DNA from: Halococcoides cellulosivorans
Lineage (GTDB): Archaea; Halobacteriota; Halobacteria; Halobacteriales; Haloarculaceae
Direction of reading: 5' to 3'
NCBI RefSeq assembly: GCF_003058365.1
Contig: NZ_CP028858.1
Coordinates: forward strand, 1,972,836-2,036,835
DNA: 64,000 bases
Positions 1 through 64,000 of the stretch are shown here, piece after piece. The notes below the pieces were generated by a model. The model had not been told where the DNA came from. It ran no database searches and saw only the letters and a program-made list of their open reading frames with translations. Position 1 is the first letter of the stretch. The number at the start of each line of letters is the position of its first letter. The position numbers were made by a program, and so were the translations under genes.

Positions 1-228
1 AACCGCGATGCCCTCCATCGATGCGATTTCCTCGGCCTCGGCCGGTGTGTCGTGGACGGCCACGTCTGCCAGAAACGCCTCCAGGGCCGCCGTGCCCCGT
101 TTCCCCTCCGTGAGGACCTCGTCTCGAACGTCCTCGGTCGTGCGACAGTCCTCGAAGGTCGTCACGACGAGGTCGAGTCGGCCGACCCACGCGAGCGGAA
201 TCAGCGCGGATGAGTCGAGAACGACCAT
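1..228 (-). CDS. PIN-domain toxin (3' end cut by window edge)
   Basis: The reverse strand opens with MVVLDSSALIPLAWVGRLDL, the N-terminus of a PIN-domain ribonuclease with the first catalytic Asp at residue 5. At least 76 codons lie in the window and the rest runs off the left edge, so the remaining acidic residues cannot be checked. PIN toxins of VapC type cleave tRNA or rRNA in a metal-dependent way. The ATG shares one base with the TGA of the gene upstream (TGATG), so the two should be translationally coupled as antitoxin then toxin. The specific RNA target is unknown. The family call is firm; toxicity is inferred from context. Confidence 0.8.
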   Translation of the reverse strand, partial: MVVLDSSALIPLAWVGRLDLVVTTFEDCRTTEDVRDEVLTEGKRGTAALEAFLADVAVHDTPAEAEEIASMEGIAV

Positions 229-521
229 CAGATGCGGTCGAGGTCGCGCTCGAGGTCGTCGGTCGTGTACCCCACGTCGATCCCCTCCTCGGCGGCAAGC
301 GTCAGCATCTCGACGAGCGAGACGTCCGCGCGCTCCGCGGCCGTCCGGAGTGTGACGCTATGCTCGCGGAGTTGATCCAGCGCTCGCTCCCTGCGCCAGT
401 CGTCGAGCCCCTGTCGAATGAGTCGGCGAAGCACCTCCGACCGGTCGGCACTCTGTGCGTCCTCGAGTGCGGCGAGTGCCTCCTCGTCGTCTTCTGGAAT
501 GCGCGTGGTGACCGTCTTCAT
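228..521 (-). CDS. ribbon-helix-helix type antitoxin
   Basis: This is a 97-residue acidic protein. Residues 1-40 (MKTVTTRIPEDDEEALAALE and the RSEVLRRLIRQGL segment) fit a ribbon-helix-helix DNA-binding fold. Residues 55-97 (TAAERADVSLVEMLTLAAEEGI, then GYTTDDLERDL) resemble the short helical UPF0175-like tail common in antitoxins paired with PIN toxins. It is followed with a one-base overlap by the PIN gene, the usual VapB-VapC order. By family analogy it should neutralise the toxin and repress the module; repeats in its upstream region are listed separately. The RHH call is likely, the exact subfamily is not certain. Confidence 0.75.
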   Translation of the reverse strand: MKTVTTRIPEDDEEALAALEDAQSADRSEVLRRLIRQGLDDWRRERALDQLREHSVTLRTAAERADVSLVEMLTLAAEEGIDVGYTTDDLERDLDRI

Positions 522-562
522 CGTTACAATCCATTACGTTACGATACGCAATAGATGTAACG
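522..562 (-). promoter_or_regulatory. promoter and putative operator of the leftward PIN module
   Basis: Directly upstream of the antitoxin ATG, CGTTAC occurs at 522-527 and 537-542, and its inverse GTAACG at 557-562. The last two form an inverted repeat with a 14-base spacer. On the reverse strand an ATCTATTG element (549-556) sits about 28-35 nt before the ATG, where a TATA box for a leaderless transcript would be. The overlap of repeats with the promoter suggests autorepression by the RHH protein; that is inference. Confidence 0.5.
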
Positions 563-626
563 GACGGCGACGCTCCAGAACCATACTGAATGTGGTCTGG
601 ACGGCCATTCGCGGAAATTGACGACC

Positions 627-660
627 ACATTTATTCGTGTGTAGATCCTACACATCTACG
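627..660 (+). promoter_or_regulatory. promoter with perfect inverted-repeat operator
   Basis: A TATA-like CATTTATT (628-635) lies about 26-33 nt before the ATG at 661, so the mRNA is probably leaderless. Between them is the perfect inverted repeat GTGTAG-ATC-CTACAC (639-653), with an overlapping second pair GTAGAT (641-646) and ATCTAC (654-659). An operator covering the transcription start fits autoregulation by the antitoxin encoded just downstream. The motif differs from the one at 522-562, so the two modules should not cross-regulate. Confidence 0.6.
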
Positions 661-1026
661 ATGACCGAGGGCCGCACGAGAGTCGACTTCAACGCGCCGA
701 CATCGCTCGTCGATCGGGCCGACGGCGCGGCGGAGTTGCTCGACGTCTCCCGGACGCAACTGCTCGTCGAGGCACTGGAAGACCGTCTCGCTGACCTCGC
801 CGGAGACGAACAGTTCCGCCACCGCCTGGCCGAGGCCTACTACGACGGCCGCGTCGACTACGACACGGTCGAGGACATCCTCGGGACCGAAGAGGCAATG
901 GGACTCCAGGTCCTGCGTGCGTCGCTCGATCGAGACCCCCCAGTCCCGCGGCTGGACGAGGTTCCGACCGACGAGGAGTTCTACGACGGACCGGTCCCAG
1001 AATGGGCTCCCGACGACGAACGATGA
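661..1026 (+). CDS. antitoxin-like DNA-binding protein of second PIN module
   Basis: This is a 121-residue acidic protein. The N-terminal part (RTRVDFNAPTSLVDRADGAA, then LLDVSRTQLLVEALEDRL) matches a ribbon-helix-helix arrangement. The middle (FRHRLAEAYYDGRVDYDTVE) and the acidic C-terminus (EFYDGPVPEWAPDD) would bind the toxin. The ATG at 661 is preferred over an in-frame start at 637 because the promoter and operator place transcription at about 660. Its TGA overlaps the ATG of the PIN gene by four bases (ATGA). The call as an antitoxin rests on this layout and the fold; no close named family is recognised. Confidence 0.7.
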   Translation: MTEGRTRVDFNAPTSLVDRADGAAELLDVSRTQLLVEALEDRLADLAGDEQFRHRLAEAYYDGRVDYDTVEDILGTEEAMGLQVLRASLDRDPPVPRLDEVPTDEEFYDGPVPEWAPDDER

Positions 1027-1595
1027 CGGCGACGGGGCTGACCGAGCCGACGATCGTCGTCGATACGAACGTCCTGCTCAACCTGGCGACGCCGGTGGTC
1101 GACGCCAGCGACCGCGCTGCGTCCGGCGACGATCCGTTGAAGACAGTCCTCAGTGCATACGACGTGCACGTTCCTGACGTGGTTCTCGGGGAAGTGACTG
1201 ACGCCTCGACGGGGTCCGATCCCCTCTCGACGGCCGCGACTGCCGTCCTCTGGGCGTCCGAGCATCTCACGACCCACGCCATCGACGAGCGTATCGGCGC
1301 ACCGCTCGATTACGGCCTCGATACTGGAGAATCGTACGCGATCTGGCTGGCCAACGATCTGGATGCAGCGATGTTCGTCACTGACGAATTTGGGCGCTCG
1401 AACTATCTCTTCGTCGCCCTGGCACTCGACGATCGCAACACGTTGTTCACGACGCCGCACGTGCTCTGCACGCTCGGTCGCGACGGCGTGATCGACTCCC
1501 AGTACGTCGATGCCGTCCTGACATACTACGAAGAACGGAAGGGGTGGGACGGTGCGTTTCTCGATCAGTTGCGCGAGCGATATCTGCGGGTCTGA
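1023..1595 (+). CDS. PIN-domain toxin (VapC-like), second module
   Basis: This is a 190-residue PIN-domain protein. TIVVDTNVLLNL near residues 10-21 carries the first catalytic Asp (D14). DTGESYAIWLANDLDAAMFV and the following TDEFGRSN segment supply the further conserved Glu/Asp residues, so the acidic active site looks complete. It is longer than a typical 130-residue VapC and resembles the haloarchaeal PIN proteins with extra helices at the C-terminus. It is translationally coupled to the upstream antitoxin through an ATGA overlap. It is predicted to be a metal-dependent RNase; substrate unknown. Confidence 0.8.
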   Translation: MTATGLTEPTIVVDTNVLLNLATPVVDASDRAASGDDPLKTVLSAYDVHVPDVVLGEVTDASTGSDPLSTAATAVLWASEHLTTHAIDERIGAPLDYGLDTGESYAIWLANDLDAAMFVTDEFGRSNYLFVALALDDRNTLFTTPHVLCTLGRDGVIDSQYVDAVLTYYEERKGWDGAFLDQLRERYLRV

Positions 1596-1604
1596 ACACC
1601 GAGA

Positions 1605-4334
1605 TTACTCCACTGCTTCCCCCTCGATTTCCGCCATGACGCGCTCGTGAAAGTCCTGTAACACGGCGGACTCGTCTTCGGCGAGCACCACGTCGCTGGC
1701 CGAGAGCGTCGCCAGGCCAAAGGCTCGCGGTGTCGGTGAGTCCACCCGGTGGCTCACCACCTCGATGTCGCCAGCCTCGATCGCTGCGAGCACGCCTTCG
1801 ATGCCCGCGACGTCGAGTTTGTCCTCTGCGATCTCCCGGTAGGTCTCCTCCATGACGGCGAAGTTCGGCAACTCCTGGGCGAAGTCGATCAGCATCTCGG
1901 CGTCGACCTGCTGTTGGCTCGCGGACTTGGAGTGGCCCTTGTAGTTCCGGAGGATCATCAGCGCGCGCGTCGCGTTGATCCGGAAATACCGCTGGAGCAG
2001 ATCCGTGCCGTCGAGGGCATCGCGGAGATCTTCGCGGACGGTCTCGGGATCGAGGCCCTCGAGGAGGTTCACGGGGTCGACCTTGCGATTCAGCGGCATC
2101 GAGAGCACGAACCCGTTGTCGGCGACCGCGACCTGGACGTTCGCGTCGGCGGCGTCGGCGATCCGATCCGCGAGCAAGCGCGACAGGCCGTCGTTGAACC
2201 GCCGGCCGTAGATCGAGTGGACGTAGTACCGCCGTTCGTAGTCCTCGCGGTCTTGCTCGTGTTCGATGACGATCCGGTCGGGCGTCGCGAGACTCTCGGG
2301 GCCCGCGAAGCGAAGTTGCTGATCGAACAGTTGGGTGAGTGCGCGGACCGCATTTTCCGTCATGGGAAACTCGCGGAGCCACTGTCGCAGCGCGGGCATT
2401 CCAGCGCGGTCGTGATGATCGATGATTTCGCGTTGGATCGCGAGGATCTCCCGTCCGAGGTCCCGGGACAGGGGCAGACGCTCGGAGTACCACGACGGCA
2501 CCGTCGGGCGCGCACTCGATCGATCGACGTACACCTTCGTCCCCCGGCGATAGCTGTACTCGTAGCGATCACCACCGAGGACGAACACGTCGCCCGGATC
2601 GAGCGTGTCGAGATACGCCTCGTCGAGGTGGCCCACCCAGGTGTCCGACCCGCGGAGGACGACCGTACACGAGAAACTGTCGGGGATGGTCCCGACGTTG
2701 GTCATGTAGATGACCCGCGCCATCCGCCCGCGCTTCCCGATCAGCGGTTCGCCCACCGGGTACTCCTCGTAGTGGTGTTGCCCATCGGGGGCGTCGTTCG
2801 TGTCCCGCCAGACTTTCGGGTAGACGTCCCGGTCTTCGAGGCCCTCGTAGTCGGCGGTGAGATAGGCCATCAGCGACTCGTAGTCGTCGTCTCCGTACCC
2901 CCGATAGGGGTCGGCTTTGGTGAGGATCGCGCGGACCTCGCTCTCGGGCCGGGGCCCGTTGATCGCCATGCCGTAGACGTGCTGGGCGGCGACGTCGTGG
3001 GCGTTCTCGGGGACGAACACGCGATCGACGAACCCCTCGCTCGCGCGCTCGACCATGACCGCGAGTTCGACCAGATCGTCGCGATCGAGTGCGATCGCGC
3101 GCCCGGTGACGGTCTCGCCGAGTTGGTGGCCCGCACGCCCGACCCGCTGGAGCAAGGCGGCGACCCGCTTCGGTGAGCCCAACTGGACGACCAGATCGAC
3201 GTGGGGCATGTCGATGCCCAACTCGAGGCTGGTGGAAGTCGTCACCACGCTAATATCGCCCGCCTTGAGTTTCGACTCGATGCGTTCGCGGCGCTCGCGA
3301 TCCAGACTGCCGTGGTGACAGCCACTCGTCTCCTCGTCGTAGGCGTCGTAGCGCTGGCGAAGGCGGTGGAGGACGCGTTCGGCTCCCGAACGGGTGTTCG
3401 TGAAGACGATGGTGTTCTCGTGGGCCTGAATCATCGCGTGGAGGTCCTCGTACAGCGCGTCGGTGACCGCCCCGGGTCCGGTTCCGATCAGATCGTCGAC
3501 GGGCACGTCGAGTTCGAGGTCCAGATCGCGCGCGAAGCGGGCGTCGACGATGTCGTACTCGCGGGCGGGCCCGCCCGGGCGCTCCCGCCCGACCAGGAAC
3601 TCGGCCATCCGATCCAGCGGTTCGACCGTCGCCGAACAGCCGATCCGGGTGGGCGACTCGTCGGCGAGCGCTTCGAGGCGTTCGAGTGAGACCGCGAGAT
3701 GCGTGCCGCGTTTGTTGTCCGCGAGGCTGTGAATCTCGTCGACGACGACGTACTCGACGGTGCGAAGCTTCTCGCGGAACTTCGGGGAGTTGAGCAAGAT
3801 CGCGAGCGTCTCGGGCGTCGTATTCAGGATGTGGGGGGTCTCTTCGAGCATCTGCTGGCGCTCGTGGTCGGGCGTGTCGCCGTGGCGGATCGCGTGCCGG
3901 ACGGTGACGTCCTCCCCGGCGTCGGCCAGCCGATCGGTCACGCCCTCCAGCGGCGTCGCGAGATTCCGGTGGACGTCGTTGGCGAGCGCTTTCAGCGGCG
4001 AGACGTAGAGTGCGTGGACGCTGTTCGAGAGCTCCTCGGCCCGAGCGCGCTCGAAGAGGTCGTCGAGGATCGCCGCGAACGCGGCCTGGGTCTTCCCGCT
4101 CCCGGTCGGCGCACAGATGAGGGCGTTCGTCCCGTCGTCGATCAGCGGGATGGCTTCCTTCTGCGGGGGCGTGAAAAACCCGCCGTTCTGGGGGACGAAC
4201 GCGCCGAACTGATCGACCCACCACTCGCGCAGTGGTGACTGGAACCGATCGAGGACGTCGCTATCATCGATCGCGATCGACTCGGAATCGAACTCGACGG
4301 CGCGTGCGGCCAGCAACTCGCGTCCGGTCGTCAT
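1605..4334 (-). CDS. Lhr-type superfamily II DNA/RNA helicase
   Basis: This is a 909-residue ATP-dependent helicase of the large helicase-related (Lhr) group. Motif I is CAPTGSGKT (K81), motif Ia YVSPLKALANDV, motif II VVDEIH (199-202; the DEIH variant is typical of Lhr), motif III GCSATV, and motif VI QRVGRAGH. A long C-terminal region follows the two RecA domains, as in Lhr-core proteins, which have a winged helix and an Lhr-specific domain and act on branched DNA or RNA:DNA hybrids in repair. The ATG at 4334 (MTTGRELLAARAV) is chosen because further in-frame sequence upstream is antisense to well-supported rightward genes. It converges with the PIN gene. Confidence 0.9.
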   Translation of the reverse strand: MTTGRELLAARAVEFDSESIAIDDSDVLDRFQSPLREWWVDQFGAFVPQNGGFFTPPQKEAIPLIDDGTNALICAPTGSGKTQAAFAAILDDLFERARAEELSNSVHALYVSPLKALANDVHRNLATPLEGVTDRLADAGEDVTVRHAIRHGDTPDHERQQMLEETPHILNTTPETLAILLNSPKFREKLRTVEYVVVDEIHSLADNKRGTHLAVSLERLEALADESPTRIGCSATVEPLDRMAEFLVGRERPGGPAREYDIVDARFARDLDLELDVPVDDLIGTGPGAVTDALYEDLHAMIQAHENTIVFTNTRSGAERVLHRLRQRYDAYDEETSGCHHGSLDRERRERIESKLKAGDISVVTTSTSLELGIDMPHVDLVVQLGSPKRVAALLQRVGRAGHQLGETVTGRAIALDRDDLVELAVMVERASEGFVDRVFVPENAHDVAAQHVYGMAINGPRPESEVRAILTKADPYRGYGDDDYESLMAYLTADYEGLEDRDVYPKVWRDTNDAPDGQHHYEEYPVGEPLIGKRGRMARVIYMTNVGTIPDSFSCTVVLRGSDTWVGHLDEAYLDTLDPGDVFVLGGDRYEYSYRRGTKVYVDRSSARPTVPSWYSERLPLSRDLGREILAIQREIIDHHDRAGMPALRQWLREFPMTENAVRALTQLFDQQLRFAGPESLATPDRIVIEHEQDREDYERRYYVHSIYGRRFNDGLSRLLADRIADAADANVQVAVADNGFVLSMPLNRKVDPVNLLEGLDPETVREDLRDALDGTDLLQRYFRINATRALMILRNYKGHSKSASQQQVDAEMLIDFAQELPNFAVMEETYREIAEDKLDVAGIEGVLAAIEAGDIEVVSHRVDSPTPRAFGLATLSASDVVLAEDESAVLQDFHERVMAEIEGEAVE

Positions 4335-4460
4335 CGAATAGCCGAGGTTCGCTCTCGGCGACCTTCTGTGTTTGGCAGGGGGGGCTGTTCGGGCCGCCCG
4401 ACCTGCGGCCAGGCCCGCCGGGGGAGACAGACCCAAGCCGCCGACGGCCCAGTCGACTGT

Positions 4461-4880
4461 ATGCACACCGACGCGATCGACGACGCCGAGTCCCGGGCGC
4501 ATATCCTCGACGCCTGGACCGACGGGGCCCGCGACGCACTCGCCGACGCCGGGGCCGCGGCCGTCCGGGAGGCGACCGACGCCGACGCCGTGACCCTCGA
4601 CGCGATCCAGGCGGGCGAGATCGAGCCGATTCCACTGGAGACCGTCGCGGGCGTGCTCGCCTGTGACCCCGACCAGCCAGACGCCGACGTGATCGCCGCC
4701 GAGGCGCGCGATCGACTGCTGCTGGGGATGACACGCGCGGTCCTCGACGTCGATCGGCTGGCGGCGCTGGTCGAGACCGATCGGACCGCGACCGAACTCC
4801 AGCAGGCCATCGAAGGGCGAGCCGAACTCCCGATGGGCGAGTTCGCGAGTTTGCGCGCGGCGATCGCCCGGGAATCGTGA
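4461..4880 (+). CDS. DUF5791-like haloarchaeal protein
   Basis: This is a 139-residue acidic, alanine-rich, helical protein without membrane segments or recognisable catalytic motifs. The composition and arrangement beside the Lhr helicase and an SDR gene match a conserved haloarchaeal family that I recall as DUF5791; I cannot confirm the family by search. Its stop overlaps the GTG start of the SDR gene (GTGA), so the two are co-translated. It starts with ATG 126 bp from the divergent helicase start. Function unknown. Confidence 0.6.
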   Translation: MHTDAIDDAESRAHILDAWTDGARDALADAGAAAVREATDADAVTLDAIQAGEIEPIPLETVAGVLACDPDQPDADVIAAEARDRLLLGMTRAVLDVDRLAALVETDRTATELQQAIEGRAELPMGEFASLRAAIARES

Positions 4881-5764
4881 TCGACAGCGTCGCGATTCTG
4901 GGCTGTGGATGGGTCGGCTGTGAACTCGGGCGCATCCTCGCGGGGCGGGTCCGGGCGGTCGGCGTTCGTCGCTCCGACGCCGGCCTGGAGCGCGTCCGCG
5001 GAGCCGGGATCGACGCCGTCCAGGCGGATCTGACCGACGCCGACAGCCTGGCGCGCGTCCCCGACGTCGAAGCGCTCGTCGTCGCCGCGACGCCCGACGA
5101 TCGGACGGCGGCGGCCGCACGCAGGCTGCACGTCGACGGCCTCCGGACGGCGATCGACCACTTTTCCGGGCGCGAAGCCCCACCCGATCGGCTCGTCTAC
5201 GTCTCCTCGACCGGCGTGTACGGCGATCACGGCGGCGACTGGGTCGACGAATCGACCGAAATCGACCCGCCGACCGCGAAACTCGAGGCGATCGCAACCG
5301 CCGAGCGGATCACTCGCGAGCGCAGCGGCGCAATCGACGGCACCGTCGCCCGGTTCGGCGGGCTCTACGGGCCAGAACGCTATCGAATGGCCCGCTACGT
5401 CGAGGGGCCAGTCACCGCGGGCTGGCTCAACTCGATCCACCGCGACGACGCTGCGGGCGCGATCGCCCACCTCATCGCGACCGACGCCCGGCCCGACATC
5501 GTCAACGTCGTCGACGGATCGCCGGTCGAGAAACACCGCTTCGCGGACTGGTTGGCCGAGCAGTGTGGTCGGCCCCAACCCCCGAAACGAAGCGTCGCCG
5601 AGCGCATCGACGCGCTCGACGACCCGAACGGTGATCGCGGGGCGCGAATCCGCGCCCAGAAACGCGTCGCGGGAGATCGACTCCGATCACTTGGGTTTCG
5701 CCCGCGCTGCCCCTCCGCACGGGCCGGGTTCGCCGCGGCGGTCGCCGCCGGGAACTGTCCCTGA
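4877..5764 (+). CDS. NAD(P)-binding SDR/epimerase-family protein
   Basis: This is a 295-residue extended short-chain dehydrogenase/reductase-like protein. The N-terminal Rossmann motif is ILGCGWVGCELG (residues 6-17). LVYVSSTGVYGDHGGDWVDE contains the typical SDR Ser/Thr and Tyr region (SSTGVYG), and FGGLYGPERYRMARY matches the region where epimerases shape the substrate pocket. The short core and GxGxxG spacing resemble the YeeZ-like SDR group, whose substrates are mostly unknown. The GTG start is set by the GTGA overlap with the previous gene. The fold is certain, the reaction is not. Confidence 0.8.
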   Translation: MIDSVAILGCGWVGCELGRILAGRVRAVGVRRSDAGLERVRGAGIDAVQADLTDADSLARVPDVEALVVAATPDDRTAAAARRLHVDGLRTAIDHFSGREAPPDRLVYVSSTGVYGDHGGDWVDESTEIDPPTAKLEAIATAERITRERSGAIDGTVARFGGLYGPERYRMARYVEGPVTAGWLNSIHRDDAAGAIAHLIATDARPDIVNVVDGSPVEKHRFADWLAEQCGRPQPPKRSVAERIDALDDPNGDRGARIRAQKRVAGDRLRSLGFRPRCPSARAGFAAAVAAGNCP

Positions 5765-5801
5765 TCGCGGCGCTCTTTTCGATGCCGTGCGACCGACCGG
5801 C

Positions 5802-6176
5802 ATGGGCTACGCACAGATCGATCCGGCGGATCTCGCGGCGACCGACGACTTTTCGTGCGACCGACGCTCGATCGACGAGGCCGTCGGACTCGACGCGCTC
5901 GCGCTAACGGTGTACACGATCGCACCCGGCGAATCGCTGGCGCGATCGTACCATCGCCACGCGACCCGCGAAGAGGCGTTCTACGTGCTCGACGGCGCGT
6001 TGACCGTCGAGACCGCCGAGGGCGAGCGGACCGTCCCTGCCGGCGAGGTGTTCGTCGCGGAGGCCGACAGTCCACATCGGCCGTACAACCCCGCGAGCGC
6101 GAGCGATCCGGTGCGCGTGCTCGCCGCGGGCGCGCCACGATCGGATCCAGGACTGCCCGCCGACCGCCCGGAGTGA
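5802..6176 (+). CDS. small cupin-domain protein
   Basis: This is a 124-residue single-domain cupin. The first cupin motif has the metal ligands in YHRHATREEAFYVLDG (two His, one Glu) and the second in VPAGEVFVAEADSPHRPYN (His). The N-terminal 30 residues (DLAATDDFSCDRRSIDEAVG) are a conserved-looking lead before the barrel. Metal and substrate cannot be predicted; small cupins may be isomerases, dioxygenases or binding proteins. The start is the ATG of MGYAQIDPADL, 37 bp after the SDR stop, so co-transcription is likely. Confidence 0.75.
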   Translation: MGYAQIDPADLAATDDFSCDRRSIDEAVGLDALALTVYTIAPGESLARSYHRHATREEAFYVLDGALTVETAEGERTVPAGEVFVAEADSPHRPYNPASASDPVRVLAAGAPRSDPGLPADRPE

Positions 6177-6202
6177 AGTGGGTCCGGGTCCAACCCCCAC
6201 CG

Positions 6203-7027
6203 ATGGACCGGTATCGGGCGACAGTGGTCACGACCGCCCTCGTCGTCGCACTGGCGGGCTGTTCGCTGCCGAGCGATGCGCCGACCGACACCGTCACGCC
6301 GGTCGATATCGGCTCGACGGACCCGCCCGGCGTCTCCACCCGGACCGACAGCGTCGACGCCGAGGCGTTGCTCGACGCTCACGAGCGCGCCCTCGCGAAT
6401 CGATCGTTCGCCCTGCGAGTGAACCGGACCGAGCGGCAGCACGGCGAGACCGTCGGCACGCTCGGGGTCGACGCGGGGTTCGGCGCGGCTGACGGGGAGT
6501 ACCGAATGGACGTTCGGGCCAGCGGCCGATTGACGGCGTACGCCTGGGCCCAGCGCTCGCGATACTGGGCCGGCGACGGCCAGTCGGTCGTCGTCCGCGA
6601 GTACAACCAGACGACGCTGTATCATCAAACCGAGCCGGCACGGTGGGCGCTCCCGATCGAGTCGACGCGCCGCTCGCGGATTGCGGGCGCGCTCGCGGAC
6701 CTCACCGTGACGAGTATCGAGCCCCAGGCCAGCGGCGTCCGGATCGAAGCACGCGCCGATCCCGCCGGCGACGGCGTGACCGACTTCTGGTCGGCACCCA
6801 CGGTTCGATCGGCGACGCTCGTCCTCGACGTGTCGAACGCCGGCCTGATTCGTGCGATCGACCTGGAGTACACGCTCGTCGAGAGCGACGGCGACCGCAT
6901 CCAGATTCGAGAGACGACGCAGATCGACGGCGTCGGATCGACGACCGTCGGCCGCCCGGCGTGGGTCGAGACTGCGCTCCCGAACGCCTCGTCAGCCACG
7001 CCCGACCGCGATCGGCCGGGCTACTGA
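6203..7027 (+). CDS. secreted lipoprotein, haloarchaeal, unknown function
   Basis: This is a 274-residue protein with a lipoprotein signal: MDRYRATVVTTALVVALAGC places the lipobox LAGC at residues 17-20 with Cys20 as the modified residue. The mature part begins with a Thr/Asp/Pro-rich linker (about 21-50). A beta-rich region follows that contains VNRTERQ, a YWAGDGQSVVVREYNQTTLY segment and a run ending in EYTLVESDGDRIQIR. This is the pattern of the many haloarchaeal LolA/outer-lipoprotein-like proteins of unknown role. It should be anchored on the outer face of the membrane. It converges on ftsY. Confidence 0.75.
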   Translation: MDRYRATVVTTALVVALAGCSLPSDAPTDTVTPVDIGSTDPPGVSTRTDSVDAEALLDAHERALANRSFALRVNRTERQHGETVGTLGVDAGFGAADGEYRMDVRASGRLTAYAWAQRSRYWAGDGQSVVVREYNQTTLYHQTEPARWALPIESTRRSRIAGALADLTVTSIEPQASGVRIEARADPAGDGVTDFWSAPTVRSATLVLDVSNAGLIRAIDLEYTLVESDGDRIQIRETTQIDGVGSTTVGRPAWVETALPNASSATPDRDRPGY

Positions 7028-7048
7028 GGTCGGGACCGCCGGCCGAAC

Positions 7049-8257
7049 CTACTCACCGACGAGATCGTCGGCCATGGCTTCGGGGTCGAACGCCTCCAGG
7101 TCGTCGTACCCCTGCCCGGTGCCCAAAAAGAGGATCGGCCGGCCGGTCACCTGTGCGATCGAGATGGCCGCGCCGCCCTGAGCGTCGGCGTCGGCTTTCG
7201 TGAGCACCGTCCCGTCGATGGCGGCGGCGTCGTCGAACTCCCGCGCGCGATTCACGGCGTCTTGCCCGGCGACCGCCTCGTCGACGAACAGCGTCAGGTC
7301 GGGCTCGACGACGCGGTCGATCTTTTCGAGTTGGGCCATCAGATCGTCGCTCGTGTGGAGTCGACCGGCGGTGTCGCCCAACACGACGTCGACGTCGTGG
7401 GCGTCGGCGTACTCGACGGCGTCGTAGATCACCGCGGCGGGATCGCTGCCCTGCTCGTGGTGGATGCACTCGACGTCGAGCGCCTCCGCGTGCTCGATGA
7501 GTTGCTCGTTCGCGCCCGCGCGAAACGTGTCGCCGTTGGCGACGACCGACGAGTAGCCCGCCCGGTCGAGATACCGGACGAGTTTCGCGATGGTCGTGGT
7601 CTTCCCGACGCCGTTGACACCCGTAAAGACGACCACGGCGGGGTCGTCGCCGGCCTCGATCGCCTCGATGAAGTCCAGATCGCCAACGTCGAGCGTGTCG
7701 TAGAGTGCCTCCCGGAGTGCATCCCGCGCCAGATCGCCCGTACTCGACAGTCGACGGCGCGTCTCACCGAGCAGCGTCGCTTCGACGCGGTCGATGATGC
7801 GCTCGGCGACCGACAGCTCGACGTCGCTCGCGAGGAGGGCGAACTCCAGGTCGTCGAGGTGGCCTGCGAGGTCGTCCTCGTCGACGACGGTCTTGCCACT
7901 GGCGAACAGTTTGGCCCGTTCGGTCAGGCCGCGACCGTCGTCGGCCTCGGCGTCGGAGTCCGCCTCGACTGACGTCTCGGCGTCCGCTCCAGTTTCGGCG
8001 TCCGCACCGTCCGCGTCTTCGGCCCGATCGGCGTCCGTAGCGGCCGGGGTTTCGGCACCGTCGTCGTCCGGCGCGGTCTCGGCGTCGGCAGCTGCCGACG
8101 CGTCGGCCTCTGACGGTGGCGACGGCTCCTCGTCAGCGGACGCTTCGGTCGGTGGGGCGTCGGCGTCCTCGGCCGCGGCGTCGGCGTCAGGCTCCTCGAT
8201 GTCGTCGTCGACGTCCTCGGTAAAGGAGGACAGACGGTCTTTGAGCCCGTCGAACAT
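7049..8257 (-). CDS. ftsY: signal recognition particle receptor FtsY
   Basis: This 402-residue GTPase docks the SRP-ribosome complex at the membrane. Residues 1 to about 100 form a very acidic, low-complexity A domain rich in Asp, Glu and Ala, usual in haloarchaea. After the helical N domain, the G domain shows GVNGVGKTTTIAKL (G1), ANGDTFRAGANEQL, DTAGRLHTSDDL (G3), TKADADAQGGAA (G4) and FLGTGQGYDDLEAF at the C-terminus, all SRP-GTPase signatures. It is the last gene of a leftward operon rpl18a-pfdA-ftsY with only 3 bp between pfdA and ftsY. Its partner SRP54 is encoded at the right end of the window. Confidence 0.97.
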   Translation of the reverse strand: MFDGLKDRLSSFTEDVDDDIEEPDADAAAEDADAPPTEASADEEPSPPSEADASAAADAETAPDDDGAETPAATDADRAEDADGADAETGADAETSVEADSDAEADDGRGLTERAKLFASGKTVVDEDDLAGHLDDLEFALLASDVELSVAERIIDRVEATLLGETRRRLSSTGDLARDALREALYDTLDVGDLDFIEAIEAGDDPAVVVFTGVNGVGKTTTIAKLVRYLDRAGYSSVVANGDTFRAGANEQLIEHAEALDVECIHHEQGSDPAAVIYDAVEYADAHDVDVVLGDTAGRLHTSDDLMAQLEKIDRVVEPDLTLFVDEAVAGQDAVNRAREFDDAAAIDGTVLTKADADAQGGAAISIAQVTGRPILFLGTGQGYDDLEAFDPEAMADDLVGE

Positions 8258-8260
8258 CGG

Positions 8261-8731
8261 CTATTCGTCGTTTTCGGAGGCCTGCTGTTGTTGCATCTGC
8301 TGTTGCATCTGCTGTTGTTGCATCTGCTGTTGCATCTGCTGGGCGCGCTGTTCGAGTTCCTGACTCTCCTCGTCGAGCGCGTCGATGTCGTCGTTGAGGT
8401 CGTCGATCCGGGCGTCGTGGGCGTCCTGTTTGAGTTCGAGCGTCTCGACGGCGCCGTCGGCGTCGCGCTCGGCGGCGTAGCCGTCACCGATCTCGACGAC
8501 GATCTCCTCGATGTCCTCGATGGTCGCGCGGACGTACGCGCCCCCGCCGAGCGGGACCTGCACGGACTCGTCGGTGTCCAGGGACTCGATCGCCTCGATG
8601 GCGTCGTCGATGTCGCCCTGTTCCTCGCGGTGGGCCTGGATCTCCGTGCGGATGGTGTTCTGCTCGGATTCGATCTCCTCGATGGCCTCGACGAGTTGCT
8701 GGAGCTGCTGGCGGCCCTGACCCTGGCTCAT
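8261..8731 (-). CDS. pfdA: prefoldin subunit alpha
   Basis: This 156-residue alpha subunit belongs to the hexameric chaperone prefoldin, which passes unfolded proteins to the thermosome. It has the expected two long coiled-coil helices: residues 5-50 (LQQLVEAIEEIESEQNTIRT and on) and about 95-145. Between them lies the beta-hairpin region with VPLGGGAYVRATIED. The C-terminus is an unusual Gln/Met tail (repeated QQQMQQQM) encoded by a perfect tandem repeat, then ASENDE. The ATG at 8731 overlaps the stop of rpl18a (ATGA). The gene order is conserved in haloarchaea. Confidence 0.95.
   Translation of the reverse strand: MSQGQGRQQLQQLVEAIEEIESEQNTIRTEIQAHREEQGDIDDAIEAIESLDTDESVQVPLGGGAYVRATIEDIEEIVVEIGDGYAAERDADGAVETLELKQDAHDARIDDLNDDIDALDEESQELEQRAQQMQQQMQQQQMQQQMQQQQASENDE
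8286..8339. repeat. two perfect 27-bp tandem units inside pfdA
   Basis: Positions 8286-8312 and 8313-8339 are identical 27-bp units, each built from a 15-bp and a 12-bp subunit that share TGTTGCATCTGC. On the coding strand they encode the Gln/Met-rich C-terminal tail of prefoldin alpha. Each unit is a multiple of three, so gain or loss would keep the frame. Confidence 0.95.
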
Positions 8732-8910
8732 TGTGCGGCCTCCTCGACGGTGTCGACGGTCATCTCCGTCCGTTTGAGGCCGTGTCGCGACCCCATCGTC
8801 GCGAACGCGCGCTCGGTCGCGACATCGGCGTTGGGCGCGTCGATTGCTGTCTCGAACGAGCGGTCGCCCGCTCGGTCCTCGTAGGTTCCTGCGACTGTGT
8901 ACGTTCCCAT
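8728..8910 (-). CDS. rpl18a: ribosomal protein eL20 (L18a/LX)
   Basis: This 60-residue protein (MGTYTVAGTYEDRAGDRSFE at the start) has the ERAFATMGSRHGLKRTEM core typical of archaeal LX/L18Ae. It binds the large ribosomal subunit. The ATG at 8910 is selected because upstream in-frame codons run into an A/T-poor leader without homology. It is the first gene of the rpl18a-pfdA-ftsY group and overlaps pfdA by four bases. In many haloarchaea it follows rpl31e and tif6; those are absent here, a tRNA-His gene being upstream instead. Confidence 0.9.
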   Translation of the reverse strand: MGTYTVAGTYEDRAGDRSFETAIDAPNADVATERAFATMGSRHGLKRTEMTVDTVEEAAQ

Positions 8911-8992
8911 GTCCGAACGGGGGGCCGGATCGCGGAAGAATCTTCTCATCCAGCCCTGGACTCGCTGGGCCAACCGTCACGAAAAAATCGAG

Positions 8993-9064
8993 GTCCGGGT
9001 GCGGGAATTGAACCCGCCTCTGAGCCCCCACAAGGCTCAAGGATGCCACTACCCCAACCCGGAC
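8993..9064 (-). tRNA. tRNA-His (GTG anticodon)
   Basis: On the reverse strand the sequence folds as a tRNA. The acceptor pairs TCCGGGT with ACCCGGA, flanked by the extra 5' G (9064) that faces C73, a histidine-tRNA hallmark. The anticodon arm is GAGCC-TTGTGGG-GGCTC with anticodon GTG, and the T arm is GCGGG-TTCAATT-CCCGC. CCA is not encoded. It lies 82 bp upstream of rpl18a on the same strand, so it could share read-through with that operon. Confidence 0.93.
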
Positions 9065-9203
9065 GCGCTGAGGCATTCGTTCGTATTCCAGCGCGGGGCA
9101 AATAGGTTTCGACACGACACCGCGAGCGCACGGCGCCACCGTGGCCGGGACCTGTCCCGGCCGATCCCGAGGCGCTTTTTGTCGTCCCGGCCCGAGGACG
9201 GGT

Positions 9204-9659
9204 GTGGCGATCACCGACCGCATCCAGCTGAAAAATCACCGCCAGATCCAGTCACAGCTGGAGACGTCGATCCCCAAGCGCGCGTTCGCTGGGGCGACTC
9301 TCGACGCGTTCTACGCCCGCGAGGGGCTCGCAGAGGTCGACGATGCGACGCGCGACCGCCTCGAAGCGTTCGCAGAGGACTTTCTGGTCTGTGACTGTGA
9401 AGGCGCACCCCACTGTGGCTGTGGCGAGCGGGCCTTCGTCGAGTACCTGCTGGACCTGCGCGCGAGCGGCCTGGGTCCGGACGCCATCGTCGACGTGATG
9501 GAAGACGACTACATGCTCACGGCCTACAGCGGCGACGTGCTCGGATTCCTCGACGAGAGTGTCCGCACGCTCGAAGCGGTCTCGGCACTCGCAGACGTCG
9601 ACGGTCGCGACGAGGTCGCGGACGCGGCCCGATCACGACGCGACGATCTCGTGGGGTGA
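9204..9659 (+). CDS. haloarchaeal Cys-cluster protein, possibly DUF5814-like
   Basis: This is a 151-residue protein starting with GTG (MAITDRIQLKNHRQIQSQLE). Its centre has a cysteine cluster, FLVCDCEGAPHCGCGERAF, with two CxC pairs that could bind a metal ion. The rest is helical, with LDLRASGLGPDAIVDVMEDD near residues 90-110. The cluster resembles a domain found at the C-terminus of some archaeal helicases (DUF5814 as I recall it), here standing alone; this assignment is tentative. The GTG is chosen because an A/T-rich CTTTTTGTC lies about 25-30 nt upstream, fitting a leaderless start. Confidence 0.6.
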   Translation: MAITDRIQLKNHRQIQSQLETSIPKRAFAGATLDAFYAREGLAEVDDATRDRLEAFAEDFLVCDCEGAPHCGCGERAFVEYLLDLRASGLGPDAIVDVMEDDYMLTAYSGDVLGFLDESVRTLEAVSALADVDGRDEVADAARSRRDDLVG

Positions 9660-9684
9660 GGACGGCCGAGCACCACCGCGCCAA

Positions 9685-10092
9685 TCAAAACGGCGTGTCG
9701 TCGAGGTCCGTCTCGATGCGGTAGGCCGATCCCTCGTCGCCCGCGTCGAGGTCTTCGAGGTGGACCACGTCGTCGGTGCCCTCTTCCAACTGCGCGACGT
9801 AGCGTTTGTACTCTTCGAGTTGCTCGCGGAGGTGATCGGCTTCGAGTTCGAGGCGTTCGTGCTCGCGGATGAACCGCTTCGGCACCTCGACTTTCGGTGG
9901 GAAGGAACCGTCGACCTCGCTCGCGTCTCCCTCGGAAACGACCTCGACCTGTCCGTCGTGGTCGACGAGTTTGTCGACGTAGTCCCGAAACATCGCAGAC
10001 AGCGAGAGGTCCCGAGACTCCGCGATCTCCCGCAGGGCCTCGAACTTCGCCTCGCTGACCCGAAAGGAGATCGTCTTGTTCTTGTTGCCCAT
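9685..10092 (-). CDS. ribbon-helix-helix regulator with coiled-coil tail
   Basis: This is a 135-residue protein. MGNKNKTISFRVSEAKFEAL and the following EIAESRDLSLSAMFRDYVDKL form a CopG/MetJ-like RHH domain (residues 5-45). A linker is followed by a coiled coil (RFIREHERLELEADHLREQL and on, about 75-105), which should mediate oligomerisation. The acidic end is DLDAGDEGSAYRIETDLDDT. It is a probable DNA-binding regulator or nucleoid-associated factor. It is not paired with a toxin gene: the next gene on this strand starts on the far side of a 107-bp gap and encodes the RPA partner. Confidence 0.75.
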   Translation of the reverse strand: MGNKNKTISFRVSEAKFEALREIAESRDLSLSAMFRDYVDKLVDHDGQVEVVSEGDASEVDGSFPPKVEVPKRFIREHERLELEADHLREQLEEYKRYVAQLEEGTDDVVHLEDLDAGDEGSAYRIETDLDDTPF

Positions 10093-10199
10093 CGCTACGA
10101 GAATGTCGTCGTCCTCGCACTTAACGGTTCGTCAGACACGCTGCCCTCGGGGAGTTCGATCCTCGTCGAAGTGACGAAGTACGGGAACAGGGGAGCGCC

Positions 10200-10793
10200 C
10201 TACGCCGGCGCAGTCGCGTCTTCGGTGTCGAGATTCTCCAGCGCTTCGACGACCGCCCGGCGGTAGTTCTCGATCGGCCCCTCGTACTCCTCGCGGGCCA
10301 TCCGAACGTACTCGTCTCCGGCGGCGGTCTCGTAGTGTTCGATCCGGTCGAGCGTGCGCTGGGCGGTCTCGATCACCCACCGGTCGCGCGTCCCCTCGTC
10401 GACCTCGGTGATCGACTCCGGCCGGACGGAGACGTTGACCGTCCCGTCGTCGGTCTCGAAGGTGCGGGGTTTACCGACGACGGCGACGTACGCCGGCGGT
10501 TCGATGTCGCGCAGCACGCTCGCGGCGTCTGGCTGGTATTGGCCGGCGTAGACGAAGAAGGGGTCGCCGTTCGGGTCGACGACCCGGCCCTGCCAGTACT
10601 CGCTGTCCTGGCCGACGTCTTCGGTCTCGGTGAGCGTCCCGACGATGAAGACGCGGTTCGAGCGCTGGCCCGTCGGGAGGAGTGCATAGACGGGAGCGCG
10701 GTCGTCGTCCGATTCCTTGAACGTGACCGTGGCGTCGTTGAACTCCGTGGCGAAGACGCGGCGCGCGACTTCGCGAGTGGGCGTAGTGCTCAT
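10200..10793 (-). CDS. rpap: RPA-associated OB-fold protein
   Basis: This 197-residue protein belongs to the COG3390-type family that is encoded next to single-stranded-DNA-binding RPA genes in haloarchaea and other euryarchaea. It has an OB-like beta region (NRVFIVGTLTETEDVGQDSE and the VYAGQYQPDAA segment) and a helical C-terminus (YRRAVVEALENLD). It begins with an ATG that overlaps the TGA of rpa by four bases, so the two are co-translated and probably form a complex on ssDNA during repair and replication. Protein-level function is inferred from the family. Confidence 0.88.
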   Translation of the reverse strand: MSTTPTREVARRVFATEFNDATVTFKESDDDRAPVYALLPTGQRSNRVFIVGTLTETEDVGQDSEYWQGRVVDPNGDPFFVYAGQYQPDAASVLRDIEPPAYVAVVGKPRTFETDDGTVNVSVRPESITEVDEGTRDRWVIETAQRTLDRIEHYETAAGDEYVRMAREEYEGPIENYRRAVVEALENLDTEDATAPA

Positions 10794-11719
10794 TGCATCG
10801 ACCTCGCTTGGACCAGCACGTCGTCGGCTGTCCCGGGGGCACCCAGGCGTTCGAACGCATCGACCAGGAGATACCGTCCGATCGTCGGGCCCTCGACGTG
10901 GTAGTACCGCCCGAGCACGTCGGCGGCCATCTCCTCGACGACGACCGACGTATCGAGGGCGTCCATCGCCATGTCCTGGGCCTCGTCGAGCGTGATGCCG
11001 GTCAACTCCTCGGTGGCCTCCCGATCGAACAGGACTTCGCTGACGGTCTCGCCGTCGTCGAGGACGCCCTTGATCCGCAGGTCGAACGTGCCCTCGACTT
11101 CGCCGTGTTCGGAACACCGGCCGTTCTGGAGGACGCGCGTGCAGTCCTCGTCGGGACAGCGCTTGATCAGACCGCTCCCCGACTGGACGTCGACCATCGC
11201 GCCCTCGACGGTCTCGCTATCGTCGCCGACCTCGATCTCCTCGTCGATGGCTTCGATCGTCGTCGTCCGATTGAGTTTGACCGAGAATCGGCCCTCGTAC
11301 TCGTCGGTGACGACGTTGCTGAGTTCGTAACACGCGTCTTCCTCGAGGTCCTGAAGCTCGGATTTCGCCCACTTGGTGAACTTGATCGTCCCCGTTTCGT
11401 CACCGAGGAGGCCGACCTGGGCGACCGAATCGCTCCGGGGCTCCCAGAGGTCGGCCACGCGGACGCGCATGTCGACCCACTCTTCGGGGGCGTCGACGTC
11501 CGCGACCGTGACGGACTCGTTGCCGCTGTAGAGGTCCTCGTCGTCGAGGTCCGCCTCGTCGCGATAACTACTCTCGACGCTCCGACGGGCCTCCTCGACG
11601 GGCACCGAGTACTCTTCGACGAGTGTTTCGAGACGCTGTTCGATCTCGTCGACGTCGAGATCGAGCGCGTCGGCAAATCGCTCCTGAATCGCCTCTGCCT
11701 GGGTGCGCAAATCGGTCAT
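10790..11719 (-). CDS. rpa: replication protein A (ssDNA-binding)
   Basis: This 309-residue archaeal RPA has an N-terminal helical part (1-60), an OB fold around 75-165 (VDMRVRVADLWEPRSDSVAQ to SVKLNRTTTIE), a zinc-finger-like CPDEDCTRVLQNGRCSEHGE with three Cys and one His, and a second OB-like region to the C-terminus. It protects single-stranded DNA in replication, repair and recombination. It leads a two-gene unit with the RPA-associated protein downstream (ATGA overlap). Confidence 0.93.
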   Translation of the reverse strand: MTDLRTQAEAIQERFADALDLDVDEIEQRLETLVEEYSVPVEEARRSVESSYRDEADLDDEDLYSGNESVTVADVDAPEEWVDMRVRVADLWEPRSDSVAQVGLLGDETGTIKFTKWAKSELQDLEEDACYELSNVVTDEYEGRFSVKLNRTTTIEAIDEEIEVGDDSETVEGAMVDVQSGSGLIKRCPDEDCTRVLQNGRCSEHGEVEGTFDLRIKGVLDDGETVSEVLFDREATEELTGITLDEAQDMAMDALDTSVVVEEMAADVLGRYYHVEGPTIGRYLLVDAFERLGAPGTADDVLVQARSMQ

Positions 11720-11947
11720 GGGTTGGTGTCTCCACTCTGTTTTTCCCGGGAGACAGACGGGCTTGGAGACGGGTGTTCAAAAAGGTCGGCCATCACCGGA
11801 GTGGAAGTGTGCGTCGCGCCGTCAGGGGCGACGGAAAATACGCGTCGCGCCGCGAGGGGTGGCGGAACGCGCGCCACGCCGTTCGACCAGCAGCGAGACC
11901 CCGCCGGCGTCGAGAGGTCTTTCCCGCTCGGGCGGGTAGGCCCGCCG

Positions 11948-12229
11948 ATGGGAGCGTTGCCCGACTGGCTCCGCGAACACGCTCGCTCGGCGGGCCGCCG
12001 TCTCGAAGAGACGCGGCGGGCGTTCGAGGAGGGCCAGGAGCGCTCACGGCAAAACCGCCCCGACGCCGAGCGGATCGGCCTGGTCTGTCGGCGCCACGCC
12101 GAGCGCCGCGAGGTCGACCTCGACGGTGCAGGGCGACCCGCGTGTTTCGAGGCGGGCCACCCGGACTGTGAGGGCTGTCTGGCCGACCTCGACGCGGGCC
12201 GCCTGGAGCGATGGAGTCCCGAGGACTGA
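11948..12229 (+). CDS. small conserved haloarchaeal protein (DUF7091-like)
   Basis: This is a 93-residue protein, MGALPDWLREHARSAGRRLE and onward. It has an Arg/Glu-rich helix at the N-terminus and a C-terminal half with three cysteines and two histidines (VCRRHAERREVDL, then CFEAGHPDCEGCLADLD) that could bind zinc. I recall it as DUF7091 in haloarchaea but cannot confirm. It lies rightward of the divergent rpa promoter region; the 228 bp between them (11720-11947) shows no other gene. Confidence 0.6.
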   Translation: MGALPDWLREHARSAGRRLEETRRAFEEGQERSRQNRPDAERIGLVCRRHAERREVDLDGAGRPACFEAGHPDCEGCLADLDAGRLERWSPED

Positions 12230-12275
12230 GTCCCCGATCGGTCGATTTATCCGGGCGTTCGACGACGCTGCACAC

Positions 12276-12482
12276 ATGGCCAGGATCGACCAGTACGTCG
12301 ACGACCGACTCGGCATCTACAGCGTCCTCGTCGGCGTGTTTCTCGTTCTCACTGCGCTCGGAACGCTCGCCGGACAGCCCTGGAACACCGACCCGACGGT
12401 CGTGATCACGCTGATCCGTCTCGTCGGCGTGGTCGCGGTCCTCGGTATCGGGACCGGCCTCCTCTGGCTCGCCGGGCAGTGA
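12276..12482 (+). CDS. small two-helix membrane protein
   Basis: This is a 68-residue protein with two predicted transmembrane helices (IYSVLVGVFLVLTALGTLAG and VVITLIRLVGVVAVLGIGTG) joined by a short loop with QPWNTDPT. The N-terminus (MARIDQYVDDRLG) is hydrophilic and likely cytoplasmic. The start ATG is 47 bp after the preceding gene. No functional family is recognised; similar short proteins are widespread in haloarchaea. Confidence 0.65.
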   Translation: MARIDQYVDDRLGIYSVLVGVFLVLTALGTLAGQPWNTDPTVVITLIRLVGVVAVLGIGTGLLWLAGQ

Positions 12483-12545
12483 CGCTGCGAACGAGACGCT
12501 CCAACCCCCGATTTCGAGCGACGGAAAATACCGGCAGTCGGCCGC

Positions 12546-13004
12546 CTACGAGCCCCAGAAGTTGTCGCGACTGCCGAGTCGGGTCCCCTCTTCGACGGAC
12601 TCGTCGGTCGTGTCCGCGTCGGAATCGCTGATCTGGTCACCGTCGTCCGCGTCGTCGGCCTCGTCGGCGTCGAGTTCGAGGCGCTCGACCTCTTCGGCGC
12701 GAGCGTGATTCGAATGGACGTTCGTGATTCGGACGCGAGATCTGGCCTCGGGCAGCACGCCGTCGATGAGGACGATGAATCCGTCCTCGGTTCGACCGAC
12801 GCCCGCACCGCTTTCGTGGATGTCTTCGACGTCGACGACGACTTCCTCACCGAGCTGGACCGGCTGGGACTTGAGATCGCTGATGGGCTGATTGAAATGC
12901 TTGCACCATTCGGCCCCACCCCGGTCGCCGTAGTGCTGGCAGCCCATGCCCTCGATCCGCTCGGTGTACTGCGGGCAGTCGTCGGCGAGCGGGCACTCCG
13001 CCAT
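12546..13004 (-). CDS. TRAM-domain protein
   Basis: This is a 152-residue protein. Its N-terminus is rich in Cys and His (MAECPLADDCPQYTERIEGM, then CQHYGDRGGAEWCKHF), a possible metal site. A TRAM domain follows at about 45-100: LGEEVVVDVEDIHESGAGVG and the region to VRITNVHSNHARAEEVE. TRAM is a small beta-barrel that binds RNA. Short TRAM proteins in haloarchaea are thought to act as RNA chaperones, comparable to cold-shock proteins. The C-terminal 50 residues are an acidic low-complexity tail. It diverges from nothing nearby and lies 51 bp upstream (on its strand) of a convergently oriented radical SAM neighbour start region. Confidence 0.85.
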   Translation of the reverse strand: MAECPLADDCPQYTERIEGMGCQHYGDRGGAEWCKHFNQPISDLKSQPVQLGEEVVVDVEDIHESGAGVGRTEDGFIVLIDGVLPEARSRVRITNVHSNHARAEEVERLELDADEADDADDGDQISDSDADTTDESVEEGTRLGSRDNFWGS

Positions 13005-13055
13005 GGTATCAACGATAGCTCAGGCGGGCAGTAAACGTTTGCGCCTTGGCCCGGT

Positions 13056-14069
13056 CTACAGCGGCGTGCGCTCGACGACCGGGCGCTCGACGGTCGGATG
13101 GACCTCGACGATCGCGCCCCCAGGGAGGTCGCCGTCCGCGACCATCTCTTCGAGCAGCCACCACGCGATCGCGACGTGATCGTCGTCGACGGCGTAGAAC
13201 TCCGCGGGCACGCCCAGTTCCTGGAGGCGTTCCGGCTCCGCTGCGGTCCGCCCGACCACGATCGTTCCGTCGTCGGTCACTTCCTCGAACGGACGGCTGA
13301 CGCGCTCGGCGGTGCGTTTCATCCGGTTGCGGTGCTGGGCCGCGTCTTTGAACTGGCTGGTACACGCGAAGACCACGTCGTGGTCGCGATACCGGTCGAG
13401 GACCGATTCGAGGCCCTCGACGCGGTTGCCCTCGTCGGCAACACTGTGTCCCTGCGCGCGCATCGCGGCGGCGTTGCCGGCGCTGACCTCGAACTCGTTG
13501 ACGTTGACGAACTCCGCAGGGCCGTCGGTACAGAGGTCGATGAATTCTGGTTCGTACTCGATGCCGGGAATCTCGAAGCCGGGACGCAGGCCCGCTCGGC
13601 GAGCCTGTTCGAGGGCCGCCTCCCAGGGACCGCCACGCAACTCGCCCCACACGTCGATCGGCGGGTGAAATCGAATCTCGTCGAGGCCCGCGTTGGCGAG
13701 GCGCTCGAAGGACTCCCGATCGCCCGTCTCGCCGGTGTAGAGGTGAACGTAGTGGTTGGGGCCGCGTTCCGTGACCAGCGCGTCGATGTACTCGGTGGTC
13801 CGATCGAGCACCGAGAGCGGTTCGCCCCCGGTCACGGCCGTCCCGAGCGCGTCCATGCGTTCGGCGGCCGCGAGCACGTCCGCGACCGACTCGACCCGTC
13901 GTTCGTTCGCGAACGCATGTTCGGCAGTCCGGCGCTCGGCGCCCAGCGGGCAGTAAAAGCAGCCACGATTGGGACACCGACCGGTGACGAACAGGGTCAG
14001 CACGGCCCCACGCGCACACCGTCGACAGCCCTCCGAATGCACGGTCGTCGGTCGGGCGTCCGCACACAA
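13056..14069 (-). CDS. radical SAM protein (COG2108-like)
   Basis: This is a 337-residue protein. GRCPNRGCFYCPLG near residues 30-43 has three cysteines spaced C-x4-C-x2-C for the 4Fe-4S cluster. That is wider than the canonical CxxxCxxC and similar to the archaeal COG2108 group. AVTGGEPLSVL is the SAM-contacting GGE motif. The rest follows a TIM-barrel pattern (HLYTGETGDRESF, then IRFHPPIDVWGEL), and VNVNEFEVSAGN is a conserved family stretch. Two further cysteines (EGCRRCARG, near residues 13-20) precede the cluster motif. The product of the reaction is unknown. Confidence 0.85.
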   Translation of the reverse strand: MCADARPTTVHSEGCRRCARGAVLTLFVTGRCPNRGCFYCPLGAERRTAEHAFANERRVESVADVLAAAERMDALGTAVTGGEPLSVLDRTTEYIDALVTERGPNHYVHLYTGETGDRESFERLANAGLDEIRFHPPIDVWGELRGGPWEAALEQARRAGLRPGFEIPGIEYEPEFIDLCTDGPAEFVNVNEFEVSAGNAAAMRAQGHSVADEGNRVEGLESVLDRYRDHDVVFACTSQFKDAAQHRNRMKRTAERVSRPFEEVTDDGTIVVGRTAAEPERLQELGVPAEFYAVDDDHVAIAWWLLEEMVADGDLPGGAIVEVHPTVERPVVERTPL

Positions 14070-14105
14070 GAGTCGTCCGGACGCTCTCGGGCCCGGAGAA
14101 TCGCG

Positions 14106-14951
14106 TCACTCCTCGTTCATCGCCTGACTCGCGAGATTCCGCCCCGTCCCGTTGAGCGCGACCTCCGTGCGGGTGCGGACCTCGTCGACGGCGCCCTTCT
14201 CCAGCAAGTCCTGATAGATCGATTCGACCTCGTCGACTGTGATCCCGACGAAATCGGCCATCTCGAAGGGCGCGACACCCGAATACAGCGCCATCAACAC
14301 CTGTTTTTCGTGATCGGTCAACGCGGCGTCGTCGCCGTCTGCGAACGCCGCCCGACAGAGCGCGCCCAGGATCGAGGTGTGCCGCGACGTCCCGGAGACC
14401 TGCGTCTCGATCCGGCGGTCGTCGTCGGTGTACGCCACGGCGAGCACGGGGCGGGTCTCGCCCTGGACCGTCTCTTCGCGGTCTTCGACGCCCTCGATGG
14501 CGTCGACGGGGATCACCTCCCGATCGCCACCGGGAAACTGCAGCGTCAGGGTCTCGGCCTCGACGGCGAGTTTGGCCTTCGAATAGGTGGTGTCGTCCTG
14601 GACGACCCCACCGATCACCGCTCGCGGCCGGGCGAGCAACACCGTCCCGTCGAGGTTCGCGCGGTAGTACCGCTCGGGAAAGTCGTCGACGTCCGTCGCC
14701 TCGATCGCGACCAGCGACTCACCGACCGAGAGGACGAGCGTCTCTCGATCGTCGACGACGTCGGGTATCGTCTCGGGGGCGCGCACTTTCGCGTGCGGGA
14801 GCGCCGTCGAGGACTCCCCGCGATCGAGTACGATCCGTTTCGAGGTGAGGACGACCTGGCAGGACCGCCAGGACGGCGCCGTCGTGGCGGACGGATCGAC
14901 ACGGCAGTAGTCGCCCGCCGATTCGAGGATCCGCCGTTCGTCCTCGCTCAT
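14106..14951 (-). CDS. cheF: taxis protein CheF
   Basis: This 281-residue protein belongs to the haloarchaeal CheF family, the adaptor linking the chemotaxis response regulator CheY and CheC/CheD to the archaellum motor. Recognisable stretches are SKRIVLDRG, the RPRAVIGGVVQDDTTYSKAK region, and the conserved end, YSGVAPFEMADFVGITVDEV through LNGTGRNLASQAMNEE. The ATG at 14951 is preferred over an in-frame ATG 29 codons earlier because a TATA element lies 27-36 nt upstream of it. No other che or arl genes occur within the window, so this copy is away from its partners. Confidence 0.85.
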   Translation of the reverse strand: MSEDERRILESAGDYCRVDPSATTAPSWRSCQVVLTSKRIVLDRGESSTALPHAKVRAPETIPDVVDDRETLVLSVGESLVAIEATDVDDFPERYYRANLDGTVLLARPRAVIGGVVQDDTTYSKAKLAVEAETLTLQFPGGDREVIPVDAIEGVEDREETVQGETRPVLAVAYTDDDRRIETQVSGTSRHTSILGALCRAAFADGDDAALTDHEKQVLMALYSGVAPFEMADFVGITVDEVESIYQDLLEKGAVDEVRTRTEVALNGTGRNLASQAMNEE

Positions 14952-14977
14952 CCGCTCGCAAACTACGTCCCGTCCGT

Positions 14978-14987
14978 TGAAATACGT
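14978..14987 (-). promoter_or_regulatory. TATA-like element of cheF
   Basis: Read on the reverse strand, ACGTATTTCA lies 27-36 nt before the cheF ATG, the spacing expected for a leaderless haloarchaeal transcript. It is one of few A/T-rich spots in this GC-rich spacer. Confidence 0.5.
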
Positions 14988-15375
14988 TCCCGCCAGGGTG
15001 GCCGCCCGCGGCTCGCGGCGCGTGCTGGTGGCGGCCACGCCTCAGAGGGACCCCGTCGACGGGGGCCGACCCGATCTGGCCCAGAAGATTCAGCATTGAG
15101 ATCGATTCCCCGGTCCTCCGGATCACTCTGGAGAGATATAGAGATGGACGGCCCGAACCCCTTCGTTTCGGGTGGAACTGAGATCAATTACCACACGAGT
15201 ACGTCGTTTTCGAACGCGATAGACGTCCGCCACCGAGTCGGTGACTCCACGTCGGGCGAGGTGAGGGCTGCGTTCTCACGGGTCGCGCGTCACGACCTAC
15301 AGTTCGCGCGTCACGCCCTTCACGGGCAGGGCACCACGCGTCGGTCACGATCGATGCTGGGCGGCATTCGACAGG
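14988..15375. other. unassigned spacer between mutS-like gene and cheF
   Basis: I see no supportable gene in this spacer of about 390 bp. It contains a direct repeat TCGCGCGTCACG at 15283-15294 and 15304-15315 (21 bp apart, two helical turns), and a GAGATATAGAG stretch near 15132-15142. Short reading frames exist on both strands but show no protein-like features. A small RNA or remnant cannot be excluded. Confidence 0.5.
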
Positions 15376-17379
15376 TCAGTCGCCGCTCGCGGCCTCGAAT
15401 TTCCCGAGCAACCGATCGTAGAAGGCGCGATCGGTCTCGTCAGCGAGTTTCTCGACGATGAGTTCGGGCGTCGACCGTGCGAGGACGCCCTCGACGGGCG
15501 AGCGCTCGACGACGAGGTCGCCGTCGTCGAGACCGACCGCCTGAATGCCGTCGACCTGGATCTCGATCGTCGTTTCCTCACGGATCTCACGGGCGAGATG
15601 GGAGACGAACACCGCGGTCGTCTCACGATCAGCGAGTGCCTCACAGATGCCCGCGACGATGCGGGCGCTCGCCCCGGGTTCGGTGATGCTTTCGAGTTCG
15701 TCGACGAGGACGAGCGCGCCCTGACCGGCGTCGTCGATCAGCGTTTCGAACTCCCGGAGTGTGCTCTCGAAGGCCCCAGCGTCGAGTGTCCCGCGGTGTT
15801 TGCCGTAGTAGTTGATCGACGGGACGATCGGCGTCCGCACGCGGTCGGCGGGGACGGGCAGGCCCATCTGGGCCAGGATGGTGACGGTCGCGATCAGGTC
15901 GAGCGTCGAGGTCTTCCCACCGCTGTTGACCCCCGACAGGAGGCGAACGCCTGCGACCGTGTAGTCGACCGGGTCGACTCCGCCCGGCGCTTCCGGGAGC
16001 AGTGGATTCCGCCCGCCGACGATGTCGATGCCCGACCCCTCGGTCCCAGCGCCCTCGATTTCGGGCATCGTACAGTCGTACTCGGCGGCGAAGCGCGCGA
16101 TCGCGCGGTCGACGTCGACCGCGAGCGCGGCGTCGAGCAGCGGATCGATCGCCTCGCGGAACGGGGCGAGTTCGCGAGCGACCTCGCGGGTGCGCTCCAG
16201 GCGACGACGATCCCGGGCGGCACGAAGCTCCGCGCGGAGATCCGCGAGGACCGACTCCTCGAACGCGATCGGGTAGGTCGGCTCGTCGGGCAGCGCCCGG
16301 TCGACACGGTCGGCCCGCGATTCGAGGTCGAGACGGTCGACGATCGCCGACCGGCCCGCGCTCACCGCGGCGTCGAAGGCGTCGCCCAACTCGCGTTCGA
16401 GGACGGTGTCGACGCCCGCACCGCGTTCGGCCAGCGAGAGGAGGTCCGCACCCTCGATGGTGACGTCCCGATCCTCGATCGCCGCGCGAAGGTGATCGGT
16501 CGCGGTCTGCTCGGCGGCCCCGACCGCGTCGTCGAACCCCTCGATCGCGCGTTCGAGGCGCTCGATCTCCGCCCCCGGCCGGACCGACCCGTCGGCGTCG
16601 ATCTGGTCGAGAGCGGCGTCGAGTGCGTCGAGATCACAGGGCGGATCCAGCCCGACCCGGCGGTGGACTGCGATCGCCGCCCGCAACGCGTCGCGGTTCG
16701 CGCCGAAGGTCGCGAGCACGCGCTCGGGGACGACCGCGACCGGATCGTCGAGCGCATCGGGTCGAACCCGCACGTCGCCCTCGATGTCGAGGCCGCCGAA
16801 GGCCCGATCGAGCGCGATCACGGTCGCATACCCCTCCGCGAGGTCAGCGAGTTCGCGGGCATCCGCGACGGTCTCGACGCTGATCTCGGGGAACCGTTCG
16901 GTCGCGGCGGCGTACCGTTCGGCGTCACCGGTCGCGAGACACCGCTCGCGCACCCGGACGGTCGCGGCCTCGGCGCGTGGGTGGACGGCCGCGAGGTCGC
17001 TCGACAGGTCGTCGGGATATTCGCGGTCGATCGCGCGCTCGACGCGCTCGCGGACGCTGTCGATGCGCGATCGCGCGGTACTGGGATACAGCGTGCGGAG
17101 GTGCTGGCGGCCCGCGTCCGTGACGGCGCGCGATTGGAGCAAGTCGAGAATCGAGCGGTGGATCTCCGTCGCTCGATCGGTCGCGAGCACGTCGCCCGAC
17201 TCGTCGTGGCGCGCCTGGATCGCACTGCGAGCGATGCGGGCCGCGCGAGCGGGCGTGATCTCGGGCGCGGCCGCGATCGCCGCGACGTCGCCCTCCCGGA
17301 GCGCCCGCTCTGGGTCGTCGATGTCGGCCAGCGCTGCCGCTGTCTTCGGCCCCACCCCCGGGATCGACTCCGGATCCAT
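15376..17379 (-). CDS. MutS-like ATPase with helix-hairpin-helix N-terminus
   Basis: This is a 667-residue archaeal MutS-related protein (COG1193-like). It begins with a helix-hairpin-helix (IPGVGPKTAAALADI, residues 5-19), has a long helical lever/core region, and ends in an ABC-type ATPase. Walker A is LLSGVNSGGKTSTLD at about residue 485, Walker B GALVLVDELESI, and the segment VFVSHLAREI follows as H-loop. There is no mismatch-binding domain I and no C-terminal Smr nuclease, so it is closer to MutS2/MutS5-type proteins than to MutS1. A role in recombination or collision repair is inferred from the family. Confidence 0.85.
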   Translation of the reverse strand: MDPESIPGVGPKTAAALADIDDPERALREGDVAAIAAAPEITPARAARIARSAIQARHDESGDVLATDRATEIHRSILDLLQSRAVTDAGRQHLRTLYPSTARSRIDSVRERVERAIDREYPDDLSSDLAAVHPRAEAATVRVRERCLATGDAERYAAATERFPEISVETVADARELADLAEGYATVIALDRAFGGLDIEGDVRVRPDALDDPVAVVPERVLATFGANRDALRAAIAVHRRVGLDPPCDLDALDAALDQIDADGSVRPGAEIERLERAIEGFDDAVGAAEQTATDHLRAAIEDRDVTIEGADLLSLAERGAGVDTVLERELGDAFDAAVSAGRSAIVDRLDLESRADRVDRALPDEPTYPIAFEESVLADLRAELRAARDRRRLERTREVARELAPFREAIDPLLDAALAVDVDRAIARFAAEYDCTMPEIEGAGTEGSGIDIVGGRNPLLPEAPGGVDPVDYTVAGVRLLSGVNSGGKTSTLDLIATVTILAQMGLPVPADRVRTPIVPSINYYGKHRGTLDAGAFESTLREFETLIDDAGQGALVLVDELESITEPGASARIVAGICEALADRETTAVFVSHLAREIREETTIEIQVDGIQAVGLDDGDLVVERSPVEGVLARSTPELIVEKLADETDRAFYDRLLGKFEAASGD

Positions 17380-17448
17380 CGCATAGAGCGACGGCCCGTA
17401 CAGCCAAGAAGGGCAGGGGTCCGTCCGGTCAGTGAGGAATCCCGTCGT

Positions 17449-18522
17449 CTACACTGCCGCCTCGCGGTCGACCCCGCCCTGCTCCAGTTCCGCGGCGATC
17501 TCGCGCAAGTGCTCGATCCGGCGCTCGGTCGGCGGATGGGAGTGCGTCTCGATGGTGAACGCGGGGTCGGAACCGAGACCGTCTCGGTCGGACTCGTCAC
17601 CGAACCCACGCGCGAGCAGACAGAGCGCGGCGACCCCGTCGGCCCGACGATCGGTCGTCGGCCGATCCGCACGGTCGTCCAGCCGTTCGAGCGCGAGTGC
17701 GAGCGCGGCGGGATCGCCCGTGAGCAACGCCGCCGCGCGGTCGGCGGCCAGTTCCCGATCGCGGGCGAGCCGGCGGGCCAGGACCGTCACCGGGACCGCG
17801 AGCACGCCGAGCAAGACGCTCCCCAGCACGATCGTGAGCGTCGTAAGCACGACGAACGCACCCAGTGTCGTCGGACTGACCAGTGGAGCGTCGACGAGCG
17901 CCGCCGTGAGCGCGAGTCCGAGGCCGCCGGCGACCAGCCAGGGCCACCGCCGACTCGTCAGGTCGGGCAGAACCCGCCGGTCGTCGACCAGCGCGGGCAC
18001 GAGACTCACGACCGTCATCACGACCGCGTCCCGGTTCTGGCGATGGGCGAGTTCGTGGGCGAGCACGCCGTCGAGAGCGTCGCCGTCGAGGGCATCGATC
18101 AGTCCCGTACTGACGAGCAGGGTGCCACCGCCGATCCCGCCGACGAGCGCGCTGTTGGGCACCGGGCTGTCGACGATCACCACCGCAGGGACGGGAACGT
18201 CGGCCTGAGCAGCGAGTCGTCGGACGCGATCGAGCAGGGCGGGATGGCTCCCCTCGGTCGCGGGCGTCGCGTCAAGGTCGTCGAGCAGGCGGTGACGCGC
18301 GACCGAGAGCGCAAGCACGGCGAGTGCGAGTGCGGCGATCGGCATGAGGCCGACCAGCACGACGGCGGCCGGGAGTCGGGGGAGGCCCGCAGTGCGAGTC
18401 AGCGCATCGACGGCCGGGCGGACCCACGGCACCGTGAGCGCCGCGAGCACGACCGCGACAACGATATCGAGGACGGTGAGCGCGGCCAGCGTCGTCGCCA
18501 TGCGTCGCCGGAGTCGCGACAT
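17449..18522 (-). CDS. M48-family (HtpX-like) membrane metalloprotease
   Basis: This is a 357-residue protein. Two transmembrane segments occur at the N-terminus (LTVLDIVVAVVLAALTVPWV and the AVVLVGLMPIAALALAVLAL region) and two more around 190-245. The zinc motif is VLAHELAHRQNRD (HExxH, about residues 154-161), and the third ligand is likely in RELAADRAAALL. LVGGIGGGTLLVSTGLIDAL precedes the active site, as in HtpX. It probably degrades damaged membrane proteins. It starts back-to-back with the membrane operon at 18586, with a shared 63-bp intergenic promoter region. Confidence 0.88.
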   Translation of the reverse strand: MSRLRRRMATTLAALTVLDIVVAVVLAALTVPWVRPAVDALTRTAGLPRLPAAVVLVGLMPIAALALAVLALSVARHRLLDDLDATPATEGSHPALLDRVRRLAAQADVPVPAVVIVDSPVPNSALVGGIGGGTLLVSTGLIDALDGDALDGVLAHELAHRQNRDAVVMTVVSLVPALVDDRRVLPDLTSRRWPWLVAGGLGLALTAALVDAPLVSPTTLGAFVVLTTLTIVLGSVLLGVLAVPVTVLARRLARDRELAADRAAALLTGDPAALALALERLDDRADRPTTDRRADGVAALCLLARGFGDESDRDGLGSDPAFTIETHSHPPTERRIEHLREIAAELEQGGVDREAAV

Positions 18523-18544
18523 ACCGCACGGTCGTCGGGCCAGG

Positions 18545-18561
18545 TAATAAACATCTATATG
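18545..18561. promoter_or_regulatory. divergent promoter, protease gene / DUF4129 operon
   Basis: The 63-bp spacer between divergent starts holds AATAAA (18547-18552; TTTATT on the reverse strand, about 25-30 nt before the protease ATG at 18522) and ATCTATATG (18553-18561; 25-33 nt before the GTG at 18586). Both suit TATA boxes for leaderless transcripts. The two promoters are nearly back-to-back, so one regulator could affect both. Confidence 0.55.
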
Positions 18562-18585
18562 TGACCGTGATGGTCACTCGATACT

Positions 18586-19602
18586 GTGACCGATCGTCGC
18601 CACCTCTGGCCCGTCGCGATCGCGGGACTGGCCGCAGTCCTGCTGGTGTTGCTCATTCCGCCGGCGGGGCTTGGCCCCTCACCCGTCGGCACCGCCGACA
18701 CCGGGCCCGGAGGCGTCGATCAGAGCGAGACCCCGGCCGCGACGGACACCTCGACGCCCACGGCGACGCCGACGCCGCAGGCGACGAGCGCCGGGACCGA
18801 AACCGACACGGACGCCACCGAGGATCGCGAGCGCGAGCGAACGACCACCGAGACCGACGAGGCCGCGGCCGCCGACACCGACGACGGAACGGGGCCCGCC
18901 GGCGTCCTCGGAGGTCTGCTGGGGTGGCTGATCGCGAGCGTCGTCGCCGTCGGTGTCGGGTGTGTTCTCTCCGTCGAAGGCAAGTACCGCGGCTGGCCGG
19001 GATTCGTGCGCCTCCCGATTCCGAGCGTGTCGGTTTTCGGCGCCAGTCAGTCGATCGCCCAGTCCGCGATGGTCGGGACGGTCGGGGCGGCCGCCACCAC
19101 CGAGCACGTCCTCGACAGCCTCACCGTGCTCGGGCGGGGGCTGACCCGGTCCAGCGGAGCACTCTTGACCGCGCTGGGTCGTGGAGTCGCGGGACTCGTC
19201 GTGCTCCCCGCCGAGTTGCTGGGCGGACTCGCAGGGGCGATGTCGGGGCTCGGGACCGCACTCGCCGGCGTCGGCGCGCACACCGATCGCGTCGACGCGA
19301 CCCCGGACACCGATCCGGTCCGTGAGCAGGACGTCAGCGACGCCGACGAGGAGCCCTGGCGACCGACGAGCGTCGAAGAGGCCTGGCAGGGGCTTCGCGA
19401 CGCGATCGGGTACGTCCCCGACAGCCGAACGCCCGTCGAAATCGCGGAGATCGCGGTCGATCGGGGCCTCCCGGCAACGCCCGTCCGAACGATCACCGAC
19501 GCCTTCCGGGCGGTCGTCTACGGCGGCCACTCCGAGGAGCGGTTGCGCACGACAGCGATCGATGCCTACGAGCGCATCGCGGGTCAGGAGGGCGACCGAT
19601 GA
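18586..19602 (+). CDS. DUF4129-type membrane protein, first gene of MoxR/DUF58 operon
   Basis: This is a 338-residue protein starting with GTG. It has an N-terminal transmembrane segment (VAIAGLAAVLLVLLIPPAGL), an extracytoplasmic Thr/Asp/Glu-rich linker (about 35-105), a second membrane segment (LLGWLIASVVAVGVGCVLSV), a hydrophobic Gly/Ala-rich middle, and a C-terminal helical domain. In that last domain RPTSVEEAWQGLRDAIGYVP through DRGLPATPVRTITDAFRAVV matches the DUF4129 pattern found beside transglutaminase and DUF58 genes. Its TGA overlaps the ATG of the next gene. Its role in the complex is unknown. Confidence 0.75.
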   Translation: MTDRRHLWPVAIAGLAAVLLVLLIPPAGLGPSPVGTADTGPGGVDQSETPAATDTSTPTATPTPQATSAGTETDTDATEDRERERTTTETDEAAAADTDDGTGPAGVLGGLLGWLIASVVAVGVGCVLSVEGKYRGWPGFVRLPIPSVSVFGASQSIAQSAMVGTVGAAATTEHVLDSLTVLGRGLTRSSGALLTALGRGVAGLVVLPAELLGGLAGAMSGLGTALAGVGAHTDRVDATPDTDPVREQDVSDADEEPWRPTSVEEAWQGLRDAIGYVPDSRTPVEIAEIAVDRGLPATPVRTITDAFRAVVYGGHSEERLRTTAIDAYERIAGQEGDR

Positions 19603-20231
19603 GACTCCGGACCTGGAGTGAACTGGTGAGCGGGGGATTGCTCCTCGCGGCGGTCGCGGTCCTCGTGGTTCCGCTGCCGTCTGCGGCCCAGACCCTCGGG
19701 TGGGCGATCGCACGCCAGGAGTGGCTGCTGACCGCGAGCGCGGCGCTCGTCGGTCTGAGTGCCGTCGCCGCGCTCGCCGCGTCCGGAGGCCCGGGCGTCG
19801 AGATGCTGTTGGCCGGCCTGTCGAGCCATCGCTTGTCCCATCGTAGTCGACGGCCCGACGACGGCCTCGATCTCGCTGTCGCCGGCGGCGACATCGAGGC
19901 GTCACTCGATCGCCTGCGCGAGGGGTCGAGCGAGGGCGTCCCCGTCCGGACCGATCGCCACCGCGTCCGACGCCGACTCACCGAACTCGCGGTCGCGACG
20001 ATCGCCGCGCGTGACGAGTGTTCGCGCGCGGCAGCCGGCGAGCGGGTCGCCCGAGGAACGTGGACCGACGACCCGCGCGCGGCGGCGTTTCTGGCCGACG
20101 ACGAGCGCCCACCGCTGGACGTGCGGATCGAAGACTGGCTGTTCGGTCCGCCGACCGAACGGCGGGCCCGCGCGACCGTCGCGGAGATCGCCGCGCGTCG
20201 TGACATCGACACGGAGGTCGAGCGCCCGTGA
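19599..20231 (+). CDS. DUF7269-like membrane protein
   Basis: This is a 210-residue protein with two transmembrane helices at the N-terminus (VSGGLLLAAVAVLVVPLPSA and LLTASAALVGLSAVAALAAS). The cytoplasmic part has an LDLAVAGGDIEASLDRL stretch and a helical domain ending in WLFGPPTERRARATVAEIAA. I recall the family as DUF7269, a haloarchaeal companion of DUF58 genes. It overlaps both neighbours by four bases (ATGA and GTGA), so the whole unit is co-translated. No catalytic residues are evident. Confidence 0.7.
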   Translation: MRLRTWSELVSGGLLLAAVAVLVVPLPSAAQTLGWAIARQEWLLTASAALVGLSAVAALAASGGPGVEMLLAGLSSHRLSHRSRRPDDGLDLAVAGGDIEASLDRLREGSSEGVPVRTDRHRVRRRLTELAVATIAARDECSRAAAGERVARGTWTDDPRAAAFLADDERPPLDVRIEDWLFGPPTERRARATVAEIAARRDIDTEVERP

Positions 20232-21451
20232 GCCGAGATCTCGCCGCTTCGGGAATCGCCGTCGCGCTGATCGCGGTCGCGGCGGGCATTCTGACCCGCC
20301 AGCCCGGGATCGCGATGATCGCCGTCGTCGGCGCGGCGTTCGCGATCTACGGGCGATCGGAGACGGCCCTCGATCCCGATCTGGAGGTCGAGCGCCGGAT
20401 CGAACCGCGGGCCCCGCGGCCCCGCGAGCGCGTGGCAGTCGTCCTCGTCGTCACCAATCGCGGGGATGGCGTCCTCACCGACGTGCGGATTCGGGAGTCA
20501 CTCCCCGAAGAACTCACGCCCCTGGACGGCGATACCGCGTGCGCGAGTAGTCTCCGACCGGACGAGTCGGTGACGCTGTCGTATACACTGCGGGCCCGAC
20601 CAGGACGGACGGTGATCGATCCGCCGACGATCGAGTGTGTCTCCGCGAACGGACGGCGCCGCCAGACCGTCGAGACGACCGCGCGGACCGAGTGGCACTG
20701 CCGCGCACCGCCGGTCGACGTGCCACTCGCCCAGCGGACGACGGCGTACACCGGGCAAGAACAGACGGACACGGGCGGCGAAGGCATCGAATTCCACTCG
20801 GTGCGAGCCTACCGCTCGGGTGACCCGCTCTCGCGTGTCGACTGGAACCGTCTCGCCAGCGATGGCCGTCTGCGGACGATCGAGTTCCGCGAGACCCGCG
20901 CGGCGTCGGTCGTGGTCGTCCTCGACACGACGGCCTCGACCACCCAGCGGCGGGGGCCCGACGAGCCAGCGGGCCGAACGCTCGCCAGACAGGCCGCCGA
21001 GCGCGTCGTCGACGGCTTGCTCGACGACCACAACCGGGTCGGCGTCGCGACCGTCGGGGAGCGCACGGGCTATCTCGCGCCGGGCGCGGGGCGTGACCAG
21101 GCGATTCGAGCCGAGCGCCTGCTCGACGGAACCTCGTCGGGGCTGGCTCTCGACTCGCTCCGGGCGGTTCGAAACCACCTGCCGGCCGACGCACAGGTCG
21201 TCGTCTGTTCGCCGCTGCTCGACGACGACGCCCTCACCATGGCGAGAGCGTTCCGTGCGGCCGACCACCCGGTGACGCTGCTCAGCCCGTCGGTGACCGA
21301 TCCCGCGACCGTCGGCGGCACCGTCGAACGCATCGCCCGCCAGCGCCGCATCGATCGGGCGCGCCGGTCGGGCGTCCAGGTGCTCGACTGGCGGGCCGAC
21401 GACCCCCTCGAACGCACCCTCGACGCCGCACGACACGGGTGGTCGCGATGA
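20228..21451 (+). CDS. DUF58-domain protein (vWA-like)
   Basis: This 407-residue protein starts with GTG. Two membrane helices occur at residues 6-42 (IAVALIAVAAGILTRQPG and the next MIAVVGAAFAIYGR). A beta-sandwich-like region (VVLVVTNRGDGVLTDVRIRE) follows. The DUF58 signature is RAYRSGDPLSRVDWNRLASD (about residues 196-215). A von Willebrand A-like fold comes next, with VVVLDTTAST at the metal-site position. DUF58 proteins work together with MoxR ATPases, probably as scaffold or substrate of the chaperone. The operon carries a MoxR gene two positions downstream. Confidence 0.85.
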   Translation: MSRDLAASGIAVALIAVAAGILTRQPGIAMIAVVGAAFAIYGRSETALDPDLEVERRIEPRAPRPRERVAVVLVVTNRGDGVLTDVRIRESLPEELTPLDGDTACASSLRPDESVTLSYTLRARPGRTVIDPPTIECVSANGRRRQTVETTARTEWHCRAPPVDVPLAQRTTAYTGQEQTDTGGEGIEFHSVRAYRSGDPLSRVDWNRLASDGRLRTIEFRETRAASVVVVLDTTASTTQRRGPDEPAGRTLARQAAERVVDGLLDDHNRVGVATVGERTGYLAPGAGRDQAIRAERLLDGTSSGLALDSLRAVRNHLPADAQVVVCSPLLDDDALTMARAFRAADHPVTLLSPSVTDPATVGGTVERIARQRRIDRARRSGVQVLDWRADDPLERTLDAARHGWSR

Positions 21452-22899
21452 GGGATAGTGTCTCGCGGTCGGGCGGGACGATCGCGCTCGTCGTCGCGAC
21501 GGTCGCCGGCCTCGCGGTCGGAATCGGTGCGCCGGTGGCGACGATCGCCGGCCTCGGGGGCGCGCTCGTCCTCGTCGGCGCGCTCTCGGTCGTTCGCTCG
21601 GACCGACTCGCCCATCGGGCGCTCGGCAGCGTCGGCCTGCTGGCCGGCGGTGGCCTGATCTGGGCGCCCCTGGTAAGGAATTCGATCACCGCCACGCTCG
21701 CGACGGTCGCCGTCCTCGTCGTCGGAATCGTCGGCCTGGTCGAGCGTGGGCCAGACCTGGACAGGAACGGCCTCGATCGGGCCTGGCTGGGCGCCGCCCG
21801 TGACCTGGGCATCGTGCTCGTCGCGACACAGCTCGTCTCGATGGTGGGCCTCCATCTCGGCGCGGCGATCGGCCCCGTCGCCGGCGTCGCGACCGCGACG
21901 ATCACGACCCCCGCCACCGGATCGATCGTGTTGCTCCTCGAACTCGCCGCGGTGCTGATCGTGGTCGGCCCGGCGACCGCGACGCTCGAAACCTGGACCG
22001 ACCGGGCGTATCGGCCGCTCGAATGGCTGGGCGTCGATCCCGACCGAGACTCGCTCTGGACGACACTCAGATCGAACGCGGTGCTCGTCGCCGTCGCGGT
22101 CGTCGTCGTGATCGTCGCGCCCGAACTGCTCGTCCGCCTGCTGAGCGAACTGCCCCTGATCGGCACGGCGATTGGCTGGCTGTTGACGGCCGGCCTGGTA
22201 CACCTCCTCGTTGGGATCGGCCTCACAGTTCTGCTCGCGATCCTGGCCGTCGAAGCGGTCCGGCGGAGCGTCGTGGCCTGGGCCGGCGCGAGACCGACGC
22301 TGACGGTGGCGAACGCCGCTGGCGGGGTCCTCGTCGCGGTGCTGGCCTTCGTCGTCGGCGCGATTCCACCGATCGGATCGGTCGTCGCCGACACCAGTCC
22401 GGTCCTGTCTGGGGCGTTCGGCGTCGCGGGCGTCCTCGCAGGGGTCGCACTGGGCGTCGTCGCCGTACAGGTCGGTCTCGTCTTCACCATCGCACTCGTC
22501 GGCATGCTCGCACCGGGCCGGCCCGAACGGACCGAACTCGCGATCGGGAGTGGCGCGCTGATCGTCGCCGCGGTCGTCGCCGCGGGATCGATCCCGACGC
22601 CGGTCGTCCTCGGCGTCGCTGCCGCGGGACTCGTCGTCTGGGACGTCGGATCGCGAGCGGTCGATCTGGGAGCGTTGGGAGCCGACGCGCGAACCCAGCG
22701 GGCCGAACTCGTCGGGGCCGCGATCGCCGTCGCCGTCGGCGCACTCGGCATCCTCGTCGGGACGGCCGCCGTCGCACTCGTCGGGCCGACTGTAGACGGC
22801 GTCCCGCAGTGGCGGGCGGGCATCGCCGTCATCCTCGTCCTCGGGGCGCTCGTCGCCGTCGTCCCCGCCGCGCTCGACGATCCAGATACAAGCGCCTAA
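21448..22899 (+). CDS. large polytopic membrane protein (DUF7519-like)
   Basis: This 483-residue, very hydrophobic protein has about 12 predicted transmembrane helices distributed over its full length, such as IALVVATVAGLAVGIGAPVA, AVLVAVAVVVVIVAPELLVR and AIAVAVGALGILVGTAAVAL. Hydrophilic loops are short. The family, which I recall as DUF7519, occurs in this operon type in haloarchaea. There is no transporter signature I can point to. It overlaps the DUF58 gene by four bases and ends one base before a possible GTG of the MoxR gene. It may form the membrane core served by the MoxR-DUF58 pair. Confidence 0.7.
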   Translation: MRDSVSRSGGTIALVVATVAGLAVGIGAPVATIAGLGGALVLVGALSVVRSDRLAHRALGSVGLLAGGGLIWAPLVRNSITATLATVAVLVVGIVGLVERGPDLDRNGLDRAWLGAARDLGIVLVATQLVSMVGLHLGAAIGPVAGVATATITTPATGSIVLLLELAAVLIVVGPATATLETWTDRAYRPLEWLGVDPDRDSLWTTLRSNAVLVAVAVVVVIVAPELLVRLLSELPLIGTAIGWLLTAGLVHLLVGIGLTVLLAILAVEAVRRSVVAWAGARPTLTVANAAGGVLVAVLAFVVGAIPPIGSVVADTSPVLSGAFGVAGVLAGVALGVVAVQVGLVFTIALVGMLAPGRPERTELAIGSGALIVAAVVAAGSIPTPVVLGVAAAGLVVWDVGSRAVDLGALGADARTQRAELVGAAIAVAVGALGILVGTAAVALVGPTVDGVPQWRAGIAVILVLGALVAVVPAALDDPDTSA

Positions 22900-22923
22900 G
22901 TGTCACGACTCGAATGGATCGGT

Positions 22924-23871
22924 ATGGACGTCGCGACTGCCCAGGCGACCACGCAGGACCTTCTCGACGAGATCAGTTCGGCAGTGATCACCGACCGGCG
23001 GTTTCTGGAGACCGTGTTCGTCGGCGTGCTCGGCCGGAGTCACGTCCTCCTCGAAGACGTGCCCGGGACCGGGAAGACACTCACCGCACGGACGCTCGCC
23101 ACGACGCTCGGCTTGAGTTTCTCGCGCATCCAGTTCACGCCCGATTTGCTCCCCGCGGACGTCACCGGGACGCACGTGTTCAACGAGCAGGATCGTAGCT
23201 TCGAGTTCTCGAAGGGCCCGATCTTCGCGAACGTCGTGCTCGCTGACGAGATCAATCGCGCGCCGCCGAAGACCCAGAGCGCACTGCTCGAAGCGATGGA
23301 AGAGGGCCAGGTCACCGTCGACGGCGACACCCACGACCTCCCGGAGCCGTTTTTCGTCATCGCGACCCAGAACCCCGTCGAGATGGAGGGCACCTTCGAA
23401 CTCCCGGAGGCCCAGGTCGATCGGTTCGGGATCAAGGCCTCGATGGGCTATCCCACCGCAGACGGCGAGCGCGAACTGCTCGACCGACGGCTGGGTCGGA
23501 CCGAACAGAGTCCGAGCGTCGAAAGCGTGCTCGACCGCGAGCAGGTCACGGCGTTGCGCGCGGTCCCCGAAGACGTGCGTGTCGACCCCGACGTGCTCGA
23601 TTACATGGTCGCGATCACGCGGGCGACTCGCGAGCACCGCCACGCCGAAGTCGGCGTCTCACCCCGTGGGACCCAGCGCTTTCTCGAACTCGCGCGGGCC
23701 CGGGCCGTCATCGCCGGGCGAGACTACGTGACCCCCGACGACGTGAAGTGGGTCGCCCGCCCCGCGCTCGCCCATCGCGTCGTGCTCACGCCCGAAGCGC
23801 GCGTCGACGGCGTCTCGAAGGCTGCCGTGATCAAGCGCGTGCTCGACGAAGTGCCCGTGCCGACGGTGTGA
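22924..23871 (+). CDS. MoxR-family AAA+ ATPase
   Basis: This is a 315-residue AAA+ protein. Walker A is LLEDVPGTGKT (about residues 42-52), FSRIQFTPDLLPADVTG is the MoxR-specific stretch, Walker B is VVLADEINRAPPKTQ, sensor 1 is IATQNPVEMEG, and the arginine finger region is LPEAQVDRF. The C-terminal lid contains VSPRGTQRFLELARARAV, typical for MoxR/RavA. The ATG at 22924 is used; an in-frame GTG at 22900 directly after the previous stop is an alternative adding eight residues. It likely energises assembly or maturation of the membrane proteins encoded upstream, with DUF58 as partner. Confidence 0.92.
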   Translation: MDVATAQATTQDLLDEISSAVITDRRFLETVFVGVLGRSHVLLEDVPGTGKTLTARTLATTLGLSFSRIQFTPDLLPADVTGTHVFNEQDRSFEFSKGPIFANVVLADEINRAPPKTQSALLEAMEEGQVTVDGDTHDLPEPFFVIATQNPVEMEGTFELPEAQVDRFGIKASMGYPTADGERELLDRRLGRTEQSPSVESVLDREQVTALRAVPEDVRVDPDVLDYMVAITRATREHRHAEVGVSPRGTQRFLELARARAVIAGRDYVTPDDVKWVARPALAHRVVLTPEARVDGVSKAAVIKRVLDEVPVPTV

Positions 23872-23884
23872 TATCACTCCCCAA

Positions 23885-24235
23885 TTACTGACGTGCCGAG
23901 TCTGCCGACGCGTTTCGATCGTCGACGTACCCGGCCATCCGACGGACGGTCGCGTCAGTGACGGCCTCCGAGACCCGAGCGACTGCTCTGTCGATGGTCG
24001 CATCACGGAGCGACACCACTGCCCACGGAGCGACGAACGACTCGCGATCGAGTCGCCCCTCGACGAATGCATCCGCGAGCGGGATCGACTCGTCGTACGA
24101 CTTGGTCGAGATCCCCACGGCGATGCACTGTTCCCCGGCGAACGGATGCGTATCGTCGCTGACGACCAGATACGGTCGGCGCGGTGTCGTTCCAAACGGG
24201 TCCGCCGCGACCACGACGGTGCCTCGACGATACAT
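23885..24235 (-). CDS. PemK/MazF-like toxin
   Basis: This 116-residue protein has a PemK/MazF fold pattern. MYRRGTVVVAADPFGTTPRR carries the conserved basic/Gly segment at the N-terminus, then PYLVVSDDTHPFAGEQCIAV and a central FVAPWAVVSLRDATID strand-turn, where MazF-type RNases have their catalytic Arg/Thr/Ser. The start ATG shares one base with the TGA of the winged-helix gene upstream (TGATG), the same coupling geometry as the PIN pair at position 228. It is predicted to be an endoribonuclease inhibited by the partner. The toxin family is likely; activity is inferred. Confidence 0.75.
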   Translation of the reverse strand: MYRRGTVVVAADPFGTTPRRPYLVVSDDTHPFAGEQCIAVGISTKSYDESIPLADAFVEGRLDRESFVAPWAVVSLRDATIDRAVARVSEAVTDATVRRMAGYVDDRNASADSARQ

Positions 24236-24600
24236 CACTCGTCGCTCGGCCGGTCGGCGTCGAGATCCGGAAGGTCAGCGTCCCAGTCGTCGGTGCGATC
24301 GTAATAATCGCCCTCGAACTGGTCCGCGACAGCCTGGAGTCCGATCCGACTGGCGGTGTGGGCATCGTACGCTTCGACGTTGATCGCCCAGACCTCACCC
24401 TTGTGACGGACGAACCCACGCTGTTCGAGTCGCCGAAGCGTCGTTCCGACACTGCCACGTGGAATTGACAGTTCCGTTGCGAGTTCGCTCGGCCGGTATC
24501 CGAGATCGGGGCTCTCGGCGAGAAATTCGAGAATCCGCCGGCCATGAGTGTCCTCGTCCGGCAGGTCGGTCGGCGTGTACGACTCGAAATCGACCGGCAT
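24235..24600 (-). CDS. winged-helix regulator, probable antitoxin of PemK
   Basis: This is a 121-residue protein with a MarR/ArsR-like winged helix-turn-helix at about 20-75: GRRILEFLAESPDLGYRPSE, then LSIPRGSVGTTLRRLEQRGF as recognition helix and FVRHKGEVWAIN as wing. The acidic C-terminus (YYDRTDDWDADLPDLDADRP) is a good candidate for the toxin-binding tail. It precedes the PemK-like gene with a one-base overlap. Classical MazE-type antitoxins have an AbrB fold, so a wHTH in this position is unusual but seen in haloarchaeal PemK pairs. A repeat array upstream likely serves as its operator. Confidence 0.75.
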   Translation of the reverse strand: MPVDFESYTPTDLPDEDTHGRRILEFLAESPDLGYRPSELATELSIPRGSVGTTLRRLEQRGFVRHKGEVWAINVEAYDAHTASRIGLQAVADQFEGDYYDRTDDWDADLPDLDADRPSDE

Positions 24601-24608
24601 TGTAATCG

Positions 24609-24638
24609 TACGTCACGCTACGTCATCGAACGTAAAAA
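24609..24638 (-). promoter_or_regulatory. 10-bp-phased operator and TATA of the wHTH-PemK module
   Basis: Three similar decamers follow each other: TACGTCACGC (24609-24618), TACGTCATCG (24619-24628) and AACGTAAAAA (24629-24638). The 10-bp period puts them on one face of the helix. The reverse strand reads TTTTACGTT at about 28-36 nt before the ATG at 24600, so the repeats lie on the TATA box and the transcription start. This strongly suggests autorepression by the winged-helix protein. Confidence 0.55.
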
Positions 24639-24719
24639 CGATGGCGACGGACTTCCCCGATAGACAGCCGATCGGGGATGGCCCGACGCTATTTCTCCAC
24701 CGAGATCCGGCCGCCGACG

Positions 24720-27700
24720 CTATGTCGTCCGGAGGTGATCGGTCCGGGGTTCGTACACCTCGCCCTTTTGTTTCAGCTTCTCGATCTCGTGGTCGGCTTT
24801 CGACGGCTCCATCCCGGCCTCCTCGGCCCGATCGATCACGACGTCGACGGGGGCGCCCTCGTCGTACTCGTCTTCGATGTCCGCGATGATGCCCTTGATG
24901 TTCTTGATACGGTCGCGCTGGGATTTCGAGCGGCCGGTCTCGATCACGTCGGCGTCGAGTTCGCCCGTCTCGGGGTCCATCCCGATGTCTTCGAGACAGT
25001 AGCTCGCGATGTCGGTCGCGCGGTGTGCGTCGGCGTCGGTCACCTGATCGCCCAGTCGGACGCGGGCCGAGGCCTCCGCCAGGCGGACCAGCGCTTCGAG
25101 TTTCCGGGCCGTGACCGGCACGGGCGCGTCCTCGTCGGCCCCCGAGGTCCGCAGATCGACATAAAAGTCTCGCAGGTGGGCGCGGGCCTCGTCGGTCATC
25201 GTCGGGAAACACGAGCGTTTGGCGTAGGCGACGTACTTCCGGAGGAGTTCGGGATCGATCGCGGGTTCGACGTCCTCGGTGACCGCTTCGACGGCCTCCG
25301 CGCCGTGGTTCGGCGTCGCGGCTTTCGTCCGGTGGGTTTCGAGTTCGCCCGCGTAGTTGGTCGTGAGGATGTGGTCAGCGAGTTCGGCGTCCTCGTCGGG
25401 GTCGGGCTGGTCGGTGATGGTGAAGATGAGATCGAACCGCGAGACGAGCGCGGGTTCGAGGTCGATCTGCTCGCCGATGGGTTCGTACTGGTCGAAGCGG
25501 CCGTACTTGGGGTTGGCCGCGCCGAGCAGCGAACACCGGGATTTCAGCGTGGCGTTAATTCCTGCTTTACTGATACTAATGGACTGTTGTTCCAATGCCT
25601 CGTGCATCGCGGACCGGTCTTCGGAGTTGTGAACGACCATCCCGTTGGCCACGTAGTTGTGGGTCCCGGCGACGGTGAGGTCGTAGACGTGGTCCGCGGC
25701 GACAGCCTCTCGATCGATCGTTTCGGTGGCCGCGACAGGACTGGACGAGACCCCAGACGGATCGGTGATCGGATCGCCTGTCGCCGGTGGTGACTCGACG
25801 AGACCCCCATCGGTCGCCACCGGAGACGAGTCCGGAACGAGAACGCGATCACCGCACTGGAGGGCCGCTGCCTCGCGTTCGATCCGTTCGGAGTCATCAC
25901 GGAGCATGAACGGATGATCGGGCGTCGTCGTCAGTGTCGCTCCACTCTGGAGAGTTACGCGAATCAGCGTCTCCGGAGCGTCGTACTCGTGGATCGCCGT
26001 CACCGGCCGCCGTTCGATTCGACCGGACTCGGTCATCGTCCACACGTCGAGATCACACTCTCGAATCGTCCGCCCGTTGTCGAGCGGTTCGATCGTCCCG
26101 TCGCGTGCCGCCTCGTGTGCGACATCACGAACCCGGGCGACCCGATCACCGAACTGAACGAGGGTGTCGCCAGTCACACATTTCATCTTGTCGAGTTCGT
26201 CGATGGCGGCGATACCCTGGTCGGCAAGAACCAGCGCGCCAGCCTCCAGCGTCCACTGCTGGCCGTCACCGAAGTCGTCTCTCACAGCGGCAGCAGTGTT
26301 GTGTGTGACGATCCCATTGCCCACGAAGTTGTGTGTCTCGGGAACAGTCAGGTCGTAGAGTTCTTTTTCCCCGGTGTCGACAGCAGCGACGACCTCGTCC
26401 CAGCGGAGGTCCGCCTCGACCGCTTCGCGGACGACCGGTTCAGCCTCGCCGAGATCGACCTCGTCGAGGATCGATCGCGCCCGCTCGCGCCCCGGATGAT
26501 CGCCGCGGTTCAGATTGTGGTAAAATTCACTCGACGAACTGCCAGTGGTTGCGAGCGCTGCCCCGACAGGCACGCGTTTATCGCGTCGACGTCGCTCGCC
26601 GACAATCGAGTCGAGTGCAGCCTGTTTTTCGGGGATCTCGAACCCGACCGCCGTGGCGTACCGGTCGATGTCGGCCCCGTAGATCTCCAGGTAATACTGG
26701 ACGTGACGAGACTCGATCGTGCGTCCGTCTGCGAGTTCGGCCGTCCCACGCCGATCGCGCTCGCGGACGCCGGCCTGCACGCCATAGGTGTCCAACATGA
26801 ACTGTACCTGCTCGCCAAGGGCCTCGCTGATCGTCGAGAGGAGCACGCTCGATCCGCCATCGTCGCGGCCCGAGACCGACCCGTCCGCGTCCATCAGTCC
26901 CCGAAGGAACGCGTCCGCGTCGCTCGCAGTGGTCAATCGGGAATCGAGTTCCAGGCCAGTCTTTGGGGTCGACATGCCTGCATTGGCAAACAGTCGAGCG
27001 ATAGTCGCGCTGTGGACCCGAATAGACGGCACCCGATCGTCCTGGCGTTCGATCTCCGGCCGATAGTCGAATTTCGTCTCGAAAATGTCCTGTGCGCGCT
27101 GGAGAATCTGTTCGTCGCCGTTCGAGAGTCGAACCATCCCCCGATTGCCGTCACGGCGGTCGAGAGCGATGTCGCCGTCGCCGAAGACCAGGCCCAGCAG
27201 ATACATGAGATCGCCGTCGAACGTCTCGGGTATCGTGACGCTATCGCCGTGTCGGCACATGAGCTGGTCGAACTCGACGTCGGCCCGCGTCGCTCCGATC
27301 GCGTCGAGCATCCGGTCGAGCTTCTCCATCGGGACGTGGCGGTTCTTCAGGTGGAGATAGATGAAATCCTCCGAGAGGTCGAGTGCAGCCGCCGCGTCCC
27401 GAAGCGTGCCGAACTCGTCAGTCAGACGCTCCCGAAACCACTCGACAGTGTCGTCAGTCAGCAGAAGTTTCTCGGTCCGGAGGTCGAGGTAGTCTCGAAC
27501 TGGAACGGCCTCCCGATCGAGGTCGTCGTAGTCCGGCATCGCGACGTAATCGCCGGATTCGATCTCCGAGATCGGTGTCCACGTGAGTCCGTTCTCCCCG
27601 CAGGTCAACACGGGTGTATTCACCGACGCTTCGAGTTCCCGGCCGCCGTTCGTCTCGATGCGTCGGCAGGGCTTCTCGGGCATTCGCCAGACGTGCGAGG

Positions 27701-28940
27701 AAGCCGCCGTCTGCATCGTTCCGTCCTCGCGACCGAACGTCTGGACATCGATCGACCGTGGGACGCTCGTCTCGCGATCCACAGGGTCAGGGAGGTCAGA
27801 CTCGACGATCGAATCGATCCGGCGAAAGCCATCGTTCGTATGAATCCGCGTGTCGCCTGTGACACAGAGTCCCGCGCTCGATGCCCCCTTCCCGGACGTG
27901 TATACTGATCGTGGAGCGATATTTCGAATATATTGAAGCAGTTGCGACTTCCCAGTACCCGGATCACCTATCAGTAATAAATGTAAATCGCCGCGAATTC
28001 GCGAGCCGTCGGGGAGGTTCTTCGTCACGCCGGAGAACAGTTGCAGTGCGATCGCGAGTTTCTGTTCGTCGTAGCCGTAGATCGAGGGCGCGATCGAGTC
28101 GACGACCCGGTCGTAGATGTCGGGGTCGTTCGCGAGTTCGACGATGCGCTCTTTGTCCGCGGGGGTGATGTCCATCTCCTCGAACTGCTCGTCCTCGATG
28201 GCGACGGTCATCCCCTCCATGTAGACGTCGAACAGCGGCGATTTCTCGCGATCGTTGCCCTGCTGTTCGAGGTGGAGCACGCCGGTCACGCGAACGTTGT
28301 CGCCGGCGGTGACCTCGCCAGTCACGTCGTCTTCGATGTGGACATCGATGGCCTGGGGCGTCTCGCCGCCGCGCAGGCCCTCGGGGGACTCCTGAACCCG
28401 CAGTTTCTGGGCGTCGACGAACTCCGACTGATCGAAGTTGATCTCGAAGGGGCCCTGGCGCTCACAGCCCTGGCACTCGTGGGGTTCCTGAAAGCTGCCG
28501 TCGCCCTGGGGGATGCGGGTGAGCGTGCCACAGCGCTGGCACTCGAAGGCGGCGGTCGTGATCTTCGGGCGGACGTCGGTGGCCTTCCGGACGATGCCCT
28601 GGACTGCGAGCAATCGTCCGCGATGGTCGGCCCGGATCTCCCGGATCTCCGTGGTCTCGGAGAGGTTCTCGAAACGGACGTGGGCCTGCCCGAGCGAGAC
28701 GTCGATCGGCAGATCGTAGAGGCGGAGCGCCTCCTCGGCGTACTCGCGAAGCTGAGCGGGCCGGTCGCGGACGTCGGCCGCCAGATCGCGATCGAACCGG
28801 TAGAGCTCCTGATAGTCGACGAACAGGGACTTCCGTTCGGTGGGGTACTTCTGGGCGAGGTCCCCAATGTCGTCCCGGCAGTACTCCCGATAGAACGTCT
28901 CGAAACTGTCGACGACGTCGGTGTTTTCCGCACGAGCCAT
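24720..28940 (-). CDS. mcm: replicative helicase MCM with two inteins
   Basis: The 1406-residue precursor becomes a 698-residue MCM after removal of two inteins (residues 359-881 and 921-1105). The N-terminal part has a zinc site with CQRC and CQGC and an OB region. Walker A is GDPGTGKSQ (325-333, K331), Walker B GIAAIDELDKM (about 909-919), just ahead of intein 2. SRFDLIF carries the arginine finger. A winged helix forms the C-terminus (IADIEDEYDEGAPVDVVIDR and on). It unwinds DNA at the fork as a hexamer. The host codons just outside the intein block are markedly A/T-rich compared with the rest of the gene. TATA-like CCTTTAGG lies 27-34 nt upstream. Confidence 0.97.
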   Translation of the reverse strand: MARAENTDVVDSFETFYREYCRDDIGDLAQKYPTERKSLFVDYQELYRFDRDLAADVRDRPAQLREYAEEALRLYDLPIDVSLGQAHVRFENLSETTEIREIRADHRGRLLAVQGIVRKATDVRPKITTAAFECQRCGTLTRIPQGDGSFQEPHECQGCERQGPFEINFDQSEFVDAQKLRVQESPEGLRGGETPQAIDVHIEDDVTGEVTAGDNVRVTGVLHLEQQGNDREKSPLFDVYMEGMTVAIEDEQFEEMDITPADKERIVELANDPDIYDRVVDSIAPSIYGYDEQKLAIALQLFSGVTKNLPDGSRIRGDLHLLLIGDPGTGKSQLLQYIRNIAPRSVYTSGKGASSAGLCVTGDTRIHTNDGFRRIDSIVESDLPDPVDRETSVPRSIDVQTFGREDGTMQTAASSHVWRMPEKPCRRIETNGGRELEASVNTPVLTCGENGLTWTPISEIESGDYVAMPDYDDLDREAVPVRDYLDLRTEKLLLTDDTVEWFRERLTDEFGTLRDAAAALDLSEDFIYLHLKNRHVPMEKLDRMLDAIGATRADVEFDQLMCRHGDSVTIPETFDGDLMYLLGLVFGDGDIALDRRDGNRGMVRLSNGDEQILQRAQDIFETKFDYRPEIERQDDRVPSIRVHSATIARLFANAGMSTPKTGLELDSRLTTASDADAFLRGLMDADGSVSGRDDGGSSVLLSTISEALGEQVQFMLDTYGVQAGVRERDRRGTAELADGRTIESRHVQYYLEIYGADIDRYATAVGFEIPEKQAALDSIVGERRRRDKRVPVGAALATTGSSSSEFYHNLNRGDHPGRERARSILDEVDLGEAEPVVREAVEADLRWDEVVAAVDTGEKELYDLTVPETHNFVGNGIVTHNTAAAVRDDFGDGQQWTLEAGALVLADQGIAAIDELDKMKCVTGDTLVQFGDRVARVRDVAHEAARDGTIEPLDNGRTIRECDLDVWTMTESGRIERRPVTAIHEYDAPETLIRVTLQSGATLTTTPDHPFMLRDDSERIEREAAALQCGDRVLVPDSSPVATDGGLVESPPATGDPITDPSGVSSSPVAATETIDREAVAADHVYDLTVAGTHNYVANGMVVHNSEDRSAMHEALEQQSISISKAGINATLKSRCSLLGAANPKYGRFDQYEPIGEQIDLEPALVSRFDLIFTITDQPDPDEDAELADHILTTNYAGELETHRTKAATPNHGAEAVEAVTEDVEPAIDPELLRKYVAYAKRSCFPTMTDEARAHLRDFYVDLRTSGADEDAPVPVTARKLEALVRLAEASARVRLGDQVTDADAHRATDIASYCLEDIGMDPETGELDADVIETGRSKSQRDRIKNIKGIIADIEDEYDEGAPVDVVIDRAEEAGMEPSKADHEIEKLKQKGEVYEPRTDHLRTT
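25626..26180 (-). other. mini-intein 2 of MCM (no endonuclease)
   Basis: Residues 921-1105 (185 aa) of the MCM precursor. It starts with Cys at CVTGDTLVQFG (block A), has TTTPDHPFMLRDD as block B with the TxxH motif, DHVYDLTVAGTHNYVANGM as blocks F/G and ends VVHN before Ser of SEDRSAMHEALEQ. Splicing residues Cys1, block-B His, penultimate His and terminal Asn are all present, with Ser+1, so it should splice. There is no room for a homing endonuclease. The insertion site is right after the Walker B helix of MCM. Confidence 0.95.
26298..27866 (-). other. intein 1 of MCM with LAGLIDADG endonuclease
   Basis: Residues 359-881 (523 aa). It starts CVTGDTRIHTNDGFRRID (block A) and ends LYDLTVPETHNFVGNGIVTH then Asn, with Thr+1 in TAAAVRD. 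In block B the usual TPxH motif reads NTPVLTC, so block-B His is not obvious; splicing may still occur because other blocks are intact. The two endonuclease motifs are LLGLVFGDGDIAL and FLRGLMDADGSVSG, with acidic catalytic residues kept in both. The endonuclease therefore looks potentially active. It sits 26 residues after the Walker A motif, in the stretch GKGASSAGL. Confidence 0.93.
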
Positions 28941-28966
28941 TCGTTACGAGTGGTTTCGTGAGCGCG

Positions 28967-28974
28967 CCTAAAGG
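28967..28974 (-). promoter_or_regulatory. TATA-like element of mcm
   Basis: The reverse-strand palindrome CCTTTAGG lies 27-34 nt before the mcm ATG (28940), a suitable position for a leaderless transcript. The 140 bp beyond it to the trkA-like gene (28975-29114) show no gene. Confidence 0.45.
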
Positions 28975-29114
28975 CTCTCGCGTAGCGGGGTGAAACTGTC
29001 TGTGAGACCCCATCGCTTCCGGTCGACACGACCGTTCGAGTGCCGGACTGCACCGCCCTCGTATCAGATTCTCCAGACGAAAATACGGGGGGCGACCGAT
29101 TGGCCCGTTGACGA

Positions 29115-29774
29115 TCAGGCCGCGCCCTGAAGGCGCTGGCGAACGGCGTCGAGGTCGTCCGGGCGCGCGACGATGGCGACGCGATCACCGGCCTCGATGA
29201 TCGTCTGGGGCAGCGGGATGTCCATCGACTCGCCCGACCGGCCGTGGGCGTAGAGTGTTGCGTCCCCCGGGAGATCGACTTTCGAGATGCGCGATCCGAC
29301 GACGGGGGCGTCGGGACCGACCTTCACGCCCGTCACCGAGAGGCGCTCGGTGAGCGTCGCGAGCACGTCGAAGTCGCCGCCGAGCAGCGCGGTCTTCGCG
29401 CCCGCCGCGCCGAGCTGTTCGGGGTAGATCACGTCGTCGACCTCCTCGGCGTAGGTGTCGTACAGATCCGAGTGGTAGTCCTCGTCGATGCGCATGACCG
29501 TCCGGCAGTCGTGGCCGTCACCGACCAGACAGGCCGCGAGGTTCACCTGGACGTCACCGGTGAGCGCGCCGATGGCGTCGGCCTCGTCGATACCCGCCTC
29601 CACAAGCGTCGACTCCTCTTTGCCGTCGCCGTGGACGACGTCGAACCCGTCCGATCTGGCGCGGTCGGCCCGTTCGGAATCGTTATCGACGACCGAAATC
29701 GCGTGGTCTTCGCCGTCGAGAATCCGGATCGTGCGACGGCCCACGCGACCGTAGCCCACGATGACGATGTGCAT
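29115..29774 (-). CDS. TrkA-type potassium uptake regulator (RCK)
   Basis: This is a 219-residue soluble protein with an N-terminal RCK_N Rossmann domain: MHIVIVGYGRVGRRTIRILD (GxGxxG at residues 7-12), the acidic VVDNDSERADRAR for NAD binding, and VVHGDGKEESTLVEAGIDEA. The C-terminal RCK_C domain is at about 140-219 (LSVTGVKVGPDAPVVGSRIS to GDRVAIVARPDDLDAV). It probably gates a Trk/Ktr-like potassium transporter in response to NAD(H) or ATP. No transporter gene lies next to it. The ATG at 29774 is used, as the eight extra upstream codons lack conservation. Confidence 0.88.
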   Translation of the reverse strand: MHIVIVGYGRVGRRTIRILDGEDHAISVVDNDSERADRARSDGFDVVHGDGKEESTLVEAGIDEADAIGALTGDVQVNLAACLVGDGHDCRTVMRIDEDYHSDLYDTYAEEVDDVIYPEQLGAAGAKTALLGGDFDVLATLTERLSVTGVKVGPDAPVVGSRISKVDLPGDATLYAHGRSGESMDIPLPQTIIEAGDRVAIVARPDDLDAVRQRLQGAA

Positions 29775-29880
29775 GGGTGTCGTACGCAGGGCCCCCATTT
29801 CACGTTAGGGGTCCCCGACGGCGTCACCGCGATCGACGCGAGCCACACCGTTGATACCGTCGGGCGCGCAACGGCGGGCT

Positions 29881-31389
29881 ATGTCAGCGACGGACCTCGC
29901 GGCGGCGGTCGAGGAGGCGCTCGCCACCGACCGCGAGGCGGTCCGCGAGCAGGCCACCCAGGAGGCCGAGGACCTCCTCGCGGCGATCCGAGAGGGCGCG
30001 TTCGACAACAGTCAGGCGCTCGTCGGCCTCGAACTCGAACTGTACGCTGTCGACGCCCGGACGGACGCGCTCTGTCGGGTGCCCAGACAACTGCTCGGCC
30101 TGATCGGGTTCGAACAGGAACTCGGCTTGCACAACGTCGAGACCCAGACGACGCCACAGCCGCTGAACACCCACGGACTCGCCGCCCAGAAACGCGAACT
30201 CCAGGCGACCCTCGAATCGGCGATCGAGCGCACGCTCACCGAGGACATCCGCCTGGTCAGCGACGGCGTCTGGACGGTCCCGCCGGTCGGTGAAGACGCT
30301 CGATCGTATCTCACCGACGCGGTCGAGGCCGACGGCGTCACCATCGGGGCGAACATGTCGGATTCGGTGCGGTACCACGCGATGGCCAATACCGACTATC
30401 CCGCGGGCCTGTCGATCGACGCGCCGAACGTCACGCTCGACGCCGAAACGGTGATGCCCGAGAGCCTGATCACGTCGATCCAGCCCCACTATCAGGTGGC
30501 CCGGGCGAGTGCGCTCCCCCAGCACTTTCGGTACGCGCTCCGGGTCGCCGGCCCGCTGCTCGCACTCGGCGTGAACGCACCATTTTTCCCGCCGGGACTG
30601 TACGACGATGCCCCCGCCGATCGGATCCTCGACGAGGCCCACATGAGCCACCGAATCGGGATCTTCGAGTCGGTGCTGAACGACCCCGACGGGCCGGGGA
30701 AAGTCCGCTTTCCCGACGACGTCGAGACGGTCGAAGACGCCGTCAGGGCCGTCGTCGAGGACCCGACGATCGTTCCGATGGACCCGCCACGAGGGACGCG
30801 ATTCGACGACCAGTTCGCGACGATCCGGCACAAACACGGCTCGTACTGGCGATGGGTCCGACCGGTGTTCGACGGGGCGTCCCGATCCTCCGCGAACGCC
30901 CGCATCGAGTTCCGCCCGCTCGGCGCGCAACCGACTCTGCACGACGCCGTCGCCTTCGAGGCGGTGTTCGCCGGGCTGATGGAGTCACTCCCGCAACTGG
31001 AACATCCGGTGGGGACGCTCGACTGGGCGGCCGCCCACGAGAACTTCCGCGCGGCCGCGCGTGACGGCCTTCAGGCCGAGATGACGTGGATCGCCAGTGA
31101 CGGCTCCGAGACCACCGCGACCGACCGGATCTACGCCGACCTGTTCGAACACGCCCGCGATGGCCTCGAACGGCGCGGGCTCACGACCGATGAGGCGCGC
31201 CAGTACCTCCGCCCGCTGCGCGAACGCGCCGATCGACGGCTGACGCCCGCCCGGTGGAAACACACCCAGGTCTGCGAAAGGGTCGCTGAGGGCGTGCCGC
31301 TGGGTGAGGCCATCTGGGGGATGCAGTCGGCGTACATCGACCGCCAGAGCGAGACGCTCGTCGACGGGCAGTTCGTCGACTGGGTGTGA
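29881..31389 (+). CDS. GCS2-family glutamate-cysteine ligase-like enzyme
   Basis: This is a 502-residue protein whose core resembles carboxylate-amine ligases of the GCS2 group. SQALVGLELELYAVD near residues 44-58 has the paired acidic residues that bind metal-ATP in this fold. HNVETQTTPQPLN and TIRHKHGSYWRWVRP are further active-site-like stretches, and ANARIEFRPLGAQPTLHDAV is a strongly conserved family segment. Haloarchaea use gamma-glutamylcysteine as their main thiol. Whether this enzyme makes it or another gamma-glutamyl or amide-linked product is not clear. It is monocistronic, diverging from trkA. Confidence 0.75.
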   Translation: MSATDLAAAVEEALATDREAVREQATQEAEDLLAAIREGAFDNSQALVGLELELYAVDARTDALCRVPRQLLGLIGFEQELGLHNVETQTTPQPLNTHGLAAQKRELQATLESAIERTLTEDIRLVSDGVWTVPPVGEDARSYLTDAVEADGVTIGANMSDSVRYHAMANTDYPAGLSIDAPNVTLDAETVMPESLITSIQPHYQVARASALPQHFRYALRVAGPLLALGVNAPFFPPGLYDDAPADRILDEAHMSHRIGIFESVLNDPDGPGKVRFPDDVETVEDAVRAVVEDPTIVPMDPPRGTRFDDQFATIRHKHGSYWRWVRPVFDGASRSSANARIEFRPLGAQPTLHDAVAFEAVFAGLMESLPQLEHPVGTLDWAAAHENFRAAARDGLQAEMTWIASDGSETTATDRIYADLFEHARDGLERRGLTTDEARQYLRPLRERADRRLTPARWKHTQVCERVAEGVPLGEAIWGMQSAYIDRQSETLVDGQFVDWV

Positions 31390-31393
31390 GTGG

Positions 31394-31951
31394 CTACGCC
31401 GAGGAGTCCTCACCGAAATACGTCGGGTGGGCGCGTTCGATGGCCGCGATCCGGGCTTCGAGGTCCGCGATCCGGTCGTCGAGACGCGCGAACTCGGGGT
31501 GGTCGACGAGACGGTCGTCGTCTTTCTCGACGGCGATGACCGAGCGTTTCACCCGAGCACTGCCGAGTTCACGTTGGAGGTCCTCGTAGGTGTCGAGGTC
31601 CGCGAGCGCCGCGACGGTGTCTTCGAGGCTGTCGACGTCCACGGGCTTGCGGAGGTACGCGTCGATGTCGAATTCGATGATATCGAAATCGGGTTCGACG
31701 GCCGTGACCATCGCGACCCGAGCGTCGACGTCGCGGTCCGCTACCTCCCCGAGGACCTGCGCGCCCGAGAAACCGGGCATGCGCCGGTCGAGGAGGATCA
31801 CGTCGATGGAGTCGTCGAGAACGTCGAGTGCCGCGTCACCGCTCGTGGCGACGTGGACCTCGTACTCGTCGGCCAGGATGCGCTCGTAGGCCTCGGCGGT
31901 CGCCCGTTCGTCCTCGACGATCAACACCGTCGCCCGGTCGTCAGTTGGCAC
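31394..31951 (-). CDS. response regulator with HalX domain
   Basis: This is a 185-residue protein. The receiver domain (6-118) has VLIVEDE with the acidic pocket (E13, D14), phospho-acceptor D55 in VILLDRRMPG and K in YLRKPVDV. A HalX domain follows (DLQRELGSARVKRSVIAVEK, then FARLDDRIADLEARIAAIE, partly coiled coil). It starts at GTG 31951, as there is no ATG in the conserved frame and a TATA element sits about 21-29 nt upstream. There is no DNA-binding domain. It is divergent from the 7TM histidine kinase gene at 32055. Confidence 0.9.
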   Translation of the reverse strand: MPTDDRATVLIVEDERATAEAYERILADEYEVHVATSGDAALDVLDDSIDVILLDRRMPGFSGAQVLGEVADRDVDARVAMVTAVEPDFDIIEFDIDAYLRKPVDVDSLEDTVAALADLDTYEDLQRELGSARVKRSVIAVEKDDDRLVDHPEFARLDDRIADLEARIAAIERAHPTYFGEDSSA

Positions 31952-31971
31952 GGTCGAATCACTCGTGGCTC

Positions 31972-31980
31972 GGATATAAT
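31972..31980 (-). promoter_or_regulatory. TATA box of the HalX regulator
   Basis: ATTATATCC on the reverse strand lies 21-29 nt upstream of the GTG at 31951, supporting this non-ATG start and a leaderless mRNA. It is in the 103-bp spacer shared with the divergent kinase gene. Confidence 0.6.
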
Positions 31981-32054
31981 GGTGTCCCCGCCAGTCCCAT
32001 GGGTGAGATTCACGGGCGGCCCCTTTTGACCCCACAGCGCCTTCGTTCACGGAG

Positions 32055-34091
32055 ATGGCCTGGCAATCGACGTGGCTCGTCCTCGCGCTGTTCGGGGCCG
32101 GGACCGTCCTGTACGTGCTCGGCCTCGCCATGATCGTCCAGGTCGCCCGCGACCGGATGACGCCGACCGTCGGCAGCGTCATGGTGTTCGCCGTCGCGGG
32201 CGGGACCTGGGGGATCGCGGCGGCCTATCAACTCGCCAATACCGGGCCGGCGATGCGACTCTGGTTCGGGATCGGCAGTGGAGCGTTCGTCGTGCTCGTC
32301 GTCGCGTGGTACGTCGCCGCCGTCTCGATCGCTGGCCGCCAGGCCTGGCTCACCCGCTCGCGACTCGGGGCGGTCCTGGTCGGCGGCGCCGGACTCGCCG
32401 TGCTCTCGGCAACGAACGACTGGCACGGCTTGCTCTGGTCGACCGAGACCGTCCACTGGAACGGCCTGGTGGTCCTCGACGTCGTGCTGACGCCCACCGC
32501 TCTGGGGGTGCTCGCGTTCGCCGGCGGTCTGACGCTCGCGGGCGCGGTCGCCCTTCTCCAGTACGCCCACCGCGATCACCACTGGGGCGCGGCGCTGGTC
32601 GTCGTCGCGACGATCGCCGTCCCCGTCGTGACCGGACTCCTCTATCACATCGGCGTCGGGCCGCGAGTGAATCTGACGCCGATCGCACTCGTGCCGGCGG
32701 CGATCGCGATCGTGTTCATCGTGTTCACCCGGAACGGCCTCGGCCGCGTTCCCGTCCCCCGATCGGCCGTCATCGACCGGATGGACGAGGGGCTGATCGT
32801 GATCGACGACCACGGCCGGATCGACGACGTGAACCCCGCAGCGCGATCGATGATGGGCTTCGACGACGTCGTGGGGCGACCGGCCGCCGAGGTGCTGGAG
32901 ACGTGGCCCGCCGTCGACCCGCCCGCGACCTTCGAGACGACCGTCGGCAGCGACGCGCCGCGGCATCTCTCCGTCCGAGTGACTGAACTGGACGATTACG
33001 GCGGCCAGATCGCGCTGATCACGGACGTGACCGACGAGCGGGCGATCGAACAGCGCTATCGGGCGATCATCGAGGAGTCCGACGAGATGAACCTCCTGCT
33101 CGACGAGGAAGGGACGATTACCTACGCCAGCCCCTCCATCGAGCGGATCCACGGGTTCGACCCCGAGAAGATGGTCGGCACGGTGGCGTTCGAGTTCGTC
33201 CACCCCGACGATCGCGAGCGCATTCGCGAGGAGTTCGCCCGGGTCCGATCGGAGCCCAACGCGGACGCTCGCGTGGAGTACGCGATCGTCGACGACGACG
33301 GCGAGCGCCGCGTGTCCGACTCGCTCGTGCGAAACCTCCTCGATCACCCCCACGTCGGCGCGATCGCGGTCACCTCCCGGGACGTGACCGAGCGCAAGGC
33401 CCGCGAACGCCGCCTCGAAGAGATGAACGACCGACTCGAAACGTTCGCGTCGGTGTTGAGCCACGACCTCCGGAACCCCCTCGAAGTCGCCTCGATCCAC
33501 ACGACACTCGCCAAGCGTGGCGACGAGGACGCACTGGAGACCGTCGAGAGCGCGCTCGATCGGATGGAGGCGATGATCGAGGACATCCTCACGCTCGTCC
33601 GCGAGGACCGAACGATCGACCCCGAGGCGGTCGCGTTCGAGGACGTCCTGGAGGACGCCTGGGCACACGTCCATACCGGCGACGCCACACTCGCCGTTGA
33701 AGGCACCGGCACGATCGTTGCCGATCGAACGCGTCTCCGCCGTCTGTTGGAGAACCTGATTCGGAACGCGATCACACACGGCACCCCGAGCGATCGGTCC
33801 GACAGAGAGTCAACCGACGACACCCCGGTCGACCTGACGGTCACCGCCGGCGTCACGGACCACCGACTGTTCGTTGCCGACGACGGCCAGGGCATCGGTC
33901 CCGACGAGCGATCGGCGGTGTTCGAGAACGGATACACGACCGACGACGACGGGACGGGGCTGGGACTCAGCATCGTCGACCGCATCGCCGCGGCCCACGG
34001 CTGGTCGGTCTCGGTGACCGAATCCAGCGACGGCGGTGCACGCTTCGAGTTCGACGACGTCGATCGACCGGACAGTTATCAGGGACGATAG
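32055..34091 (+). CDS. membrane histidine kinase, 7TM sensor, two PAS
   Basis: This is a 678-residue sensor kinase. Residues 5 to about 230 form seven transmembrane helices (WLVLALFGAGTVLYVLGLAM first), similar to the 7TM extracellular-sensor module of haloarchaeal kinases. Two PAS domains follow (MDEGLIVIDDHGRIDDVNPA; then MNLLLDEEGTITYASPSIER with FEFVHPDDRERI). HisKA has the H-box FASVLSHDLRNPLEV. The ATPase has N-box LLENLIRNAITHG, G1 VADDGQGIG and G2 GTGLGLSIVDRIA, all complete. Its natural partners are the HalX regulators on either side: one divergent at 31951, one downstream at 34651. Confidence 0.93.
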   Translation: MAWQSTWLVLALFGAGTVLYVLGLAMIVQVARDRMTPTVGSVMVFAVAGGTWGIAAAYQLANTGPAMRLWFGIGSGAFVVLVVAWYVAAVSIAGRQAWLTRSRLGAVLVGGAGLAVLSATNDWHGLLWSTETVHWNGLVVLDVVLTPTALGVLAFAGGLTLAGAVALLQYAHRDHHWGAALVVVATIAVPVVTGLLYHIGVGPRVNLTPIALVPAAIAIVFIVFTRNGLGRVPVPRSAVIDRMDEGLIVIDDHGRIDDVNPAARSMMGFDDVVGRPAAEVLETWPAVDPPATFETTVGSDAPRHLSVRVTELDDYGGQIALITDVTDERAIEQRYRAIIEESDEMNLLLDEEGTITYASPSIERIHGFDPEKMVGTVAFEFVHPDDRERIREEFARVRSEPNADARVEYAIVDDDGERRVSDSLVRNLLDHPHVGAIAVTSRDVTERKARERRLEEMNDRLETFASVLSHDLRNPLEVASIHTTLAKRGDEDALETVESALDRMEAMIEDILTLVREDRTIDPEAVAFEDVLEDAWAHVHTGDATLAVEGTGTIVADRTRLRRLLENLIRNAITHGTPSDRSDRESTDDTPVDLTVTAGVTDHRLFVADDGQGIGPDERSAVFENGYTTDDDGTGLGLSIVDRIAAAHGWSVSVTESSDGGARFEFDDVDRPDSYQGR

Positions 34092-34213
34092 TCCTTGGCG
34101 TGTCTTTATACTCCGCCACGAGCGACCTATGCGGACGGACGCCGGGCATTCGCCACCGACCCGATCCCCGACCCTCGGCGGTGCTCGCGACGACCCGACA
34201 CCCAGGCCCGACG

Positions 34214-34654
34214 ATGTTGATCAGCGACGTCATGAACACGGACTACCGGACCGTCGCCCGCTCCGAGAGCCTGAAAACCGCCGTCGGCGTCATGCTCAGA
34301 GCCGACGTCGAAGCCGTCATCATCACCGACGAGGACGACCCGAGCGGGATCGTGACCCGCCGCAAGGCGTTGATCGCGAGTTTCAAGACCGACGATCCGC
34401 TCTCCGAGATCCCCCTCGCTGGCTTCTCCTCGGGCTTTCCAACCTCGGTCGGACCCGATTCGACGGTGCTGTTCGCGATCGGACGGCTCGTCAGCGCCGA
34501 ACTCGAAGTGCTCCCCGTCGTCGACGGCCTCGATCTGGTCGGGGTCGTGACGCGCCAGGACATGCTCGACGAATACACCAATCTCAGAAACGAGGCGTTC
34601 GACACGCTCGAACGCCGCTCGGACTGGGAATCGACGACCTTCGACCACCCATGA
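34214..34654 (+). CDS. tandem CBS-domain protein
   Basis: This is a 146-residue protein made almost wholly of two CBS domains: MLISDVMNTDYRTVARSESL to DDPSGIVTRRKALIA, then DPLSEIPLAGFSSGF to VVDGLDLVGVVTRQDMLDEY. The pair forms a Bateman module that senses adenine nucleotides or SAM. The ATG at 34214 is chosen because the first CBS begins directly there. The stop overlaps the ATG of the HalX regulator (ATGA), so ligand sensing by CBS and two-component signalling are tied together in one mini-operon downstream of the kinase. Confidence 0.88.
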   Translation: MLISDVMNTDYRTVARSESLKTAVGVMLRADVEAVIITDEDDPSGIVTRRKALIASFKTDDPLSEIPLAGFSSGFPTSVGPDSTVLFAIGRLVSAELEVLPVVDGLDLVGVVTRQDMLDEYTNLRNEAFDTLERRSDWESTTFDHP

Positions 34655-35244
34655 CACCAGACCCCGCGACCGTCCTCGTCATCGAGGACGAACGACAGAT
34701 TGCCGACGGCTACGCGTCGATCCTCGACGACGAGTACGAAGTCCGGATCGCCAACTCCGGGGCAGAGGGCCTCGAAACGATCGACGACACGGTCGACGTG
34801 GTGTTGCTCGATCGGATGATGTCCGGGCTCTCCGGCCAGGAGACCCTCGACGAGATGCGCGACCGGGGGTACGACGTGCCAGTCGCGATGGTGACCGCGA
34901 AAGTCCCCGACTACGACGTCCTCGACATGGGGTTCGACGACTACCTCACCAAACCCGTCGAGGTCGAGGACCTGTTCGACACCGTCGAGCGCCTCCTCGC
35001 GATGGGCGAACTCGACCGCGACCTTCGAGAGTACGTCGCGGCGTCGGTCAAACAGGCCAGCCTGGAGGCGACCAAGCCATCACTCGAACTCGAAGAGCAC
35101 CAGGAGTACCGCGACCTTCGCGCGGAACTCACCGACCGTGGGGCCGAACTCGGTGATATCTCCGCGGCGATGACCGACCACCAGTTCGAACTCGTCGTCA
35201 AGACGGTCGTTCGGAACCTCCAGAGCGGCCCCGAACAGCTGTGA
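34651..35244 (+). CDS. response regulator with HalX domain, CBS-linked
   Basis: This is a 197-residue protein with the same architecture as the regulator at 31394. The receiver has VLVIEDE, phospho-acceptor D54 in VVLLDRMMSGLSG and a Lys in YLTKPVEVEDL. A HalX/coiled-coil part comes after residue 120 (LDRDLREYVAASVKQASLEA, then YRDLRAELTDRGAELGDIS). It is co-translated with the CBS protein. The receiver sequence is closely related to that at 31394, suggesting an old duplication around the kinase. There is no output DNA-binding domain, so HalX likely mediates protein contact. Confidence 0.9.
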   Translation: MTPDPATVLVIEDERQIADGYASILDDEYEVRIANSGAEGLETIDDTVDVVLLDRMMSGLSGQETLDEMRDRGYDVPVAMVTAKVPDYDVLDMGFDDYLTKPVEVEDLFDTVERLLAMGELDRDLREYVAASVKQASLEATKPSLELEEHQEYRDLRAELTDRGAELGDISAAMTDHQFELVVKTVVRNLQSGPEQL

Positions 35245-35260
35245 CCGGACCTGAAGGCCC

Positions 35261-36757
35261 TCAGGTGGCTCCAGCGCGACGTTTCCAGGCCGCGGTGTCC
35301 ACGACGAGGACCGTCCGGTCCGGGGCCGGGTGGCGAGTCTCGACGTTCCAGCCCATGACCTCCGCGAGGACGCTGGCTTTCAACAGCGGGCGCGACCCGC
35401 TGAGGAGATCCTGATCGCGATACCGGGCGGCGATTTCGGGCACGACCACGTGCGCGGGAACGTCGAGTTCGAACCCGTCGCGGGTCGGTTCGATCGTGAC
35501 CGTCGCGCCCGTCGGAACGACACGGGTGAGTTGATCGAAAAACAGTCGGGCGAAGCTATCGTCTGTCCGCACGCTCACCGTCGGCCCGATGACCGTCCAC
35601 TGCTGTGACTGGTCTGCCATCTCGACCACGTCGAACTGGCGGATCTCGCCGTCCGTCCGGACCACACTCACGAGATCACCGAAGTCCCCGACGAGTGTTT
35701 CGAGCGTGTCGATAAGCTCCCTCTCGGCCGCTCCGGCGGACTGCAAGGCGTCGGACAGGCGCTCCCAGTCCTCGATCGCAGCCTCGATCTGTTCGGCCGC
35801 GTCGTCCTCGGCGGCGACCGCCTCGCGGAGGCCATCGAGGTGTTCGCGCCCCGACGCCTCCGCGTCGGTCGCGTCTCGGAGGGACGCCTGAATGCCGATA
35901 CGAGTCTGGACGAGATTTCGGAAATTGTGATCGTAGATGCCGTAGAGGTGCTCGACGACGCGCGCCACGTCGTCGACGAGCGTCCGCCGACGGGTGATCT
36001 CCGTCACGTCGTGCGAAATCCCGATCAAGCCGATGATGTGTCCGTCAGCGTCGTGTATCGGGTGTTTGGAGACGGAAACGTGAACGTACTCGCCGGCAGC
36101 GTTCTCGACCCACTCGGTCTCGTTGCAGACCTCACGGCGCCCTTCCAGCACCGCCATGTTGTCCGCGTAGATTTCGGCTGCAGTCTCGGGGAAGAAGACG
36201 TCGAACTCACTTTTCCCTTCGAGAGCAACGGGCGTCGTGTCGTGGAACGCCGCTTTGGTCTCGTTGACCCGCACGAACCGCCCATGCCGATCGAACACGT
36301 AGATGTGATCGTCGAAATCACCCATCAGCGTCGCGTAGGCCCGCGCCTCGACCGAACCCGATCCGAGAGCACCCTCACCAGCGGATCGGGCGTCGACGGC
36401 GGCGCCGCGATACAGACTCCGGAGGCGGTCACCGAAATCTTCGCTCCGATCGGTGGACAAGAACACGTCAGCCCCGGCCCCCATCGCCCGCGTCGCCGCG
36501 ACTGGATCGCGGCCGACGAACATCGTCGGTGGATGGCTGTCGGCGGCCTCGATCGCGTCGAGGCCGTCGTCACCCTGGACGATCAGGAGATCGGCTTCGG
36601 TCGTGCGAAACGATGCTGCAGACGGCTCGACCGTGACGGTATCTGCAACCAGCGACTCACAGACCGACCGGTAACCGTCGACGGCGTCGAGCGGTCCGGG
36701 CACGACGCCGACGAGTGCGTCGTCGAGGGCTGGAACGGTCACGGTGGCTGAGCACAC
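35261..36757 (-). CDS. PAS sensor with degenerate kinase domain
   Basis: This is a 498-residue soluble protein. Residues 1-120 look like a receiver fold without the phosphorylation Asp (ADLLIVQGDDGLDAIEAADS, then VGRDPVAATRAMGAGADVFL). A PAS domain follows (about 140-260; DDHIYVFDRHGRFVRVNETK and HPIHDADGHIIGLIGISHDV). The H-box-like YGIYDHNFRNLVQTRIGIQ keeps a His. In the C-terminal ATPase region no Asn of the N-box and no GxGLG motif are visible (LFFDQLTRVVPTGATVTIEP). It may be a non-catalytic partner or phospho-histidine protein. It converges with the HalX gene. Confidence 0.8.
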   Translation of the reverse strand: MCSATVTVPALDDALVGVVPGPLDAVDGYRSVCESLVADTVTVEPSAASFRTTEADLLIVQGDDGLDAIEAADSHPPTMFVGRDPVAATRAMGAGADVFLSTDRSEDFGDRLRSLYRGAAVDARSAGEGALGSGSVEARAYATLMGDFDDHIYVFDRHGRFVRVNETKAAFHDTTPVALEGKSEFDVFFPETAAEIYADNMAVLEGRREVCNETEWVENAAGEYVHVSVSKHPIHDADGHIIGLIGISHDVTEITRRRTLVDDVARVVEHLYGIYDHNFRNLVQTRIGIQASLRDATDAEASGREHLDGLREAVAAEDDAAEQIEAAIEDWERLSDALQSAGAAERELIDTLETLVGDFGDLVSVVRTDGEIRQFDVVEMADQSQQWTVIGPTVSVRTDDSFARLFFDQLTRVVPTGATVTIEPTRDGFELDVPAHVVVPEIAARYRDQDLLSGSRPLLKASVLAEVMGWNVETRHPAPDRTVLVVDTAAWKRRAGAT

Positions 36758-36835
36758 GAGTCGTCTGTACGTAGAGGGGCCCGGACGACAAAAATGATCG
36801 GTCCAACTGACGTATTCGACGACACGAACGGACCC

Positions 36836-37942
36836 TCACTCGATCAGTGCCGTCGCGACCCGGTCGACCTCCTCGGCGGTCGAGACCGCGTGGATCGACG
36901 CCCGGACGGTCCCCTCTGGCGTGGGCAGCGAGCGGATCCGGATGTCCGCCGCGTCGAGGCGTTCGACGGTCGCCTCGGGATCGTCGACGTCGATCGTCAC
37001 CAGGCCGGACTCGGGGTCGGCGGGGCTGACCAGCCGGTCGGCGGGAATCCGATCGGTGAGTCGCCCGGCGAGTCGGTGGATGCGGTCGGCGACGCGATCG
37101 ACACCGACCGCCTGGGCCGTCTCGACGGCCGCGACGAGTCCGGCATAGGGGGCCGGCGAGGCCGTCCCGAGTTCGAACCGGCGGGCATCGGCGTGGAAGG
37201 TGAGCCCCTCGCCACGCTCGACCGATCGGTAGCCGACGCGGTCGGGTTCGAGCGCGTCGAGCGCGTCGGGCGCGACCGCGAGCATTCCCGCGCCCCACGG
37301 GCCGAGCAGCCACTTGTGACTCGCGGCGGCGACGGCGTCCGCGCCCCACGCCGCGACGTCGACGGGGTGGTGGCCGACCGACTGGACGGCGTCGACGAGC
37401 ACGCGCGCGCCGGCGTCGTGGGCTTCGTCGACCAACGCGGCGATCGGCCAGCGCGTGCCGTGTGACCAGGTCAACGACTGGAGCGTGACGAGGTCGGCAT
37501 CCCGAACCGCGTCGCTGTACGCATCGCGGTCGATCCGGCCGGCCCGGGTCTCCAGGACGCGCACCTCGACGCCGCGCGTCTCGGCCAGGCGCGCCCAGGG
37601 CAAGACGTTCGCCGGGTGTTCGAGATCGCTCCGGACGACGACGTCGCCCGCGCCGAGATCCAGCGCGTCGGCGACGCGCGTGATCGCGTCGGCCGTCGAG
37701 TTCGTCAACGCGACGCACTCGGACTCCGTGCCGAGCAGGTCGGCCGCGGCCGCCCGTGCGCGGTCGAACGTGTCGAACGCGTAGTCGTAGGGCCCCTCGC
37801 CGGCGTGGGCCGCGCTGTGGTCGGTGATGGCGTCACGGGCGGCTTCGAGGACGGCCTCTGAGGGTGGGCCGCTCGCCCCGTAGTTGAGGTAGGTCGTGTC
37901 GGCGAGCGCCGGGACCGACGCCCGCAGGTCCAGTGGGTCCAT
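36836..37942 (-). CDS. class V aminotransferase / cysteine-desulfurase-like
   Basis: This is a 368-residue PLP enzyme of the aminotransferase V family. TYLNYGASGPPSEAV is the N-terminal substrate loop, NSTADAITRVADAL follows the cofactor-binding turn, VLVDAVQSVGHHPVDV contains the Asp that pairs with the PLP nitrogen, and the Schiff-base Lys is in AASHKWLLGPWG. FELGTASPAPYAGLVAA is typical for isopenicillin-N-epimerase-like or kynureninase-like subgroups. No catalytic Cys loop of a true IscS is evident, so desulfurase activity is doubtful. The ATG at 37942 (MDPLDLR) was chosen over one five codons earlier. Confidence 0.85.
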   Translation of the reverse strand: MDPLDLRASVPALADTTYLNYGASGPPSEAVLEAARDAITDHSAAHAGEGPYDYAFDTFDRARAAAADLLGTESECVALTNSTADAITRVADALDLGAGDVVVRSDLEHPANVLPWARLAETRGVEVRVLETRAGRIDRDAYSDAVRDADLVTLQSLTWSHGTRWPIAALVDEAHDAGARVLVDAVQSVGHHPVDVAAWGADAVAAASHKWLLGPWGAGMLAVAPDALDALEPDRVGYRSVERGEGLTFHADARRFELGTASPAPYAGLVAAVETAQAVGVDRVADRIHRLAGRLTDRIPADRLVSPADPESGLVTIDVDDPEATVERLDAADIRIRSLPTPEGTVRASIHAVSTAEEVDRVATALIE

Positions 37943-38005
37943 GCCGGAGCCAGACACGCCAGTGGGTTCAATCCCGCGGCCAGGGCGGTCTGGCGAGCCA
38001 GCGAG

Positions 38006-38281
38006 TCACTCCCCGGCGGTGAGGTCCACCGCCGCCGACTCACCGCCGCGCCACCGCACGACTGCCACCGCGAGGACGGCCAGGGAGAGGAGGCCGAGTG
38101 CGATTAGCCCGATCGATCGCCCGGGACAGCTTTCAGTCTCCGGGTCCGGGCCGTCGCGGTCCGGGTCGGCGCCGGCGGAGTCCCGATCTGTGGCCGAGTG
38201 TCCGTGGCCGTCACAGTCACAGTCACCACCGAACACCGGCCCGTCGAAATGCGGTTCGAACAGTGTGATCTTCGATGCCAT
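38006..38281 (-). CDS. small His/Asp/Cys-rich membrane-anchored protein
   Basis: This is a 91-residue protein with a hydrophilic N-terminal part that is rich in Asp, His and Cys (FGGDCDCDGHGHSATDRDSA) and could bind metal ions. A single C-terminal transmembrane helix (SIGLIALGLLSLAVLAVAVV) is followed by RWRGGE. It probably faces one side of the membrane as a tail-anchored or single-pass protein. Neighbours on the same strand are two crcB genes upstream (67 bp away); a link to fluoride or metal handling is only a guess. No known family is recognised. Confidence 0.6.
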   Translation of the reverse strand: MASKITLFEPHFDGPVFGGDCDCDGHGHSATDRDSAGADPDRDGPDPETESCPGRSIGLIALGLLSLAVLAVAVVRWRGGESAAVDLTAGE

Positions 38282-38347
38282 ACGCCGCCATCGACCGCCG
38301 ACCGCTTCAATCGGTCGGCGCGAGCATCGAGTCGCGGTCCGTGTCAC

Positions 38348-38686
38348 TCAGAGCAGGGTGACGACGCCCCCGCCGACGGCGACTGCCGTGATCGCTCCGG
38401 CCAGGTGAAGCGTCGCCAGCCCCGCCGCGCGCCGGGGCGCACCGTCCTGGGCGATCCGGACGACCTCGAACGCGAACGACGAAAACGTCGTGAACGCCCC
38501 ACAGAAGCCCGTCCCGAGGAGCGCGAGCGTCGAGGCCGACGGGTCGGTCGCCACGAGCACGCCGAGCGCGAGCGATCCGAGGAGGTTCACCGCGAGCGTA
38601 TCGCGCGTCGAATCGAGGCGATCACCGACGGAGTGGCGGGCCATCGCGCCGGCGACCCCACCCAGGCCGACCAGAAGGGTGTTCAT
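38348..38686 (-). CDS. crcB: CrcB/Fluc fluoride channel subunit (second of pair)
   Basis: This 112-residue protein has four transmembrane helices and the CrcB signatures GGVAGAMARHSVGDRL (Arg at the N-terminal helix), NLLGSLALGVL (conserved pore Asn) and GTGFCGAFTTFSSFAFEV (pore-lining Phe and the TTFSSF stretch that holds the central sodium). CrcB/Fluc subunits dimerise in antiparallel orientation and export fluoride. It overlaps the other crcB by four bases. Pairs of different subunits generally form heterodimers. No fluoride riboswitch was recognised upstream. Confidence 0.92.
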   Translation of the reverse strand: MNTLLVGLGGVAGAMARHSVGDRLDSTRDTLAVNLLGSLALGVLVATDPSASTLALLGTGFCGAFTTFSSFAFEVVRIAQDGAPRRAAGLATLHLAGAITAVAVGGGVVTLL

Positions 38687-39105
38687 CGGATCACCCCGCG
38701 GGTGAGCGCCTGGGCGGCGAGGATCGCACCGAACCCGAGCGTGTAGGTGAGAGCGACGTACGCGAGCGCGACGGCGACGCCCGAGAGCGTGAGCCCGGCG
38801 ACCGTCACACCCGCGAGGCGCGTCGTCTCCAGGGCGAACGTGCTGTAGGTGCTGAGCGACGAACAAAATCCCGTGCCGACGAGCAAGCGCGTCTCCGTCG
38901 AGAGCCGATCGGCGTGGGGCTCCGAGAGAACGACACCGAGCAGTGCCGCCCCCGCGACGTTCGCGGCGAGCGTGCCCGCGAGCGATCCGGCGAGAGTGTC
39001 CGCGACGTGTCTGGCGATCGCACCCGCGAACCCGCCCGCGGCGACGAACAGGAGTGTTTCGAGACGGCCCAAACTGGTCACGTTCGCGATCGGCGAGCGG
39101 CCCAC
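38683..39105 (-). CDS. crcB: CrcB/Fluc fluoride channel subunit (first of pair)
   Basis: This is a 140-residue homologue of the next gene. It has four membrane helices, GGFAGAIARHVADTL at the first, NVAGAALLGVVLSE with the pore Asn, and GTGFCSSLSTYSTFALETTR with Tyr and Phe where the partner has Phe pairs. The N-terminus is 20 residues longer than needed, so an internal start is possible. The stop overlaps the ATG of its partner (ATGA), so equal amounts are made, fitting a heterodimeric channel inserted in antiparallel fashion. Confidence 0.9.
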   Translation of the reverse strand: MGRSPIANVTSLGRLETLLFVAAGGFAGAIARHVADTLAGSLAGTLAANVAGAALLGVVLSEPHADRLSTETRLLVGTGFCSSLSTYSTFALETTRLAGVTVAGLTLSGVAVALAYVALTYTLGFGAILAAQALTRGVIR

Positions 39106-39146
39106 TGAAGCGTTTCGAACGGTCGGGCGCGATCACCGTCCCGCCC

Positions 39147-40232
39147 TCAGAGCGCCCGGAGCGCCGCGAGGCGGTCGGGTGTGTCGACGACGTACAACTG
39201 GTCGCCGGCAGCGATCTGGCGGTCTTCGGGCGGGAGCGCCTCGGTCGGTCCGCCCTCGGGGACGATCGCGAGCACCGGCGATCGGAGCGCCCCGGCGGGG
39301 AGGCCGACGAGTGGGCTCGACACACCGACCGCGATCACGGCGACGGTCTCGTCGGCCCGCCGGAGGACGCCCGCGGCGGCCCGGCCCGCGTCGGCGGTCG
39401 CCCCGACGGTCACCAGGCGATACGCGCGGTCAGGGTCGACCGCGTCGGTCTCGGCGGCCGGCATCGCGACCGTCACGACGTCGCCGGCAACACCGCGGAG
39501 TTCGCCAGTCGTCACGCGATCGCCGTCTGCGACGATCTGCACGACGTCGCCGGGCCCGGCCGCGAGCGGCGGATCGGCCCGCACGGCCATCGCGGCGGTG
39601 TCGGCGGGCAGCGTCGGCCCCAGGCCGGCCGGTCGCGCGCCGAGGACGAGTTCGGTGACGTCACCCGCGGCGTCGACGGTCGCGTCGACGTACGCGACGC
39701 CGTGATCGCGCCGGAGGCGCTCGGCCAGTCGGGCTTCGACGTCCGCGGGGGTGAGCCCCCGCGGGAACGTCATCGATCGGCCGGCGAGCGTCTCCCGCGT
39801 CGTCGCATCGACCGGGTCGTACCCCACGGCGTCGGTGATCGTCTCGGGCAACGCGATCGTCGTCGTGCGACCGACGCCGGCGATCGCGCGCCCGAGATCG
39901 CTGGCTCCCGCGCCACGGCGTTCGCGGATGGCCTGGCCCACCCGATCGCCGCCGCGCCGGCCGATTGAGCCCGAAAATACGCCCGCGAGGACCGCCCCGG
40001 CGTTGAACAGAACCGTCCCCAGCGCGACCGCGTCGTCGCTCATCACCTGGCCGAGTGCCGCGGTCGTGTTGAGGTAGACCGCGAGCACGCCCAACCCGCC
40101 GAGGATCGCCAGCGATGACGGAATCTCGGCCCCGAGGTGCGCACGGTACGCCGCCGCGAGCGCGGCCGCGACGAGGCCGGCGGTGACGGCCAGCCCCACG
40201 AGTTCGAGGACCGACCAGGCCAGGGGGCTCAT
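39147..40232 (-). CDS. membrane protein with TrkA-C domains (second of pair)
   Basis: This is a 361-residue protein. Three hydrophobic helices occur at the N-terminus (LELVGLAVTAGLVAAALAAA, IPSSLAILGGLGVLAVYLNT, VALGTVLFNAGAVLAGVFSG). A long cytoplasmic part follows with two regions resembling RCK_C domains, the last being PVLAIVPEGGPTEALPPEDR and then QIAAGDQLYVVDTPDRLAAL. It is related in architecture to the gene upstream, which it overlaps by four bases. Haloarchaeal genomes label such genes as potassium transport TrkA-C proteins. A channel-like or regulatory role in ion transport is inferred. Confidence 0.75.
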   Translation of the reverse strand: MSPLAWSVLELVGLAVTAGLVAAALAAAYRAHLGAEIPSSLAILGGLGVLAVYLNTTAALGQVMSDDAVALGTVLFNAGAVLAGVFSGSIGRRGGDRVGQAIRERRGAGASDLGRAIAGVGRTTTIALPETITDAVGYDPVDATTRETLAGRSMTFPRGLTPADVEARLAERLRRDHGVAYVDATVDAAGDVTELVLGARPAGLGPTLPADTAAMAVRADPPLAAGPGDVVQIVADGDRVTTGELRGVAGDVVTVAMPAAETDAVDPDRAYRLVTVGATADAGRAAAGVLRRADETVAVIAVGVSSPLVGLPAGALRSPVLAIVPEGGPTEALPPEDRQIAAGDQLYVVDTPDRLAALRAL

Positions 40233-41392
40233 CGGGCCACCTCTCCGAGTCGGGCGAGCGTCTCGGGCGATCCGACGACGAACAGCGCCTGGTCCGGCGC
40301 GAGCGGATGGTCGGCGGCGGGCGTGATCGTCCAGCCGTCGGGAGTCTCGGCGGCGAGGACGGTCCCCGGGAGGTCCGCGACCGTCGCCGGTGGGTCGGCC
40401 CCGAGCGTGACCGATCGGACGCGATGGCCCGCGCGCCGGAGCACGCTGAGCAGTTCGATCTCCCGACTCCGCCCGCGCGAGCGGACGATCACGGCGGCAC
40501 GATCGACGGCGAGCAGGCGACTGGCGTCGGCCCGCGAGACCCCGACGGTCACGCGACCCTCGCCACCGGTGGTCGTCGCCGCGCCAGAGTGGGGGACCGG
40601 CTCCGCCGTCGATGGCTCGTCGGGGTCGCCCGACCGCGCGCTGACGATCGTCCCGTCGACGGTCTCTGCGGGCGTTCGGACGGTGACCCGATCGCCCCGA
40701 ACCAGGCCCGTCGGGACGAGTGCGTCCACCGAGACGGCGCGCTGGCCGGCGTCGAGGCGACGCGACACGCCCGCGAGTTCGGGGGCCGCCGCGACGCTGG
40801 CGCGACCGCGGTCGTCGATCTGCACCGAGACCTCCGCGCAGTCGAACTCGGTGGCGATCCGGTCGGCCAGACGCCGCTGGAGTTCGTCGATCGGCAGGTC
40901 CGCTGAGAGTCGCCAGTCGGTCTCGCGGATCGCCGTCCGCGTGTCGGCCGACAGCGGCGGGAACCCCTCGATGTCGCTCACTGGCCCCTCGACCGCGATG
41001 CGGACCTCCGAGCCGAACACCTCAGCGAGATCGACCGACAGGGTGCGCTCACCGATCGCCCGCCAGGCCACCGCGCCACGCGGGAGCGCGGCCCCCAGCG
41101 CGTCGCCCCGGGAGTGGGCGTACAGTGTGAGCATCATCACGACGAGCAGCGCCGTCACGATCGTCGGAGCGTCGGTCGTCGCGACGATCGTCGGGTCCGC
41201 CAGCGCGAGCAGGCCGCCGTTGACCCCCGCCAGCGAGATGCCCAGTACGAGCACCCCGAACCCGGGGATGGTGACGCCGACGACGTACCGGAACAGAAAG
41301 CCCAGCGTCCACGCGACCAGCGCGGGGACGATCCCGGTCACGATACCGAGATAGACGCCGAACAGGACGGCGACGGGCAGCGAATTCGCCAT
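40229..41392 (-). CDS. membrane protein with TrkA-C domains (first of pair)
   Basis: This is a 387-residue protein with three predicted N-terminal transmembrane segments (LPVAVLFGVYLGIVTGIVPA, GFGVLVLGISLAGVNGGLLA, TIVTALLVVMMLTLYAHSRG). A cytoplasmic region of about 290 residues ends in an RCK_C-like domain (GTVLAAETPDGWTITPAADH, then LAPDQALFVVGSPETLARLG). It lacks the Rossmann RCK_N and any pore-loop signature. It forms an overlapping pair with the following gene; the two probably make one complex. The divergent potassium channel gene at 41481 suggests a common role in potassium homeostasis. Confidence 0.75.
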   Translation of the reverse strand: MANSLPVAVLFGVYLGIVTGIVPALVAWTLGFLFRYVVGVTIPGFGVLVLGISLAGVNGGLLALADPTIVATTDAPTIVTALLVVMMLTLYAHSRGDALGAALPRGAVAWRAIGERTLSVDLAEVFGSEVRIAVEGPVSDIEGFPPLSADTRTAIRETDWRLSADLPIDELQRRLADRIATEFDCAEVSVQIDDRGRASVAAAPELAGVSRRLDAGQRAVSVDALVPTGLVRGDRVTVRTPAETVDGTIVSARSGDPDEPSTAEPVPHSGAATTTGGEGRVTVGVSRADASRLLAVDRAAVIVRSRGRSREIELLSVLRRAGHRVRSVTLGADPPATVADLPGTVLAAETPDGWTITPAADHPLAPDQALFVVGSPETLARLGEVAR

Positions 41393-41480
41393 GCGGATCG
41401 ACCGACCGCCGTCGGCTTACAGTTTGTGGGCCCCGCGACGCTGGCGGCGGATTTTTTGGCTCCGACGGCGAGCGTGGCGT

Positions 41481-42611
41481 ATGGCCCTGTGGGGGCGCGT
41501 CCGCACGACGCGCGCGGCGATCTGGCTGACCGCCCTCGTCGCACTGTTGAGCGTCACGACCGGTCTCGTCAACCTCAGCACCCGATCGGTCGCCCGTGCT
41601 GGCGACGTCATTCCCACCTGGATCGAACAGACCGCCGGCTTCACCGGTGCGATGACCGGGTTCGCGATGCTCGCGAGTGCGATGGCGCTCCGCCGGGGCT
41701 ATCGCACTGGCTGGCTGGCGACACTCGCCATGCTCCCGCTGACGGCGATCCAGGGCGTCCTCCAGCAGAGCGTCCTCTCGGCCCCGCTTGTCGCGCTGTC
41801 GGTGCTCTCGGTCCCGACGGTCTGGCTGACCCGCGACCGATTCGTCCGACCGGCCGACCTCTCGGTGGTCCAGCAGGCCGCCATCGTCGCCTTCGTGGGC
41901 ACCGTCTCCTACGGAACGCTCGGGACCTACGCGCTCCGCGAGGAGTTCCCCGCCGTCGAGACGCTGACCGACGCGCTCTATTTCACGGTCGTGACGGCCT
42001 CGACGGTGGGCTACGGCGACGTGACGCCCGCGACGCCGATCGGGAAGCTGTACACCCTCTCGGTGCTCGCGCTGGGGGTGGCTTCCTTTGGGTTGCTCGC
42101 CGGATCGCTGCTGGGGCCGGCGATCGAGGCCCGCTTCGCGAACGTTCTGGGAACCATGACTGCAAGCCAACTCACTACCCTCGAAGACCACGTCCTCGTG
42201 CTGGGCTACGGCGATCTGACTGCACCGATTCTCGACGAACTCACGGCGAGCGCGCCGTACGTCGTCGTCGCACCGACGGAACCAGCCTCGGTGCCCGACG
42301 ACGCGAAGGTCCTCCGGGGCGACCCGAGCGACGAGCGTCTCCTCGACGACGCCGGGATCGATCGGGCGCGAGCGGTCGTCGTCGCGACCGAAGACGACGC
42401 CGAGGACGCCCTGGCGATCCTCACCGCCCGCGAACTCGCGCCCGAGATCCGTATCGTCGCCGCCGCGACCAACCGGCGCAACGTCGCGAAACTCGAACAC
42501 GCCGGCGCCGACGCCGTGATCAGTCCCGCGCTCATCGGCGGGCGACTCATCGTCGAGTCGGCGCTCGGGAACGCGGATTCGACGGCGTCTCTCGACCCGG
42601 ACCTGAACTGA
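41481..42611 (+). CDS. voltage-gated-like K+ channel with TrkA-N domain
   Basis: This is a 376-residue protein. Four to five transmembrane helices take up residues 10-150. A pore loop with selectivity filter TASTVGYGDVTPATPIG follows at about 173-189 and an inner helix (LYTLSVLALGVASFGLLAGS) next. The cytoplasmic RCK_N domain is VLVLGYGDLTAPILDEL (GxGxxxxxx) with RARAVVVATEDDAEDALAIL. It is therefore a potassium channel gated by an RCK ring. A T-rich ATTTTTTGG (41451-41459) lies 22-30 nt upstream of the ATG, suiting a leaderless mRNA. Confidence 0.92.
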   Translation: MALWGRVRTTRAAIWLTALVALLSVTTGLVNLSTRSVARAGDVIPTWIEQTAGFTGAMTGFAMLASAMALRRGYRTGWLATLAMLPLTAIQGVLQQSVLSAPLVALSVLSVPTVWLTRDRFVRPADLSVVQQAAIVAFVGTVSYGTLGTYALREEFPAVETLTDALYFTVVTASTVGYGDVTPATPIGKLYTLSVLALGVASFGLLAGSLLGPAIEARFANVLGTMTASQLTTLEDHVLVLGYGDLTAPILDELTASAPYVVVAPTEPASVPDDAKVLRGDPSDERLLDDAGIDRARAVVVATEDDAEDALAILTARELAPEIRIVAAATNRRNVAKLEHAGADAVISPALIGGRLIVESALGNADSTASLDPDLN

Positions 42612-42635
42612 CCGGGCGCTGGTGGGCCGAGCGTC

Positions 42636-45116
42636 CTAGATGTCGGGCGCAGGCCGGTCGATCCCGAGTGCGACCCGGGCGCGATACCAGACGACGAGCA
42701 CCGACGGCGTGACGATCATCGCCGCGAGATACGAGTAGCCGATCGCCATCGCCGTGACGAGGCCGAACTGCCCGAGGATCGGCGTAATCGCGATCACGAG
42801 GACGCCGATCCCCGACGCCGTCGTGACCATACTGCCCGTCAGCGCGCCGCCCGTGCCCCGCACGGTGTCTTCGAGCGCGTCCCAGAACGGTCGCTCGGGG
42901 TACTCGTCGGCAAATCGGTGGACGACGTGGACCGAGTAGTCGATCCCCAGGCCGATCGCGATCGAGAGGATCGTCGCCGTCAGCGCGTTCAGCGGCATGC
43001 CCAGCGCGCGCATCGTCCCGACGATCAGGGCGAGCGAGACGAGGATCGGCGCGAGATTCACCAGGCCGAGCGTCGCCCGCCCCTCGACGATTCGGTAGGC
43101 GACCAGGAGGAAGGCCCCGGTCCCGACGAGCGCGACGACGAGGCTCGTGATCGCGGACTGGAGGATCGTCGCTGAGATGGCGTCGAAGACGACGACCTGG
43201 CCGGTCGCGGTGGCGTCGCCGCGGACGTCCTCGGCCAGTCGGCGGGCCTGGCCCGATATCTCGGCGTCACTCGCGTCCGCGTCGACCTGATAGACCAGCC
43301 GCGTGCGCCGGTAGTCGCTCGTGATGTACTGGGTGGCCTGCTGGCGGGCCGGCGAGTCCATGAGTGCGTCGTAGACCGCTTCGAGGTTCTGCTCGGGGAT
43401 GCCGTCACCGTCTGGGTCGTTACGCGCGACCAGACGGGCGAACGCGGGCGACGCCGCGGCGTGGGACTGGATGACCGACCCGATCCAGCGCACCTCCGCC
43501 TCGCGGTCGGTCGCGACGAACGCGGGCGGGGGGTTCCGGTTGACGTGCTGGAGCTCTTCGAGTTGGGTGGGGTCACGCATCGGCGCTTCGACGTACAGCG
43601 TCACCGACGACTGCTGGTCGCTGGCGAATCGGTCCTCGATAAAGGAGATCGTCCCCGTGACGGTGTACTCCGAGGGGGCAAAGGGTTCCGGGAGCCGATC
43701 GAGGATCGCCGGCGTGTCCTCGGGCGGGAGGAAGTCGTCCTGGTTGAACGACGTGTCGACGCCGGTGCCGTACGCCGCCGCGCCGGCCGTGAGGAGGGCG
43801 ATCACGACGAGCGTCGCGATCGGGGCCCGTCGCGCGAGCACCAACCCGCCCGCGAGCACGCGTCCGAGCGCGGTGTCGTCCGCGCCCAGCGGTCGTTTCG
43901 CCGGCCGCTCCGAGCGGCCCAGCCAGTCGTCGACGAACAGTTTCGCCGCCGGAAGGAAGATTCCGAACACGCCGAACGTGATGACGATCCCCATCGCCGC
44001 GACCAGGCCGAAATCGCGGATCGGCCCGAGATCGCTCGTCAGATTCGCGGAAAAGCCGATCACGGTCGTCCCCGTGACGATGCCGAAGGCGACGAGCAAC
44101 TGAGCCATCGTCGTGCGCATCGCTGGCTGAGCGCGTGCGCCCGCGACACGCTCCTCGCGATACCGGTTGATCGTGTGGATGCCGTAATCGATCCCGACCG
44201 CGAGCAACAGGGGCGGGACGGCGATCAGCATCTGCGTGAACGGAATGCCGAGCAGGCCGACCGCGCCGAACGTCCACACGATCGCCATGAGGAGTGCGAG
44301 CACGCCCAATCCGAGATCGACCGGATCGCGGTACGCGACCATCAAAAAGAGCAAGATCAGGACGACGGCAGCAGGGACGACGATCACCAGCGAGTCGAGA
44401 ATGACGTTCTGGAACTCCGCGGCGACGACGCCCTGACCGAACACGGTCACGTCACCGGGCGAGCGCTCGGCAACGCTCTCGACGCCGGTCTGATAGCCCT
44501 GGAGTGGGCTCTCACCGCTCGTGCCCGCGCCGCTTCCCATGCCCGCAGGCACCTCGTGGGTGACCGTCGCGATGGTTGCCGAGGCACGCGCACTCTCGGG
44601 GTTGAAATCGTCGCTCAACGATCGCGAAAAGCCCGGGCGGGCCGCCAGCTCCGCGACGGCGCGATCGATCTCACGGGCCGTCGCGCGGTCGATGGCGTCG
44701 TGTTGGGCCGCGAGCGTGCGCGCCTCGGGATCGATCGTCTGGGCGATCGACCGGGCGACGCTGCTGGCCTCGGTGATCCGCAACGATTCCCGTTCGAGCA
44801 GGCGTTCCTGGAGCGTGAGCAGGCGGAGCAAGGCGGGTTTCGAGAGGACGTTCCGATCCTTGACGATCAACGTCGTCGACCCAGTGTCGGCCGAAAACGT
44901 CGGGCCGAACACCTCGTTGACGGCCTCGAACGCCTCTTCGGAGGGAGATCCCTCGGTAAACTGACTCGTCCCCGACTCCGTCGTGAGATTGCCCAGCCCC
45001 GCGCCGAAGACGAGCGTCAACAGCAGGCCGACGATCACGACACGGCGAGTGTGCTCGACCACCAGGCGGTCGGCCGCCGCGACGGACCACTCGACGAAAT
45101 CCATCCGACCGGACAT
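42636..45116 (-). CDS. MMPL/RND-superfamily transporter
   Basis: This is an 826-residue polytopic protein with the two-fold repeat of RND/MMPL exporters. One helix near the N-terminus precedes a large extracytoplasmic loop (45-230), then five helices ([20 protein letters not shown] and on). A second half starts near 450 with another large loop and helices including [35 protein letters not shown] and [15 protein letters not shown] are matching motifs of the two halves with the conserved Asp-Tyr (proton relay). Substrates could be lipids or hydrophobic compounds. The ATG at 45116 is used; an ATG four codons later is also possible. Confidence 0.9.
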
Positions 45117-45309
45117 CGCCGCCGGTCGCGGTTCAGCGTTTCGGCGTGTCGTGGGCGTCGACCGACCGCCCACGCGATCGATCAGACGTCGACGTCGTCG
45201 AGATCCCAATTACCTCCGGTCGGCGGTGCTCAGCGGAGACTGTCGCTGGAGCCGTCTCGACGCGAGCGACGGCGACGACCCGAGGGCGTCCGCCTTCAGA
45301 TCGCAGCGG

Positions 45310-46062
45310 TCAGGATGGGGCATGGGTCGGAGGGTCGGAGTCGACGACGTAGGTCTCTTCGAGGTGCGTGACGATCTGCCCGACGATCGCGGGGTCGTAG
45401 GTCCAGACGCCGTAGTACTGACCCTCCTTGCGTTCCTCAGCGACGAGCGCCGTCGCCTGGGTCGGCTCGGTCCCCCCGTCGAAGGCGACGAACCAGGTCT
45501 GGGCGATCTCGTCGGTCTCTGGTGTGTGGACCGTCCCCTGCCCGATGTGGGGGATCGCCCCGTCGGGGACCCCGTAGGTGTGGACCGTCAGCCCGCGATC
45601 AGCGAGGTCCCGGTAGATCGGGGCCTGCAACGCCATGAGTGAACTCCGCTGAAACCCGGTGTGGATCGTGCCGCTCCCGACACGGCGCGCGCGATCCTCG
45701 ATTTCACGCGTGGTCGCGAGCATCTGGCGTTTGTCGTAGGCGGTGAAACTCGTCTCTTTCAGTGGCGTGAGAAACGGTTCGAACGCCCCGTCTCGAATCC
45801 CGAGGTCGCTGTCCGGTGGCCCCTCGTCGACCAACTCCCGGAGCCGATCCACCTCGACGAGTGCGATGACGGCCTCGGGACGACTGAGGACGGCGATCTC
45901 CTCGGGGCGTCCCGACGCCGTCTGGGCCGTCCGAATCCGGACGTTCTGGGTCTCGAAAAACCGTTCGAGGCGCTCGGCAATCCGACTCGCCGGCGGGAGG
46001 TTGAACAGTGTGAGATCCTTTTCGAGCGATTCGATCGCCTCGACGATCAAGCGGAGACTCAT
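45310..46062 (-). CDS. DICT sensory domain protein
   Basis: This is a 250-residue soluble protein whose sequence follows the DICT domain pattern: MSLRLIVEAIESLEKDLTLF, PEAVIALVEVDRLRELVDEG, then KRQMLATTREIEDRARRVGS and, near the C-terminus, TWFVAFDGGTEPTQATALVA with QYYGVWTYDPAIVGQI. DICT is found beside GGDEF, histidine kinase or light-sensing proteins in bacteria and alone in haloarchaea; it is thought to be a sensor. The ATG at 46062 fits a CAATTAAC element about 25-32 nt upstream. It has no obvious output domain. Confidence 0.8.
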   Translation of the reverse strand: MSLRLIVEAIESLEKDLTLFNLPPASRIAERLERFFETQNVRIRTAQTASGRPEEIAVLSRPEAVIALVEVDRLRELVDEGPPDSDLGIRDGAFEPFLTPLKETSFTAYDKRQMLATTREIEDRARRVGSGTIHTGFQRSSLMALQAPIYRDLADRGLTVHTYGVPDGAIPHIGQGTVHTPETDEIAQTWFVAFDGGTEPTQATALVAEERKEGQYYGVWTYDPAIVGQIVTHLEETYVVDSDPPTHAPS

Positions 46063-46153
46063 TGGTTGTTCTACGTATTTCACTGTGTTAATTGCTAGCC
46101 TCAATCGACACCGATCAGGGCCTCCGGTCGGCGCCGGGCGCGTCCCGGCCCTG

Positions 46154-46217
46154 GACCGTCGCGCCCGGAGACCGTCTCGGCTCTGGACCGTCTCGCCATC
46201 AGACCGTCGGGCCGAAG
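46154..46217. repeat. four GACCGTC units with exact 16-bp period
   Basis: GACCGTC starts at 46154, 46170, 46186 and 46202, always 16 bp apart. The second and third units share GACCGTCTCG. The array lies in the 213-bp spacer between the divergent DICT gene and the prenyl synthase gene, ending about 60 bp before the latter. It could be a set of protein-binding sites; a protein is not known. Confidence 0.7.
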
Positions 46218-46275
46218 GGGTCCCCGACTGTCGGAGTCGTCACGTACATGTCGATTCGGTCGATATGTCTCCCCC

Positions 46276-47118
46276 ATGCAGGACCTCGACCGGCGTCGTG
46301 ACCTCGTCGAGCAGCGACTCGTCGAGGTGCTCGACGCGGTCGAACCGCCCGTGCTGGCCGATCGGAGCAGTGACGTCGTCCTCGCGGGCGGCAAGCGGGT
46401 CCGTCCGACGCTCGTGATGCTCGTCTGTGAGTTACTCGGCGGGGAGAGCGACGACGCCCTCGACTACGCCGCGGGCGTCGAACTCGTCCACAACGCCTCG
46501 CTGGTCGTCGACGACATCATCGACGAGTCGGAGTTGCGCCGCGGATCGCCCAGTGCGTGGGCGGCGACCGGGCACGGCCCCGCGCTGATCACCAGCGACG
46601 GACTGCTCGGTGAGGCGCTCGCGCTGTTTGCCGACGACCCCCGGGCGATGGAGACGATCACCGAGTCGGTCGTCGATCTGGGCGCAGGCGAGGCGACCGA
46701 ACTGATGGCCTCGCCCAGCGACGAGGCGGCGTATCTCGAACTCGCGCGCCGGAAGACGGGCGCCCTGTTCCGGGCCGCCGCCGAGTTGGGGGCGATCGCC
46801 GTCGACGCCTCGCCGGAGACGACCGACGCCGCGGGGACGTACGCCGAACGCGTCGGCGTCGCCTTCCAGATTCGTGACGACGTCCTCGACGCGACCGGCG
46901 ATCGAAGCCTGCTCGGCAAGCCCGCCGGCCAGGACGCCGACCTCGACCGACCGTCGGTGCTCGAAGTGACCGACCTCTCGGCGGCCGAGGCGACCGACCG
47001 AGCGCGCGAGGAGCGCGACCGCGCGCTGGCCGCGCTCGACTCGATCGACGCCGCCGATCCCGCGGCACTCGAATACCTCCGCGATCTGGCCTCGTTTGCG
47101 GTCGAGCGCGAGCGCTGA
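46276..47118 (+). CDS. idsA: short-chain polyprenyl diphosphate synthase
   Basis: This 280-residue enzyme condenses isopentenyl diphosphate onto allylic diphosphates (C15/C20) for lipids and isoprenoids. GGKRVRPTLVMLVCELLGGE has the substrate Lys/Arg, SLVVDDIIDESELRRG is the first Asp-rich motif (DDxxD), and FQIRDDVLDATGD the second (DDxxD). It is about 60 residues shorter than the main archaeal GGPP synthases and belongs with the extra IdsA-type copies of haloarchaea; product length is uncertain. It is preceded by the phased GACCGTC repeats. The gene at 47168 follows after 49 bp. Confidence 0.88.
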   Translation: MQDLDRRRDLVEQRLVEVLDAVEPPVLADRSSDVVLAGGKRVRPTLVMLVCELLGGESDDALDYAAGVELVHNASLVVDDIIDESELRRGSPSAWAATGHGPALITSDGLLGEALALFADDPRAMETITESVVDLGAGEATELMASPSDEAAYLELARRKTGALFRAAAELGAIAVDASPETTDAAGTYAERVGVAFQIRDDVLDATGDRSLLGKPAGQDADLDRPSVLEVTDLSAAEATDRAREERDRALAALDSIDAADPAALEYLRDLASFAVERER

Positions 47119-47167
47119 GTGGGGCCCGAACGCCACCCTTTTGGACGACCTTCGAGTACCACCGCCG

Positions 47168-47719
47168 ATGACCGTCATCGGATTCGTCGGCCTGCCGGGC
47201 AGCGGCAAGAGCGAGGCCGCCGCCGTGGCGCGCGAGGAGGGGCTTCCGGTGATCGCGATGGGCGACGTGATCCGGGCGGCCTGTCGCGAACGCGGTCGCG
47301 ATCCCGCGACCGATCACGGCGCGGTCGCGACCGCGCTCCGCGAGGAAGACGGGCCCGCAGCGATCGCTGACCGGACGATCCCGCGACTGCGAGACGCACT
47401 CAACCGGTCGGACGCCGCCGTCGTCGAGGGGATCCGCTCGGACGTCGAAGTCGAGCGCTTCGAGGACGCCTTCGGAGACGCGTTCGTCCTCGTGCGCATC
47501 GACGCGCCCCAGGACCTGCGCGCCGAACGCCTCGACGATCGCGGTCGTGACGCCACCGCCGACGCCGGCGGCGAGTCGCTGGCCGATCGGGACGCCCGCG
47601 AGCGGTCGTTCGGGATGGACGCGGCGATGGCGATGGCCGACCGAGCCATCGACAACACGAGCGACCTGGAGACGTTCCGCGAGCGCGTGCGAGAGCTCGT
47701 CGCGGAGATCGATCCATGA
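47168..47719 (+). CDS. UPF0200-type P-loop kinase-like protein
   Basis: This is a 183-residue P-loop NTPase related to nucleotide/dephospho-CoA kinases. MTVIGFVGLPGSGKSEAAAV holds the Walker A (residues 8-15), VIAMGDVIRAACRERG the region contacting the acceptor, VVEGIRSDVEVERF a Walker-B-like strand, and ADRDARERSFGMDAAMAMAD the lid with Arg residues. Archaea lack a bacterial-type CoaE, and members of this family have been discussed as candidates; the actual substrate remains unproven. Its stop overlaps the ATG of the UPF0201 gene, an arrangement conserved in archaea. Confidence 0.85.
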   Translation: MTVIGFVGLPGSGKSEAAAVAREEGLPVIAMGDVIRAACRERGRDPATDHGAVATALREEDGPAAIADRTIPRLRDALNRSDAAVVEGIRSDVEVERFEDAFGDAFVLVRIDAPQDLRAERLDDRGRDATADAGGESLADRDARERSFGMDAAMAMADRAIDNTSDLETFRERVRELVAEIDP

Positions 47720-48150
47720 GTGGCGGTGACGCCCCCGAGGCCTACCGGATCGACGTGACCGCGACGGCACCGGTGTACCCCACCGAGGACCCCGACCGCG
47801 TCCGAGACGCGATCCGGACCGTGCTGCCGAGTGCCGACCCGGACCTGACCGACGGCGAGGTTCGCGCCGAGGCCCACGACCTCGCGGCGTTCTCCGAGCA
47901 CCTCCACCGCCGTGAGATCCTCGAAACCGCCCGTGGCGTCTTTTTCGACGGCCGCCAGGGCGATCGCTTCGAATTCGATCTCGCGAAACAGCCGGCCGCT
48001 GCCGATCGGATCAACTTCGCCGTCGAGGAGGACCCCCACGAACTCGGGACGATCCACGTCCGCGTTCGGGTCCACGAGCCGAGCGTCGAGCGGGTCATCG
48101 ACGCCATCGCACCGCCGACCGACGGCGGCGATCCACTCGACCACGAGTGA
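47716..48150 (+). CDS. UPF0201 / COG1325-type RNA-binding-like protein
   Basis: This is a 144-residue protein. The region from IDVTATAPVYPTEDPDRVRD to HDLAAFSEHLHRREILETAR resembles the COG1325 family of archaeal proteins with a ribosomal-L5-like (exosome-subunit-like) fold thought to bind RNA. FFDGRQGDRFEFDLAKQPA and the VHEPSVERVIDAIAPP end are family-like. It is translationally coupled to the UPF0200 kinase gene. Biochemical function is unknown; the gene pair is frequently found together. Confidence 0.82.
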   Translation: MSGGDAPEAYRIDVTATAPVYPTEDPDRVRDAIRTVLPSADPDLTDGEVRAEAHDLAAFSEHLHRREILETARGVFFDGRQGDRFEFDLAKQPAAADRINFAVEEDPHELGTIHVRVRVHEPSVERVIDAIAPPTDGGDPLDHE

Positions 48151-48247
48151 TCGGAGGTCGGTCGGGCTGGGCGGCGTCCACGTCGTCGGCCGCTCGACGG
48201 CAGCCGCAGATCCGCGCGACTTTGTGACTGGCTCACCCAAAAGCGGT

Positions 48248-48511
48248 ATGGACCTTCACCGGATCGACGTCGCGATTTTCGTCTACAACGTCGCCGTCGT
48301 GGCCTCGGGCGCGGCGGTCGTCACGAGCATGGAGATCGAGTCGCCGGTCGTCGGCGTCGGCGCCGCAGTCGTGATAGGGCTGGCCTGGACGGTCTACGTC
48401 CGACTGAGTCTGATCGACCGCCTCCTCGACCTCGAAGCCGTCGACGAGAGAGCGAGCGCGGACGACACCGACGCGGGCGACGGCGGCGCGCGACCGCCCT
48501 GGGAACGTTAG
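48248..48511 (+). CDS. small two-helix membrane protein
   Basis: This is an 87-residue protein with two transmembrane helices (VAIFVYNVAVVASGAAVVTS and VVGVGAAVVIGLAWTVYVRL) and an acidic cytoplasmic tail ending GDGGARPPWER. The start ATG lies 97 bp after the UPF0201 stop. Its TAG overlaps the stop of the convergent MgtE-like gene by four bases, an example of tail-to-tail packing. There is no family I can name. Confidence 0.65.
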   Translation: MDLHRIDVAIFVYNVAVVASGAAVVTSMEIESPVVGVGAAVVIGLAWTVYVRLSLIDRLLDLEAVDERASADDTDAGDGGARPPWER

Positions 48512-49065
48512 AGCAGGAGTTCGACGACACCGAACAGGACGACCACGCCCAGCACGTCACAGACGTTCGTGACGACGGGGATCACCACCGAGTCGGGATC
48601 GAGACTGGCGTGCCAGGCGATCCACGTGGTGACCGTCGTGACGGCGATCGCCACGCCAGCGAGGACGAGGCCACTCGTCGTCGCGATCACGAGCACCGTC
48701 CGAAGCGCGAGCGTGGGATCGGCCGTGAGCACCGCCAGCCCCCACGCACAGAGGCCGACGATCGGAAACAGCGTCGTCGCGAGCGCGACCGTCGCGATCG
48801 AGGAGCCGGCGAGCCAGGCCCCGCCGCGCTCGGGCCCGACCGTCCCGAGTGCGAGTGCCGTCGAGAGCCGCGAGGCGAGGATGCTCCCGAGGTTCCCCGC
48901 CGTCCCGATCGTCACCGGCACGAGCACGAGCAGGGTCGGCATCTCCAGGAGTCGATACTCGAATTGGCCGAGCACGAGGCCACTCCCGATCTCGACGAGC
49001 ACGAGCACCGCGAGCAAGGGCCCCATCGCGCGCGTGATCCCCGTGATCGTCCAGCGCGACTCCAC
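48508..49065 (-). CDS. MgtE-type divalent cation transporter, second half
   Basis: This is a 185-residue membrane protein with five helices matching the MgtE (SLC41-like) membrane domain: TLLVLVPVTIGTAGNLGSIL is the Mg-binding entry helix, DPDSVVIPVVTNVCDVLGVV the conserved pore segment near the C-terminus. It starts with GTG directly after the TGA of the other half (TGAGTG). It lacks the N and CBS domains of bacterial MgtE. Together the two genes supply the ten helices that a dimeric MgtE pore requires; magnesium or cobalt transport is inferred. Confidence 0.85.
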   Translation of the reverse strand: MESRWTITGITRAMGPLLAVLVLVEIGSGLVLGQFEYRLLEMPTLLVLVPVTIGTAGNLGSILASRLSTALALGTVGPERGGAWLAGSSIATVALATTLFPIVGLCAWGLAVLTADPTLALRTVLVIATTSGLVLAGVAIAVTTVTTWIAWHASLDPDSVVIPVVTNVCDVLGVVVLFGVVELLL

Positions 49066-49629
49066 TCAGAGCACCCCCGCGACCAGACGCGCCGCGACCA
49101 GGAGTGCGGCCATGCCGAACACGTCGCCGGTCGTCGTCACGATCGGCCCGACCAGCGTGTCTGGATCCAGCCCGCGCCGGTAGCCCACCACGATCACGGC
49201 CACGACCACGACGACGAGCACGCTCCCCGAGAGCAGCCCCGAGAGGATCGCGATCGCGAGCAGCGGGGCCGCGGCGACCGGCCGACCCATCGCGGGGAGG
49301 ATCGCAGCCACCGAGAGGGCGGCGAACGACCCCGCGAGCAGGCCATTCACGAGCGCCGCGGCCGCAGCGCGCCGGAGGCGGGGATCGTCGACGCGCGGGC
49401 GGAGCAACCCCTGGTGGAGCCCGGTCGCCAGCCGCGCGCCGAAGGATCCGTAGACGTTCCCCCGGAGTGCGAGTAAGGCGGGCACGAGCACGACCAGGCC
49501 CTGGACGCGGGCGAGATCGCTACGCATCCCCGCGAAGACCACCCCGGCGAGCAGGCCCCCGACGGCGCTCACCGCGAGCGGGCCGATCGCCTCGCGGTAG
49601 GCCTCCGCGGCGGCCGCCCGGACGGTCAT
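49066..49629 (-). CDS. MgtE-type divalent cation transporter, first half
   Basis: This is a 187-residue protein with the same five-helix MgtE-membrane pattern: LVVLVPALLALRGNVYGSFG corresponds to the entry helix and DPDTLVGPIVTTTGDVFGMA to the pore helix, with the acidic residue that coordinates the cation. The immediately adjacent second gene (no spacer) gives the partner. Such split MgtE-membrane pairs (COG1824-like) are known in archaea and probably form a heterodimer. The cytosolic magnesium-sensing part is missing in both, so gating must differ from bacterial MgtE. Confidence 0.85.
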   Translation of the reverse strand: MTVRAAAAEAYREAIGPLAVSAVGGLLAGVVFAGMRSDLARVQGLVVLVPALLALRGNVYGSFGARLATGLHQGLLRPRVDDPRLRRAAAAALVNGLLAGSFAALSVAAILPAMGRPVAAAPLLAIAILSGLLSGSVLVVVVVAVIVVGYRRGLDPDTLVGPIVTTTGDVFGMAALLVAARLVAGVL

Positions 49630-49769
49630 CGTGCGCCCCGAGGGCCGGCGTGGGGAAAAACGAACCGGGCGTCGACCGGGGACGGCGATTCGTCCCGCCG
49701 ACCTGATCGCGAACTGACGACCCGAACCAGGTGGCGAACGCTTATGCCCGCGCTGGCCCGACGCCCGCT

Positions 49770-50138
49770 ATGGACGTGTTGGTGGGGGTCGGCGGAACGA
49801 CGGCCTCCTGGGACGCACTCGAAGAGACTGCCGAGCGGGCCCGCGTCGCGGGCGACGCGGTGACCGTCGCGATCTTCGAGACCGACGACGTCGCGGCCGA
49901 CCCTGAGACCGTCGAACGGCGCGCCCGAGAACTGCTCACGGAGGTCGGCATCGACGCCGAGATTCGACACCTCTCCGGCGATCCCGGCGGCGCGCTCGTC
50001 GAACTGGCCGACGGCGAGAGCTTCGATCGACTCGTCCTCGGTGGCTCCTCCCGGAGCAACCTCGGCAAGATTCGGCTGAACTCGATCAGCGAGTTCGTCG
50101 TCCTCAACTCCGAAACCCCGGTGACGCTCATCCGATGA
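49770..50138 (+). CDS. universal stress protein (UspA) family
   Basis: This is a 122-residue Usp-fold protein. MDVLVGVGGTTASWDALEET is the N-terminal strand and helix, and LVLGGSSRSNLGKIRLNSIS with TPVTLIR the C-terminal part. The classic G-x2-G-x9-G-S/T ATP motif is altered here (GGSSRSNLGK), so ATP binding is uncertain. Its stop overlaps the ATG of an acetyltransferase gene (ATGA), tying it to protein or small-molecule acetylation. It is one of three Usp genes in 2 kb, the other two being a divergent pair at 50726-51738. Confidence 0.85.
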   Translation: MDVLVGVGGTTASWDALEETAERARVAGDAVTVAIFETDDVAADPETVERRARELLTEVGIDAEIRHLSGDPGGALVELADGESFDRLVLGGSSRSNLGKIRLNSISEFVVLNSETPVTLIR

Positions 50139-50695
50139 CCGACCGCGATGGATCGTTTCCCGAGACGCCGGCCGGCCCCTTCGAGCGACCGCCACGGTCG
50201 TTTGTGGACGGCGACGGCCAGACGATCGAGTTGGTCGAGACGGACCTCGCCGGCGAGCAGCGCGACGCGGTCGTCGCGATGTACGAGCGGTTCGACCCGG
50301 CCGACCGCGCCCAGGGCATCCCACCGATCGAGCGCGACGCGATCGAGCGGTGGCTCGACGAGTTGATCTGCGAGCACTGTCTGAACGTCGTCGCCCGTGA
50401 CGGCGACCGCGTCATCGGTCACGCCATGGCCGTCCCCGACGAGACCGGGACGCCCGAGACGATCGACGCCTACGAACTCGCGATCTTCGTCGAGAGCGCC
50501 TACCAGAACGTCGGCATCGGGACCGAACTCACGAGTGCGTTGCTGGGCGACGCCGCCGCCGCGGACGTCGAATACGTCTGGCTCACCGTCGAGCGCTGGA
50601 ACGACCCCGCCGTCGCGGTCTACCGCGAGGTCGGCTTCGAAGTCGTCGAATCGACGAGCTTCGAACTCGAAATGGCGATTCGACTCACGGCGTGA
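50135..50695 (+). CDS. GNAT-family N-acetyltransferase
   Basis: This is a 186-residue protein with a GNAT domain from about 50 to 180. VARDGDRVIGHAMAVP are the central strands, ELAIFVESAYQNVGIGTELT carries the acetyl-CoA pyrophosphate loop (Q-N-V-G-I-G), and ERWNDPAVAVYREVGFEVVE is the typical C-terminal motif. The N-terminal 45 residues are acidic/proline-rich with no fold evident. It is translationally coupled to the Usp gene. Substrate unknown. It converges with the second Usp gene after a 30-bp gap. Confidence 0.87.
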   Translation: MTDRDGSFPETPAGPFERPPRSFVDGDGQTIELVETDLAGEQRDAVVAMYERFDPADRAQGIPPIERDAIERWLDELICEHCLNVVARDGDRVIGHAMAVPDETGTPETIDAYELAIFVESAYQNVGIGTELTSALLGDAAAADVEYVWLTVERWNDPAVAVYREVGFEVVESTSFELEMAIRLTA

Positions 50696-50725
50696 TCGGA
50701 TCGCAAACGCCGAACGAACCGACGA

Positions 50726-51178
50726 TTAGACCGACAGCACGGGTTCGCTCGCGTACGAGAGCAGGTGTTGAGAGACACGCCCCAACACGCCGGGGTCTTC
50801 GCTACGGTCGTCGCCGCGCTCGATCACGATGAAGTCGGCGTCGACGTCGTCGGCCCCGTCGAGGACGGCCGTCACGGGGTTCCGCGAGAGCTCAGAGACC
50901 GAAAAGCCCGCCGTCGCGGACTGGGTGACCGGCACGTCGTCCGAGCAGTCCCTGACGGTCTCGTGGACGACTTTCATGAACGCGCGCTGCTGGTTGGCGA
51001 CGGCCTCGGGGTCGAGTCGTCCGCGGGCCAGGCCTCGGACGACGCCCTCTTCGAGGACGTGTAACACGTGGAGGCTGGCGTCGTAGCGCGCAGCGACCTC
51101 GACGGCGTACTCGACGGCCCGTTCGGACCGGTCGGTGGCATCGACGGGAACCAGCACAGTATCGACGTCGACGGGCAT
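50726..51178 (-). CDS. universal stress protein, likely non-ATP type
   Basis: This is a 150-residue Usp. VDTVLVPVDATDRSERAVEY is the N-terminal motif (Asp after strand 1) and VLDGADDVDADFIVIERGDD followed by LGRVSQHLLSYASEPVLSV the C-terminal half. In the ATP-loop position the sequence is ERGDDRSEDPGVLGRVSQ, without the double glycine pair, so it is probably of the type that does not bind ATP. The ATG at 51178 is chosen; an ATG eight codons upstream is weaker. It is divergent with the next Usp gene across a 119-bp spacer that contains A/T-rich ATTCAAAAATCCACC. Confidence 0.87.
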   Translation of the reverse strand: MPVDVDTVLVPVDATDRSERAVEYAVEVAARYDASLHVLHVLEEGVVRGLARGRLDPEAVANQQRAFMKVVHETVRDCSDDVPVTQSATAGFSVSELSRNPVTAVLDGADDVDADFIVIERGDDRSEDPGVLGRVSQHLLSYASEPVLSV

Positions 51179-51297
51179 CGCGTGCCATTGGATCGCGACC
51201 ATTCAAAAATCCACCGTGTTTTGCGGTCGATCGAGAGACTGCGTCGTGGAGATGCGTCTCCGATACCCTGATGTGCGCGGCCGCCGCGAACTGGTGT

Positions 51298-51738
51298 ATG
51301 ATCGACACCGTCGTCCTGACGACCGACGGCTCGGCCAGCGCGGATCGAGCGGTCCGCGTCGCGCTGGACCTGGCCGACCGGTTCGACGCGACGATCCACG
51401 CCCTGTACGTCGTCGACACCGTCGAAGTCGAGGCCTCACCCAAGCAGGTCCGCGAGGACCTCCACGAGGCGCTGCTCGACAGCGGCCACGACGCGCTCGA
51501 CGCCCTCCAGGAGCGCACCGACAGCCAGATCGAGACGGTCGTCCGCGAGGGCGAACCGACCGACGAGATCTGTGCGTACGCCGACGAGATCGACGCCGAC
51601 GTGATCGCGACCGGGACCCGCGGTCGCCACGGCGAGCACGCGCTCCTGCTCGGGAGTGTGGCCGAGAGCGTCGTCCGGCGGGCGACGATGCCCGTGTTGA
51701 CCGTCCGCCAACTCGACGAGGAGGAGGCCGCCGCATGA
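51298..51738 (+). CDS. universal stress protein, ATP-binding type
   Basis: This is a 146-residue Usp with the complete ATP signature GTRGRHGEHALLLGSVAESV (G-x2-G-x9-G-S). The N-terminus is MIDTVVLTTDGSASADRAVR with Asp-Gly-Ser, the centre HALYVVDTVEVEASP, and the end MPVLTVRQLDEEE. It would bind ATP and work in general stress adaptation. The stop overlaps the ATG of the DHH phosphoesterase gene (ATGA), suggesting a functional link with nucleotide turnover. Confidence 0.92.
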   Translation: MIDTVVLTTDGSASADRAVRVALDLADRFDATIHALYVVDTVEVEASPKQVREDLHEALLDSGHDALDALQERTDSQIETVVREGEPTDEICAYADEIDADVIATGTRGRHGEHALLLGSVAESVVRRATMPVLTVRQLDEEEAAA

Positions 51739-52829
51739 ACTGGTCGATCGACGACTGCTCGATCGAACGCCAGTCGATCCTCCCCGGCCAGGGCTTTTTC
51801 GAGCCCAGCGAGGACCGTCCGGCGCTCGATCTGGCCGATGCGGAGTGGGTCGTGATCGCGGACCCCGACGCCGACGGCCTGGCCTGTACCGCGCTCGTCC
51901 GGGCGACCCACGATGGGCAGGTCACGCTCGTCCCGACCGATCCCCACCAGTTGGCCGACCAGCTCGAACGCACCGCCGCAGCCCTCCCGGCCGAGACGCC
52001 AGTCGTGATCTGCGATCTCGCCCCCGACGAGGCGAGCGACCTCGCGGGCCTCGACGCGCTCGTCGAGCAGGCCGAATCGGTCGCCTGGTACGATCACCAC
52101 GAGTGGGACGACGCGTTGGCCGACCAGGTCCGCGCGGCGGGCGTCACGCTCGCGGTGGGCGACTCCGAGACGGTCTGTGCCGCCGATGTCACCGCCGAGC
52201 ACCTGGATGGCGTGCCCGACCACCTCGCGGAACTCGTCGCCGTCACGCGCGATCACGACCTCTGGATCCGCGATGATCCGCGCAGCGACGACCTGGCCGA
52301 CTACGCCCACTGGGCCGACCCAGAGGAGTACATCGCGACCGTCACCGAACACGGGGCGGACCTGCCCGCCGACGTCCAGGCGGTGCTCACCGAGCGCCGC
52401 GAGCGCAAGGCCCAGTTGATCGAGAAGGCCGCCGCCCGCGCCGAGATGCGCGATATCGGGCCCTGGACGGTCGCCGTGACCTACGGCCACTGCTCACAGA
52501 ACGAGGTGGCCGAGCGATTGCGCGAGCGAGGAGCCGACGCCGCAGTGATCGTCAAGCCCGCCGGCAGCGCCTCGATCCGCGGGACCGAGAACTTCGAGCG
52601 GTGTCACGAAGTGGCCGAGGCGGTCGGCGGCGGGGGCCACCCCCGGGCCGCGGGCTGTAAGCCCGACATCTACGACGACCCGCTCGATTACGCTCACCAC
52701 TGGACGACCCGCGGTGCGGTCGCCAAACGGCTCATCCTGGAGGCGTTTCACGACCTCGTTCCGGAGGACGGCGCGGACGGCGATGACAGCGCGAACGTCG
52801 ACACCGAGGACAGTCCTGAAAGCGAGTAG
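51735..52829 (+). CDS. DHH-family phosphoesterase
   Basis: This is a 364-residue protein. The DHH motifs are VIADPDADGLACTALV (motif I), ICDLAPDEAS, and VAWYDHHEWDDAL with the DHH triad; TRDHDLWIRDDPRSDDLADY supplies additional ligands. DHHA1 near the C-terminus contains ENFERCHEVAEAVGGGGHPR with the substrate-binding GGGH. Archaeal relatives include single-strand DNA exonucleases, GAN-type and nanoRNA/cyclic-dinucleotide phosphodiesterases; which one applies is not clear. It is coupled to an ATP-binding Usp. An acidic tail of about 30 residues ends the protein. Confidence 0.88.
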   Translation: MNWSIDDCSIERQSILPGQGFFEPSEDRPALDLADAEWVVIADPDADGLACTALVRATHDGQVTLVPTDPHQLADQLERTAAALPAETPVVICDLAPDEASDLAGLDALVEQAESVAWYDHHEWDDALADQVRAAGVTLAVGDSETVCAADVTAEHLDGVPDHLAELVAVTRDHDLWIRDDPRSDDLADYAHWADPEEYIATVTEHGADLPADVQAVLTERRERKAQLIEKAAARAEMRDIGPWTVAVTYGHCSQNEVAERLRERGADAAVIVKPAGSASIRGTENFERCHEVAEAVGGGGHPRAAGCKPDIYDDPLDYAHHWTTRGAVAKRLILEAFHDLVPEDGADGDDSANVDTEDSPESE

Positions 52830-52840
52830 GGGCCCGACGC

Positions 52841-53866
52841 TCAATCGTCGTCGGTCGGCTCTGGCGTGGCCGGATCGGCCGCCTCGGGATCCGCCTCGTC
52901 CCCGTCGGAATCAGCGAGCGCGGACGCGGCCGTCGCGTCGTCGTCTCTGATCCCGGGCTGTTGCAGCCAGAGGTCACCGAACAACGCGTCCTGTTCCATG
53001 TCGATGACGTCCCGATCACACAGGAAGAGCACGCCCAGATACGTCTGGACGCGAGACGGGCCGGCGTCCTCGATTTCCGCGAACAGCACTTCCGAGCGAC
53101 CCGCCTCGAATTCCGCTTCGATCGCCGCACGCACGTCGTCGAGCAGGTCCTCGATGTGCTCGGCGTGGGTCGTGCCCGTCACGTCCTCGGCGGTCGGTTC
53201 GCCCGCCGCGCGGTCGGCGTCGCCGCTGCGGTAGTCGAGTCGCTGGGTGCCCCGGCGAAACCCCTTTGGGGAGTCGCTGGTGTCGTACTCGCGGGACTCT
53301 TTCCAGCGCGCCTCGCGTTCGATCTCGCGGAGTTCGCGCACGAGTTCGTCGAGCGTCCGGGGCGACCCGCGAGCGCGCTTGCGGTCGATCCGCCGATCGA
53401 TCTCGCGTTCCAGGTCCGCGAACGGGTCGGGCCCGCCCGGTTCGGGTGGGGCTCCCGGTCGGGGCTCGGCCCAGGGGTCCTCGGGGTCGGGTTCGTCCTC
53501 CTCGTCCTCCAGGAGCATCTCGCTTTTCATCCGGACGAGCACGCTCGCGTAGAACAATGCGCGCGCGGACGCCCGGAGGTCGCTCTCGTCCAGGCGATCG
53601 AGAAATCGGTCGGTGACGCGCACGACGTCGATGTCCCAGGGATCGATCTCGCCGTCGTCCGCGAGATCGACGAGCACGTCCACCGGCTGGACCGGGCCCT
53701 CGGTGTCGGCGGTCGCGACCGCGCCGCCGTCCGGCCGTGGCGGACCGAGGGGGTCGCGTCGCTCGTCGCCGTTCCGCTCCGCTGGATGCTCCGACTCCCT
53801 GCGGTCGTCGGCCTCCCGCCCCGCTGGATGCTCTGACTCGCTACGCTCGTCAGGAGCATCAGTCAT
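52841..53866 (-). CDS. scpA: segregation and condensation protein ScpA
   Basis: This is a 341-residue kleisin-like partner of SMC. The N-terminal 50 residues are an acidic, disordered extension with two copies of ESEHPA encoded by a short direct repeat (CCGCTGGATGCTC at 53779-53791 and 53821-53833). The ScpA core has PVDVLVDLADDGEIDPWDID, then DRFLDRLDESDLRASARALF and VRMKSEMLLEDEED. A winged-helix end contains EVLFAEIEDAGPSRVQTYLG and FLCDRDVIDMEQDALFGDLW. It begins eight bases before the smc stop. ScpA bridges SMC heads to form the condensin ring. No scpB is next to it. Confidence 0.92.
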   Translation of the reverse strand: MTDAPDERSESEHPAGREADDRRESEHPAERNGDERRDPLGPPRPDGGAVATADTEGPVQPVDVLVDLADDGEIDPWDIDVVRVTDRFLDRLDESDLRASARALFYASVLVRMKSEMLLEDEEDEPDPEDPWAEPRPGAPPEPGGPDPFADLEREIDRRIDRKRARGSPRTLDELVRELREIEREARWKESREYDTSDSPKGFRRGTQRLDYRSGDADRAAGEPTAEDVTGTTHAEHIEDLLDDVRAAIEAEFEAGRSEVLFAEIEDAGPSRVQTYLGVLFLCDRDVIDMEQDALFGDLWLQQPGIRDDDATAASALADSDGDEADPEAADPATPEPTDDD

Positions 53867-56800
53867 CAGCGGGCACCTCCTCGCTCGACAGGTCGATCCC
53901 GGTGACCTCGCTGACGTTGTCCGCGGTGATCGTGACGCCGATCGCGCGCTCGGAGCGTTCGAGCATCGCGGAGCGGTGACTCACGACGACGAACTGCGCC
54001 TCGCCCGCGAGTTCGTCGACCATCTCCCCGACCAGATCGGCGTTCGCCGCGTCGAGGAAGGCGTCGACCTCGTCGAGCGCGTAGAACGGCGCAGGGTTGT
54101 GCCGCTGGATCGCGAAGATGAAGGCGAGTGCCGTCAGGGACTTCTCGCCGCCGCTCATCGCATCGAGGCGCTGGATCGGCTTGTCGCCGGGCTGGGCTTT
54201 CATCGTCAGGCCCCCCTCGAAAGGATCCTCGTCGTCTTCGAGGTGCAACTGGCCCGTGCCGTTCGAGAGGCGCTCGAAGATGTCCTGAAAGTGGTCGTCG
54301 ATCGCTTCGAACGTTTCGAGGAACGTCTCGCGTTTCTGGGTCTCGTACCCGTCGATGCGGGCGCGGATCTCGTCGGCTTCGGTCCGGAGCGTGTCGCGTT
54401 TCTCTTCGAGATCGTCGAGATCGGCCGCCACCTCGTCGTACTCGTCGATCGCGAGCATGTTGACGGGTTCGAGTTCCTCCATCCGGGATTCGAGTTGCCC
54501 GATCTTCGTCCGGACGGTGTGGTGATCGGGAATCTCCTCGGGGTCGTACTCACCGACCTCCGCTTCGATCTCGGCGATTTCGTCGGCGCGGCGCTCGATC
54601 TCGGCCTCGGCGGACTCGATCTCGTCGTCGACACGGTCGCGCTCGCGGCGGGTCGCGTCGCGGGCCTCGCGAGCCTCGTTCAACTCGGCCGATAACTCGT
54701 CGCGCTCGTCTTTCAGTTCGACGAGTTCGGATTCGAGCGCGGCGATCTCGTCCTCGATCGCCTCGATCTCGCCGTCGATCGCCTCGATCTCACTCTCGAT
54801 CTCCTCGATCTCGCGCTCGCGCTCGGCGGCGCGCTCTTTGGCGGCCTCCACGCGGCCCTCCAAGTCCTCGATGGCGTCTTCGGCGTACTCCTTTTCGAGG
54901 GCAAGTTCGTTCAGTCGCGCGTCACGGTCATCGATCGCGGATTTCCGGTCGGCAATCTCGGCGCGTAACTCGTCGGCGCGCTCGGTGAGTTCGGCGAGTC
55001 GAGAGTCCTCGATGTCGGCTTTCAGATCGGCGATGTCGTCTTCGATCGCTGCGATCGTCTCGCGCTTCTCGCTGATCTGGGCGTCTAACTCGTCCATCTC
55101 GTCGGCGACGGCCTCGCGTTCGGCCTCGATCTCGTCGAGACGGGATTCGAGGTCGTCGATTTTGCCTTCCAGCGCGTCGCGTTCGTCTTCGAGGTCGTCG
55201 ATCTCGCGTTCGACGTCGCGCAGTTGCTCGGTCGCGTCGGCCTTCCGGTCGCGGGCGTCTTCGATGCGCCCCTCGACGTCCCGAAGCTGTTCGCGCAGGT
55301 CGCGACGCTGGTCTTCGAGGTCGTTGATCCGACTGGCGACACGGTCGAGTTGCCCGCGACTCCCCGAAAAGGAGTGCCGAGACCCACTGGTCGACCCACC
55401 GGTCATCGCGCCGCTCTTCTCGACGAGATCACCCTCCAGCGTGACGATGCGGAGTTGGCCCATCAGTGCGCGCGCGGTCGCCATGTCCTCGACGACGACG
55501 GTGTCACCGACGACGTACTCGAAGATAGAGCGATACTCGGGGTCGAAATCCAGGAGTTCGACCGCGAAGTCGATCACGCCCGGATCGTCGGGGAGCCGAG
55601 GGAGCGATCGGTCCTCCATCTCGGTGATCGGAAGCACGGTCGCCCGGCCGGCATTCCGCTGTTTGAGGTGGTCGATACAGCGTTCACCGACCGAATCGTC
55701 GTCGACGACGACGTTGGCCATTCGCCCGCCGGCGGCAGTCTCCAGCGCGGTCGCGTACTGGGGGTCGACGCTCGCGAGGCGCGCGACCGGGCCGTGGACG
55801 CCCTCGATGTCGGCGTCGAGCAGGGTCGTCACCGCGCGGCCGAAGGAGCCGTCGCCCGACTCCTCGGCGGTGGCTTCGAGGCGGGCGTACTCCTCCTGGG
55901 CGGCCGAGAGGTCGTCTTCGACGGTGTCCAGATCTGACTGGATCGACTCGCGGTCGTCTTGTAGATCTTCGATGACCTCCTCGATCGTCTCGCGATTCTG
56001 CTCGGCTTTCCGACGTTCGTCGGCCAGCGCGGCGATCTCGGTCTCGATCTCGGGGACGCGCTCGCGGGCCTCCGCGAGGTCGTCCTCGATCTCCTCCTGT
56101 TCGTCCGAGCGGCGGCGTGCCTCGTCGATCAGACGGTCCTGCTCGCGCTGGAGTTCGTTTTGCTCGGCCTTGGCGTCCTCCAGATCGGCCTTGCGGTCCT
56201 CCAGGCGCTCGCGAATTGCCTGGACGGTGTCGTCGAGCGCGTCGATCTCGGACTCGACGGTCTCCAGTTCCGCCTCGAAGTCCTGGCGTTCGGCCGCCAG
56301 CGAGGATTTCTCGACTTTCAGATCGCGGATGTCACTCGTGAGTTCCTCGACGGTCTCCTGTTTCCGGTCGATCTCGACGAACGCCTCGCGGCGCTCGCTC
56401 TCGGCGTCTTCGATGGCCTCCTCGGCGGCGGCCCGGCGGTCGGCCAGTCGCGAGCGCTCGCCTTTGAGCTCCTCGATCTCGCGTTTGAGTTCGAGCTGTT
56501 CGTCCTCGCCTTTCCGCTGGATCTCCGCTTCGAGATCGCCCAGCTCGTCTTCGAGGCGCTCCACGCGGGCATCGCGCTCCTCGAAATCCGCGACGATTCC
56601 CTCGCGGCGCTCCTGGAGCTCTTCGAGGTCGGCCTCGCGATCGACGAGTTGCTCGCGTTTCCGTTCGAGTTTCGCCGCGCGCTCGTAGGTCTCGTAGGTC
56701 TCCTTTTCCTCGCGGAGCTCCTGGTATTCGAGTGCGGTCTCGCGTTCGTCTTCGAGTTGCTCCAGCCGATCGGTCTTCTCTTCGATGCGGAGATCGGCCT

Positions 56801-57428
56801 CCTCGATGCGTTCCTCGACGGTTTCGAGTTCCTCGAAGGCCTGGGCTTTCTTCTCGTCGAACTCGGCGACGCCCGCGATCTCGTCGATGATCTCCCGGCG
56901 CGTCCCCGCGGTCATGTTGATGATCTCGGTGACGTCGCCCTGCATCACGACGTTGTACCCTTCGGGCGCGATCCCCGCCTGCGCGAGCAGGTCCTGGATG
57001 TCCGAGAGGTTGACCGAGCGGTCGTTGATGTAGTAGTAGGAGTAGTAGTTGTCCTCGGTCTCTTTGACCCGCCGGCGGATCGCGATGGTCTCGACGTCAC
57101 CGATCTTGTCGGTCCCGGCGGCCGAGACGACCTGCTGGCGGTCGAGCGTGCCGTCCGCGTTGTTGAGGACGACCTCGACGGTCGCCTCCCGTGGGCCACT
57201 CGTGTCCGACTCGCCGTGGTGACCCGGGTTGTAGATCAGGTCGGTGAGTTTCTCCGCGCGGATGCCCGAGGTGCGGGCGAGTCCGAGCGCGAACAGCACG
57301 CCGTCGATGATGTTCGATTTGCCCGACCCGTTGGGCCCGCTGATCGTCGTGAAGTCCTCGTAGAAGGGGATCCGCGTCTTCCGGCCGAAGCTCTTGAAAT
57401 TGTCGAGGACGATCGCGTCGATGTGCAT
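53859..57428 (-). CDS. smc: chromosome segregation ATPase SMC
   Basis: This 1189-residue SMC has the full domain order. The N-terminal head carries Walker A (ISGPNGSGKSNIIDGVLFAL, about 30-49). A coiled coil runs about 170-510. The hinge (around 515-670) has DIEGVHGPVARLASVDPQYA and the GGSTSGSRHSFSGSRG turn after it. The second coiled coil ends near 1010. The C-terminal head shows the signature MSGGEKSLTALAFIFAIQRH and Walker B PFYALDEVDAFLDAAN, then FVVVSHRSAMLERSERAIGV. It dimerises at the hinge and compacts or segregates DNA. It is transcribed with scpA and preceded by a small coiled-coil gene. Confidence 0.97.
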   Translation of the reverse strand: MHIDAIVLDNFKSFGRKTRIPFYEDFTTISGPNGSGKSNIIDGVLFALGLARTSGIRAEKLTDLIYNPGHHGESDTSGPREATVEVVLNNADGTLDRQQVVSAAGTDKIGDVETIAIRRRVKETEDNYYSYYYINDRSVNLSDIQDLLAQAGIAPEGYNVVMQGDVTEIINMTAGTRREIIDEIAGVAEFDEKKAQAFEELETVEERIEEADLRIEEKTDRLEQLEDERETALEYQELREEKETYETYERAAKLERKREQLVDREADLEELQERREGIVADFEERDARVERLEDELGDLEAEIQRKGEDEQLELKREIEELKGERSRLADRRAAAEEAIEDAESERREAFVEIDRKQETVEELTSDIRDLKVEKSSLAAERQDFEAELETVESEIDALDDTVQAIRERLEDRKADLEDAKAEQNELQREQDRLIDEARRRSDEQEEIEDDLAEARERVPEIETEIAALADERRKAEQNRETIEEVIEDLQDDRESIQSDLDTVEDDLSAAQEEYARLEATAEESGDGSFGRAVTTLLDADIEGVHGPVARLASVDPQYATALETAAGGRMANVVVDDDSVGERCIDHLKQRNAGRATVLPITEMEDRSLPRLPDDPGVIDFAVELLDFDPEYRSIFEYVVGDTVVVEDMATARALMGQLRIVTLEGDLVEKSGAMTGGSTSGSRHSFSGSRGQLDRVASRINDLEDQRRDLREQLRDVEGRIEDARDRKADATEQLRDVEREIDDLEDERDALEGKIDDLESRLDEIEAEREAVADEMDELDAQISEKRETIAAIEDDIADLKADIEDSRLAELTERADELRAEIADRKSAIDDRDARLNELALEKEYAEDAIEDLEGRVEAAKERAAEREREIEEIESEIEAIDGEIEAIEDEIAALESELVELKDERDELSAELNEAREARDATRRERDRVDDEIESAEAEIERRADEIAEIEAEVGEYDPEEIPDHHTVRTKIGQLESRMEELEPVNMLAIDEYDEVAADLDDLEEKRDTLRTEADEIRARIDGYETQKRETFLETFEAIDDHFQDIFERLSNGTGQLHLEDDEDPFEGGLTMKAQPGDKPIQRLDAMSGGEKSLTALAFIFAIQRHNPAPFYALDEVDAFLDAANADLVGEMVDELAGEAQFVVVSHRSAMLERSERAIGVTITADNVSEVTGIDLSSEEVPADD

Positions 57429-57448
57429 GGGCGGGCGAGGCTCCGACT

Positions 57449-57685
57449 CTATGCCACGATGATGTCGTCGGAGTCCTGTTCGTCTTCAGTCTCGGACTCC
57501 TCGGAATTAGATGTGTCGGCCTCGGGGAGGATGTCGTCGCTCTCGGTCGTCGAGACGTCGGCCAGATCGGCGTCGGAGGCCGCTTCGAGGTCCCGAATGC
57601 GTTGCTTGCACTCGATCAACTCATCGGTCAGGCCCGCGACGCTGGCTTCGAGTTCCTGAACGCGCTCCTGCAGGTCCTCGCTCAT
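57449..57685 (-). CDS. small acidic coiled-coil protein upstream of smc
   Basis: This is a 78-residue protein. Residues 1-35 form a coiled coil (MSEDLQERVQELEASVAGLT, then ELIECKQRIRDLEAAS) and the rest is a highly acidic, probably disordered tail (SEESETEDEQDSDDI). It lies 20 bp upstream of smc on the same strand, so it is likely the first gene of the smc-scpA unit. I recall the family as DUF7518, a haloarchaeal companion of smc; this is not verified. A loading or coupling role is only conceivable. Confidence 0.7.
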   Translation of the reverse strand: MSEDLQERVQELEASVAGLTDELIECKQRIRDLEAASDADLADVSTTESDDILPEADTSNSEESETEDEQDSDDIIVA

Positions 57686-57778
57686 ACCAGTCTCTCCGGT
57701 GTCGAGGCCCTTGAACGTGTGTCAGACACGTGTCGGATCGTTGTCTGTCCAGACGGGAGAGACCCGTCGAGAGATCGA

Positions 57779-57976
57779 TCAGGGCGAGACTGCATCCCCA
57801 TCGGCCTCGGCCCCCGCGACGGCGTCGGCCAGCGCCTCCCGACCGTCCATCACGTGGACGTCGAGCGAATCGTCCTCGATGCGGTCACCGCCGTCGTCGG
57901 TCTGCTCGTCGGTCAGCGTCGCCTCGTCGCTGACTGCCATGAACAGATCGCGCAGTTCGTCGGTGTTCGCGGCCAT
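57779..57976 (-). CDS. small acidic conserved protein
   Basis: This is a 65-residue protein, MAANTDELRDLFMAVSDEAT and onward, with a helical start and an Asp/Glu-rich remainder ending GAEADGDAVSP. A TATA-like ATTTATTA (58004-58011 on the reverse strand) lies 28-35 nt upstream of the ATG at 57976, good support for a real leaderless gene. Composition is like small haloarchaeal proteins of unknown function. Nothing else can be said about its role. Confidence 0.65.
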   Translation of the reverse strand: MAANTDELRDLFMAVSDEATLTDEQTDDGGDRIEDDSLDVHVMDGREALADAVAGAEADGDAVSP

Positions 57977-58003
57977 GCGTACCCACGGATTGATAGCGGT
58001 TCG

Positions 58004-58011
58004 TAATAAAT
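58004..58011 (-). promoter_or_regulatory. TATA box of the 65-aa protein gene
   Basis: ATTTATTA on the reverse strand, in a locally A/T-rich tract (GTAATAAATC), sits 28-35 nt before the ATG at 57976. The nearby GGCGG-CGACCA-CCGCC (58020-58035) is an inverted repeat upstream of it. Confidence 0.6.
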
Positions 58012-58083
58012 CTTGTGCTGGCGGCGACCACCGCCGTGGGCGATGCTCACGGTCTAACAGGCCCGAATCGACGCCGACAGGAA

Positions 58084-58605
58084 TCAATCGCGGATCGAGA
58101 ATCGTCGATCCGACTCCGACGGGTCGGTCGAAGCCACAGTGTCGCTCACGTCCTCGCGGTGGACCTGCCAGGTGAACAGACTCTCGAAGACGTAGTTGAC
58201 ACCCATCGCTGCGGCGATGGCGATCGGACTCGCGAGGAGGAACCACCAGTCCGTCCCCGCGAGGACGACCTCGACGGCCATGATCTGGGTCAACACGGTG
58301 TAGACGGTCAACTGGACGGTCACGCCGCCGGACCGAACGAGATGGGACTTGGCGATTCGCGTCGCGAGCGACCGGGGATCCATCGCGCCCTCGTCCGCGA
58401 ACGTCCAGACCTCGTTGACGGCGAACATCACGAGAATCGCCGTCTCGACACCGGCGGCTTTCGCCAGGAGTTCGGGCGCGCCGAACACCAGTCGGAAGAC
58501 CATAAGAACGGCCGTGTCGGCGGCCGCACCGACGATCCCCACGGAGACGAACTGCCCGAATCGGACGCCCGAGAGGAGCGCGCCGAACCGCTCGCGGTCG
58601 ATCAC
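58084..58605 (-). CDS. GtrA-like membrane protein
   Basis: This is a 173-residue protein with four transmembrane helices in the GtrA arrangement: FGQFVSVGIVGAAADTAVLM with the family-typical F-x-x-V-G start, AAGVETAILVMFAVNEVWTF with Asn-Glu, VQLTVYTVLTQIMAVEVVLA, and PIAIAAAMGVNYVFESLFTW with the conserved N-Y. GtrA proteins are thought to flip polyprenyl-linked sugars. The GTG start overlaps the TGA of the glycosyltransferase (GTGA), a pairing seen with DPG synthases that feed glycosylation. Confidence 0.88.
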   Translation of the reverse strand: MIDRERFGALLSGVRFGQFVSVGIVGAAADTAVLMVFRLVFGAPELLAKAAGVETAILVMFAVNEVWTFADEGAMDPRSLATRIAKSHLVRSGGVTVQLTVYTVLTQIMAVEVVLAGTDWWFLLASPIAIAAAMGVNYVFESLFTWQVHREDVSDTVASTDPSESDRRFSIRD

Positions 58606-59372
58606 GAGTGCCCCCGGCGAATCAACGCCTCGCCGTCGTCGCGTCGGTCCGCGATCGCTCGGTGGAGGCGACTGTCCTGGATCTGGCGCGCGCGGTGGCG
58701 GGCGGTGAGGAGCGTCCGCCCCATTTCGAGGACCGCATCCAGGGGATCGACCGTCGATCCGGGCTGGTCTTGCCAGGTGATCGGCACCTCCTCGATCCGA
58801 TAGTCGAACGCGGCGGCGACCGCGATGAGTTCGACGTCCCACGCGAACCCGGCCTCGTAGAGGTGGCCCCGAACCGTCTCCCAGACCGCCGCGGAGAGTG
58901 CCTTCGCTCCACACTGGAAGTCGTACAGGTCGGCAGCGAGAAAGCGTCGCGCGAGCCAGGCGAACCCGTCGCCCAGCAGGCGTCGCCCGACGGTCTGGTG
59001 ACTCCCGACGTCGGACTCGGGATGACGGCGCGACCCGACCGACAGATCGGCCGAGTCCGAGCGGACCGGGTCGATCACGGCCGCCACCGATCGAGCGGGC
59101 GTCGCGCCGTCGGCGTCGACAAAGGCCAGCACGTCCGTATCGAGCGCTTCGAACCCCGCAGTGATCGCCGCCCCTTTCCCCCGTCGCTCCGAGACGGTCG
59201 CGACCTCGGCGTCCGCCGCGTCGAGACGCTCACGAACCCCCTCGTCTGGATCGTCGAGTTCGATCCGAATCGTCGGGTCGTCCAGCGCCGCCGACAACTG
59301 GTCGACGTAGGCGATCAACCCCTCGACGTCGGGCCGGAACGCCGGCACGACCACCCCCACGGACCGGCTCAT
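58602..59372 (-). CDS. family 2 glycosyltransferase (polyprenyl-phosphate hexose synthase-like)
   Basis: This is a 256-residue GT2 enzyme. SVGVVVPAFRPDVEGLIAYV is the GT-A start, VATVSERRGKGAAITAGFEA the nucleotide-binding loop, VLAFVDADGATPARSVAAVI the DxD-like metal motif, and GDGFAWLARRFLAADLYDFQ with CGAKALSAAVWETV the acceptor region typical of dolichyl-phosphate glucosyltransferases (AglD/AglJ-like). EEVPITWQDQPGSTVDPLDA follows. No C-terminal membrane helices are present, so the GtrA-like partner may supply the membrane function. TATA-like TTTTATCGATA lies near 59390-59400. Confidence 0.88.
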   Translation of the reverse strand: MSRSVGVVVPAFRPDVEGLIAYVDQLSAALDDPTIRIELDDPDEGVRERLDAADAEVATVSERRGKGAAITAGFEALDTDVLAFVDADGATPARSVAAVIDPVRSDSADLSVGSRRHPESDVGSHQTVGRRLLGDGFAWLARRFLAADLYDFQCGAKALSAAVWETVRGHLYEAGFAWDVELIAVAAAFDYRIEEVPITWQDQPGSTVDPLDAVLEMGRTLLTARHRARQIQDSRLHRAIADRRDDGEALIRRGHS

Positions 59373-59498
59373 CGCTGATAGTTACCCGTATATCGATAAA
59401 AATTGTTCGGACTCCGCCGTCGACAGCGATCGGTGCTTTCCTGACCGGGCCCCGGACACGTAACGCATTTATCGACGCGAGTGGGAGTATCGATACGC

Positions 59499-59690
59499 GC
59501 CAAGGTGGCAGCGTTCGGCCTCACGCAGCGGCCTGCAGTTCCGGAGCGCTAAAGCGCTCCGACCTTCGCGAACGCTTCGCGTTCGCTCAGTTCCCGCAGA
59601 CGGCCGCGCTCGTCGAGCTCGCGCGACCGACTGCCGACGTGCCGCCTCGCGGGACTCGGCGGCACAGGCGCCCACCGCCGGTTCAGACCA
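59499..59690 (+). pseudogene. broken tRNA-Cys copy with hairpin-rich insert
   Basis: Bases 59499-59538 match the 5' half of the intact tRNA-Cys at 59729 with only two differences and stop just after anticodon GCA and base 37. About 130 bp of unrelated, hairpin-forming DNA follows (perfect stems at 59542-59561, 59568-59586 and 59639-59665). A stretch at about 59668-59685 (CCCACCGCCGGTTCA) then matches the variable and T arm, after which homology ends; the 3' T-stem strand and acceptor strand are absent. A CATTTATC element lies 26-33 nt upstream. No functional tRNA can form as written. Confidence 0.8.
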
Positions 59691-59728
59691 AAATAGATAA
59701 CCCGCCAGACCGCAGACCTCTCACACGT

Positions 59729-59804
59729 GCCAAGGTGGCAGAGTTCGGCCTAACGCAGCGGCCTGCAGAGCCGCCCATCGCCGGTTCAAATCCGGCCCTT
59801 GGCT
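59729..59804 (+). tRNA. tRNA-Cys (GCA anticodon)
   Basis: Intact tRNA. The acceptor pairs GCCAAGG with CCTTGGC plus discriminator T. The anticodon arm is GCGGC-CTGCAGA-GCCGC with anticodon GCA, and the T arm GCCGG-TTCAAAT-CCGGC. CCA is not encoded. An A/T-rich AAAATAGATAA (59690-59700) upstream may be its promoter. The 3' end from 59781 on, together with flanking CTCTTCTGA, is repeated at 59902. Confidence 0.95.
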
Positions 59805-59901
59805 CTTCTGACTGAGCAGAGCGAACGAAGAGAGCAAAGCAGCCGGATTTGTAACCAGACGAGTCGAAGCTGCCAAGCGAAGCGAGACAGACCGTCTCGT
59901 T

Positions 59902-59932
59902 CCGGTTCAAATCCGGCCCTTGGCTCTTCTGA
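59902..59932 (+). repeat. 31-bp duplicate of the tRNA-Cys 3' end (att-like)
   Basis: The 31 bases at 59902-59932 are identical to 59781-59811, covering the T arm, the 3' acceptor strand and the next seven bases. Separation is 121 bp. Such duplications arise when an integrase inserts an element into a tRNA 3' end. No integrase gene lies between them, so this may be a remnant. A GCCAAG at 59872 upstream also pairs with the duplicated CTTGGC. Confidence 0.85.
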
Positions 59933-60001
59933 TTCTCGACAGTCGGTCACGACTCCCTCCGTCGCAATCATTATGGACACAGCGGTCGATAGGTCGAACG
60001 G

Positions 60002-60106
60002 ATGAACCGAACAAAACTCATCGCCATCGTCGCCATCGTCGCGATGGTCGTCATCGCGCTCCGCAAGCACCGCTCCTCGGACGAGGACGAAGTCGAAATC
60101 GAATAG
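60002..60106 (+). CDS. very small single-helix membrane protein (34 aa)
   Basis: The frame encodes MNRTKLIAIVAIVAMVVIAL, then RKHRSSDEDEVEIE: one transmembrane helix (residues 6-20), a basic patch, and an acidic tail. ATCATTATGG (59967-59976) lies 26-35 nt upstream of the ATG, in line with a leaderless promoter. Positive residues after the helix suggest the C-terminus is in the cytoplasm. It lies only 20 bp upstream of the HTH-10 gene and may be co-transcribed. No family is known to me. Confidence 0.6.
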   Translation: MNRTKLIAIVAIVAMVVIALRKHRSSDEDEVEIE

Positions 60107-60126
60107 TTCAGTACCGCTCAACACGG

Positions 60127-60813
60127 GTGACAGAGACTCTCATCGCTGAATTCGAGGTCACGTCGTCGTCGGTCGTTCTCGGACCGACGCTGGCCCGCGA
60201 CCTCGACGTGACCGTTCACGCCGAGCGACTGCCGGTCTCGGACGGAGAGACGACCTGGTTTCACGTCCAGGTCCACTCCGGGGAGTTCCAGGCGTTCGAA
60301 CGCGCGCTCGCTGAGGATTCGACGGTCGCCGACGCCAACCTGTTCGTCACCCACGACGAGACCTCGCGGACCTATCGGCTGACGATCGCCGACGACGTGC
60401 CCGTGATGACCGCCACCGTCGCCGCCATCGGCGAGGAACTGCTCGACCTGCGTTCGAGCGGTGACGGCTGGCGCGTCCAGATCCGGACGACCGATCGGGC
60501 GTCGATTCGGGCGTTCACCGAGTTCTGTGCGACCAACGATATCGACTGTGACCTCCGCGAACTCTATCGGTCGGCGGCCCCCGTCGGGACGGTCGCCGTC
60601 CCGCTCGACACCGACGACGCCGAACTGCTCCGGACGGCACTGGAGGCAGGCTATTTCGAGGTGCCCCGTGAGACCAGCCTCGAAACACTCGCCACGACGT
60701 TCGACTGTTCTGAATCGACACTCTCGGTGCGTCTCCGGCGGGCCACCCGAGACGTCCTCCAAGAACTGCTCGCCGAGTCCGGCGCTGATAAAGCCCCAAC
60801 CAGTTCGGAGTGA
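60127..60813 (+). CDS. bacterioopsin-activator-type HTH regulator
   Basis: This is a 228-residue protein starting with GTG (VTETLIAEFEVTSSSVVLGP). Residues 1-155 form the sensor-like beta/alpha region of the family (YRLTIADDVPVMTATVAAIG and the DGWRVQIRTTDRASIRAF stretch). The C-terminal HTH_10 domain is at about 165-220: LLRTALEAGYFEVPRETSLE, then LATTFDCSESTLSVRLRRAT, with LLAESG after it. It is a typical haloarchaeal transcription regulator with unknown signal and target. Confidence 0.88.
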   Translation: MTETLIAEFEVTSSSVVLGPTLARDLDVTVHAERLPVSDGETTWFHVQVHSGEFQAFERALAEDSTVADANLFVTHDETSRTYRLTIADDVPVMTATVAAIGEELLDLRSSGDGWRVQIRTTDRASIRAFTEFCATNDIDCDLRELYRSAAPVGTVAVPLDTDDAELLRTALEAGYFEVPRETSLETLATTFDCSESTLSVRLRRATRDVLQELLAESGADKAPTSSE

Positions 60814-60848
60814 TCCCCATCAGTCCCCACCACGTACCAGTGGCTGCA

Positions 60849-60995
60849 ATGGAACGACAACGAGTGGGGCGGGATGGTACAGAGACGGGTGTGACCGAAA
60901 GCGACCGGGCCGCCGTGCGAGTCACGATCGACATCGACGGGCGGCGACTGGTGTACGACCGCAGCGACATCGCCGCCCTCGCGATCGAGCGGTGA
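60849..60995 (+). CDS. small haloarchaeal protein, 48 aa
   Basis: This is a short frame, MERQRVGRDGTETGVTESDR, then AAVRVTIDIDGRRLVYDRSD and IAALAIER. The second half looks like a beta-strand pair and helix, with a clear DGRRLVYDRSDI motif, rather than random translation. The start is not certain, the frame continuing upstream to the HTH gene. There are no catalytic residues and no membrane segments. It could be a fragment or a real microprotein. Confidence 0.45.
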   Translation: MERQRVGRDGTETGVTESDRAAVRVTIDIDGRRLVYDRSDIAALAIER

Positions 60996-61040
60996 CGGGG
61001 CGGCCATAGAACTATCCGGGAGGGCGCCGTCGGTCCTGAG

Positions 61041-61640
61041 ATGGCAGACGACAAATCGGGCCGGACGGACCAGGCCCACGACGCCGACCGCCGACGCCGC
61101 GAGCGCGACCTTGCCGAGCAACTGGAACGGATGGACGAGCCCAGACCACCGATCGAGGACGACGTCCTCGATCCGGTCATCGAACCGCTCGATGGGATCG
61201 AGTTCCCGGCGACGAGCGCCGCGGTCGTCGCGACGATCGGTGATCGGGCCATCGAGATGCCGGACGATCACGTCCCCGTCGCGGACCTCCTGCCGAACTC
61301 CGAGCGGATCGTCTTCGAGTCCACCGCGGCGGTGCGCGCGCGGACGAAACGGCCGACAGTCGCCGCCGCGATGAAACGGATCGTCGAGGCCGCCGACGAA
61401 CTCCAAGAGGCGGAGTTCGATCGGTCGCGCCGCGAAGCCTACGAGAAGACCCTCCGGGCGCTCGCTGCGATCGACGCCACCGACGACGACCAGCCCGTCG
61501 ACGTGATCGCTGACTGGATCGTCGACCACGTCCACGCGAACGACTCGCTCCCGGGGTCACGGGCGGTCCGCCGGCAGGCGGCCAAACACTGCCGATCCCA
61601 GGACTACGCGGTCAGCAATAACGACTGGCTCGGGATCTGA
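61041..61640 (+). CDS. DUF5789-like conserved haloarchaeal protein
   Basis: This is a 199-residue protein with a charged N-terminal helix (DADRRRRERDLAEQLERMDE). The mid region, PLDGIEFPATSAAVVATIGD, then AIEMPDDHVPVADLLP, resembles the DUF5789 type (short domain with FPAT and DRAIE-like pattern). The C-terminal helical domain has RRQAAKHCRSQDYAVSNNDW. Function unknown. It is monocistronic, 45 bp downstream of the previous frame. Confidence 0.65.
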   Translation: MADDKSGRTDQAHDADRRRRERDLAEQLERMDEPRPPIEDDVLDPVIEPLDGIEFPATSAAVVATIGDRAIEMPDDHVPVADLLPNSERIVFESTAAVRARTKRPTVAAAMKRIVEAADELQEAEFDRSRREAYEKTLRALAAIDATDDDQPVDVIADWIVDHVHANDSLPGSRAVRRQAAKHCRSQDYAVSNNDWLGI

Positions 61641-61717
61641 GCGGGAGGTCCCCGAGCCGACCGCAACATTCGTCGACGACACGGTGCTTTTGCGCATCGA
61701 ACGCCTACTGTTCGAAG

Positions 61718-61867
61718 ATGCTCCTTGCCCAGGTTCCGGGTGGGCCCGAACTGCTCGTCCTCGCGTTGATCGGGATCATCCTGCTCGGTGTCGTGCTGGT
61801 CCCGGTCGCGCTGATCGGAGCGGGTCTGTACGTCGTGTTCCGGTCAGAATCAGATCACGACGAGTGA
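61718..61867 (+). CDS. small membrane protein, 49 aa
   Basis: MLLAQVPGGPELLVLALIGI through ILLGVVLVPVALIGAGLYVV is one long or two closely packed transmembrane segments, followed by FRSESDHDE. The PGGPELLVLALI start resembles TatA (GxPELLVI), but the amphipathic helix and FGxxKLP motif of TatA are missing, so a Tat role is not supported. A stem-loop directly after the stop (61875-61893) may be a terminator. Confidence 0.55.
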   Translation: MLLAQVPGGPELLVLALIGIILLGVVLVPVALIGAGLYVVFRSESDHDE

Positions 61868-61874
61868 CCGTCCG

Positions 61875-61893
61875 GGGTGGCAGACAGCCACCC
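61875..61893 (+). terminator. hairpin after small membrane gene
   Basis: GGGTGGC-AGACA-GCCACCC is a perfect 7-bp stem with five-base loop, eight bases after the stop codon. A following T-run is absent, so its termination efficiency is doubtful. The rest of the spacer to the ferredoxin gene (61894-62023) holds nothing recognisable. Confidence 0.4.
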
Positions 61894-62023
61894 AGCGGGC
61901 GGTCGGTGAGTCGTCGGGTGTGAGGACTCGCTGTCGCGTATCGAACTGCGATACTACACGGACAGCCTGGATGTCGAACGGGTCAGGAGAGGAGCCGACG
62001 CGGTCGGCCGTACCACAGTCCCG

Positions 62024-62413
62024 TTAGATGACGCGGTTCTGAAGGAAGTCGAGGTGTTTGGCGTTGAAGACGATCTTGACCTCGTCGGTCTCGGGCGTGC
62101 CGACACAGGTCAGGCGCACGCCTTTGTCTTCGATCTCCTCGTCGGAGAGGATCTGCTGCATGTCCATGTCGACTTCGCCCTCGACGACGATCGAGGCGCA
62201 GTTCGCACACGCCCCGGCGCGACACGAAAAGGGCCAGTCGTAGCCCTGCGCCTCGGCGCTTTCGAGGATGTACTCGCCTTCTGCGACCTCCAGCGAGCCG
62301 TGCTCGGACTCGCCAAGGTCGAGGTCCTGAGCCTTCTCGAAGAGGTCGTCGTCTTCGATGTCCCAGCCCTGGTCGTCGATCACTTCGTAGTTGAGGTATT
62401 CGACAGTTGGCAT
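62024..62413 (-). CDS. fdx: halophilic 2Fe-2S ferredoxin
   Basis: This 129-residue plant-type ferredoxin has the haloarchaeal acidic N-terminal insertion ([20 protein letters not shown]). The cluster ligands are in [20 protein letters not shown] (C-x4-C-x2-C) and the fourth Cys in [17 protein letters not shown]. It carries electrons for 2-oxoacid oxidoreductases in the cytoplasm. ATG at 62413; TCTTTTAA lies 27-34 nt upstream on its strand, typical promoter spacing. Confidence 0.96.
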
Positions 62414-62439
62414 CGACCGGCAGTTCAAGCGCCGAGGTG

Positions 62440-62447
62440 TTAAAAGA
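62440..62447 (-). promoter_or_regulatory. TATA box of ferredoxin gene
   Basis: TCTTTTAA on the reverse strand, 27-34 nt from the ATG at 62413, within GTATCTTTTAACACC. The spacer to the next small gene (62448-62589) shows no further gene. Confidence 0.6.
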
Positions 62448-62589
62448 TACCCTTCTGAATGCGGTGGAATGTCACACCAAGATCAGTCGAATCGACCAAT
62501 TCGAGCAGGACATCACTGCGACCGACGCCCACCGGCAAGTCGTTCGACGCCAGCGGGCGACCGAACCAGAAACGGGTCGGCCCCCACGA

Positions 62590-62763
62590 TCAGTCCATCA
62601 ATACATCCAAAGCCGTCATAATGGCCCCAAATGCGACACCGGCCCCGACCGCCTCTGGGATCGAGATTGGACCACTGACGATTGGCATGACCAGCCACAT
62701 GAAACACCCGAACAAGATACCGCTGATGATACTACCGATCAGATCGCCGATCGATGTTTCCAT
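62590..62763 (-). CDS. small two-helix membrane protein, 57 aa, lower G+C
   Basis: The frame METSIGDLIGSIISGILFGC, FMWLVMPIVSGPISIPEAVG, then AGVAFGAIMTALDVLMD has two transmembrane helices around a SGPISIPE loop. By hand count 92 of 174 bases are G or C (53%), clearly below its neighbours. The hydrophobic pattern and the glycine spacing argue for a real protein. It could be a recently acquired gene or part of a small element. An A/T-rich TGTTATTTTCAG (62785-62796 on the reverse strand) may serve as promoter. Confidence 0.6.
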   Translation of the reverse strand: METSIGDLIGSIISGILFGCFMWLVMPIVSGPISIPEAVGAGVAFGAIMTALDVLMD

Positions 62764-62832
62764 AGCTTCAGGTTCGAATCGGCACTGAAAATAACAACGG
62801 ATGGACGATGGTAAAGCGGGTCGGAAAGTGGC

Positions 62833-64000
62833 TCAGAACGGCCCCATCCCGCCCATACCACCCATCCCGCCACCCTCGCCCAGTTGGTCCATCATCCGCC
62901 CGAGGTCGCCGTCGCCCATCCCCTGGAACTGATCGAGCGTGCGGTCCATCATCTGGTGTTGCTGGAGGAGTTCCCGCACGGTCTCGGGGTCGGTCCCCGA
63001 CCCGCGCGCGATGCGCTCGACGCGCTCGGCCCCCACCGACTGGGGGTGTTCGAGTTCGTCCTCGGTCATCGAGTCCATGATGACCTCGAACGACCGCATG
63101 CGATCCTCGGTGACGTCCATCGCGTCGTCGGGCAACTGGTCCATGATCCCGCCGCCCAGGCCGGGAATCATGTCCATCACCTGGTCGAGCGGGCCCATCT
63201 GGTTCATCGCCTCCATCTGCTTGCGCATGTCCTTCAGCGTAAACTCGCCCTCCATCAGGTCCTCGGGGTCCCACTCCTCGTCGTCCTCGCCCGTCTCGAC
63301 CATCGCGCGCTCGACGCGTTCGGCCAGCTGTTCGAGGTCGCCCATCCCGAGGAGTCGCGAGACGAACCCCGAGGGCTCGAAGCGCTCGACGTCTTTGACG
63401 CCCTCACCGGTCCCGAGGAAGGCGATCTCCGCGTCGGTCTGGTCGACCGCCGCGAGCGCGCCGCCACCCTTGGCCGTCCCGTCGAGTTTCGTGATCGTCA
63501 CGCCGTCGACGCCGTCAGCGACCGCGCGATCGAACTCCTCGGCCTGATCGCTCGCGGCCTGGCCGATCGCCGCGTCCAGCACGAGGATCGTGTCGTCGGG
63601 GTCGACGGCCCGATCGATCGCTTCGAGTTCCTCGATCAGGTCGTCTTCGAGGGCGTGCCGCCCGGCGGTGTCGACGATCTGGACTTCCGCATCGGCCGTC
63701 GCTTCGAGTCCGTCGCGGGCGATCTGGACGGGATCGTCGCCGTCGGGATCGCCGTAGAAATCGACCTCCGCGCGCTCGGCCATCTGCTCGGCCTGGTCGT
63801 ACGCGCCGGGCCGGAACGTGTCGGTCTGGATGACCGCCGGGCGGAGGCCTTTCGTCGAGAACCACCACGCCATCTTCGCCGCCGTGGTCGTCTTCCCCGA
63901 CCCCTGCAGGCCCGCGAGGACGATCGTTCGTTCTTCGAGGGGCAACTCCATCGAATCGCCCACGAGATCGACGAGTTCCTCGTAGACGATCCGCAGGACG
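62833..64000 (-). CDS. srp54: signal recognition particle GTPase SRP54 (5' end beyond window)
   Basis: The visible 388 codons contain the end of the N domain ([20 protein letters not shown]), the G domain and the M domain. G1 is [45 protein letters not shown] and [13 protein letters not shown] follow as SRP-GTPase motifs. The Met-rich M domain ([20 protein letters not shown], then [19 protein letters not shown]) binds signal peptides and 7S RNA. It ends in a Gly/Met tail. The true start lies about 80-90 codons beyond position 64000. It pairs with FtsY encoded at 7049-8257. Confidence 0.97.

Follow-up and report, generated by a model that had tools for sequence, protein, structure and literature searches.

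The displaced tRNA-Cys half of the haloarchaeon Halococcoides cellulosivorans, together with the insert that interrupts it, is probably a decayed copy of a tRNA-Cys-derived module, which is the best explanation of the arrangement as a whole. The locus lies in a 64,000-nucleotide stretch (the window) of the 2,723,120-base chromosome, upstream of the single intact tRNA-Cys(GCA) that both ARAGORN and Rfam place near the module (Table 1). The original prediction had described a 40-nt 5' half with two mismatches that ends after base 37, a hairpin-rich insert of ~130 bp, a degenerate variable/T-arm match without acceptor strand and a TATA-like element upstream of the half, and our reanalysis bears out this anatomy throughout. 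The half agrees with the intact gene (59729-59804) at 38 of 40 positions, the insert between half and remnant spans 127 bp (59539-59665), and its three hairpins (59542-59561, 59568-59586 and 59639-59665) are real. The first two of these form a dispersed repeat and the third is hairpin B of the conserved module; a fourth, imperfect hairpin occupies 59595-59636. The remnant that follows consists of the anticodon-stem 3' strand, the variable region and the start of the T-arm; one mismatch in the anticodon stem breaks one pair, and the acceptor 3' strand is missing. An Rfam 15 scan of 11 loci returned only tRNA, 5S and LSU rRNA above the gathering score and did not match the module. Among the tRNA genes checked in the source genome, tRNA-Cys alone has a 5'-half copy, and the insert finds partial matches but no full second copy there.

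Table 1 Features of the tRNA-Cys locus in the window
Feature	Position	Strand	Basis or detail
TATA-like element P1 of the displaced half	59466-59474	+	CATTTATCG, 25-33 bp upstream of the half
tRNA-Cys 5' half, nt 1-40	59499-59538	+	38/40 identity to 59729-59768
48-bp two-hairpin dispersed repeat inside the module	59543-59590	+	TTCC on either side
Hairpin A of the conserved module	59595-59636	+	Fold and aligned arms
Hairpin B of the conserved module	59639-59665	+	Arms GTGCCGCC..GGCGGCAC; pairing in 8 aligned sequences
Degenerate remnant of tRNA nt 41-60	59666-59685	+	AGGCGCCCACCGCCGGTTCA matches nt 41-60
Promoter region P2 of the intact tRNA-Cys, within the module	59690-59704	+	Position and comparison with P2 of relatives
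Intact tRNA-Cys (GCA)	59729-59804	+	ARAGORN (end given as 59805); Rfam 52.2 bits
Inverted T-arm copy, pairs with the downstream 3' copy	59842-59856	+	
Exact copy of tRNA-Cys nt 53-76 plus 7 bp; separate downstream module	59902-59932	+	

A tRNA-Cys module in other haloarchaea

We searched 391 genomes of the class for a tRNA-Cys 5' half that is not followed by A38. Eight of them matched, each 170-230 bp upstream of an intact tRNA-Cys, and all eight read on with T after base 37. A covariance model built from six module-bearing genomes added a ninth (G366), in which the 5' half is eroded and the hairpins are still present. The total is therefore 9 of 391 genomes, the window included, from five haloarchaeal genera in three families, with Halorhabdus amylolytica and Salinarchaeum laminariae as the named carriers besides the source; broader searches of the three families produced no further module genomes. 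Covariance-model matches in two other genomes (G178 and G203) proved to be an intact tRNA plus a downstream hairpin and hence not the module. The module is rare and patchy in distribution, and its sequences align at 75-84% across genera. In Halorhabdus and G022 the locus comes after 5S rRNA; in the window this type of neighbour is absent, with no rRNA within 1.5 kb upstream of the locus. On the reverse strand of a Salinarchaeum laminariae locus (L043, ~700-790), a third, truncated module unit lies upstream of a tRNA-Cys array.

The order in relatives is P1, tRNA nt 1-40, hairpin A, hairpin B, tRNA nt 41-52, P2 and the intact tRNA. The window copy keeps this arrangement, masked by its 48-bp repeat. 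The limits of the module are 40-bp direct repeats of tRNA nt 1-40, and the unit between these repeats is 130-190 bp. The basic insert, which is 59 nt long in two Halorhabdus genomes and G022 and 62 nt in Salinarchaeum, reads TTC (TAC in G022), hairpin A, two bases and hairpin B, after which comes AGCCGCC, the anticodon-stem 3' strand. Other sequence stands in place of the module's T-arm, taking the form of a different hairpin in several genomes; immediately after it comes the promoter of the intact tRNA. No target duplication is seen at the G37/insert/A38 junction.

Comparison of closely related genomes indicates how the module comes and goes. G001 and G124 are 99.3% identical over 1535 bp of upstream flank; G124 has the module, whereas G001 is short of exactly one 174-bp unit, keeping P1 and the intact tRNA. 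Such a precise absence from a near-identical genome means that the module can be gained or lost precisely, and because the more distant G020 (92%) also has it, it is simpler to assume that G001 lost it via recombination between the two 40-bp repeats. P1 of G124 is the promoter of the empty site in G001, and in relatives generally the displaced half stands behind this empty-site promoter while the intact tRNA-Cys is served by a promoter within the module. A matching empty site for Halorhabdus amylolytica (G292) is found in G171, which is homologous to the P1 flank of G292; in G292 itself the TATA-like box of P1 is decayed.

We evaluated pairing in two alignments, one made with MAFFT and one of eight sequences restricted to the stem arms, in which N stands for the loops and the extra repeat is omitted. 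Seven base pairs are changed on both sides in the MAFFT alignment. The arms-only alignment, which was arranged around the structure and is thus more biased towards pairing than the MAFFT one, has 93.8% of cells paired and again seven pairs changed on both sides, counts that kinship among the sequences inflates in either alignment; none of 500 shuffles of the arms-only alignment reached either value. Hairpin B is paired in 100% of cells over the eight sequences, with both-side changes at 4 pairs. As judged from these alignments, the anticodon stem closes a module core of two hairpins, and compensatory changes are present. In RNA folding the relatives score well (z -3.1 to -4.8), but the window copy is unremarkable (z -1.6 to -1.7).

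Sequence constraint was assessed with p-values that serve as a guide, the regions and genome pairs having been picked after the sequences were inspected. Between two Halorhabdus genomes there are 5 differences in the 70 positions of the insert plus nt 41-51, compared with 69 in 232 for upstream flank plus leader (Fisher p 5e-5) and 18 in 64 for the spacer after the module (Fisher p 0.002). The insert is again more similar than the spacer when Halorhabdus is compared with G022 (p 0.007); for Salinarchaeum the same contrast is not significant (p 0.10). By these counts the Halorhabdus insert is conserved above its flanks. The least conserved modules are the window copy and that of Halorhabdus amylolytica, both of which carry the extra repeat and which share 85% identity in the half and 64% in nt 41-51.

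Dispersed repeats and tRNA 3'-end copies

The repeat inside the window module has a 31-bp core, CGACCYTCGC-hairpin-GCTCAG, that occurs in 9 copies in the source genome versus 1 for a reversed control pattern; the corresponding counts are 12 to 0 in Salinarchaeum laminariae and 6 to 0 in G057. A very similar extra repeat occupies the same insertion point in Halorhabdus amylolytica as in the window. Further copies, whose hairpin arms vary from one to the next, are present at L133, L142, L147, L150, L153, L159 and L161, and in the source genome most lie near tRNA genes, sometimes within the T-loop of a downstream 3' copy. When GCTCAG was considered as an IS605 end, inspection of the ORF lists by eye at three loci revealed no transposase ORF.

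Downstream of the intact tRNA-Cys lie two features that the original prediction did not include, a copy of the tRNA 3' end and an inverted T-arm copy (last rows of Table 1). About 20 tRNA genes of the source genome have a copy of their own 3' end ~60-270 bp downstream, with extra copies further out; no such copies were found upstream of tRNA genes in this genome. The copies (loci L089-L131) are on the same strand, exact or near-exact, and run from about nt 53 to the end; most have an inverted T-arm copy, specific to the tRNA in question, and a hairpin ahead of them, and there are four for tRNA-Tyr and three for tRNA-Ser(CGA). Partial tRNAs adjoining complete ones have been described in Haloferax gibbonsii (PMC7921747). 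We considered and rejected the idea that the upstream 5' part and the downstream 3' copy belong to a single gene that the intact tRNA divides in two, because Halorhabdus genomes have the upstream module without a downstream copy and because downstream copies occur in G053 and G019, where the module is lacking.

Elsewhere on the source chromosome, outside the window, G000:C1:2635124-2637955 (L120) holds a dense array of ~18 tRNA-like genes, of which several score under the Rfam cut-off; the array is perhaps of viral or other mobile origin. Three viral contigs (L086, L087 and L088) have a tRNA-Cys 3' end near one end of the viral sequence, with a short hairpin after it, which suggests that haloarchaeal viruses may often integrate at tRNA-Cys. 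Viral contigs with the anticodon-arm pattern are not modules: L080 is an intact tRNA-Cys and the others are unrelated sequence.

Origin of the module and competing readings

The module would have originated in one of two ways that give the same layout: either a segment comprising a promoter and tRNA nt 1-52, with two hairpins in its anticodon loop, recombined into the tRNA-Cys 5' half with a geometry like that of pTN3, or a promoter-plus-tRNA segment was duplicated in tandem and then received the hairpins. The 40-bp repeats would then have been homogenised, permitting precise loss, and the patchy distribution would follow from such losses. In the window copy, a dispersed two-hairpin repeat would subsequently have jumped into the module. 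Given its broken anticodon-stem pairing and the inserted dispersed repeat, the window copy has most likely become a functionless relic. The extra truncated upstream unit of Salinarchaeum laminariae, forming an array, also counts for the module explanation. Against it, no recombinase gene or parent element came to light, and searches of phage, plasmid and viral-contig sequences returned no module (no match in phages, weak fragments only in plasmids). At the left border, moreover, nt 40 is followed by sequence other than anticodon stem, in contrast to the minimal pTN3 site.

The degenerate state of the window copy might suggest chance similarity or a single random rearrangement, yet boundary, hairpin architecture and position are alike in nine genomes, the same boundary recurring in eight besides the window, and we regard this explanation as practically negligible. 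It is likewise very improbable that the locus is the decayed form of a tRNA-Cys gene that carried a large archaeal intron at 37/38, even though 37/38 is the canonical site and the insert is followed by a matching 3' segment. A test for a bulge-helix-bulge at the borders or up to 3 nt from them recovered the intron of the source genome's tRNA-Met as a positive control but was negative for all eight module sequences, and the supposed 3' exon ends at nt 52-60 in every genome, so that no copy could yield a tRNA. What stands of the earlier suggestion of a decayed tRNA with a large intron is thus the decay, evident in the broken stem pair, the lost T-arm and acceptor strand and the invading repeat. 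A second earlier suggestion, an element that targets the anticodon loop, survives in the break at 37/38 throughout, the exact empty site and the pTN3-type geometry (PMC8371274, PMC5495485), and falls short in recombinase and parent element. Cast as a remnant or minimal integrative element that uses the tRNA-Cys 5' half as attachment site and would be mobilised in trans by a tyrosine recombinase, it accounts for direct repeats that span nt 1-40 with the anticodon included, for promoter exchange with precise empty sites and for the tandem unit in Salinarchaeum. We nevertheless consider it a tentative alternative and on balance unlikely, given that the recombinase is absent, that none of the 391 genomes has a large element between the repeats, that viral, phage and plasmid collections yield none, that homologous recombination between the repeats explains the losses equally well and that the conserved nt 41-52 segment is superfluous to such a model.

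Another possible, though unlikely, reading is a functional tRNA-like small RNA, in which an anticodon stem with a two-hairpin junction would be transcribed from P1 and act in trans or as a tRNA-Cys leader. The seven pairs changed on both sides and the degree of pairing that no shuffle attained are consistent with it, as are the retention of P1 in several genomes and the conservation of the Halorhabdus insert over flank and spacer; insert conservation better than that of the flanks is unexpected for a pure relic. The module is, however, confined to 9 of 391 genomes and cleanly missing from very close relatives, the half is eroded in G366, the P1 box is lost in G292 and the copy in the window is decayed. 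Palindromes are moreover common and variable in these genomes, DNA-level repair could preserve pairing, and gene conversion may hold the 5' half identical. It is accordingly rather doubtful that the module of Halorhabdus and related haloarchaea would be a working small RNA from a truncated tRNA-Cys gene of which the window holds a decayed form, and we are just as hesitant about the predicted shape of that RNA, with the anticodon stem kept, the loop turned into a two-hairpin junction and the T-arm and acceptor strand dropped. Halorhabdus can be grown in culture, so a possible tRNA-derived RNA of this kind is open to testing there. Debates on the origin of introns and split tRNAs draw on disrupted and half tRNA genes of archaea, and with empty and occupied sites in nearly identical genomes one can directly track how a tRNA 5'-half module is gained and lost.

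Comparison with known systems

The module resembles archaeal tRNA introns at 37/38 in its anticodon-loop position and differs from them in having neither a bulge-helix-bulge nor a complete 3' exon. Caldiarchaeum has a mobile element next to which a 5' piece of tRNA-Thr is found upstream of the complete gene for that tRNA (PMC3293823). The likeness lies in this order of fragment and complete gene of one tRNA, attributed to a mobile element; in Caldiarchaeum, however, a 1.8-kb element with a recombinase gene lies in between and the tRNA has introns (PMC3293823). PATEs (palindrome-associated transposable elements) of Haloquadratum, of which 52-bp forms are known, are non-coding units of very small size that have a palindrome close to each end and do not duplicate their target (PMC3119063). 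The module likewise has near-terminal palindromes (hairpins A and B), no target duplication and no coding capacity, but unlike PATEs its hairpin pair is found at the tRNA-Cys position only.

Integration of the pTN3 type, known from Thermococcales, uses the 5' half of a tRNA gene (PMC8371274, PMC5495485); the attP and attB of pTN3 share 41 bp that include the anticodon, and integration cuts the tRNA off from its promoter (PMC5495485). The module departs from this type in having a unit of only 130-190 bp between its repeats, in lacking an integrase gene and in carrying tRNA nt 41-52 behind two hairpins. It shares with it a ~40-bp repeat of the tRNA 5' half with the anticodon, present as direct repeats, a displaced half upstream, an intact tRNA under another, new promoter, and an empty site in relatives.
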